Below, piece after piece: positions 1-35,749 of a DNA stretch of 35,749 bases. The notes below the pieces were generated by a model that had not been told where the DNA came from, made no database searches, and saw only the letters and a program-made list of their open reading frames with translations. Made by a program: the position numbers and the translations under genes. The DNA lies in NCBI GenBank assembly GCA_947574255.1, contig CANPJT010000007.1:1-35749 (forward strand). Reading direction: 5' to 3'. Numbering within the stretch: position 1 is the stretch's first letter; each line of letters opens with the position of its first letter. This DNA comes from an uncultured Mycoplasmatota bacterium. GTDB lineage: Bacteria; Bacillota_I; Bacilli_A; RF39; UBA660.

Positions 1-154
1 ATTTTGACAAAATCCTAACTGCATCTGGATCATTTGCTGCTGTTATAATAAATAAGATTTTTGCCTTAAATACATCACAATTTAATAATTCTAAAAATTT
101 ATTTTTGATGTTATCATTTTCAAATCCTGTACTTGTTAAAAGTATCTTTTTCAT
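1..154 (-). CDS. Peptidase S51 family protein, N-terminal part (cut by window edge)
   Basis: Reading leftward from an ATG at 154, about 51 codons are present before the edge. The protein starts MKKILLTSTGF and reaches a segment ending IITAANDPDA. That pattern (a short beta strand, then a TAAND-type turn) is characteristic of the peptidase S51 / dipeptidase E family of cytoplasmic serine peptidases. The catalytic Ser and His would lie beyond the edge and cannot be checked. Its ATG overlaps the TGA of the upstream P-loop gene by 4 bases (ATGA), so the two are probably translationally coupled. The family call is moderate because only the N-terminus is visible. Confidence 0.6.
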   Translation of the reverse strand, partial: MKKILLTSTGFENDNIKNKFLELLNCDVFKAKILFIITAANDPDAVRILSK

Positions 155-621
155 TTTGTTACCTTCTTTCTTTTATTCATTACCTCTAAAGTTATAGTAT
201 CTATACCTGAATTTCTTATTTCATTTTCTATTTTCTTTTGCATATTTTTAGCATTTATAAAATCGGCATTTCTAAGATTAGTTCTCTCAAGTAGCAAGTC
301 ATCACTTATATGCAAATAAATAATCAAATCACAATCAACTAAAACAGTTCCAAACATTGGAGTTCCAGGTTTTATAAATAATTTACTCCTTACAAGTTCA
401 TTCATTTTATTTCCAATTTCTTCTGTCCATGGAGTACTACAAACATAATCTGTTTCCTCTTGTGTTAATAACGGAAATATCTCTTTATCCATATCCAAAC
501 CAATATTTGATTCATTTATTAATGTTGTCTTTCCTGTACAGGTCGTTCCTAGAACACAAATTCTTTTATTACTATTTTCATTAAATATTGCTACTAAATT
601 ATCAATACTTGCTTCCATCAT
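151..621 (-). CDS. P-loop NTPase, kinase-like (AAA_18/adenylate-kinase type)
   Basis: A 156-residue protein with a clear Walker A motif, GTTCTGKTT, at about residues 25-33 after a short beta strand (KRICVLG). The later segment VLVDCDLIIYLHIS fits the beta strand that carries the Walker B/DxD region of small nucleoside or adenylate kinases, and LLERTNLRN could be the lid arginines. The substrate cannot be named. A perfect AGGAGG at 626-631 lies 4 bases before the first ATG (621) and 7 before the second (618), so the second Met may be the true start. It ends in an ATGA overlap with the S51 peptidase gene and follows two GNAT genes on the same strand. Confidence 0.7.
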   Translation of the reverse strand: MMEASIDNLVAIFNENSNKRICVLGTTCTGKTTLINESNIGLDMDKEIFPLLTQEETDYVCSTPWTEEIGNKMNELVRSKLFIKPGTPMFGTVLVDCDLIIYLHISDDLLLERTNLRNADFINAKNMQKKIENEIRNSGIDTITLEVMNKRKKVTK

Positions 622-644
622 ATTTCCTCCTAAATTCTAGTTTG

Positions 645-1055
645 TTAAAATAAAATCATACCTTCTCCCAAATCAACGCTCGATCTAGTTTTGAATCCAA
701 ATTTTTCGTAAAACTTTTCTTTTCCTTTAGATGCACCTAAATAGGTTCTTATATTGGGGTTCACTTTTTGATATTCATCTATTTTTTTTATGAGTGTATT
801 CATAATTTTAGTTCCAATTTTTTGTCCTTGATATTCAGGAATAACCATAATATCTTGAATATAAAGAAAGATTGTTTTATCTCCTATTATTCGTCCATAA
901 CCAATAATTTTGTTGTCATCATAGATACTTACTGAATACAAAGTGTTATTCAATGCTTCTTCAACAACTTTCTCATTTCTAGTGCCCCAACCAACTCTAT
1001 CAGTTAAATAATTAAAGTCATTTACTGATATTTTATTTTCATCTATTCTTATCAT
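645..1055 (-). CDS. GNAT family N-acetyltransferase
   Basis: About 136 residues with the GNAT fold pattern: an N-terminal region ending in a Tyr/Gly-rich strand (IIGYGRI), a central strand (LYIQDIMVIPEY), motif A QGQKIG for acetyl-CoA pyrophosphate binding, and the C-terminal KEKFYEKFGF helix-strand. The acceptor substrate is unknown. I chose ATG 1055 because a GGAG sits 9 bases upstream of it. The alternative ATG at 1070 has no ribosome site and would begin 2 bases after the previous stop codon. It is the second of two GNAT genes in tandem, upstream of the P-loop gene. Confidence 0.85.
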   Translation of the reverse strand: MIRIDENKISVNDFNYLTDRVGWGTRNEKVVEEALNNTLYSVSIYDDNKIIGYGRIIGDKTIFLYIQDIMVIPEYQGQKIGTKIMNTLIKKIDEYQKVNPNIRTYLGASKGKEKFYEKFGFKTRSSVDLGEGMILF

Positions 1056-1072
1056 TCTTTTCAACTCCATCT

Positions 1073-1552
1073 TTATATTTTTTTCATAACTTCAATATTT
1101 CTATTGAAATAGCCATTTTTACAATAAAAATTTTGAGCATTTTCGTTATAAGCAAATACATCAATTAATATCCCTTTACAGCCGACTTCTTTAAAATGTT
1201 TCTCCATTTTATCTAACAATTGTTTCCCAATACCGTTTGCACGACATTTATTTGATACAATTAGTTCTGTCACACGACCTCTTTTAGGCGCTTCAAAATC
1301 ATAAGTGCTTTCTTCTTCATTATTTATAAGCCCTATAATTAATCCAATAACTTTTTCGTTTTCTACTGCTAAAAATATTTTTCCTTCATACTTATTCACT
1401 TCATTCATCGTTTTTTCAAAGTATTTTTCTCTATACTCGTTGGTCAAGATGTTATATTTTTCTTTATCTATCTCTGCTATATATTGTTGTAATTCAACTA
1501 ACAAATCCTTAATTTGTTCATTATACTTGTTAGAATAATCTATTATTTCCAA
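1073..1552 (-). CDS. GNAT family N-acetyltransferase
   Basis: About 159 residues. The strand IFLAVENEKVIGLIIG, then RVTELIVSNKCRANGIGKQL with the acetyl-CoA loop (R/N-x-x-G-I-G), then NENAQNFYCKNGYF give a textbook GNAT core. The sequence is not close to its neighbour, so this is not a recent tandem duplicate. The start is probably the TTG at 1552, 5 bases after a GGTGA. A GTG at 1561 is in frame but lacks a ribosome site. A TGn-TATAAT extended -10 at 1570-1578 would place transcription start only a few bases upstream, so the leader would be very short. Substrate not predictable. Confidence 0.82.
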   Translation of the reverse strand: MEIIDYSNKYNEQIKDLLVELQQYIAEIDKEKYNILTNEYREKYFEKTMNEVNKYEGKIFLAVENEKVIGLIIGLINNEEESTYDFEAPKRGRVTELIVSNKCRANGIGKQLLDKMEKHFKEVGCKGILIDVFAYNENAQNFYCKNGYFNRNIEVMKKI

Positions 1553-1606
1553 AATAATCACCCATAATAATTATAACATTTGAGTTAATTTTTTTATATA
1601 CTCCCA

Positions 1607-1635
1607 TTGAAATTTAATAAGAATTCATATATAAT
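1607..1635 (+). promoter_or_regulatory. Sigma-A promoter of intergenic RNA copy 1
   Basis: TTGAAA at 1607-1612, a 17-base spacer and a perfect TATAAT at 1630-1635. The predicted start, about 1643, falls just before the first hairpin of the RNA element. No coding region follows on this strand before the terminator. Confidence 0.7.
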
Positions 1636-1642
1636 CTTTATA

Positions 1643-1727
1643 GAAAGAGAACAGAGTTCGTAACTTGTATGTGATTCGCTCCATTGAAGAATCTAGTTGA
1701 ACTTTTTGTCAAAGGTTCAACTTTTTT
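1643..1727 (+). ncRNA. Putative small structured RNA, copy 1
   Basis: A noncoding stretch of about 85 bases with its own promoter and a Rho-independent terminator. It shows a GAAC-AGA-GTTC mini-hairpin at 1649-1659. A second hairpin, GATTC (1673-1677) with GAATC (1689-1693), encloses the loop GCTCCATTGAA. A terminator stem GTTGAAC/GTTCAAC (1696-1721) is followed by six T. The blocks GAAC.GAGTTC and CGCTCCATTGA recur in the same order and spacing at 6189-6226. The GAG of the first loop could pair with CTC of the second, a possible pseudoknot. I do not recognise it as a known riboswitch or RNA family. It is antisense to nothing visible and contains no ORF. Confidence 0.5.
1696..1727 (+). terminator. 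Rho-independent terminator of RNA copy 1
   Basis: Stem GTTGAAC (1696-1702) with GTTCAAC (1715-1721), extended by CTTT/AAAG inside with one bulged G, then a run of six T at 1722-1727. Confidence 0.7.
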
Positions 1728-1730
1728 AAT

Positions 1731-1748
1731 TAGTAAATGTCAATTCTA
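1731..1748. repeat. Left copy of 18-bp inverted repeat bounding the AAA+/ClpP block
   Basis: The 18 bases at 1731-1748 match the reverse complement of 6152-6169 at 17 of 18 positions, in the orientation of terminal inverted repeats. It lies 3 bases beyond the T run of RNA copy 1. I see no target-site duplication next to it. Confidence 0.4.
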
Positions 1749-1773
1749 GGAATGGAAGTGATTTTTTCACTCC

Positions 1774-2340
1774 CTAAATTATATTATCAACCAATCCATA
1801 TTGTAATGCTTCATTTGAAGATAACCAATAATCTCTATTAGTATCATTTGAAATTTTTTCTACAGATTGTCCTGTATTTTTTGATAAAATAGACTTAGTC
1901 TTTTCATTCATTTTTATTGCATGTTGCAAGTCTATAGTCATATCTGTAACAGTTCCACTAGTTCCAGCACTTGCTTGATGAATTAAAATTTCACTATTTT
2001 TAAGAGCATATCTTTTTCCTTTAGTTCCACTAGACAAAATAACAGAAGCCATACTTGCACAACATCCAATACAAACTGTTGAGACATCACAACTAATAAA
2101 ATTCATAGTATCATATATTGCTAATCCGTCCATAACACTACCACCAGGTGAATTAATATACATTGTTATATCTGCATTAGGATCTTCTGCTTGTAGGTGA
2201 AGTAATTGTGCCACGACAATATTAGCAACATTACTATTTATTTCACCATTTAAAAATATAATTCTTTCTTTTAATAATCTTGAATATATATCATAAGTTT
2301 TTTCGCCGTTTTCAGTTTGTTGTATTACATAAGGTATCAT
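1774..2340 (-). CDS. clpP-like: ClpP-type serine protease subunit, partner of adjacent AAA+ protein
   Basis: A 188-residue ClpP-family peptidase, close to the usual ~195 residues. The catalytic triad is intact: Ser96 in GCCASMAS, His121 in ILIHQ and Asp170 in DTNRD. The oxyanion region INSPGGSV is present. ClpP forms a double heptameric chamber and needs an AAA+ unfoldase to feed it. The nucleophile block is unusual: GCCASMAS where housekeeping ClpP has GQAASMGA. The gene starts at the base after the TAA of the AAA+ gene (TAAATG), so the two are coupled and probably act together. No clpX, clpA or clpC is adjacent. Likely a specialised paralogue rather than the housekeeping copy; whether another clpP exists cannot be seen here. 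A GGGAGTGA/TCACTTCC stem lies just after the stop without a U run. Confidence 0.88.
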
Positions 2341-4617
2341 TTAAACATCTCCATTCTTTTGGATAAAGCCAAAAGTAGTATTATTTTTAACTTTATCATT
2401 CAATATTTCTTTTTCATCTATATCTTCTTTTGTAATTGTTAAAATATCTTTATTAATATTCAAATAAACATTTTCTGCATGTTTCATCAATAATTTTGTT
2501 GATAATTTATCTATATATCGAGCATTACCAAAATTCTTTTCTATCATGATTTTATCTAAAATTTTATCAATTCTAGATATCGCTTCATCATCAATAACAA
2601 TATTCTGTTTTTTCATTTTAACAATCAAAATTTTAATTAATTGTTCTTTGCTATAATCATCAAAATTTATAAAAGTTGCTATTCTTGATTTTAAACCACT
2701 ATTTAAATTCAATAAATTATCCATTAAATTAGAATAACCTGCAAATATTACAATATTTTTAGAGCTTTCCATATATTTCAATAATTCAATTAAAGCTTCT
2801 TTAAAATATTCTCCATCATTCAAAAATAAATAAGCCTCATCAATAAATAGTATTCCATCTTTAGCCTGATTCAATATTTCTTTAGTTTTTGTTTTTGTTT
2901 GTCCTTCATAATCTGCAACCAAATCATTAGGAGTTATTTCAATAAATTTATCTTCACTAATATAATTCAGAGAATATAATATCTTTTCAATTATTTTAGC
3001 TACAGTTGTTTTTCCTGTTCCAGAATTACCAGTTAAAAATAAGTTAAAATACTGATTATCAATCTTTGCTATATTATTTGTCTCATTTCTAAATTTCCAA
3101 AATGCAATTAATTTGTTAACTTGTTTTTTTACATCGTCTAAACCAATTAAACTATTTAAATCATTAATTGATTTATTTATAATATCCTTTTGATTTATAC
3201 TAGGAAATGACTCTATATTAAATTCTGAAAGTTCATTTTCCAAAACATATTTTAACATTTTAGTATATAAATTATTTAAAAATTTTTCGTTTTTTAATTT
3301 AGATTTTTCAACTAATGATTTTATTATTATTTTAGCTTCAATAGGATTTAAAGAAATAGTATAATTTGTGATGCTAAGTTTTGAAATTAATAAATCATAC
3401 ATTGTATCAATACTATAATCTTCACATTTAAATACAAAAGAAAATTTATCCATTAATTCATTTTCTTTATTAATAATATCTAATGTTTTATTTATATCAC
3501 CACATAAAATAATTCCATAATACTTTTTCAAGTTAATAAGTGTATCTATAATATTTAGTTTAAGTTGTACATCATAGTCTTCAATAGCATCAAAATTATT
3601 AATTAATAAAAAATTATAGTCTTTAATTTTTTCATTTAATTTTTTATCATTTTTATCAAAAAAATCCATATTATTTTTTATATCAAGTTCAAGCATATTT
3701 AATTTCTGGTTGCTTCCAATATTTTCTCTAAAGAGATTTTTTATTATATTTAACAAATAATTTTTTTCTTTTGTATCGCTTCCTAAAAGAAGTATATTAT
3801 AAGCTAAATCAGAATTAAAATTATTATCATTTTTCAATGATTCATAATTAGATAATAAATTATTTAGTTTTTTAAATTCTTTAATGTTCTCAATACTTAA
3901 AAATTCATTTATTTCATTAGATTGCTCTTTTTTAGAATCTATCTCAAATGCTAAATCCAACTCTTCTTTTGATGCACCTAAATAAAGATTTTCACTTCCT
4001 AACTCTTTAGAAAAACTACAAGATAATAACATTCTTTTTATAAGACTGTTCATTGTTGAGTTACAAAATGTATTTAAAGTAATGTTAATACATAAAGAAT
4101 TAATTATTAAAAAATATTCATAAAAGGTTTTGTTATCTTTTTGAACATAAAGTTCATATAATTTACAATTAGCATTTGTTTCTTGATTTTTACTTATAAC
4201 ATTAATAAACTTGTATTTAGATACTAACTTATCATTAATATATTTATCAATTAAATTGTTAAATAATTCATTATCTAAAAAGTTTCTATTATGTTCACAA
4301 CTAAAACTAAAAGTGAATTCTTTTATTATTTGAGTTTGCTCAACATTAGTTATATAACTATCTATATCATTACATAGAGAATTAATTCTTTCATGTATAT
4401 CATCTATTTTATTATATTCATCATAATCTAATGATTTTATGTTATGGGAGTAATATTTCAATTTAAAGCAATCTTCATTATTTTGAATAACTTCAACACT
4501 AGGAGAAAAAATTCTAAAATATAATTTTAAATTATCATGTTTAATATATGGTTGCTTAATTTGTAAATCATTAATTGCCTTATTTAATTTATTTGTTTTT
4601 TCAATAAAATCACTCAA
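2341..4617 (-). CDS. Two-module AAA+ ATPase, CbxX/SpoVK type, coupled to ClpP
   Basis: A protein of about 760 residues (numbered from the GTG at 4626). Residues 1-260 match no domain I know. Residues ~275-430 look like a dead AAA+ module: GSDTKEKN stands where Walker A should be and FLLINNFDAI where Walker B should be. Residues ~490-735 are an intact CbxX/SpoVK-type AAA+ module, with lead-in LIGLDDVKKQV, Walker A GNSGTGKTT (533-541), pore-loop-like VADYEGQT, Walker B ILFIDE (592-597), sensor FAGYSN, arginine-finger region GLKSRIATF and sensor-2 NFGNARYI. The C-terminal tail carries TFGFIQKNGDV; FGF (752-754) resembles the ClpP-docking IGF/L tripeptide of ClpX/ClpA, though at the tail rather than in an internal loop. 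The TTG at 4617 is favoured because AGGTGG lies 5 bases upstream. The role as a ClpP unfoldase is inferred from coupling. Confidence 0.8.
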   Translation of the reverse strand: MSDFIEKTNKLNKAINDLQIKQPYIKHDNLKLYFRIFSPSVEVIQNNEDCFKLKYYSHNIKSLDYDEYNKIDDIHERINSLCNDIDSYITNVEQTQIIKEFTFSFSCEHNRNFLDNELFNNLIDKYINDKLVSKYKFINVISKNQETNANCKLYELYVQKDNKTFYEYFLIINSLCINITLNTFCNSTMNSLIKRMLLSCSFSKELGSENLYLGASKEELDLAFEIDSKKEQSNEINEFLSIENIKEFKKLNNLLSNYESLKNDNNFNSDLAYNILLLGSDTKEKNYLLNIIKNLFRENIGSNQKLNMLELDIKNNMDFFDKNDKKLNEKIKDYNFLLINNFDAIEDYDVQLKLNIIDTLINLKKYYGIILCGDINKTLDIINKENELMDKFSFVFKCEDYSIDTMYDLLISKLSITNYTISLNPIEAKIIIKSLVEKSKLKNEKFLNNLYTKMLKYVLENELSEFNIESFPSINQKDIINKSINDLNSLIGLDDVKKQVNKLIAFWKFRNETNNIAKIDNQYFNLFLTGNSGTGKTTVAKIIEKILYSLNYISEDKFIEITPNDLVADYEGQTKTKTKEILNQAKDGILFIDEAYLFLNDGEYFKEALIELLKYMESSKNIVIFAGYSNLMDNLLNLNSGLKSRIATFINFDDYSKEQLIKILIVKMKKQNIVIDDEAISRIDKILDKIMIEKNFGNARYIDKLSTKLLMKHAENVYLNINKDILTITKEDIDEKEILNDKVKNNTTFGFIQKNGDV

Positions 4618-4686
4618 AAATTCCACCTACTTTTATATTAATTTTATCATAATTTATCAAATAAAGATGTATTTTAAGCAAGATAA

Positions 4687-4715
4687 TTGAATCAAATTCA
4701 TATATATAGTATAAT
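4687..4715 (+). promoter_or_regulatory. Promoter of the divergent plus-strand genes
   Basis: TTGAAT at 4687-4692, a 17-base spacer and TATAAT at 4710-4715, giving a start near 4722. It lies in the 122-base gap between the divergent AAA+ gene and the ORF at 4740. Both transcripts could therefore be controlled from the same gap. Confidence 0.7.
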
Positions 4716-4739
4716 AAAGATGCATAAGAAGTTATTAAA

Positions 4740-4883
4740 ATGAGTTTAGATGGAAATTTTTACAAACAAGAAACAACTGAATTAAGACCTGAAATAAGTC
4801 AAAGAAGAAAAAATATTGAATCATATGTAATAGCAAGATATGAACCCTTCTTTTGCACAACAAGTATCAAGTATATTAGATAA
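4740..4883 (+). CDS. Short ORF (47 aa), possible first part of the following gene
   Basis: The first ATG after the promoter with a reading frame of any length. It encodes MSLDGNFYKQETTELRPEI and onward, rich in charged residues and looking like real protein rather than chance translation. It runs to a TAA at 4883, overlapping the next ORF (start 4840) by 44 bases in the +1 frame. The next ORF has no visible ribosome site, and its frame is closed just upstream by TAA and TAG. So either the two are translationally coupled, or a +1 shift within 4840-4880 (for example at CCC-TTC-TTT-T) joins them into a protein of about 155 residues, or this is a recent frameshift. The ribosome site of this ORF is itself weak (AAGAAG). 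Confidence 0.45.
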   Translation: MSLDGNFYKQETTELRPEISQRRKNIESYVIARYEPFFCTTSIKYIR

Positions 4884-5208
4884 ATCTAAATTAAATGATA
4901 GAGATATTCGTAGTGGTATGTTTGATAGTGTTATTGAATTAGCAGTACAAGAAATGACAAAAGAGCGAGTTTCATCTATGAATGATGCAAGGCATATACA
5001 TAAAGAAGAAAGAAAAGAATCTTTATATTCAACTGAACAACAAAATCTTCAACCACTAGTGCCTCAACAACAAAGTGTTCAACTTACTGAAGAACAAATA
5101 AAACAATTTGAGGAACAAAAAGCAAAATATGCTCAAATGTTGCAAGAGCAACAAATGAAATCTAATGATTTAAGGTCAAGAATAGAATCAAGGAGAGGAA
5201 AAAGATAA
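4840..5208 (+). CDS. Gln-rich coiled-coil protein of unknown function
   Basis: A 122-residue protein that I do not recognise. Residues 1-60 are predicted helical and charged (SSILDKSKLNDRDIRSGMFD and onward). Residues 65-90 are Gln/Pro rich (QQNLQPLVPQQQS). Residues 85-120 form a likely coiled coil (EEQIKQFEEQKAKYAQML) ending in a basic tail, RSRIESRRGKR. No membrane segment or signal peptide. It may continue the preceding ORF through a frameshift (see there). It is followed after one base by the next gene. Its place opposite the AAA+/ClpP pair makes an adaptor, substrate or assembly factor possible, but that is inference from position only. Confidence 0.6.
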   Translation: MNPSFAQQVSSILDKSKLNDRDIRSGMFDSVIELAVQEMTKERVSSMNDARHIHKEERKESLYSTEQQNLQPLVPQQQSVQLTEEQIKQFEEQKAKYAQMLQEQQMKSNDLRSRIESRRGKR

Positions 5209-5209
5209 A

Positions 5210-6088
5210 GTGAACAATAATCATGATACTATAAATAAACATTATATTGAAAATTTATATAAACTTGAAACGATTTTTGGAAATAATATTGAAGGAAACG
5301 AATATTGGAGTTTAGCAAAAACTTTGGTTGAGGAATTAATAAAATTAATAAAAAAATCTCGTAATATTAATGAAGTAGAATTAGAAGAAATACTTTTATT
5401 GTTAGAAGATAATAATAAAATTCTTGAATTAGAAAACAGAAATACACAGGAATATAGTAAATTGAATGAATATTTATCGCTAAATGAAAAAGTTAAAGAA
5501 AATTTATTTAATTATACTAAAACAAAAATATATAATTATATATTAGTTGTTAATGAAGATATATTAAAAAAAATGCAAGAAGAATTGAAATATATAAACA
5601 TAATAAAAAACGAAAAAATTAAAAGTTTAAACAATAATGACAAAATACAAATAGATTTATTTGGACATAAAAAGTGGGTATCAGTTTTTTCAACTGGTGA
5701 TAATAGATTTGATGAAAATGGTAATTACAAAGATGATAATTTTGAATTAAATCAAGAAGAATTAGACGTCTTAAATTGGTTTATAAAAAATATTAAAATT
5801 GAAGATTATAAACAAGAAATAATGGATTATTGTAATGAAGAATATAGTAATTGGCAATACGAAGATGGTACACAAGAAGAACCGATTGGAATTGATGAGG
5901 TAGAAAATGAAATTAACATCACATCAATAGCAATTAATATAACTGATGCATGGAAAGCAAATGATGGTTTTGTATATCCAGAAATATCATTTTATGGAGA
6001 ATGTAATTGTGATGAAGAACATGGTATTTGCATAGGATTTAGAAATAAAAAGTTTATAGGAATTAATAGTCAAGATTGGACTTTATAA
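5210..6088 (+). CDS. Acidic unknown protein, possible DUF6985/DUF2004-like C-terminus
   Basis: A 292-residue protein starting at GTG 5210. AGGAGAGG at 5191-5198, inside the end of the previous gene, is its ribosome site, 11 bases away, so the two are coupled. Residues 1-140 are helical and very Asn/Glu/Lys rich. Residues ~145-292 form a separate beta-rich part: IDLFGHKKWVSVFS, then EEYSNWQYEDG, then ISFYGECNCDEEHGICIGF and FIGINSQDWTL at the end. The last segments resemble the EHG-containing strands of DUF6985/DUF2004-type domains, which are often found in small proteins near toxin-immunity loci. That resemblance is from memory and is moderate. No transmembrane segment. Function unknown. Confidence 0.6.
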   Translation: MNNNHDTINKHYIENLYKLETIFGNNIEGNEYWSLAKTLVEELIKLIKKSRNINEVELEEILLLLEDNNKILELENRNTQEYSKLNEYLSLNEKVKENLFNYTKTKIYNYILVVNEDILKKMQEELKYINIIKNEKIKSLNNNDKIQIDLFGHKKWVSVFSTGDNRFDENGNYKDDNFELNQEELDVLNWFIKNIKIEDYKQEIMDYCNEEYSNWQYEDGTQEEPIGIDEVENEINITSIAINITDAWKANDGFVYPEISFYGECNCDEEHGICIGFRNKKFIGINSQDWTL

Positions 6089-6118
6089 TTTTATTTTAAA
6101 AAACATTAGTTAAAATCA

Positions 6119-6146
6119 TTGAATTTAACTTTTATAATGATATAAT
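6119..6146 (+). promoter_or_regulatory. Promoter candidate upstream of RNA copy 2
   Basis: TTGAAT at 6119-6124, a 16-base spacer and TATAAT at 6141-6146, giving a start near 6153. A second, weaker option is TTGACA at 6157-6162 inside the inverted repeat, with CTTTAT 17 bases on. That would make the repeat itself an outward-facing -35 element. Confidence 0.5.
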
Positions 6147-6151
6147 TAATA

Positions 6152-6169
6152 TAGATTTGACATTTACTA
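6152..6169. repeat. Right copy of 18-bp inverted repeat bounding the AAA+/ClpP block
   Basis: The 18 bases here, read on the minus strand, match 1731-1748 at 17 of 18 positions. The two copies enclose 4.4 kb holding exactly the ClpP gene, the AAA+ gene and the plus-strand genes. Contains TTGACA directed outward. Confidence 0.4.
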
Positions 6170-6258
6170 CTGTGCCATTCTTTATTTGGAACGGAGTTCA
6201 AAACTAACTCTTATAACGCTCCATTGAGAGAATTACTCACACCTCGTGTGAGTTTTAT
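6153..6258 (+). ncRNA. Putative small structured RNA, copy 2
   Basis: A homologue of the element at 1643-1727. It has GAAC-GGA-GTTC at 6189-6199, then after 17 bases CGCTCCATTGA (about 6216-6226), then a terminator hairpin. CTCT (near 6208) and AGAG (near 6227) could form the stem that in copy 1 is GATTC/GAATC. The stem sequence differs while pairing is kept, which hints at selection for structure. GGAG of the first loop can pair with CTCC of the second. The 5' end is uncertain: about 6153 with the upstream promoter, nearer 6190 with the TTGACA option. Same strand as copy 1. No ORF inside. Confidence 0.5.
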
Positions 6259-6260
6259 AT
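6235..6260 (+). terminator. Rho-independent terminator of RNA copy 2
   Basis: Perfect 8-bp stem ACTCACAC (6235-6242) / GTGTGAGT (6246-6253) with a 3-base loop, followed by a T-rich tail. Confidence 0.75.
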
Positions 6261-6271
6261 TGCAGATTTAT

Positions 6272-6302
6272 CCTATATCACTCGTTGATATGGGATTTTT
6301 TC
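6272..6302 (+). terminator. Second Rho-independent terminator
   Basis: Stem CCTATATCA (6272-6280) with TGATATGGG (6286-6294), 9 bp with one G-T pair, then a run of T. It follows the first terminator by about 12 bases, so read-through from the plus-strand genes would be stopped twice. Confidence 0.7.
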
Positions 6303-6677
6303 ATGTTTGAAAGGAAGTTTCACAAATGAAAATAACCATAGAACCTTTAGAATTCCCTTTATGTGTTAAAGAAAAACTTATCATATTCATTGCTTAATTT
6401 TTGGTCATCTGGATTAGGTTTTTTAAATATTGATTCAATATTTTGAATTGTGTATTTATTATGCCAAATGCTTGTTTAAATAGTAATATTGAACAAAATG
6501 CTTTTATAGATGAAGAAAAAAGTATTAAAATGCAAATTGATGAAAAGAAGATTGAAAATTTTATAATAATTTATTTCAATTAGCAAACATGAAATATAAA
6601 TCTTACTATATTAGAAAAAAAGACAATTCTAGATCATTACACCCAGATTGTCGAGTATCTTTTTAATATGATTTACT
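6303..6677 (+). pseudogene. Coding scraps; no intact gene
   Basis: This 375-base stretch holds only short plus-strand reading pieces. One starts MKITIEPLEFPL near 6326, preceded by AAGGAAG, and stops after 24 codons. One starts MPNACLNSNIEQ near 6462 (40 codons). One ends SRSLHPDCRVSF just before 6666. Codon content looks more protein-like than random, so this may be a decayed gene of about 110 residues broken by several frame changes. I do not recognise the parent. It could also be chance in AT-rich DNA. Confidence 0.3.
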
Positions 6678-7292
6678 TTATTTATCTTTTATATTATCTA
6701 TTAATAAATAAATGCCTGCAATCCAAAATATTATAGAAAAGAAAAACATCTGATTACCACCATCTGACCAAGATTTTATCGCACTAATGTCCCATACGAT
6801 AAGGAAACCAAACCAAAATAACAGAAAACCAAACGTATAAATATTATTAACAATAATTTTCATTTTTTCAAAGTTTTGCTCACTTTTCTCAACTTTATTT
6901 ACATCTAACTTTCCATTAATATAATCATTAGTATTTTTCTTAATATTTATATATTTAATTGCAATTAAAATACCATAAATTAAAACTGCAATACCACAAA
7001 TTAAAAATGGTATACCAACAATTCTAATAAAATTGTCTGAGCCTCTGAATACAAATATAGATGAAACACCACTAAATATAGTCCCTACAATAATAATTGC
7101 TATAGCATTATATAATTTTGCAAACGATTCTATTTTTGTATTTTGAACAAAATCTTGTTGAGTATTAAATGATGAATATAGATCTTTATATTGCATTTGA
7201 TCTTCACTTATTAATTGTTTGCCACACTTTTCACACCTAATATTTGTACTTAAATTTTCATTGCCACAATTAGGACACTTAACATTATTCAA
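6678..7292 (-). CDS. Zinc-ribbon membrane protein
   Basis: About 204 residues. The N-terminus is a zinc ribbon: CPNC then CEKC spaced 13 residues apart, in the cytoplasm. Four hydrophobic segments follow: AIAIIIVGTIFSGVSS, VGIPFLICGIAVLIYGILI, TFGFLLFWFGFLIVW and MFFFSIIFWIAGIYLLI. Such proteins are common in Bacillota and have no defined role. The TTG at 7292 is preferred over the GTG at 7301 because AGAGGTG lies directly upstream at the right distance. It follows the DUF2207 gene by under 40 bases and so is probably the last gene of the lemA operon. Confidence 0.75.
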   Translation of the reverse strand: MNNVKCPNCGNENLSTNIRCEKCGKQLISEDQMQYKDLYSSFNTQQDFVQNTKIESFAKLYNAIAIIIVGTIFSGVSSIFVFRGSDNFIRIVGIPFLICGIAVLIYGILIAIKYINIKKNTNDYINGKLDVNKVEKSEQNFEKMKIIVNNIYTFGFLLFWFGFLIVWDISAIKSWSDGGNQMFFFSIIFWIAGIYLLIDNIKDK

Positions 7293-7329
7293 ATTTAACA
7301 CCTCTTATTTTTTTATTAAAGAAAAAGAA

Positions 7330-9804
7330 CTACCAAGAGCCTCCTCCTCCTCCACCTAATCCGCCTCCTGATAATCCACCACCAGAAGATACTTTTCCTG
7401 ATGATCCTCTATCTGAATCACTAGATGGACTTGATGACATTACACTTTGGGCTGTTAACATAGTAGAATTCATAAATAATCCAAATGATACTATATCAAA
7501 AGAATTAGGGCTATCATACCAAGATGGTGCTTGAAGTAATATTGTTTCAAATTTTTTAATCCATTTATCTGATATTCCTAAAACATAAGTATAAGGTAAA
7601 ATATTATAAAAATATGTTGGATCTTGCATAATCATTGCTTCCAATTTTTCCTTCTCTGCAGTTTCAAGGAAATTTTTAAAGCCTTTTAATTTACCAAGCA
7701 TTTCATTACCATATGCTGTTCTTTTTGGAAGATATTTAAAACAAATAATCATACCCAAAACACATAATAGACCAACTATATATTCAATCAAATATATTGG
7801 ATATTGTACTAAAGCTGGTAAAACTATAAAAGTCCATGGAACTCCTCCAAAACTTAATCCCCAAATTAATACAATTATTTTAAGAAAAATTGGTATTTTA
7901 GCAAATAACATACCAAATAATACTGAAAAACCAATACTAGGAAATAAAAGTGCTACAATCAACAATCTCGATTCACCATATGCTAAAATAGGTGGTATAG
8001 TTATTAAACAATATGTGACAATTATCATTAAAATAATAAATACTGAATTACCATGTATAGACTTTTCAAATAATTTATTTTTATTTTCTTTATTATTTAT
8101 ATTTAATAATATCCGACTCATAGTAATATAAAAATTATCATATAAATCCATCGAAGTAACTTCATTTGGATTATTGCTGGAGATTCCAGAAGTTTTATTA
8201 TGCAATAAAGTAAATGATGAATTTTTTGTAAATAGACCATTTAAAAATAATTGCTCATTTATATTATTTCCATCATATTCTTTTAATTTAGTTATTTTAA
8301 AACCTTGTGATTTTGAAACTAAAGATTCATCTTTAGTTTCAGTAATTTTTATATATCCTTTATTTGTTAAATATATAAGCAATGAAACAACATCTTTATC
8401 TTCGGCCTTACCTTTATATAAAAATCCTACTTCTAAACTATTAAAACCTTGCGGGGGATAGAACTCAACAGTCTCTACAACTTGTCCATCACGACCAAAT
8501 TTATACCATAAATATATTGATATTCCTAAAAATATAATAGGAATTAAAAACAATATATAATCCATAATATTTATATTAAAACCTGCTCCAACAAAATAAC
8601 CTTCAGGCAACTCTAATCTAACTGTTAGTGCTTCACCAGAATTAAGCGTTCCATTATATTTACCATTGATAACATTTCCCTCAACATTATAAGTTACTTT
8701 TGAAGAATCTATAGACCCACTAGATCCACTAGAAAAACCAAGTTTTGATGACTCAAATTCTTTTGGCATTACAATAGTAAATGTTATATTACTAATGCTT
8801 GTATCCCAATCATTTCCAATTAGATTAAAGTACAATTCATCGTACTCTTTTCTTGTATCTTTTCCTAAATTATATAAATAACTAATTAAATAATCCTTTT
8901 GACCTGTTAAAGTATAATTAGCATCGCCAATTTTTATAACCGTATTTCCATTATCTGTAAATAAAGAATAATTATCATTAACCTTTATATTACTAATTTG
9001 AGCACGATTTTTAGATATTGTTCCATCTAACCTTTTTACTTCTTTTTTTAATGGTATCTTTCTAAATATACCATGCTTTTCAATATTAAAATAAGCTCCT
9101 ATCTTTTCTGTTATATTTAAAGTATTATTTTCGTTAACAACGATATTTATATCGTAACTATTTAAAATATATTCTGAATTGCCATTATAAATTAATGAGT
9201 TATGATAATTATTAGCATCACTATTTTTATTAACTTTATCTATTGGAATAGCAGTCATTTCTATTGTGTTAAAATCACTTATATCATCTAAACCATTTTG
9301 ATTTAATTTAGTACTGTTATTATACAAATAATTATCTGCTAATTCTTTTGTTGATGGTTCTATAAACAATTTATAATATTTTATTTCAGATAATTTATAG
9401 TTTTTATATAATGTTGATTGTTCTAAAAAACTGCTAAAATAACTACCTGTAGATAAATCAGATTGAGAATATAATTTATGCCACATTCCATTATAACCAT
9501 CTGTTGCACCAATTTCTTCTTTGTTTGAGTTGTAGTAATATACAACATAGTGATAATAATACATATTATCAACTTTTCTAACTGCCTCTCCTGTAATAGC
9601 AGATGATTTTTCAGGAGTACCATTTGAAAATACTGTATATTCTAAATCAATTGTAAATTCATCCGTAGAGAATTCTACTGAATCTTCTAAATTAACATAA
9701 TCACTTTCATAACTTAAAGCATTTACTTTTGAGGGAATAATGAACAATAATGATACTAAGTTAAATATTATAAAAAAACTAAATTTATTTATATTTCTTT
9801 TCAT
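7330..9804 (-). CDS. DUF2207 domain membrane protein with Gly-rich tail
   Basis: A protein of about 824 residues. It has an N-terminal signal peptide (FFIIFNLVSLLFIIPSKVNA), a long extracellular part, and a DUF2207 domain at roughly residues 215-400 with the typical NITEKIGAYFN and GIFRKIPL segments. A transmembrane helix lies near residue 415 (YILFLIPIIFLGISIYLWY), then a cytoplasmic part, then further membrane helices at ~590-690. The extreme C-terminus is the Ser/Gly-rich tail GGGLSGGGLGGGGGGSW, typical of this family. DUF2207 proteins usually sit beside lemA, as here; the pair is thought to act at the envelope but its biochemical role is not known. I chose ATG 9804, with GGAG 7 bases upstream, over ATG 9816, which has none. 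Confidence 0.85.
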   Translation of the reverse strand: MKRNINKFSFFIIFNLVSLLFIIPSKVNALSYESDYVNLEDSVEFSTDEFTIDLEYTVFSNGTPEKSSAITGEAVRKVDNMYYYHYVVYYYNSNKEEIGATDGYNGMWHKLYSQSDLSTGSYFSSFLEQSTLYKNYKLSEIKYYKLFIEPSTKELADNYLYNNSTKLNQNGLDDISDFNTIEMTAIPIDKVNKNSDANNYHNSLIYNGNSEYILNSYDINIVVNENNTLNITEKIGAYFNIEKHGIFRKIPLKKEVKRLDGTISKNRAQISNIKVNDNYSLFTDNGNTVIKIGDANYTLTGQKDYLISYLYNLGKDTRKEYDELYFNLIGNDWDTSISNITFTIVMPKEFESSKLGFSSGSSGSIDSSKVTYNVEGNVINGKYNGTLNSGEALTVRLELPEGYFVGAGFNINIMDYILFLIPIIFLGISIYLWYKFGRDGQVVETVEFYPPQGFNSLEVGFLYKGKAEDKDVVSLLIYLTNKGYIKITETKDESLVSKSQGFKITKLKEYDGNNINEQLFLNGLFTKNSSFTLLHNKTSGISSNNPNEVTSMDLYDNFYITMSRILLNINNKENKNKLFEKSIHGNSVFIILMIIVTYCLITIPPILAYGESRLLIVALLFPSIGFSVLFGMLFAKIPIFLKIIVLIWGLSFGGVPWTFIVLPALVQYPIYLIEYIVGLLCVLGMIICFKYLPKRTAYGNEMLGKLKGFKNFLETAEKEKLEAMIMQDPTYFYNILPYTYVLGISDKWIKKFETILLQAPSWYDSPNSFDIVSFGLFMNSTMLTAQSVMSSSPSSDSDRGSSGKVSSGGGLSGGGLGGGGGGSW

Positions 9805-9818
9805 TACATTCTCCATAA

Positions 9819-10367
9819 TTATAATTCAATTTTTACATTTGCTTTTTCATTTGCATTTGCTTCAAACATTGTTTTTGATTTATAACCAAATAATATTGCA
9901 AAAATATTACTTGGGAACATTTCAACTTTATTATCATAAATTCTCACAACACCATTATAATACTTTCTCGAATTAGCAATATCGTCTTCAATCTTTGTTA
10001 ATTGTTTACTTAAATCTTTAAAATTTTCATTTGCTTTTAAATCTGGATAAGCTTCGGCTAAAACCATAATTTCGCTAATACCACTAGATATCTGTTCATT
10101 TGTTTTGATTTTTTCATCATCGGACATTTTATCATAAACACTATTCCGTAAATTTATAATTTCTTTTAAAGTATCTTTTTCAAGTTTAGCATATCCTTTT
10201 ACTGATTCTACAATATTAGGAATTAAATCCCATCTTTTTTTAAGATAAACATCCATAGTAGAAAAAGCTTCTTTTATTTTATTATTTAATTTTACAAAAC
10301 TATTATATAAAACAAAAGCATAAATAAAAATTAAAACAATAATTGTAATAATAATGTAAACCCACAT
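9819..10367 (-). CDS. lemA: LemA family protein
   Basis: A 182-residue LemA protein of normal family length. It has a single N-terminal transmembrane anchor (YIIITIIVLIFIYAFVLY) with a very short outside end, then the helical LemA core with the hallmark KKRWDLIPNIVESVKGY and the later LAEAYPDLKANENF and VEMFPSNIFAILFGY segments. A strong ribosome site (AGAGGTGA) lies 5-6 bases before the ATG. It is the first gene of the lemA, DUF2207, zinc-ribbon set. The AT-rich region upstream contains a TATAAT at 10381-10386 but no convincing -35 box. Confidence 0.92.
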   Translation of the reverse strand: MWVYIIITIIVLIFIYAFVLYNSFVKLNNKIKEAFSTMDVYLKKRWDLIPNIVESVKGYAKLEKDTLKEIINLRNSVYDKMSDDEKIKTNEQISSGISEIMVLAEAYPDLKANENFKDLSKQLTKIEDDIANSRKYYNGVVRIYDNKVEMFPSNIFAILFGYKSKTMFEANANEKANVKIEL

Positions 10368-10375
10368 AATTTCAC

Positions 10376-10785
10376 CTCTTATTATAATTTGATTTTATCA
10401 TATTTTTAATTTTTTTAACATATTATCAAAAATTTCTTTTAAATGCATTGTAATCAATCTTTTTGTTCGTGACTAATAAATTTTTTTGAATATCACTTAT
10501 TAAAAGTCATACATTCTCATAAAAAATTGTTAAGAGTAATATTTTTTTAATTATTTATCTATCTTTAATATATTTTGACTTTGTAGTGATAATTTAAGAG
10601 ATAAAATATGCAAGTTTCTTGTGACATTATTTTCTATAGTTTTTTTGTTTTAAATAATATGTAAACACTACTCAACCATTCTAGATTATAACATCCCAAA
10701 AAATAATTTTTGAATCATTAATTTTAATTGTACTCATACACTATAGAACTACTTCAGGCGTTATAATATTCATATATAAAAATTT
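10376..10785. other. 410-base gene-free stretch
   Basis: Very AT-rich spacer between the lemA gene and the end of the GroEL-like gene. Reading frames on both strands are short (under about 20 codons) and lack ribosome sites. I see no tRNA, repeat or convincing terminator here. Confidence 0.5.
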
Positions 10786-12342
10786 TTAATTTTGCCAGTT
10801 GCTATATTCATTTTCTTTATTATAGCTATTTTTATACTCATTTATAATTAAACTAGTTGTAGTAAGAAGCATACCAGCTATAGATGTAGCATTTATCAAA
10901 GAGTGAATTATTACTAAATATGGATCAATAACTTTAGAACAATTACTTTTTTCCCAGGTATTATTCGATATGTTATAAACAACATTAAATTTCTCCTGTT
11001 CAATTTTTTCCTGAATATTTAAATCTATACCTGCATTTTTAACGATTTGCTCAAAAGGTTTTTTTAGTGCTTTTTTCCAAATTTGACTAGCATTATCTAA
11101 TTCTTTTAACTCACTTGCAATTTGCAAAAGACTTACGCCACCACCTAGTAAAACTCCTTTATCAGAAACTGACAAAGCACACAAGGCATCTTCCAAACGC
11201 ATCCTTTTTTCTATTCTTTCTGTTTTGGTTGGTGCACCCAACTTTATCTCAACTGTTCCCTTTAAAAACATCGCTATTCTTTTTTCATAAAATTCTTTTT
11301 CTAAGTCACTAACCATTTCTTTCATTTCTTTTTTTAATTTTATTAAAAAATTTCTTGTATGTTCTGTTGCTTTAAAATCTATTCTTATCCCCTCTTTTTT
11401 TATTTCTATATTTTCTGCTAAACCAATATCTTTACTTGTTATAAAATTTTCTTCCTCAATTATTTTAGCATTTGTAATACATTCAATATCTTTCATTATT
11501 TTATATACATTCATTCCATAATCTTCTATTTTCAATAAACAAATAGAAAGTTCTTCAGTTAGAGTAAGAGAAACGAGTTCTTCTATTACACTTTCAACAA
11601 AATCATTAGCAATTATTACTAAGCTTTTTTTATTTTTTAAAATATCATTCAACAAAAAACTAATACTTTCTAAATTAGTAAATGAAGTATTCATTAGTAA
11701 TATATAAGAATTTTTATAATTTAATATATTTGTATCTTTTAAAAAGTATAAAGAAGCAAGATTTATTTCACAAGCATATCCTTTTAAATAAGAAATGGAA
11801 GTATTATTTTCTGAAACTTCTTTTATTAATACCGCTTCTTTTCGTTTTACTCTTTTTAGTGTTTGGTAAGCCATCTTTCCTAGTTCTTCATCACCTGCTG
11901 AAATACATGCAATATTTTTTAAATCTTCTGCTGTTGCTTTTCTTTTCATTTTTTGTAATTTTTTTAAAATTATTTCTAATACTTTATCTAACTCTTTTTT
12001 TAATAAAATTGGACTAACGCCATTTTCTATATATTTTAAACTTTGTTCATAAAGGCTTTCTAATAGAACAAGAGTTGTGGTCGTTCCATCTCCAACTTCT
12101 TCATTAGTTTTTATAGAAGCTTCCTTTAATATTTCTAAAATAGTACCAACAGTTTCATCTTCACTTTCAATATTTTTGGCAATAGTTACACCATCATTTG
12201 TAATAAATGGAGAAAAAGTAGAATGATCAATTAAAACATTATTTCCTTTAGGGCCCAACGTCTCTTTCACAGTCCCACATAACAGATGAATACTTTCCAA
12301 CATTTTTTCTTGTAATTCTTTTCCTCTTACTATTTTTTTCAT
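10786..12342 (-). CDS. groEL-like: Divergent GroEL-type chaperonin paralogue
   Basis: 518 residues from ATG 12342 (GGAGG 4 bases upstream), slightly shorter than GroEL (~540). ATPase elements are kept: TLGPKGNNVLI, NDGVTIAKNI, GDGTTTT and, near the end, RLEDALCAL and GGGVSLL. The apical domain (about 185-370) is strongly diverged and Lys/Ile rich. The C-terminal Gly-Gly-Met tail of housekeeping GroEL is missing; the protein ends EYSNWQN. No groES lies beside it. Its ATG overlaps the TGA of the upstream DNA-repair partner gene (ATGA at 12339-12342), so it is made from the same operon as a radical-SAM repair protein. It is probably a specialised chaperonin; whether a normal groEL exists elsewhere cannot be seen. 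Confidence 0.85.
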   Translation of the reverse strand: MKKIVRGKELQEKMLESIHLLCGTVKETLGPKGNNVLIDHSTFSPFITNDGVTIAKNIESEDETVGTILEILKEASIKTNEEVGDGTTTTLVLLESLYEQSLKYIENGVSPILLKKELDKVLEIILKKLQKMKRKATAEDLKNIACISAGDEELGKMAYQTLKRVKRKEAVLIKEVSENNTSISYLKGYACEINLASLYFLKDTNILNYKNSYILLMNTSFTNLESISFLLNDILKNKKSLVIIANDFVESVIEELVSLTLTEELSICLLKIEDYGMNVYKIMKDIECITNAKIIEEENFITSKDIGLAENIEIKKEGIRIDFKATEHTRNFLIKLKKEMKEMVSDLEKEFYEKRIAMFLKGTVEIKLGAPTKTERIEKRMRLEDALCALSVSDKGVLLGGGVSLLQIASELKELDNASQIWKKALKKPFEQIVKNAGIDLNIQEKIEQEKFNVVYNISNNTWEKSNCSKVIDPYLVIIHSLINATSIAGMLLTTTSLIINEYKNSYNKENEYSNWQN

Positions 12343-13082
12343 AATTCCTCCTTTACTTCTGTGATGTATTTCCAATATTTTTTAGGCATAAAATTCATTC
12401 GACAACGTTCATTTCTTCTTTCTTTAATTCCAATTGTTTTATAAAATATTCGCCATAAAAATTCGATATTCTGTTCCCCTTTACTTTCTTTTTGTGATAA
12501 TTTAAATTCTTCCTCTTTTACAATTACAAATTGTTTCTTATCATATATACTTATTATTTTTCTTTTATTATCTTTTATAACCCAAAATTCATTTTTTAAT
12601 CTATTAACAAAATGACAAGAAACTAAAAAAAGAATATTATTCGTTGGTTCCATTTCAGCATATAAAATATTTTTTTCTAATTCTTTAAATCTTAAAAAAC
12701 CTTTCATTTTATGCGTTTCGTGTCTAACATAATTAGAAATTCGTAAAACTTCACTTACACATTTTAAATTGTGATAATACATAATTTTATGACGCCGTTT
12801 TAAAGCATTTTGAAAAAAATAATAAAGAATTAGTTCCTTATTTTCTTCCTTTGATAAAAAAACATAATACATAGAACGCATTGCGTATTGACCAAAAGCA
12901 GAAATAATCTGGTCTATAATTTTTTCATTTTTTAAAATAGATAAATAAATTGTATTTTCAAATAAGGATGGATGATAAACATCTGTTTTTATATTTTCTG
13001 GATGTAAGTTATTTTTTAAAAGATATAATATGATATTCAAAAGAGAAATAAAGTCTCCATCATAGATATATATATTATTCAT
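12339..13082 (-). CDS. TIGR03915-type putative DNA metabolism protein
   Basis: 247 residues starting MNNIYIYDGDFISLLNIILY, matching the family that is genetically linked to the radical-SAM protein next to it. The family features seen are the YDGxF-xxLL start, the central HKMKGFLRF segment, LYAEMEPTNNILFLVSCHFVNRL and the C-terminal FWRIFYKTIGI/RRNERCRMNFMPKKYWKYI block. In many bacteria this protein is fused to or paired with a uracil-DNA-glycosylase-like domain; none is fused here. Its exact reaction is unknown. The ATG overlaps the upstream stop by one base (TAATG at 13080-13084), and its own stop overlaps the chaperonin ATG, so the three are tightly coupled. Confidence 0.82.
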   Translation of the reverse strand: MNNIYIYDGDFISLLNIILYLLKNNLHPENIKTDVYHPSLFENTIYLSILKNEKIIDQIISAFGQYAMRSMYYVFLSKEENKELILYYFFQNALKRRHKIMYYHNLKCVSEVLRISNYVRHETHKMKGFLRFKELEKNILYAEMEPTNNILFLVSCHFVNRLKNEFWVIKDNKRKIISIYDKKQFVIVKEEEFKLSQKESKGEQNIEFLWRIFYKTIGIKERRNERCRMNFMPKKYWKYITEVKEEL

Positions 13083-14290
13083 TAAAACAACCTCAGTTGT
13101 TCTTTGTTAGTTGGTATTAGACTTCTTTCTTCCAACATAACATTTCTTTCAATAAATTTTTTATTAAAAAACTCTTTGTTAGTAATGTATTTACCATTAC
13201 AAAGAATAAAGTATTTGGCACGTTTTAATACTACCCCCATTCGTTTTAAATCTTCTAAATGAATGGTAAAATTTCTTCGAGAACTTATAATTCTTCTAGC
13301 ACTTTTTACACCAATTCCAGGTATTTTTAATAACTCATTATAAGAACAAGTATTAATTTCTTTAGGAAATTCTTCTAAGTGCCTTAATGCCCAGTCTGCT
13401 TTAGGATCAATTAGAATATTAAAGTTTGGATTTTTAACATCTAAAAGATCTGTCACTTTAAAATTGTAGTAACGAAGAAGCCAGTCAGCTTGGTAAAGTC
13501 TATTTTCTCTTATTAATGGAGGATGTTCTAAACTAGGAAGTAAGTTGTCTTTGTTTATGGGAACATATGCAGAATAAAATACACGTTTTAAATGATATTG
13601 ATTATATAAATTCGCACTCTTACTCATGATTTGTAAATCTGTTTCTTTCGTTGCACCTATAATCATTTGAGTACTTTGGCCAGCTGGAACATATTTCTTG
13701 CTTTGATTTATTTTTACATATTCCATAATTTGTGATACATTTTTACTTTCTTTATTAGGAGCCAATAACTTTAAGCCATTTTCAGTAGGTAATTCAATAT
13801 TAGCACTTAAGCGATCGACAAGTAAACCTAACTTTTTCAAAAGTTTAGGGCTAGCTCCAGGTATAGCCTTTGCATGAATATAGCCATTAAAATGATACTT
13901 GTTTCGTAATAAAAAAATTGTCTTAATTAAAAGTTCCATGGTATAATCAGGATTTTTTATAATTCCAGAACTTAAAAATAAACCTTCAATGTAATTTCTT
14001 CGATAAAAATTTAATGTAAGTGTACAAATTTCTTCTGGAGTAAAAATTGCTCTTTTTATATTGTTGCTTTTTCGATTCAAACAATATTTACAATCAAAAA
14101 TACAACAATTGGTTAAAAGAATTTTTAAAAGAGAAATACACCTTCCATCAGAAGCAAAAGAATGACAAATGCCAGCAATTGCTGTATTCCCTACTCCACT
14201 ACCACTTTTTCTATTACTACCACTTGAAGAACAAGAGGCATCATACTTAGCACTGTCTGCTAATATTTTTAATTTTTCTTGTAATTCCAT
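13082..14290 (-). CDS. Putative DNA modification/repair radical SAM protein
   Basis: 402 residues from ATG 14290. N-terminal MELQEKLKILADSAKYDASC is the family start. The radical-SAM cluster motif CxxxCxxC is in CIFDCKYC, binding a [4Fe-4S] cluster and S-adenosylmethionine. A helix-hairpin-helix motif, LLKIPGIGVKSARRIISSR, at about residues 318-336 would bind DNA. This matches the family named as a putative DNA modification/repair radical SAM protein (TIGR03916 type). I chose ATG 14290, with GGTGA just upstream, over an in-frame start at 14335 that would add a hydrophobic stretch and lie upstream of the promoter. First gene of a three-gene operon ending with the GroEL paralogue. Confidence 0.9.
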   Translation of the reverse strand: MELQEKLKILADSAKYDASCSSSGSNRKSGSGVGNTAIAGICHSFASDGRCISLLKILLTNCCIFDCKYCLNRKSNNIKRAIFTPEEICTLTLNFYRRNYIEGLFLSSGIIKNPDYTMELLIKTIFLLRNKYHFNGYIHAKAIPGASPKLLKKLGLLVDRLSANIELPTENGLKLLAPNKESKNVSQIMEYVKINQSKKYVPAGQSTQMIIGATKETDLQIMSKSANLYNQYHLKRVFYSAYVPINKDNLLPSLEHPPLIRENRLYQADWLLRYYNFKVTDLLDVKNPNFNILIDPKADWALRHLEEFPKEINTCSYNELLKIPGIGVKSARRIISSRRNFTIHLEDLKRMGVVLKRAKYFILCNGKYITNKEFFNKKFIERNVMLEERSLIPTNKEQLRLF

Positions 14291-14306
14291 GACAATCACC
14301 AAAATT

Positions 14307-14335
14307 ATTGTACTATAAAAAATGAAGAATATCAA
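14307..14335 (-). promoter_or_regulatory. Promoter of the radical-SAM/chaperonin operon
   Basis: On the minus strand: TTGATA (14335-14330), a 17-base spacer and TACAAT (14312-14307), then a short leader to GGTGA and ATG 14290. This also supports that start. Confidence 0.7.
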
Positions 14336-14346
14336 ACGCTTGTTTG
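14333..14346. promoter_or_regulatory. SOS-box-like palindrome (possible LexA operator)
   Basis: CAAAC at 14333-14337 and GTTTG at 14342-14346, a perfect 5-bp inverted repeat with a 4-base gap. The Bacillus LexA consensus is CGAAC-N4-GTTCG; this site keeps the spacing and differs by one base per arm. It overlaps the -35 box of a DNA-repair operon, where a repressor would block the polymerase. LexA binding is inference. Confidence 0.4.
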
Positions 14347-14513
14347 TGATTTTTGCTGGTAATTTTTAGTATTTAATTAATGACTTAGTTCTGCTCTTTT
14401 CATTATTTTAATAAATTTGAATTTTTAAAAATCTCAAATATTCTTGTTAGATTAACATCTAAATAATTTTAATCAATATATTAATACTCTTGAACCTATT
14501 TCAACTTATATAA

Positions 14514-14908
14514 TTAATACTTTATATTACTAAAATCATTACGACTTTCTTGCAGTAATTGCTGTTTCTTAATCATTTCTTTACCACTTACAGCCATCGC
14601 TAAAATATCGTAATAAATCTCATCATGATTATGTATAATAATCTTTCTTTCAATGTTTTGTTTTTCTAATAATGATTTTAGCTTAGAATGATTATCTAAA
14701 ACAAAATACATTTGAGGAGGCATAAAATTAGGAATTTTTTTCTTATTTCATCCAAATTAACTGAATTATCAAATAGTGCTAAAGACTTAATAGGAACTGC
14801 ATTTATAACTTTGTCTAAAATATATTTATCAACTCTTTTTAAGGTTTCAGAATAATTAATAAATTTTTCTCTTACTAAATCTAAACGTATAGACTTACCT
14901 AATTCCAA
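14514..14908 (-). pseudogene. Frameshifted gene of unknown function
   Basis: Two minus-strand frames join at a run of seven A (T7 at 14735-14741). The first (14908 down) starts with TTG and reads MELGKSIRLDLVREKF up to NLDEIRKK. The second continues, if one A is added, as IPNFMPPQMYFVLDN and runs to DFSNIKY at 14514. The joined protein would be about 132 residues, helical and charged, without membrane segments. I do not recognise it. It may be a pseudogene, a homopolymer sequencing error, or a gene using slippage at the A run. A weak AT-only hairpin at 14415-14439 could end transcription. It lies 50 bases downstream of the ABC transporter gene. Confidence 0.5.
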
Positions 14909-14959
14909 AACTTAAATCACAAACACAAAAAATAAGATATAATAACAAAATATAAAGAA

Positions 14960-16678
14960 TTAATTATCAAAAATTGCATTCAATTGTTTATAAATTACAT
15001 TATTTTTTATCAACTCTTCATGTTTTCCGATACATTCAATTTTGCCATCGCTTAAAACAATAAGTTTATCAGCAACTTTCATTAAATCTTTATTATGAGT
15101 AACAACAATAAGTGTATGATCTGTTTTTAAATCATCTAAAAGATTTATAATTTTATTAGCTGTATTTGGGTCTAATGACGATGTGACCTCATCAAGAAGT
15201 ATTATTTCAGAAGTTGTAAGAAGAGCTCTTGCCAAAGATAATAATTGCTTTTGGCCTCCGCTTATATTAGTTGCATCTTCTTTCATTATTGTATTGTAAC
15301 CATCAGGTAAAGACATTATAAAATCATGTATACCAACTCTTTTACAAGCTTCAATTTGTCTTTTTTTATTTGAATCAATAAGTGATAAATTAGCTCTTAT
15401 ACTCATATTAAAAATAAAAGTCTTTTGATTTACAATACTAATATTTGAATTATAGACATCTTTAGAATATTCATAAATATTTAAATTATCTATTAAGATT
15501 TTACCACTATCTACCTTATACATTCTTAAAAGTAAATTAAATATTGTAGTTTTTCCTGATCCTGTTTTACCAACAATTGTCGTTACTTGATTGGGAAAAG
15601 CTACAAAAGAAATATTTTTTAATATTGGAAGCTTGTTATATTTAAAAGACACATTTTTTAATTCAACAAGCCCAATAATATCATCATTATGAATCATACC
15701 ATCTAATTTTAAAGCATTATTACCATAATTAATTATTTCATTTATCCTATATAATGAAACTGATTCTTCCATAATCGTTACATCAAAGTTCATTATGTCA
15801 TTTATTGACTCTTTTGCCTTATCATAATAAGAAACTAATAACAAAAATATAGCTATTTGTATTTTACCTTTCATAAGAAGAATTATCATAATAAAGTATA
15901 ACAAAATTTTTCCCAAATCAATAACTAACCCTACCAAAGTTTTTCTCGTAAAATAATATTTTCTTTTTAGAAAATAGCTTTCTTGCCATCTTTTTCTATA
16001 ACTATCTAATTTATTATTTAATTTTTCTCCAATCCCAAAACTTTTAACCTCTTTAAGTCCTGTTAGAATTTGTGAGAGCATACCTGTTATTTTGTCAGTA
16101 TAAACTCTTTGCTTTTTTAAATAAAAAGTATTCTTATCATTACATTTTTTTGCAAAATTATAATATATTAAATCTATTACAATTACATATATAGCTACTA
16201 AAATACTCTGCCTAACAAAAACAAAATATATAACTAATAGCTTAATTAATTCAATAGATAATTCAATTATAAAAGAAGGTATTTCAGCGATATTAATGAT
16301 ATCCATATTTGAAGAATTTATAATTTTTCCAATTGGAATTTTTTTAGAGTATTCTTCATCAAAATTATATATACTATTTACTAGTAATCTGTGTACTTCT
16401 ACATAAGCTTCTTTAAAAAAATTAGCATAACACCAATTAGTACAATAAGAACCTATTTTATTAAACAAATAAGTTATTCCTAACAAGGTAACAAAAACAA
16501 ATGATCTATTATATAATTTGTTAGTTACATTTTCTACTATCATCGATAAAAAAAGTGGTACTAAAAGACTTACCAAAACATTTATTAAATCAATAATGAT
16601 AAATAATATCAAATATTTATTTTTAAATTCTACTAAAGAAAAATAATCTTTTGTTATTTTAATATTTCTTTTAAACAT
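14960..16678 (-). CDS. ABC exporter, fused membrane and ATPase domains
   Basis: 572 residues from ATG 16678 (GGTGA 5 bases upstream; an in-frame TTG at 16690 is less likely). The N-terminal ~300 residues form a type-I exporter membrane domain with about six helices. The C-terminal half is the ATPase: Walker A VGKTGSGKTT, Q-loop SIVNQKTF, signature ISGGQKQLLSLAR, Walker B IILLDEVTSSLD and H-loop VVTHNKD. Such half-transporters work as dimers and export lipids, peptides or drugs; the substrate is not predictable. It follows an AraC/GyrI-type regulator on the same strand, an arrangement common for drug-responsive exporters. The gap between them is 74 bases, with a possible TACAAT -10 box. Confidence 0.9.
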   Translation of the reverse strand: MFKRNIKITKDYFSLVEFKNKYLILFIIIDLINVLVSLLVPLFLSMIVENVTNKLYNRSFVFVTLLGITYLFNKIGSYCTNWCYANFFKEAYVEVHRLLVNSIYNFDEEYSKKIPIGKIINSSNMDIINIAEIPSFIIELSIELIKLLVIYFVFVRQSILVAIYVIVIDLIYYNFAKKCNDKNTFYLKKQRVYTDKITGMLSQILTGLKEVKSFGIGEKLNNKLDSYRKRWQESYFLKRKYYFTRKTLVGLVIDLGKILLYFIMIILLMKGKIQIAIFLLLVSYYDKAKESINDIMNFDVTIMEESVSLYRINEIINYGNNALKLDGMIHNDDIIGLVELKNVSFKYNKLPILKNISFVAFPNQVTTIVGKTGSGKTTIFNLLLRMYKVDSGKILIDNLNIYEYSKDVYNSNISIVNQKTFIFNMSIRANLSLIDSNKKRQIEACKRVGIHDFIMSLPDGYNTIMKEDATNISGGQKQLLSLARALLTTSEIILLDEVTSSLDPNTANKIINLLDDLKTDHTLIVVTHNKDLMKVADKLIVLSDGKIECIGKHEELIKNNVIYKQLNAIFDN

Positions 16679-16752
16679 AAATTTCACCAATATAATTGTA
16701 AAATAACTTAAACTATATTTCTTTACATTTTAAATATTAAATTTGTTAAGGT

Positions 16753-17544
16753 TTATTTTAGAGGTAAATATATATAACAATTATCATTCTCATATAATTC
16801 AATTTTGAGCATATTTTTAATATTATAGTTTGTTGATGGAATCCATTGCTTATTAATTTTTTCTTCTAAACTTACTATTTTCTCTTGTTCTCTCGATAAA
16901 ATTTTAAATTCAGCATATTCATTTTTCTTAATTTCATACTTTTCTAAATCTGAAAAACATTTAACAGATCCTAAATAATAATGATATATACTTTCTTCCT
17001 TAGAAAATATTCCATACATTCCTATTTTATTAAACTCATTGTACCTACCATTCATTTTAACTTTTTGATATAATTGTTTAATTTTATATAATAAATCTGA
17101 ATGTTTTTTGGCTGTAATATGATAACAATACAAAAATATAGAATTAAATCTTTTTATTTCATAATCAAAATTATATTTTTCTTTATTATTTTCAAAATAC
17201 TCTATAGGTATTATTTTATAATTACCAATACCTTTTCTACATTCAGTAGGTGTTATCTTAAATAATTGTTTAAATGCTCTATTAAACGAAGATACAGAAT
17301 TATACTGATATTTAAAAGCAATATCAATTATTTTACAATCAGAGTTTCTTATTTCTTCAAACGCTTTACTCAATCTTCTTTTTTTTATATATTCAGTTAT
17401 TGTCATATTTGTTAAAAAGACAAAAATTCGTTCAAGAATAAATAAATTTGTATTAGTTATTTTACTTAATTCATTAAAATTTATTTCATTATCAAGATTA
17501 TTTTCAATATATTTAACCATATCATTTAAGCAATCAAAATTCAT
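16753..17544 (-). CDS. AraC-type regulator with GyrI-like effector domain
   Basis: 263 residues from ATG 17544 (GGAG 8 bases upstream). Residues 1-105 hold the two AraC helix-turn-helix motifs: FNELSKITNTNLFILERIF, then KIIDIAFKYQYNSVSSFNRA followed by F-x-x-x-F-x-x-T-P (FKQLFKITPTEC). The C-terminal ~140 residues look like the GyrI/BmrR-type effector-binding fold (FNSIFLYCYHITAKKH, then the ligand-pocket region, ending NDNCYIYLPLK). This is the Rob/MarA-like layout that senses small hydrophobic molecules and activates export genes. The ABC exporter directly downstream is the likely target. The ligand is unknown. Confidence 0.85.
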   Translation of the reverse strand: MNFDCLNDMVKYIENNLDNEINFNELSKITNTNLFILERIFVFLTNMTITEYIKKRRLSKAFEEIRNSDCKIIDIAFKYQYNSVSSFNRAFKQLFKITPTECRKGIGNYKIIPIEYFENNKEKYNFDYEIKRFNSIFLYCYHITAKKHSDLLYKIKQLYQKVKMNGRYNEFNKIGMYGIFSKEESIYHYYLGSVKCFSDLEKYEIKKNEYAEFKILSREQEKIVSLEEKINKQWIPSTNYNIKNMLKIELYENDNCYIYLPLK

Positions 17545-17563
17545 TTCTGTCACTCCTATATAA

Positions 17564-18088
17564 CTATAGTTCATACTCCTTTATTTCACAATTCTTTAGT
17601 CCTCTATTTAAAAACTTTCCATCTTGTATTCCATAAAAATAACCACTAAATGCTTTTGATACTCCACTGTGAGCAACTATTAGAACACTTTTATAATCTT
17701 TAGTTTTCAACTCATCTAAAAAATCAAAAACTCTTTTAAAAAAGTCTTGAATATTTTCATTAATTCCATATTGTATACTACTATTATAATTCCAATATTC
17801 CTCTCTATTTGTAACTTCAAGCGGTTGGCCACTTAGAATTCCACAGCTTCTTTCTCTTAATCTTTCATCTGTAATTATACTATTATCATAATTAGTAAGA
17901 ATATAAGCTGTATGTGTCGCTCTCAATAAAGGGGAAGAAATAACAATATCGAAATAAAGATTTTTAATTCTATCTTTCAATTCTTCTGCTTGTTGTAGTC
18001 CTAATTCAGTTAAATCCTCATCTGCTGTATTATACTGTCCTAAAACATTATATTGTACTTGTCCATGTCTTACTATATACACTTTCAT
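17564..18088 (-). CDS. Histidine phosphatase family protein
   Basis: 174 residues from ATG 18088, preceded by GAGGTG at 7 bases. The catalytic histidine is in VYIVRHGQ, an arginine follows in SSPLLRATHTA, the acid is in RLRERSCG and the second histidine in VLIVAHSGV. This is the phosphoglycerate-mutase-like branch 1 fold with all core residues kept. Members hydrolyse phosphate esters of sugars, nucleotides or cobalamin precursors; the substrate cannot be told. It lies 19 bases upstream of the AraC-type regulator and about 40 bases downstream of a membrane protein gene. Confidence 0.88.
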   Translation of the reverse strand: MKVYIVRHGQVQYNVLGQYNTADEDLTELGLQQAEELKDRIKNLYFDIVISSPLLRATHTAYILTNYDNSIITDERLRERSCGILSGQPLEVTNREEYWNYNSSIQYGINENIQDFFKRVFDFLDELKTKDYKSVLIVAHSGVSKAFSGYFYGIQDGKFLNRGLKNCEIKEYEL

Positions 18089-18128
18089 TTTATAACACCT
18101 CAATAACTTACTTTTTATTTTTTAATTA

Positions 18129-19064
18129 TTAAATATATACACTCCTATTATATTTAGAGTCATCAAAAGCTAGTAAAGGCCAAAATATTGAAGGTAACAT
18201 TATTAGTAAAATACAATATTCCATCCTTCTATCAAAAATCTTACCTAATTTATAAGACAACATACATAAAAAAGCAATATTTCCAATTGGTAATAATAAT
18301 AAAAAAGCGTAATAACCTTTTCCTAAAATATCTTTAGATAAACACCAAATATTATAAAAAGGAATCAAAGCAATAAAACCTTTATTTCTAATCTTTTTCT
18401 CAATTCTCCACATACTAATTACGTATAGAAATAGATTTATTAAAAAGGCAATCCATAAAATTTTAAAACCAAACCAATTTAGTTTATATTTATATCCCAA
18501 ATCTTTAAAAATCTCTATAGTATTCATTCTATCTTCTTTAGAAGAAGTTGCATATAAAATAGAATTTTTATTTAATACTACAATTTTATAAAAATCTCCA
18601 TTAGTCGAATATTCATAATATTTTGATTTTATACTAATATTAGATCCTCCTGTAACATTCGTATTTTGCCTTACTTCATTAAGAACTTGATTAAAAAATT
18701 CATTTTTTTTATCTTTATCATTAATAATAACATAACTAATTAAATAAGGGCAAGCATCTTCATCTGTAATTAAATATCTATTCGCTCCAATATAACTTTC
18801 TAAGTGTTTCATTTTTACAACATTGCAGCCTTTATTTTTCATATATTTTTCAAAATATTCTTCAGAAATAATTTCTGGATAATCAAATTTAAATAACAAA
18901 ATAAAACCAATTAATAAACAAAGTATAACTAAAAAATTCCCCATAATTGTTATAAATAAACCAAATATTGAATTTTTAAACTTCACATCTTCTTTTTTAT
19001 GACCACAATTTACACAAAAGTTGTATTTTTCCTCTATTTCTTTACCACATTTACTACAGACCAT
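18129..19064 (-). CDS. Zinc-ribbon membrane protein with DUF5684-like C-terminus
   Basis: 311 residues from ATG 19064. The N-terminal zinc ribbon is MVCSKCG then CVNCG, then a transmembrane helix (IMGNFLVILCLLIGFILLF). An outside domain of about 120 residues follows, and a C-terminal membrane part with the pattern FIALIPFYNIWCLSKDILGKG and LLLLPIGNIAFLCMLSYKLGKIF, typical of DUF5684-type segments. Role unknown. The start at 19064 is chosen so that the protein begins at the ribbon; GGAG lies about 10 bases upstream. An ATG at 19100 has no ribosome site and lies close to the LigD terminator. Confidence 0.75.
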   Translation of the reverse strand: MVCSKCGKEIEEKYNFCVNCGHKKEDVKFKNSIFGLFITIMGNFLVILCLLIGFILLFKFDYPEIISEEYFEKYMKNKGCNVVKMKHLESYIGANRYLITDEDACPYLISYVIINDKDKKNEFFNQVLNEVRQNTNVTGGSNISIKSKYYEYSTNGDFYKIVVLNKNSILYATSSKEDRMNTIEIFKDLGYKYKLNWFGFKILWIAFLINLFLYVISMWRIEKKIRNKGFIALIPFYNIWCLSKDILGKGYYAFLLLLPIGNIAFLCMLSYKLGKIFDRRMEYCILLIMLPSIFWPLLAFDDSKYNRSVYI

Positions 19065-19110
19065 AAACCCAATACTCCAATCAAAATTACTTCCATTCAT
19101 TACAACATTT

Positions 19111-19135
19111 AAAAAAAGCTTATCAAATAAGCTTC
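19111..19135 (-). terminator. Rho-independent terminator of the NHEJ operon
   Basis: Minus strand: GAAGCTTAT, loop TTG, ATAAGCTT, then a run of seven T. The stem starts inside the stop codon of the LigD PE-Pol gene. Confidence 0.85.
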
Positions 19136-20549
19136 ATTGTTCAAGTTTAAAAAAACCTTCCCATGGATCCTTTCTTTTCAATCTTTTAATTGCTTCCTTA
19201 ATTGTAATTCCATCAGGTTTTACTTTATCTAATTCACTAAAACGAATAGGCATTGATACTTTAGCTCCATCTCTTACTCTTAATGAATATGGAGCTACAC
19301 TAGTTGCTCCTTTAATATTTCGCATCCAGTCTATAAAGATTTTTCCTTTTCGCTTTTCTTTTCTAACGCTACTTACATATCTTTTTGGCCATTTTGTTTC
19401 CATTAACTTGGCAATATTTTTTGCAAATTCCCGAAATTCTTCCCAAGATTTTAACTTTTTTGTTGGAACTACTACATGATAGCCCTTTCCACCACTAGTT
19501 TTTAAAAAAGACTTAAGTTTACATTGATCCAAAATACTTTTCAAATCCTTAACACCTTGCCGAATTTTAGATAAATCCATTCCTTCATCAGGATCCAAAT
19601 CAAAAACCAATACATCTGGACTATTTAAAGCATCAACTCTACTTCCCCATATATGAAATTCATAACTATTCATTTGAACTTCTGAGATAATTCCTCCACC
19701 ATCAATAATATAATAATAATCATCTTTCTTTTTATCATTATTTGAAAAATCAATTCTTCCAATACCATTATTGTTAGTAACTAAATGTTTTTTAAAAAAA
19801 CACTTACCATTTATTCCCTCAGGACAACTAATTGTACTAAAAATTCTCATATTTACATAAGGTAACATTCTTTTTACTACTTTTTGATAATACAGAGCTA
19901 CATCTAATTTTGTAATCTTAGGAGAAGAAAAAACTAACTTATCAGGATTAGTAATTTCTACTCTTTCGATAATTCCTTGTTTTTTGGAATTTGTCACAAT
20001 TTTTTTTCCTAAAGCAATCTCATTCATTGTCCGACCACTCTTAATACTTGTTGATAACTCATTAATATCATTAAAAATATTTACTGAATCATTCTCTTTT
20101 ATTAATAACCAATTGTCTTCTTTATAGTGAACCAATGTCCATTTTCCTATTAATCTTTTTCCATACAAAATAAACTTAATTGAACCATTTTTAAAACCCG
20201 TTTCAATATCTTCTAAAGCCTCCCAATAGCCTTCATCCCAAATCATAACAGTTCCTCCACCATACTCACCTTTAGGGATAACTCCCTCAAAATTACGATA
20301 ATTAAGTGGATGATCTTCAACCATAACAGCTAATCTTTTATCTTTAATATTATAAGAAGGTCCTTTAGGAACTGCAAAACTTTTTAAAACGCCTTTAAAC
20401 TCTAATCGAAAATCATAATGTTCCTTTCTTGCCATATGATGCTGAACTACAAATCTTAACTTTTTATTACTAGATTTAACTTCTCCAATTGGTTCTTTAG
20501 TTTTCTTAAAGTCTCTTTTTTGATTATACTTTTTTAATGAATTACTCAT
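19134..20549 (-). CDS. ligD: LigD-type 3'-phosphoesterase and polymerase (NHEJ)
   Basis: 471 residues with two fused parts. Residues ~25-165 are the phosphoesterase domain: HHMARKEHYDFRLE, AVPKGPS, MVEDHPLNY, FEGVIPKGEYGGGT. Residues ~200-465 are the primase-like polymerase: FHIWGSR, metal-binding VLVFDLDPDEG, KTSGGKGYHVVVP, IDWMRNIKGATSVAPYSLRVRDG. All landmark residues are kept. These activities trim and fill DNA ends before ligation in bacterial non-homologous end joining. The ligase domain is absent and is encoded by the next gene upstream, so LigD is split as PE-Pol plus Lig. Ribosome site AGAGGT, 7 bases before ATG. Confidence 0.92.
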   Translation of the reverse strand: MSNSLKKYNQKRDFKKTKEPIGEVKSSNKKLRFVVQHHMARKEHYDFRLEFKGVLKSFAVPKGPSYNIKDKRLAVMVEDHPLNYRNFEGVIPKGEYGGGTVMIWDEGYWEALEDIETGFKNGSIKFILYGKRLIGKWTLVHYKEDNWLLIKENDSVNIFNDINELSTSIKSGRTMNEIALGKKIVTNSKKQGIIERVEITNPDKLVFSSPKITKLDVALYYQKVVKRMLPYVNMRIFSTISCPEGINGKCFFKKHLVTNNNGIGRIDFSNNDKKKDDYYYIIDGGGIISEVQMNSYEFHIWGSRVDALNSPDVLVFDLDPDEGMDLSKIRQGVKDLKSILDQCKLKSFLKTSGGKGYHVVVPTKKLKSWEEFREFAKNIAKLMETKWPKRYVSSVRKEKRKGKIFIDWMRNIKGATSVAPYSLRVRDGAKVSMPIRFSELDKVKPDGITIKEAIKRLKRKDPWEGFFKLEQ

Positions 20550-20595
20550 AAATAATACCTCTTTATTTATTTTACCTACAATTTAAAACTTCATA

Positions 20596-21474
20596 CTAAC
20601 AACCTTTTTTAAAAACTGGTTGTCTTAAACAGCCATTACTAGTTTTTTCTAAATAAACAATTTCACAACGAAACTTTGGTTTTAAAAAAATCACATCTTC
20701 TTCATCATACAAAAAAAATGGACTTTTATTTACTAATGATTCTTTTAACAATTTTTTATAAAATTCACTTTTTTTAGTTATAGCAACTTTACCAACAAAA
20801 TAAAAATTTTGCTTACGATACTCTCCTAAAAATAAAGATATCTTTTCTTTATTCTCTTTAAAGCCTCCCACCATAAAAATTCCTTTCTTATAATTTTTTA
20901 TCTTTATCCAATCATCACTTCTAACAGCTGTATAATATAAACTAGAAATTTTTTTAGCCACTATTCCTTCTAAATCTAACTTTTGAACATTTTTAAAAAG
21001 CTTTTTACCATCTTTTATAAGATACTTTACCTTAATAAAAAAATCATTATCTGGAATTTTATTTAAAATATCTTTTCTTTTCTCTAAAGTTTCATTGGTT
21101 ATATCTTTATTTTTATACAAACAATCAAAAGCTAAAAAACAAACTGGATTTTTTATTGCTTCTTTTTTTATTTCTCTTTCATTTTTTAAACTGTTCCTCT
21201 TTTGTAACATTAAAAAATTAGGTTTGCCATCCCTAAAAGAAACTATTTCTCCATCAAAAATCATATCTTCTTTTATATATTTTTGCATTTCTTTAATTTC
21301 AGGATATTTATTAGTAATATCCTTTCCATAACGATTAAATATCAAAAATTTACTTTTTCCAACATGAATAATAGCTCTTATTCCATCAAATTTTAATTCG
21401 TACAAATAATTAACATCATCAAATACATCTTTGCTTTCCTTTAAAAGCATTGGCAAAATTGGTTTACCAAACAT
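20596..21474 (-). CDS. ligD: ATP-dependent DNA ligase, LigD ligase domain (NHEJ)
   Basis: 292 residues. The nucleotidyl-transferase motif I is ELKFDGIRA, with Lys28 as the adenylated residue. Further motifs follow: FNRYGKDIT (III-like), IFDGEIVSF, VCFLAFDCLY, LEGIVAKK (IV) and DDWIKIKNY (V). An OB-fold follows and ends near CEIVYLEKTSNGCLRQPVF. The size and motifs fit the stand-alone LigD ligase domain that seals ends after Ku and the polymerase have acted. It begins 2 bases after the Ku stop codon, so the two are coupled, and ends 46 bases before the PE-Pol gene. Confidence 0.92.
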   Translation of the reverse strand: MFGKPILPMLLKESKDVFDDVNYLYELKFDGIRAIIHVGKSKFLIFNRYGKDITNKYPEIKEMQKYIKEDMIFDGEIVSFRDGKPNFLMLQKRNSLKNEREIKKEAIKNPVCFLAFDCLYKNKDITNETLEKRKDILNKIPDNDFFIKVKYLIKDGKKLFKNVQKLDLEGIVAKKISSLYYTAVRSDDWIKIKNYKKGIFMVGGFKENKEKISLFLGEYRKQNFYFVGKVAITKKSEFYKKLLKESLVNKSPFFLYDEEDVIFLKPKFRCEIVYLEKTSNGCLRQPVFKKGC

Positions 21475-21476
21475 TA

Positions 21477-22214
21477 CTACACTTCCAAACTTTTTTGTAA
21501 AGATGTTATTAAATCTTTTACTGAAGTTTTCTTTTTCACCGTTTTCTTTAAAATGGGTTTGCCCATAATTTTCTTATCTATCGCTTCTTTTATTTGATTT
21601 TGATATTCATCATGATAAGTTTCAGGTTTAAAATGTCCTGATAAATGATTCACTAACTGCATTGCTAAATCTAGTTCTTCTTTAGTATATTTTACTTCTG
21701 CTGCCGCCTCAGGAATATTAACCTCTTCTTCAAAATAAATTGTAGACATTAAAATATTACCTTCAAAATATTTCATCAATACATAATAAAACTTGCTATT
21801 AAGTGTTGTTCTAGCAACAGCAACTTTTTTTGTTTTTCTCAAAACTTCCAAAAATAAAGAATAAGCTTTGGACTTTTTTGGAGTCGTTAAGATATAACTT
21901 TTTTCATAATAATAAGAAGCTATTTCACTTTCAGGAACAAAAGAAATAATCTCAATTGAATCCTTTGCTTCAATTTGTAAATTAGTTAACTCTTCTTTAG
22001 TAAAAGTTACATATTCTCCCTTTTCATACTCATATCCTTTAACCAAATCAGCTTCTTTAACTATTTTTTTACAATGATCACAATACTTTTGATAATGAAT
22101 ACGATTTAAACATTTTTTATGAAGTTGATTAAAAGATGTATCATTATTCTTAATAACTGGATTATAAATAATAGGTATATTTACTAACCCAAAAGATATT
22201 GCACTATTAGCCAT
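21477..22214 (-). CDS. ku: Ku protein, DNA end-binding (NHEJ)
   Basis: 245 residues with the bacterial Ku start (SAISFGLVNIPI) and core: CLNRIHYQKYCDHC, ADLVKGYEYEKGEYV, SYILTTPKKSKAYSLF and LVNHLSGHFKPETYHDEYQ. The C-terminal tail is Lys rich, as in other bacterial Ku that recruit LigD. Ku forms a ring dimer on broken DNA ends. AGGTGA lies 6 bases before ATG. First gene of the operon ku, ligase, PE-Pol; a TATAAT at 22255-22260 on the minus strand is a candidate -10 box. Confidence 0.93.
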   Translation of the reverse strand: MANSAISFGLVNIPIIYNPVIKNNDTSFNQLHKKCLNRIHYQKYCDHCKKIVKEADLVKGYEYEKGEYVTFTKEELTNLQIEAKDSIEIISFVPESEIASYYYEKSYILTTPKKSKAYSLFLEVLRKTKKVAVARTTLNSKFYYVLMKYFEGNILMSTIYFEEEVNIPEAAAEVKYTKEELDLAMQLVNHLSGHFKPETYHDEYQNQIKEAIDKKIMGKPILKKTVKKKTSVKDLITSLQKSLEV

Positions 22215-22277
22215 ATTTTTTCACCTAAATAAATTATGTCAAATAAAATAAAGAATTATACAAAAAACCTTTATATT

Positions 22278-22302
22278 GATTTTGTTCCTAATTCGGTATA
22301 AA
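22278..22302 (+). promoter_or_regulatory. Promoter candidate of the HTH-SDR gene
   Basis: A -35-like ATTGAT ending near 22280, a 15-16 base spacer and TATAAA at 22297-22302. It shares the 108-base divergent gap with the ku promoter. Confidence 0.4.
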
Positions 22303-22322
22303 ATGGAATTGGTGATAATAAT

Positions 22323-23705
22323 ATGGATTACATAACAGTTAAACAAGCAGCTAAACTATGGAATATAAGCGAAAGAAGAATTATTAATCTAATAAAGGAA
22401 AATAGAATACCTGGAGTTTTTAAAAATGGGATGTGCTGGAATATTCCAAGTGATACTCATAAACCATTAGACAAGCGAAATAATTTATTTAAAAATATTA
22501 ATGATAAAAAAATTGTTATTATAGCTGGAATTAATTCCGATATCGGAAAAAGCTTAAGTCAAATTTTATTAAACGCTGGTTTTCAAATCATTGGTTTATA
22601 TCAAAAAAATAGTCAAATAGACATTTCTTTAAAACAAAAAGATATTTTATTAAAAGAAGTAGATTATTTTAATCGTTCTAACCTTTTACAAACAGTAAAT
22701 GAAATCCAAGAAGATATTTATGGATTTGTTTTTATGGAAATATATTTTAATCTAGAAGATGTTTTAGATTTTGATTATGACAAATTTGAAGAAAGCTATC
22801 AAGTAAATGTTTTTGCTGCTAATGTTTTAGTTCGAGAAATCGTAAAAAAAATGAATTATGAATCAAGTATTGTTATAGTTAATAGTATTGAAGCTTATCG
22901 GGGTTCATTTGGGGCATCAGCTTATGCTTCTGCTCAAGCAGCTAAAGTAAACCTAGTTCAAACATTTGCAAATATATTTACAGAAATGTATGGAATTAGA
23001 ATCAACTCTGTAATGGCAGGATGGATTGGTGGAGTCATGGAAAGCGACGAAACTTTTAACAAAGCAAAAGAATCTATTCCAATGAAAAGATTAGGAAATC
23101 CAGAAGAAATTGCAGATGACATATTTCTAATGCTCACTAGACACAAATATACTAATGGAAGTTCACTTGTATCTGATGGTGGTTATTTATCAATGGATGC
23201 ACAATCAAGAACAGAAGATTTAGATTCAGGAAAATTTTATAAAATTTTAGACAAATATTTTACTGAAGCAAAAAAAGATTCTCAAATGTGGATAATATCT
23301 ACCATGATGGAAAATGAATGGAATGAAGATCCAGCTGAAAGAAGATTTATCCAAAACAATTTTGATGCGGCAGAAAGAGGTGTCAAAATAAAAAGAATAT
23401 TTATATTTAATAAAAAAGATGCTCCAAAATTCAAAGCCAATTCTTATATTCAAAGATATTTAAATAGTAAAAAAATTATAAGTAACTTTGTTGACTTAGA
23501 AGAATTAAAAATTAAAAAACCAGCATTAATTTCTGTCATTAAAAATGGTTGGATTGGTATTGATGATTATGCTCTTTTAGTAGACTTACCAAGTGATGGA
23601 ACTTCTAGAGGATATGTTACAATGAATAAACTAGAAATCCAAAAAGCTAGGAATTGTTTTAAAGAATTAGAAAAAATGGAACAACCTCTAAAAAATCTTT
23701 TTTAA
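22323..23705 (+). CDS. HTH - degenerate SDR - unknown domain fusion protein
   Basis: 460 residues in three parts. Residues 1-45 are an excisionase/MerR-like DNA-binding motif (MDYITVKQAAKLWNISERR). Residues 62-285 have the short-chain dehydrogenase fold. The nucleotide loop reads AGINSDIGKSL, lacking the middle Gly of GxxxGxG. The catalytic segment is SIEAYRG then SAYASAQAAK: Tyr201 is kept but the Lys at +4 is Gln205. NSVMAGWI and LVSDGGY complete the fold. Residues ~300-460 are unlike SDR enzymes (RIFIFNKKDAPKF, YIQRYLNSKKI, YALLVDLPSDGTSRGYV) and look like a separate sensory or effector part. With catalysis doubtful and an HTH attached, a cofactor- or ligand-sensing regulator is more likely than an oxidoreductase. 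GGTGA 7 bases before ATG. Confidence 0.8.
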   Translation: MDYITVKQAAKLWNISERRIINLIKENRIPGVFKNGMCWNIPSDTHKPLDKRNNLFKNINDKKIVIIAGINSDIGKSLSQILLNAGFQIIGLYQKNSQIDISLKQKDILLKEVDYFNRSNLLQTVNEIQEDIYGFVFMEIYFNLEDVLDFDYDKFEESYQVNVFAANVLVREIVKKMNYESSIVIVNSIEAYRGSFGASAYASAQAAKVNLVQTFANIFTEMYGIRINSVMAGWIGGVMESDETFNKAKESIPMKRLGNPEEIADDIFLMLTRHKYTNGSSLVSDGGYLSMDAQSRTEDLDSGKFYKILDKYFTEAKKDSQMWIISTMMENEWNEDPAERRFIQNNFDAAERGVKIKRIFIFNKKDAPKFKANSYIQRYLNSKKIISNFVDLEELKIKKPALISVIKNGWIGIDDYALLVDLPSDGTSRGYVTMNKLEIQKARNCFKELEKMEQPLKNLF

Positions 23706-23884
23706 ATTTTTATCATATAATCTTTTCTATAATTATAAATATAAACCTTTACTTTATATAACAAATTTACCCTTTATTAAAATGACTCCTAATTTATTGC
23801 TTTATATTTTAAAATTATAAATTATTTATAAAAATTAACTTTTTAGGGAATTAATAATTTATAGTTAACATATGGGAGAGATTT

Positions 23885-25021
23885 ATAAAAAAAGTAATTT
23901 TTATATCACTAATTATTATCTTAATTATATCAATTAGTTTTAATATCCCTCATTTATTCATCAATAAAACAAATCATCAAAATATTGAAACACCTATTAA
24001 TTATAATTTAATTAAAGAATATCACTTATCCTTGGGAATGGTAGGAGATGCTTTATATCATTCTGGAGTTTATAAAGATGGTTTGCAAAGTGATGGAAAA
24101 TACAATTATGACTATCAATTGTCTGAATTATCTCCCATCATAAAAAATTATGATTTAGCTTTCTACAATCAAGAAACCATTCTAGGTGGAATTGAACTTG
24201 GCCTTTCTTCTTATCCTCGTTTTAACTCCCCAAAAGAAGTTGGAGATTCTTTTATTAAAGCTGGATTTAATCTAATAAGTTTAGCCAATAACCATACTTT
24301 GGATGGAGGTGAAGAAGCAATTCTAAATTCCATTAATTATTGGGAAACTAAAAATGTAACAACTGCTGGAAGTTATAAATCTTTTGATGAGCAAAATCAA
24401 CTACCAATATATATTAAAAATGGCATTACTTTTGCATTTTTTGCTTATACTGATACTACAAATGGCTTAAAGACTCCTAACCAAAAAGAATATTTAGTAA
24501 ATATATTTAATAAAGAAAAAGTCAAAAATGATATAAATAAAATAAAAGATTTAGTAGATATTATTATTGTTTCGATGCATTGGGGTGCCGAATATACTCA
24601 TGAACCAACTTCTACTCAAAAAGAAGAAGCTGAATACTTAGCATCTTTAGGGGTTAATATTATAATTGGCAGTCATCCTCATGTTATTCAACCAATCGAA
24701 CACATTGGAAATACTATTGTTATTTATTCTTTAGGAAATTTTATCTCTGGTCAAGATGGCCTTAATAAAAGAATTGGTCTTTTAGCATCTTTAGATATAA
24801 ATAAAGCTATAAAAAATAACAATACTACTATAACTATCAATAACATAAAAGGCGACTTATTATACACTTATCATAATGGTCACTATCGTAAATTTAAAGT
24901 AATTCCTTTTTCAAAATTAAATAATACTATCCTACCTGATTATGAAAATATCAAAACAACATATGAATCCATCATTAATAAAAATGATCCTAGCATTCAA
25001 GTAGGAACATTAACTTCATAA
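23885..25021 (+). CDS. capA-like: CapA-family protein (poly-glutamate synthesis CapA-like) with ATA start
   Basis: The CapA metallophosphatase-fold core is complete: LGMVGDALYH, NQETILGG, SLANNHTLDGG, VSMHWGAEY, GSHPHVIQPIE and IYSLGNFISG. This family acts at the cell surface in polymer capsule or wall metabolism. The frame is open upstream to a stop at 23855 and encodes a signal anchor (KKVIFISLIIILIISISF) before the core. No ATG, GTG or TTG occurs between that stop and the internal TTG at 24032, which would remove the anchor. GGGAGAG at 23874-23880 lies at normal distance before ATA 23885, followed by Lys-Lys, just where ATG is expected. So either ATA is used at low efficiency or the start codon has been lost. 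Confidence 0.75.
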   Translation: MKKVIFISLIIILIISISFNIPHLFINKTNHQNIETPINYNLIKEYHLSLGMVGDALYHSGVYKDGLQSDGKYNYDYQLSELSPIIKNYDLAFYNQETILGGIELGLSSYPRFNSPKEVGDSFIKAGFNLISLANNHTLDGGEEAILNSINYWETKNVTTAGSYKSFDEQNQLPIYIKNGITFAFFAYTDTTNGLKTPNQKEYLVNIFNKEKVKNDINKIKDLVDIIIVSMHWGAEYTHEPTSTQKEEAEYLASLGVNIIIGSHPHVIQPIEHIGNTIVIYSLGNFISGQDGLNKRIGLLASLDINKAIKNNNTTITINNIKGDLLYTYHNGHYRKFKVIPFSKLNNTILPDYENIKTTYESIINKNDPSIQVGTLTS

Positions 25022-25071
25022 AGTATATTTTTTTCATTATATAATAGACTATTAATAGAAAGAGGTATTTT

Positions 25072-25524
25072 ATGAATAAATTAAAATCATTATTTTATCT
25101 TTTTTTTCCTATTATAATTGGAAGCTTAGTTGCCTTCTTAATCAAAAATAATATCGATTACCAATTCTTAATAAAACCTCCATTTGCCCCACCAAAAATT
25201 TTATTTCCTATCGCTTGGACAATTATTTATCTTTTAATGGGATTATCGTTCTATTTATATAAAAAAAATAATATATCTTTAGAAATTACTGATTTTATAT
25301 ATTATTTACAACTATTTATAAATGCTTTATGGTCTATTATTTTCTTTAACTGGAAATTAAGGTTATTAGCAACAATTTGGATTATTTTTCTAGACATTGT
25401 TGTTTTAATTCTTCTTTATTTATTTTCCAAACAAAACAAACTGTCCATGATTCTTAATATTCCTTATTTAATTTGGATTTTATTTGCTACTTATCTAACT
25501 ACAGGAATTTATATCTTAAACTAA
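25072..25524 (+). CDS. tspO: TspO/MBR family protein
   Basis: 150 residues, five membrane helices as in the family. Signature segments: KPPFAPPKILFPIAWTIIYLLMG after helix 1, NALWSIIFF in helix 3, and PYLIWILFATYL in helix 5. TspO proteins bind tetrapyrroles and related small molecules in the membrane; the physiological role in Bacillota is not settled. Ribosome site AGAGGT, 5 bases before ATG. It lies 50 bases after the CapA-like gene, and a TATAAT near 25041 could be a -10 box of its own. Confidence 0.9.
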   Translation: MNKLKSLFYLFFPIIIGSLVAFLIKNNIDYQFLIKPPFAPPKILFPIAWTIIYLLMGLSFYLYKKNNISLEITDFIYYLQLFINALWSIIFFNWKLRLLATIWIIFLDIVVLILLYLFSKQNKLSMILNIPYLIWILFATYLTTGIYILN

Positions 25525-25566
25525 AAAAATAGAAAAATATTAATAATATCTTTCTATTTTTTTATA
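25525..25566. terminator. Bidirectional terminator between convergent genes
   Basis: AAATAGAAA, then ATATT, loop AAT, AATAT, then TTTCTATTTTTTT. The stem has A runs on the left and T runs on the right, so it can end both tspO on the plus strand and the surface-protein gene on the minus strand. Confidence 0.75.
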
Positions 25567-25655
25567 TTTTTAAATCATTTTTAGATTTATAATTACTTTT
25601 AATATAATATGGTAAATATCATGCTTAAAAAACATTTGTCTTTTGGCGAGCATTT

Positions 25656-25880
25656 CTATCCTGCTTTTAGTATTATTGGGTTAGTATTTGTTCCTGCACC
25701 GCTTTCAACTACCGTTTCCGATTTTAGATATACGACTGGACGCGCCGCATATGCAGTGCTCGCAAAATTAGTGTCACTCAAATACCCTGACGCAGTCAAA
25801 TGGAAAACAGAGGAAGTACGGGAAGACCACGGCATAATCGTCCATTGCTCATTACTACGATCTAACAACCAGTCGTTGTT
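25656..25880 (-). other. High-GC, divergent C-terminal segment of the surface-protein gene
   Basis: 25681-25860 is 46% G+C by count (83 of 180), against 25% for 26281-26460 in the same gene (45 of 180). It uses codons such as CGT, CCG, GCG, TCG and ACG that are rare in the rest of the gene. It encodes the end of the protein: the conserved frame WT-x-x-P-x-SS and RPVVYL, with most positions between them unlike the paralogue at 34695. See findings. Confidence 0.6.
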
Positions 25881-26754
25881 CTTACAGTAACTTACATCAC
25901 TTTTCCAACTATCTAGTGTTGTATTTAAACATGTATTTCTATCTGTTGTAGTTCCTCCACTTGTTGCATATCCATAATCGCTTGGATACATTAATCCGAC
26001 ATTTCCTGTCCATTTTGTTGAGCTTCCACTAGATACTGTTGTTCCTCTTTCTAATGTATAAAACTCACTTGCTATTTTAGAAATCGTACTGCTTCCCCCT
26101 AAGTTCCAGACACTCTCACTTATCATATCTTTTGCTATATATGTTAAACCTGTATTTTCAAAACTATTTGTTCGATTATAATAATCTCCTTCATTTAATA
26201 AACTTTTTAATGAAGCTTTACTCCAATTATTTACCATATTAGAATTCCAAGAATATTTTCCTATACTCTCACTTCTTATTATTTTGACTTTATCTTCTTT
26301 ACTTCCATCTGGATTCTCTATATCTTTCATTACTCCTATTATTCGCCATAATTCATTATTGAATGACACATAATTATTTGGATTGTATCCTATATATCGA
26401 ATATTACCAAAGTCATCTTCTACTAATGTACTTGAATTTAGATTTTTTAAATATTTTATTAAAGTTTGTGATTCTTTAAAATCTACATTACATTTTACTT
26501 TTTTACTATTATTTGAATTAATACTTACAAGTCCCCAATTAGTATTATCCCACTCTGCTGTTACTTCATTTTCACATGTTACAATATTGGCAACATATCC
26601 ATCATTTTTACCAGGAAAGGCTTGTTCTACAACTTGACCATTTATTGTAAAAGTTAGTTCAATATCCCCACTACTAAAATCTGGTATGGTTCCCCTTAGT
26701 ACATTATAGCTTTTATTCTCTTGGTATAAGGCATAACTCCTATATACTAATATG

Positions 26755-26764
26755 CCCCCCCCCC
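26755..26764 (-). repeat. Homopolymer tract of ten G on the coding strand
   Basis: Ten C on the plus strand at 26755-26764. It lies in codons 25-28 of the surface-protein gene; nine G would restore the frame. Confidence 0.9.
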
Positions 26765-26863
26765 AGGATGGCCACTGCACCTAGAGCTAGGAGAGTATTT
26801 TTTAATTTTTTGTTTTTCTTGAAACTTTTTAATTTCATTTTTATCCCTCTTCCTATTATCTAA

Positions 26864-26892
26864 ATTATAGCATTTATCTTATGGATTAGCAA
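26864..26892 (-). promoter_or_regulatory. Promoter of the G-tract surface-protein gene
   Basis: Minus strand: TTGCTA (26892-26887), 17-base spacer, TATAAT (26869-26864), with TG one base before the -10 (extended -10). The leader to ATG 26838 is about 20 bases with GAGGG. The gene is thus well set up for transcription even though its frame is closed. Confidence 0.75.
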
Positions 26893-26943
26893 ATTAATAT
26901 TAATATATCCAAGAAAAATTAAAATAAATTATTCAAACATATA

Positions 26944-27528
26944 CTAGAGAGTTTTTTTAAGTTTTATAAAAATATATAAAAATATCAAAGAAACCGTATA
27001 ACCAGCCAAAACATCACTTATATAATGAACATTTAAATAAATCCTACTATAACCTACTATTAAAATAATAAGACTTAAAATAGCTGTCCATCCTATTTTA
27101 CTAGCTTTACACCAAGAACTCTTCCACACCATGTAAATCAAATATCCATAAAATGTCATAACAGCACTTGCATGTCCACTCGGAAAACTATAAGAATTCT
27201 CTTCTACTAAGTGGATAAGTGCTGGTCTTGGTCTTACAAATATCAACTTCAAAACATTATTAAGTATTGTAGATAAAACTATTGCACTGTAAAGGCTTAA
27301 TAAATCTTTCTTATTTTTATAAATAACTAGTAAAACAACACTAAAAACAATTATTACCCAAAAACTTCCAAAATTTGTTATACATCTAAAAAAATTAGTC
27401 AAACAATCATTGTGCATAACTACTAAGTTATAAACATCATCAATTAAATAAACCTTACCTGTTAATAACAAGACAATAATTGTTAATAAAACTAAACATG
27501 GTATAACTATTAAAATATTTTTTTTCAT
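26944..27528 (-). CDS. PAP2-family phosphatase, membrane
   Basis: 194 residues with five or six membrane helices and the three PAP2 motifs: KLIFVRPRP, YSFPSGHAS and SRIYLNVHYISDV. These hold the catalytic histidines and the phosphate-binding Arg and Lys. The family removes phosphate from undecaprenyl pyrophosphate, phosphatidic acid or phosphatidylglycerol phosphate at the outer face of the membrane. Its ATG overlaps the TGA of the asparagine synthetase gene (ATGA at 27525-27528). Sharing an operon with an LTA-synthase-like enzyme makes lipid-carrier or teichoic-acid lipid recycling plausible. Confidence 0.9.
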   Translation of the reverse strand: MKKNILIVIPCLVLLTIIVLLLTGKVYLIDDVYNLVVMHNDCLTNFFRCITNFGSFWVIIVFSVVLLVIYKNKKDLLSLYSAIVLSTILNNVLKLIFVRPRPALIHLVEENSYSFPSGHASAVMTFYGYLIYMVWKSSWCKASKIGWTAILSLIILIVGYSRIYLNVHYISDVLAGYTVSLIFLYIFIKLKKTL

Positions 27529-29360
27529 ATTAAATTATAATCTTTATCTAAGAAAAATATTTCATACCATTTAATAAAGCAATAAACTGTCCATATTTTT
27601 CTATAAGTGTCCTTTTTATGATTCTTATGTTGTTCTAATAGCTTTAACAAATAATCTTGATTAAAAAATTCTCCCACAAAATCTTGACTTATCGTCTTTT
27701 TCACTTCACTATAAAAATCATCTTCTCTTATCCATTCACGAAGTGGCACAGGAAATCCTAACTTTTTCTTTTTATATGATTCATTAGGAATAACCTTTTT
27801 AGCTGCTTCTCTTAAAGCAACTTTAGTATTTGACTTAGTTACTTTATATTCTTCTGGTAAAGTTGCTGCCAACTTAAATACCTCTTTATCTATAAAAGGA
27901 ACTCGCCCCTCTATTGAGTTAGCCATTGTCATTCGATCTGCTTTTTGTAAAATATCTTTAATTAACCAATAATTAATATCTATTGCTTGCATCTTTACTA
28001 AATTATCTTGATTTCCATACTTTAAAAATGTTTCTTTAGTTATTTCTTTATTCTTAATATTATCATTAATTTTTAAAACTTTTTTACGCTCTTTTTCACT
28101 AAAAACTTTATTGACACCAATATAATTATCTTCTAATTTAATACCTCGCCGAACAATAAAATTACGTCCTCTAAATTCAGGAAGCATCCCAAAAAACAAA
28201 GCAGCTAGATGACGAATGGGATAAGGTATCTTATTATACCATTTTAAATCAACTTCCTCTCGGTAACTGTTATATCCCCCAAAAAACTCATCTGCCCCTT
28301 CTCCAGATAATACTACTTTAACATCTTTACTAGCTAAATTAGCAACAAAATATAAAGCTATAGCTGCTGGATCACTACTTGGTTCATCCATATGATATAA
28401 AATCTTTGGGACTATCCCCATATATTCTTTTTTAGTAATTTTTTTACTAACATTTTTTATCCCTAATTTATCAGTTAAATCTTTAGCATACTCTATTTCA
28501 TTATACTTAGGGATATCATAACCCACAGTATAAGTTTTATCTGGTTTAGCTAAGCTAACCAAGTAAGAAGAATCTATTCCGCTTGATAAAAATGAACCAA
28601 CTTCCACATCACTAAGCAAATGATAATTAATTGATTCTTTCATAACTTTATCTATTTTACTTACTGTTTCATCAAATTCCAATCTTTTTTCTTTAAACTT
28701 AATATCATAAAATCTTTTAATAGAAATTCTTCCATTTTTATAAACTAATAAACAACCTGGATCTAAACGATAAACCCCTTTAAAAAATGTTTCAGTAGTT
28801 GGAGTAAAACTAAAAGATAAATAAGGCCCAATAATTTCTTTATTTAATTCACGTTCAAATTTAGGATGTTCTAAAAACGATTTGATTTCAGACGCAAACA
28901 TAAAAGTATTATCATTTTGATAATAATAAAACGGCTTAATTCCAAAATTATCTCGTGCTGCAAATAAGGTTTCATTTTTCTTATCCCAAATAGCAAAAGC
29001 AAACATTCCACGAAGTTTTTTTGGTAAATCCTCTCCCCATTCTTCATACCCATGTACTAAAACTTCAGTATCACAATTAGTTTTAAATTTATATTTTAAT
29101 TTTTTTAATTCATCTTTTAATTCAATATAATTATAAATCTCTCCATTAAACACAATAACTAAATTTTTATCTTTATTAAACATGGGTTGTGCTCCTGATT
29201 TAATATCTATAATTGAAAGACGACGATGTCCTAAAGCAACATTTTCATCAGTATAATACCCTTCTTGATCAGGACCTCGATGAATTATTCGATCTGACAT
29301 TTTTTTAATTATTTTATCTTTATTTTTATCCTTACTTATAAAACCTGTAATTCCGCACAT
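27525..29360 (-). CDS. asnB: Asparagine synthetase, glutamine-hydrolysing
   Basis: 611 residues, normal for AsnB. Cys2 (MCGITGF) is the glutaminase nucleophile. RIIHRGPDQEG, ALGHRRLSIID and VFNGEIYNY complete the glutaminase half, up to about residue 190. The synthetase half has the ATP pyrophosphatase loop FLSSGIDSSYLV, then VLSGEGADEFFGGY and SIEGRVPFIDKEV. It makes asparagine from aspartate, glutamine and ATP; some relatives amidate cell-wall or other substrates instead. AAGGAG precedes ATG. It lies between the LTA-synthase-like gene (15-base gap) and the PAP2 gene (4-base overlap). Confidence 0.93.
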   Translation of the reverse strand: MCGITGFISKDKNKDKIIKKMSDRIIHRGPDQEGYYTDENVALGHRRLSIIDIKSGAQPMFNKDKNLVIVFNGEIYNYIELKDELKKLKYKFKTNCDTEVLVHGYEEWGEDLPKKLRGMFAFAIWDKKNETLFAARDNFGIKPFYYYQNDNTFMFASEIKSFLEHPKFERELNKEIIGPYLSFSFTPTTETFFKGVYRLDPGCLLVYKNGRISIKRFYDIKFKEKRLEFDETVSKIDKVMKESINYHLLSDVEVGSFLSSGIDSSYLVSLAKPDKTYTVGYDIPKYNEIEYAKDLTDKLGIKNVSKKITKKEYMGIVPKILYHMDEPSSDPAAIALYFVANLASKDVKVVLSGEGADEFFGGYNSYREEVDLKWYNKIPYPIRHLAALFFGMLPEFRGRNFIVRRGIKLEDNYIGVNKVFSEKERKKVLKINDNIKNKEITKETFLKYGNQDNLVKMQAIDINYWLIKDILQKADRMTMANSIEGRVPFIDKEVFKLAATLPEEYKVTKSNTKVALREAAKKVIPNESYKKKKLGFPVPLREWIREDDFYSEVKKTISQDFVGEFFNQDYLLKLLEQHKNHKKDTYRKIWTVYCFIKWYEIFFLDKDYNLI

Positions 29361-29375
29361 AATATTTTCTCCTTA

Positions 29376-31286
29376 TTAACTTAAAATTTTTCGATATAAA
29401 TCATTCTCCATAATCATTTTACTAACAGTAAAACTATTTAAAGCTCTCTTGTTCATTAATTCAATATAACTTTTATCTAATATTTCTTGATTATTTGAAA
29501 CAAATCCTGAATTAATTAAATATTTACCTTTATCTGATATCCAACTTCGATCAGAAAACATCACAAAGCCATCTGTATCACTAAAAATATCATTTCCTAA
29601 AAGTAATCTTGAATCATACTCTATTCCAAATAAATTCAAAAGCGTTGGTAAAACATCTAATTGTCCAGCTACTTTACTGATTATTTTACTCTCATTTTTA
29701 TTATTCCAAATAATTAAATTACTATGATTAACTTCTACCGTCTCATCTCGTTCATAATTTGATACTTCATTTATTTCATCAACCTCTAAAGTATAAGGAT
29801 AATGATCTCCAGTTAAAACAATTACTGTATCATCTAAAATATCTTTTTTCTTCAATTGATTTATTAAATCATTCAAAGCATTTTCTAACTCTAATTGTGT
29901 TGCTAAATAAGCTTTAACATCTTCACTATAAGGTAAATCTTCTACTAAAGATTTATTCTTCAAAGCAATATTATTACCATCAGAAAAAATATAAGGTGCA
30001 TGACCACTAACTGTTATATAATAAGTTAAAAATGGTTCATTACCACTATAATCATCTAAAGTTTTAGTAAATAAATCAATATCACTAGGAAGCCATTTAC
30101 AATCTAAATAGTTCTCTAAGCCATTCCCACACGCTACAAATTTATTAAATCCTAAAGTAGACATCGTCTTATTTCTTCCATAATACTTATACTGCCAATT
30201 ATGATAACTAGTTGTATTATACCCAATATTACCAAAAGCATTACCAATTGCATATGGCAAATAAGAATTATCATTACGCCACGTTCCTAAAATTTCTTGT
30301 GTTGGAATTAAACTTGTCATCGCTTGAAACTCTCCTCCAGTAGTACTTAAAAAAACTGGAGAATAATAATTAGTAAAATTAAATCCTTCATTTACTAACT
30401 TATATAAAGTTGGTGTTAACTCTTTAGAAACAGCTATGGAATTAAATCCTTCAGCTAAAATAAAAATAAGATTTTTTCCTTTATAAAGCCCCGTATATTC
30501 ATTTTGTTTAGTTGCCTCTTTATCTTTGAAATAAGTATAAACTTCTTTTATATTTTCATTGTCTTCTAATGCTATTAAACTATCAAAATCAATATCCAAT
30601 CTATTATACTTATTTTCATTATTATATTCTTGAGCTTTATCTTCCAAAATTAATTTTTCTTCGAAGCCAAAAGTATTTCTTTTTAAACTTAGTCTTTGCG
30701 TTGTAAATATACCTAAAATATTATTAGAAGTAGTAAGCGAATTCGTATTATAATACAAATTATAAGCAGAATATAAATGATTTTTATCTAAATTTAAAGC
30801 TAACAAAGATATGACATGCGATATAATAATTAAAAAAACTACACTTATATTTACTCTTTTATTTTTTCTAGAATAATCAAATTTATTATGATAAATTAAA
30901 TAAATCATAAAAGGGATAAGTAACAATAACACATCTATTATTTTTGTAAAAAACAAATGAAATCCAATTTGATAAAAATCCATTGCCTGACTGGCAAGTT
31001 CTAAAGTACTTATCGAAAATGGCACAGTTAATAAAGAAAAATATAAATAATTAAATATATAAAAAACAGAAATAATTATGATTAATAATATAACTATAAA
31101 ATGTTGTTTTTTTTCTTTAAACAAACTAGTAAATAAATAAAAAATTAAAGATATTGTCAAACTAAACAAAATAACTATTATGAATTTTAACGTAGGTAAT
31201 TTATTAAACATTAAAATTTTACTTATTAATTCTAAATAAATAAAAAATAAAAAATAGAGAATCAATGTAGAATACTTTCTTTTCAT
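29376..31286 (-). CDS. ltaS-like: LTA synthase family sulfatase-fold enzyme
   Basis: 636 residues. Five membrane helices fill residues 1-175, then an extracellular alkaline-phosphatase/sulfatase-fold domain. LFILAEGFNS holds the first metal ligand (Glu279). STTGGEF places the catalytic Thr at about 315, four residues before the Glu as in LtaS. SYHNWQYKYYGR, TVSGHAPY and LTGDHYPY supply the other metal ligands. The family transfers glycerol phosphate from phosphatidylglycerol to lipoteichoic acid or related polymers at the outer membrane face. Strong AGGAGG precedes ATG. It lies 35 bases after tex and 15 before asnB, with no terminator seen between. Confidence 0.9.
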   Translation of the reverse strand: MKRKYSTLILYFLFFIYLELISKILMFNKLPTLKFIIVILFSLTISLIFYLFTSLFKEKKQHFIVILLIIIISVFYIFNYLYFSLLTVPFSISTLELASQAMDFYQIGFHLFFTKIIDVLLLLIPFMIYLIYHNKFDYSRKNKRVNISVVFLIIISHVISLLALNLDKNHLYSAYNLYYNTNSLTTSNNILGIFTTQRLSLKRNTFGFEEKLILEDKAQEYNNENKYNRLDIDFDSLIALEDNENIKEVYTYFKDKEATKQNEYTGLYKGKNLIFILAEGFNSIAVSKELTPTLYKLVNEGFNFTNYYSPVFLSTTGGEFQAMTSLIPTQEILGTWRNDNSYLPYAIGNAFGNIGYNTTSYHNWQYKYYGRNKTMSTLGFNKFVACGNGLENYLDCKWLPSDIDLFTKTLDDYSGNEPFLTYYITVSGHAPYIFSDGNNIALKNKSLVEDLPYSEDVKAYLATQLELENALNDLINQLKKKDILDDTVIVLTGDHYPYTLEVDEINEVSNYERDETVEVNHSNLIIWNNKNESKIISKVAGQLDVLPTLLNLFGIEYDSRLLLGNDIFSDTDGFVMFSDRSWISDKGKYLINSGFVSNNQEILDKSYIELMNKRALNSFTVSKMIMENDLYRKILS

Positions 31287-31321
31287 AAATCCTCCTTTAT
31301 ATCTTTATTATATCAAAAATA

Positions 31322-33436
31322 TTATATAAGTGTTAGATTAACTTTCTCCTTTTCTTTATCTATTTTATCAACATAACAAGTGATAATATCTCCTACATGA
31401 ATAACCTCTAAAGGATTACTAACAAAATCTTTACTTAATTTAGAAATATGAATAAGTCCATCATTATGAAGACCAATATCAACAAAAGCCCCAAAAGATA
31501 CAACATTTCTAACAGTTCCTGTAAGTTCCATTCCCTCACTTAAATCATCAATTGTTAAAACATCACTTTTAAGTAAAACATCATCTAAACTATCTCTAGG
31601 ATCTAAACCAGGTGTTAATAACTCTATAATAATATCATTTATTGTATAAATATCAGCCTTTAATTCTTGACTTAAACTTTCTTTTTGAGCACTATTTAAT
31701 TTATTTTTAAACTCTTCTTTTGCCATATCTTTTATGTCTAAATTTAATTTTTTTAATAATTGATTAGTTATTTCATAACTTTCTGGATGAATTTTTGTTT
31801 TATCTAATGGATTATCACCATCATTAATTCTTAAAAATCCAATACATTGCTCATAAACTTTATCACTTATTCCGCTTATTCCTTTAATCTCTTCTCTCGA
31901 TTTAAATGCTTTATTTTTTTTAAATTTTGCTATATTATCAATACACTTTTTATTCAATCCTGAAATATACTTTAAAATGCTCGAACTTGCAGTATTAATA
32001 TTTACTCCAACTTCATTAACTATTTTTGAAACTGTAAAATCAAGAGCATCACTAAGATTACTTTGATTTACATCATGTTGATATTCTCCTACACCAATTG
32101 ATTTAGGATCGATTTTAACAAGCTCTGATAATGGATCTTGAATTCTTCTTCCAATTGATATAGCACTACGTTTTTCTACTGTTAAATCAGGAAACTCATT
32201 TATAGCCAGTTTACTTGCTGAATAAACACTAGCTCCTGCTTCACTAACGATATTATATTTAACACTTAACCCTTTAATTGCATCACTCACAAAAAATTCA
32301 CTTTCTCGAGACGCTGTACCATTACCAATAGCAATAATATCAACATTATACTTAGAAATTAAATCTCTTAAAACTTTTGTTGCTTCTTCTTTTTTATTAT
32401 GTGGCTCATGTGGATAAATTGTGGCAATTTCTAAAACCTCACCATATGGGTTTAAAACAGCTAACTTACATCCAGTACGAAATGCTGGGTCAAAACCAAT
32501 GACTGTCTTATTTTTAATTGGTTTAGTCATTAATAACTTTTCCAAATTATCTTTAAAAGTACTAATTGCCGCCTCACTTGCAGCATCTGTCAACATGGTT
32601 CTTATTTCTCTTTCAATACTTGGCAAAATTAAACGCTTTAAAGCATCTTTAATCGCTTCTTCCACAATATCAGCTACAAAAGATTTTTTATTCTTAATTA
32701 CTCTTTCTTTATAGTTATCAAAAACTGCGTCTTTAGAAAAACTTAAAGAAACTGATAAAATTCCTTCTTTTTCGCCTCGATTAATTGCAAGTACACGATA
32801 ATGCTTTATATACTTAATTCGGTCCTGAAATTCATAATACATATCATAAATTTTTTTCTCATCAACACTATTTTTTTTCTTTTTTACTACTATTTCTCCA
32901 GTATTAAAAATATAGTTACGCACCCATTTACGTGTAGAAGCATTATCACTAATCCACTCACTAATAATATAAGAAGCATTTTTAATCGCATCTTCTACAC
33001 TCATATTATAACCATTTGCTAAAGAATCAATATCTCCAGTCATTGGAAAAGTCATAATTTTCTTTGCAAGAGGTTCTAAACCTAATTTAATAGCTTCAGT
33101 TGCTTTAGTTTTCTTCTTTTCCTTAAATGGTCGATACAAATCCTCTACTTCAATTAACTTTTCACACTTCAAAATACTTTCTTCTAAATCTGGTGTTAAC
33201 AAATCTTTCTCTTTAATTAACCGAATTACATCTTCTTTACGCTTCTCTAAATTACATAAATACTTATACTGTTCGTCTATTAAACCAATTTGTTCTTCAT
33301 CAAGAGCTCCAGTTGCTTCCTTTCTATATCTTGCTATAAACGGAATAGTACAATCTTCACTCAATAACTTTAAAACCGCTTCAACTTGCGATTCCTTAAC
33401 ATTTAACTTTAATGCCAATTCTCTTTTTATATTCAT
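31322..33436 (-). CDS. tex: Tex family RNA-binding transcription accessory protein
   Basis: 704 residues, typical Tex length and order. The N-terminal helical Tex domain starts MNIKRELALKLNVKESQVEAV and has the IPFIARYRKEATGALDEEQ hallmark. A YqgF/RNase-H-like domain (~320-450) has VIGFDPAFRTGCKLAVL and IAIGNGTASRESE. Helix-hairpin-helix motifs (~480-560) include IVNEVGVNINTASSSIL. A C-terminal S1 RNA-binding domain (~630-704) has GMELTGTVRNVVSFGAFVDI. Tex is a cytoplasmic nucleic-acid-binding factor linked to transcription and RNA decay. GGAGG 7 bases before ATG. First gene of the likely tex, ltaS-like, asnB, PAP2 run. Confidence 0.95.
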   Translation of the reverse strand: MNIKRELALKLNVKESQVEAVLKLLSEDCTIPFIARYRKEATGALDEEQIGLIDEQYKYLCNLEKRKEDVIRLIKEKDLLTPDLEESILKCEKLIEVEDLYRPFKEKKKTKATEAIKLGLEPLAKKIMTFPMTGDIDSLANGYNMSVEDAIKNASYIISEWISDNASTRKWVRNYIFNTGEIVVKKKKNSVDEKKIYDMYYEFQDRIKYIKHYRVLAINRGEKEGILSVSLSFSKDAVFDNYKERVIKNKKSFVADIVEEAIKDALKRLILPSIEREIRTMLTDAASEAAISTFKDNLEKLLMTKPIKNKTVIGFDPAFRTGCKLAVLNPYGEVLEIATIYPHEPHNKKEEATKVLRDLISKYNVDIIAIGNGTASRESEFFVSDAIKGLSVKYNIVSEAGASVYSASKLAINEFPDLTVEKRSAISIGRRIQDPLSELVKIDPKSIGVGEYQHDVNQSNLSDALDFTVSKIVNEVGVNINTASSSILKYISGLNKKCIDNIAKFKKNKAFKSREEIKGISGISDKVYEQCIGFLRINDGDNPLDKTKIHPESYEITNQLLKKLNLDIKDMAKEEFKNKLNSAQKESLSQELKADIYTINDIIIELLTPGLDPRDSLDDVLLKSDVLTIDDLSEGMELTGTVRNVVSFGAFVDIGLHNDGLIHISKLSKDFVSNPLEVIHVGDIITCYVDKIDKEKEKVNLTLI

Positions 33437-33445
33437 CTTTTACCT

Positions 33446-33475
33446 CCATAAAAATAAGATATAGTCACCTATATC
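33446..33475 (-). terminator. Terminator or attenuator between the TasA-like gene and tex
   Basis: Minus strand: stem GATATAG/CTATATC with a GTGA tetraloop (33475-33458), then TTATTTTT. It ends one base short of the GGAGG of tex, so it could both end the upstream transcript and limit read-through into tex. Confidence 0.65.
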
Positions 33476-33487
33476 CCATTTATTCTT

Positions 33488-34015
33488 TTATACGTCTTCT
33501 ATAAAAATTTTACCACTTACTGATTTCCCCATATCTTCACTTTGATCATCAGTAGGGTTATTTTTATATTCAATAGTAACTGTATAAGATTTAGTAACAC
33601 CTGGAGCAATAGATAATTCATCACTTAAAGGGCCTGTTGCACTTGGAAAGTTTGTCGTTTTTTTAACAACATTATTTTCTTTCAACACTACTTCAATATC
33701 ACTTTTTCTTGTAAAATTATTACTAACTTCATTAACTACAATTTTATAATTAAGTGTAACATTACCTGTATTTTCTAAAGTAAAATTTTTTGTAAAAATA
33801 TCTCCTGGAACCATATTAGTAATATTAATAGCTGGGTCATTATCAGAAAAAATAGCCCTTATATCTGGAGTAGTTACATTTAATCCTCTCTTATCTGCAT
33901 TATCATTTTTTACATTAGTAGTATAATACGCATAACTAGTAGCTACTACAAGAACAATAAATAATCCTACTATTACTGCTGAAACAATAACCGTTTTCTT
34001 ATTATCTTTAGTCAT
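33488..34015 (-). CDS. TasA/camelysin-like secreted surface protein
   Basis: 175 residues from ATG 34015 (AGGTGG 5 bases upstream; a GTG at 34024 is less likely). The N-terminus is an anchor or signal segment (TVIVSAVIVGLFIVLVVATSYAYYTT). The rest is beta rich, with the pattern NMVPGDIFTKNFTLENTGNVTLNYKIVV, common in TasA/CalY-type SipW-dependent fibre proteins. No SipW-type peptidase is visible in the window. It ends SGKIFIEDV. The promoter at 34043-34071 is nearly identical to that of the next gene upstream. Surface location is likely; fibre formation is inference. Confidence 0.7.
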   Translation of the reverse strand: MTKDNKKTVIVSAVIVGLFIVLVVATSYAYYTTNVKNDNADKRGLNVTTPDIRAIFSDNDPAINITNMVPGDIFTKNFTLENTGNVTLNYKIVVNEVSNNFTRKSDIEVVLKENNVVKKTTNFPSATGPLSDELSIAPGVTKSYTVTIEYKNNPTDDQSEDMGKSVSGKIFIEDV

Positions 34016-34042
34016 TATAACCACCTATCTTCATCTATATTA

Positions 34043-34071
34043 ATTATCTATTATTCTGAAAAATTTGTCAA
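34043..34071 (-). promoter_or_regulatory. Promoter of the TasA-like gene (duplicated cassette, copy A)
   Basis: Minus strand: TTGACA (34071-34066), 17-base spacer, GATAAT (34048-34043). The spacer sequence is also conserved in the copy at 34638-34666, differing at one base. Confidence 0.8.
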
Positions 34072-34091
34072 TTATATTTTATTTTCAATGT

Positions 34092-34138
34092 AAAAAATAA
34101 ATTAAAAAAAATAGATTTTTTATAATAATTTATTTTTT
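34092..34138 (-). terminator. AT-only hairpin ending the unknown gene at 34149
   Basis: Minus strand: AAAAAATAAATTA pairs with TAATTTATTTTTT around an A/T loop. The stem is about 13 bp with T runs on the right. Directly downstream of the stop at 34149 and upstream of the next promoter. Confidence 0.55.
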
Positions 34139-34148
34139 AAAAACTAAC

Positions 34149-34589
34149 CTATTTCATAAGAGCATCACAATACTTTATTTCTTTATCAAAACCATCATTT
34201 ACTAAACTACGATAATTGCCACCATCAAAAATAATTGCATTAGCATCTATATTGTACATTTCATATATTCTTTTTTTCCATTTCTCTGGACTACTATAGT
34301 ATTCAAAAAATACCTTACCAGATGAAGCACATATATCTTTCAAGGATTTCTCACATAATCCTGTTAAAATTTTGCCAGTTTTTGTATAATATGAAAATAT
34401 ACACCAATAATGTTTAGAAGTCATAACCCACACTTCATTATCGCTAGCAACATGAGGAAAAAAATGATCTTTTTTCAATATATTAAATAAATCCTCATAT
34501 GTTGCATTATTAACTAACTGATATACTTTTTTATGACCAACAATATCATCCCCAGCACAAACACTTTCTCGATTAACTTCTATATTCAA
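34149..34589 (-). CDS. Conserved-looking cytoplasmic protein of unknown function
   Basis: 146 residues from TTG 34589 (GGGGATGA about 6 bases upstream). It starts MNIEVNRESVCAGDD and has VASDNEVWVMTSKHYWCIFSYY, a strand-rich middle, and a helical end (SPEKWKKRIYEMY, FDGGNYRSLVNDG). No signal or membrane segment. The opening resembles small single-copy hypothetical proteins of gut Bacillota that I recall only loosely, some near polymorphic-toxin or immunity genes. I cannot assign a function. Its promoter is a near-identical copy of that of the TasA-like gene, which suggests shared control. Confidence 0.6.
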   Translation of the reverse strand: MNIEVNRESVCAGDDIVGHKKVYQLVNNATYEDLFNILKKDHFFPHVASDNEVWVMTSKHYWCIFSYYTKTGKILTGLCEKSLKDICASSGKVFFEYYSSPEKWKKRIYEMYNIDANAIIFDGGNYRSLVNDGFDKEIKYCDALMK

Positions 34590-34637
34590 TTAAAATCATC
34601 CCCTAATATTAATAAAACTTTTTACTTATTTATAGCA

Positions 34638-34666
34638 ATTATCTATTATTCTGATAAATTTGTCAA
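34638..34666 (-). promoter_or_regulatory. Promoter of the unknown gene (duplicated cassette, copy B)
   Basis: Minus strand: TTGACA (34666-34661), 17-base spacer, GATAAT (34643-34638), nearly identical to 34043-34071 including the spacer and a few flanking bases. Confidence 0.8.
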
Positions 34667-34694
34667 TTATATATAACATTCAATTAAAAATATT

Positions 34695-35749
34695 TTAATT
34701 AGCTTTTAAAACAAACGGTGAAGTACTTGTTCCATCATTTTCACCTTCAATCTTAATATTTAAATTTAGATATACAACTGGATGAACAATATAAGGCCAG
34801 CCACCACCACTAACATTGGAAATACCAGCATCACCATAACCTGCACCAGAAATAACAAATATACTATAAGAGCCAGATGAATATGGTGTTAATGTCCACT
34901 GAACACTTGTTTTTATCAACCAATCATTATTGATACAATCACTTAATGTACTTTCATCCCAATTGGCTAGACTTGAATTTAAACAATAATTTCTATTTAA
35001 TCCGCCACTCGTTGCATATCCATAATCACTTAGATATATTAAGCCAACATTTCCTGACCATTTAATCGGTCTTCCACTATATACCATACTTCCTCTTTCT
35101 GCTTCATAATACTTTTTTGTTGTTCCATCATTAAGGTTATTATATCCTCCCAAGTTCCACACACTCTCACTTATCATGCTCTTTGCTTCTTCAGTTAATC
35201 CATTATTTGTAAAATCACATGTCCTTGTTGCTCCATTAACTCCATATGGACAATCTCCATTTGTTCTATTGTAGTATGCTCCCTCATTTAAGACTTTTTG
35301 TAAAGCACTATCACTCCAATCATTACTTCCATATTCACTGGTTGATGATTCTGTTCCTTTTGGTTTATTATCCCATAAATATTGTCCTATACTTTCATTT
35401 CTTATTAATTTGACTTTACTTTCCTTACTTCCATCGGGATTCTCTATATCTTTCATTACTCCTATTATTCGCCATAATTCGTTATTAAATGACACATAAT
35501 TGTTGGGATTTCCTCCTATATATCTTAAATTACCATATTCGTCTTCTACTAATTCTTCTGAATTAAGATTCTTTAAATATTTTACTAGAGTCACTTCTTC
35601 TTTAAAATCAATATTACATTTTATCTTCTTTGTACCATTTGAGTTTATATTTACTAATCCCCAATTTTCTATATTCCATTCAGCAGTAGCTCCGTTTTCA
35701 CAAGTCACATTATTTACTTCATATCCATCATTTTTACTTGGAAAAGCTT
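34695..35749 (-). CDS. Large surface protein, paralogue of the G-tract gene (N-terminus beyond the edge)
   Basis: The C-terminal ~351 residues of a protein homologous to the one at 25656-26838, open to the edge. Shared blocks include SKNDGY/GKNDGY, TAEW-x-x-NWGLV, LVKYLKNLNSEEL, NNYVSFNNELWRIIGVM, MISESVWNLGG and the end HPVVYL then SPFVLKAN. It differs by an insertion with two Cys (NGDCPYGVNGATRTCDF) and by nearly all positions between WTLTPYSS and HPVVYL. The repeated NELWR-I and LN-EG segments suggest DUF6273-like domains. Surface exposure is inferred from the paralogue's signal segment. Whether this copy has its own G tract lies outside the window. Confidence 0.75.
   Translation of the reverse strand, partial: AFPSKNDGYEVNNVTCENGATAEWNIENWGLVNINSNGTKKIKCNIDFKEEVTLVKYLKNLNSEELVEDEYGNLRYIGGNPNNYVSFNNELWRIIGVMKDIENPDGSKESKVKLIRNESIGQYLWDNKPKGTESSTSEYGSNDWSDSALQKVLNEGAYYNRTNGDCPYGVNGATRTCDFTNNGLTEEAKSMISESVWNLGGYNNLNDGTTKKYYEAERGSMVYSGRPIKWSGNVGLIYLSDYGYATSGGLNRNYCLNSSLANWDESTLSDCINNDWLIKTSVQWTLTPYSSGSYSIFVISGAGYGDAGISNVSGGGWPYIVHPVVYLNLNIKIEGENDGTSTSPFVLKAN

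Follow-up and report, generated by a model that had tools for sequence, protein, structure and literature searches.

The two adjoining genes described here probably specify a Clp-like AAA+ protease, in which a CbbX-type unfoldase docks on ClpP via its C-terminal tail. Judged from sequence, the pair would be an AAA+/ClpP protease variant in which both the motor family and the position of docking are new. Both genes lie on the minus strand of a 35,749-nucleotide stretch of DNA (the window), which is contig C7 of an 838-kb assembly, 74% complete, of a small AT-rich genome. A CbbX/SpoVK-type AAA+ protein of 761 aa with a GTG start is encoded at 2341..4626, and clpP, encoding a complete ClpP peptidase of 188 aa, occupies 1774..2340. 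The TAA stop of the AAA+ gene directly abuts the clpP ATG, as an earlier reading made from the letters alone (the sequence-only reading) had described. This 74%-complete assembly yielded no further ClpP, and two queries found no ClpX-like protein in it; at that level of completeness the genome may have a ClpX or a housekeeping ClpP that the assembly lacks. The window AAA+ protein was not found in other genomes of the same genus. Elsewhere in the window (7330-10367) a LemA gene is followed by a gene for a DUF2207 membrane protein whose tail is Gly-rich, and this pairing is common.

The AAA+ protein can be divided into an N-terminal region, two AAA modules and a tail, all given here by minus-strand coordinates. 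The N-terminal region (residues 1-245; 3892..4626) belongs to no recognised family, is modelled with low confidence, and is presumed to be the substrate- or adaptor-binding part. The first module (D1, residues about 250-441; 3304..3879) folds as alpha/beta, with GSDTKEKN at the place of the P-loop and LLINNFD at that of Walker B; because both motifs are degenerate, D1 looks inactive. The second module (D2, residues about 480-745; 2392..3189) keeps Walker A (GNSGTGKTT), Walker B (FIDEAY), the pore-loop aromatic (Tyr573, within DYEGQT), the Ser-Arg of the Arg-finger region (Arg648) and a GNxR sensor-2 (Arg703). These motor motifs, the pore-loop Tyr included, are invariant across 21 sequences, so D2 should hydrolyse ATP and pull on polypeptide. 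The layout originally proposed, an inactive first module followed by an intact second one, is thus borne out.

D2 scores above the Pfam cut-offs for PF00004 (52.5 bits) and PF17866 (AAA_lid_6; 29.3 bits). Its matches to SpoVK (TIGR02881; E=9e-51, 172 bits) and CbbX (TIGR02880; E=8e-48, 163 bits) stay below the equivalog cut-offs of 423 and 459, respectively. The solved structures nearest to D2 are CbbX and EccA1, and Foldseek on the AlphaFold2 model of the AAA+ protein ranks CbbX first. The Pfam scan of the protein gave no match to PF10431 (ClpB_D2-small, the Hsp100 mark), in agreement with the earlier placement of this partner outside Hsp100. An internal IGF/L loop was not found in an AAA module; the conserved tripeptide stands at the C-terminus. 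This tripeptide, FGF (residues 752-754; 2365..2373), is the proposed ClpP docking motif and falls within the last 16 residues, which are disordered in the model (pLDDT<50). The C-terminus reads ...FGFIQKNGDV, and the HbYX motif of proteasome motors is absent from it. A better model was obtained for a Clostridia homologue, L165 (mean pLDDT 81), in which a disordered tail follows an N-domain, D1 and D2; Foldseek matches it to CbbX and Cdc48/p97, and as modelled its overall plan appears like that of two-ring unfoldases.

The window ClpP matches Pfam CLP_protease (PF00574) with 252 bits against a cut-off of 20.2 (E=4e-75), scores above the NCBIfam PRK00277 cut-off and shares 52-59% identity with most of the class's housekeeping ClpPs. 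Its triad, Ser96/His121/Asp170, is kept, as had been noted from the sequence, and corresponds to S97/H122/D171 of mature E. coli ClpP. The nucleophile block had been called altered, a view that we dropped after comparison with housekeeping ClpPs, where the Ala positions can likewise hold Cys (e.g., GICASMGAF) as ordinary variation. The real change is a 15-letter segment after the catalytic His, in place of IHQPLGGAQGQATDI, and this segment is also altered in the ClpP of G090, a genome from another family of the class, and in a small related ClpP clade. We take the post-His segment to sit at the ring-ring contact, and its alteration could stop ClpPs of the window/G090 clade from mixing with other ClpPs. 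By sequence, most of 14 apical cleft positions stay hydrophobic in the window ClpP; two depart from the E. coli residues (Phe49 to His and Tyr60 to Thr), and position 60 is variable among housekeeping copies too.

Clp-ATPases engage ClpP at its hydrophobic pockets through an (L/I/V)-G-(F/L) tripeptide (PMC8745299), and HslU docks by its C-terminal tail (PMC4106860). A single-sequence scan of the window AAA+ protein against 84,980 genomes gave no match, and retrieval of homologues needed an alignment query. The resulting sample holds 167 unique CbbX/SpoVK-type AAA+ proteins, a mix of several searches and an uneven sample of bacteria. An [I/Y/F/M/V]GF tail is present in 38 of the 167 and missing from the other 129. 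All 38 tailed proteins exceed 450 aa and come from Firmicutes/Clostridia (Bacillota), while none of the short SpoVK/CbbX proteins in the sample has a GF tail. The residue before GF is I in 28, Y in four, F in three, M in two and V in one; in most of these proteins the tripeptide is preceded by Lys, Arg or Thr. The protein ends exactly in GF in 13 of 38, and at most four residues follow in 37 of 38. With FGF and seven residues after it, the window protein is the least typical tailed member. In a 19-sequence alignment the G and F are invariant, though the preceding linker has diverged. Several tailed proteins (L169, L170 and L179) were retrieved by matches that exclude the tail, which argues that the tail is not a mere artefact of the query. 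As a background, such endings occur in 17 of 1288 other ORFs at these loci, and about 9 of these 17 themselves adjoin clpP paralogues. The FGF tail singled out at the start therefore deserved notice, since such an ending is conserved over a long CbbX-type subfamily of 38 proteins. A single origin of the tail is unsupported: the AAA tree, with long branches and unsure placements, needs five changes, at least three of them forced. G126 also encodes, close to its tailed AAA+ protein, a 519-aa protein ending in ...SKRGIGF (L105:1890-3449).

Pairing with clpP was surveyed in 100 related genomes, in 395 from the class and in 341 from a Clostridia class, some of the MAGs among them being incomplete. 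G090 carries an AAA+/ClpP pair 12 bp apart, and its AAA+ protein ends in ...STKFGF. In G242 and G195 the AAA+ gene is followed by two YbjN-like genes and then a second ClpP, and in the Clostridia genomes G788 and G563 by ClpP at about 117 and 24 bp, respectively. A same-strand clpP gene at most 2 kb downstream accompanies 6 of 38 tailed versus 0 of 129 untailed proteins (Fisher p=1.0e-4), or 5 of 37 tailed with the window left out (p=4e-4); retrieval of the linked loci other than the window was by similarity of the AAA+ protein and did not use ClpP. Adjacency is nevertheless the minority state, 32 of the 38 tailed genes being without clpP within 2 kb in the available sequence. The notion of a dedicated pair thus holds for some loci and fails as a general rule. 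The sequence-only reading had itself named a majority of homologues without neighbouring clpP as evidence against it, and this is what was found for adjacency; it does not extend to docking, as all checked genomes with tailed proteins have ClpP. Tailed AAA+ proteins not beside clpP probably use a ClpP encoded elsewhere.

The ClpP tree groups the window and G090 copies with unpaired copies of related genomes in a supported clade (98/98), and the ClpPs of G242/G195 and G788/G563 fall apart from it. A single lineage of AAA-linked ClpPs was rejected, since the tree needs four changes. At least three of these are forced, so the linkage arose or was kept more than once. The paired ClpPs represent at least three independent lineages, and directly upstream of clpP only tailed AAA+ proteins are found. 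Second ClpPs of the window/G090 type occur in related genomes with no AAA+ neighbour (L054:5495-6130, L055:5652-6242, L056:900-1466 and L269:6018-6632). A check of the extra ClpPs in G004, G012 and G058 showed no AAA+ gene beside them.

Whole genomes were also compared for the presence of ClpP. In the class sample ClpP was found in 160 of 395 genomes, yet in 7 of 7 with a tailed AAA+ protein (hypergeometric p=0.002, kinship uncorrected), and in 23 of 38 genomes with untailed relatives. The 10 of 10 Clostridia genomes with tailed AAA+ proteins that have ClpP add little, as ClpP is expected there. In G090, which is 97% complete, the sole ClpP is the AAA-linked copy and no ClpX, ClpA or ClpC was found. 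The only PF10431 protein of this genome is a ClpB, which has IGI where Hsp100 partners carry the loop, and a ClpB-ClpP pair is possibly formed there. In relatives from the window's family, ClpX-like proteins (L066:3216-4931 and L067:2725-4773) have diverged strongly and carry long N-terminal extensions; one of them has SIGT in place of the expected IGF motif.

From gene order, family membership, intact catalytic motifs, the conserved tail and the association with ClpP, all established by computation, we infer the following machine. The CbbX/SpoVK-type AAA+ protein would form hexamers powered by the second module only. Its N-terminal region would bind substrates, and the pore-loop tyrosine would unfold them and thread them into the ClpP barrel for degradation. 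ClpX docks in the hydrophobic pockets of ClpP by IGF. Here the flexible (I/F/Y)GF tail of each subunit would insert into the hydrophobic clefts between ClpP subunits, replacing the internal IGF loop of ClpX/ClpA/ClpC and resembling the HslU tail on HslV. In the window genome and G090 the motor would work with the co-encoded, diverged ClpP, whose altered post-His segment may bar ring mixing with a housekeeping ClpP and so keep the rings segregated. The same AAA+ family in most other Firmicutes would use a ClpP encoded elsewhere. The YbjN-like proteins encoded downstream in several operons could be adaptors.

The same observations can be read in other ways. The AAA+ protein could be a SpoVK/CbbX-like remodelling chaperone that works alone, with clpP adjacent by chance or by co-regulation, for instance if both are stress genes. 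CbbX itself is a Rubisco activase and is not known to partner a protease, tail-less relatives adjoin TelA-like genes or stand alone and are never beside clpP, and most tailed members likewise have no clpP neighbour. We nonetheless regard this explanation as unlikely, since an adjacency seen in three lineages and restricted to tailed members is improbable by chance (p about 1e-4), the conserved tail carries the tripeptide used for docking on ClpP, and the sole ClpP of G090 has no other ATPase partner that we found, ClpB possibly excepted. The TelA-like neighbours, identified by eye at L004, L005 and L011, suggest that a separate, tail-less branch of the family works with another partner, and the tail of the long branch could bind something other than ClpP. 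A quite improbable variant has the AAA+ protein bind ClpP by its tail as a regulator or adaptor that delivers or withholds substrates, or gates the barrel, with no threading. One dead AAA module would suit such a role, and so would the small YbjN-like proteins that accompany several homologues, a hint of a multi-part regulator; other ClpP operons, moreover, have a Sel1-like protein with a similar tail and no recognised ATPase domain. The second module, however, lacks none of the motifs of an active translocating motor, its pore-loop Tyr is invariant, and CbbX-type motors pull on polypeptides.

A role in defence, or as a toxin-like protease system activated on infection, had also been suggested, and we consider it very improbable. 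The distribution is patchy, the pair was not found in sister species, and a reduced genome has kept it. Against this, PADLOC gave weak, generic AAA matches only (IetA, E=4e-6; TRIP13, 1e-5), no defence genes were recognised beside the pair within the window, and phage matches cover the AAA part only. No support was found for a phage or plasmid origin of the pair.

Similar tails are found on proteins of another kind that also neighbour ClpP. At nine loci (L263-L268 and L270-L272; e.g., L263:5518-9375 and L272:5625-9704) ClpP paralogues, some in tandem, lie with a VirD4/TraG-like ATPase (PF02534, PF12696) and a Sel1-like protein of 300-560 aa that ends in IGF, LGF or YGFG, the tail being present in 9 of 9. 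The extra ClpPs of G126, G288, G265, G290, G331 and G396 sit with such Sel1-like and TraG-like genes. It is possible that these loci represent another non-Hsp100 ClpP system. One ClpP of a tandem pair (L271:6677-7219) has G and N in place of the catalytic Ser and His; loss of catalytic residues in one ClpP occurs in other heteromeric ClpP systems.

Returning to the tail-docked protease, we lean, with less assurance than for the gene pair itself, towards regarding long IGF-tailed CbbX-type AAA+ proteins as a separate, widespread class of Firmicutes ClpP unfoldases that docks by a tail and not by a loop. Since similar IGF/LGF/YGF tails are present on the Sel1-like proteins that accompany clpP paralogues and VirD4/TraG-like ATPases, docking on ClpP by a tail may have evolved more than once. 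The suggestion that this is an undescribed protease survives in its core of a non-Hsp100 motor, a tail and a link to ClpP, now reaching beyond the original locus, and was given up as regards general dedication, the nucleophile and defence. In the open-access literature we found no paper linking a CbbX/CbxX/SpoVK AAA+ protein to ClpP; by title and abstract, co-mention of CbbX or SpoVK with ClpP is incidental, and none was found for CbxX. If correct, the proposal would widen the Clp protease family by a motor of a different AAA+ branch, with a convergent docking tripeptide moved to the C-terminus. It would also explain ClpP in a genome such as G090, where no ClpX or ClpC was found, and a large family of AAA+ proteins from gut Firmicutes, as yet unnamed, would gain a function. 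ADEP-type antibiotics occupy the ClpP pockets used by the docking tripeptide, and there would be extra partners to weigh when such antibiotics target ClpP.

The ClpP motors known to us are Hsp100 proteins. With ClpXP, ClpAP and ClpCP the system shares a ClpP peptidase with an intact triad, an AAA+ motor with a pore-loop aromatic, and an (L/I/V)-G-(F/L)-type tripeptide. It differs in that their motor is an Hsp100 protein with ClpB_D2-small, whereas here it is of the CbbX/SpoVK branch with AAA_lid_6, and in that their tripeptide lies in an internal loop and here at the C-terminus. Docking of a C-terminal tail of the motor into the peptidase, as proposed here, is shared with HslUV; HslV, however, is a threonine peptidase, and HslU is an Hsp100 protein with an I-domain and a tail that is not IGF. 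The second module is homologous to CbbX, SpoVK and EccA (32-33% identity to CbbX, Foldseek E about 1e-20), none of which, to our knowledge, is a protease partner. SpoVK and CbbX differ in their length of about 300 aa and in having no GF tail, and in our sample they never occur beside clpP. Proteasome motors of the PAN/Mpa/Cdc48 type are likewise non-Hsp100 motors that dock by a C-terminal motif, as this one would, but theirs is HbYX at the extreme C-terminus and their peptidase is the 20S proteasome.
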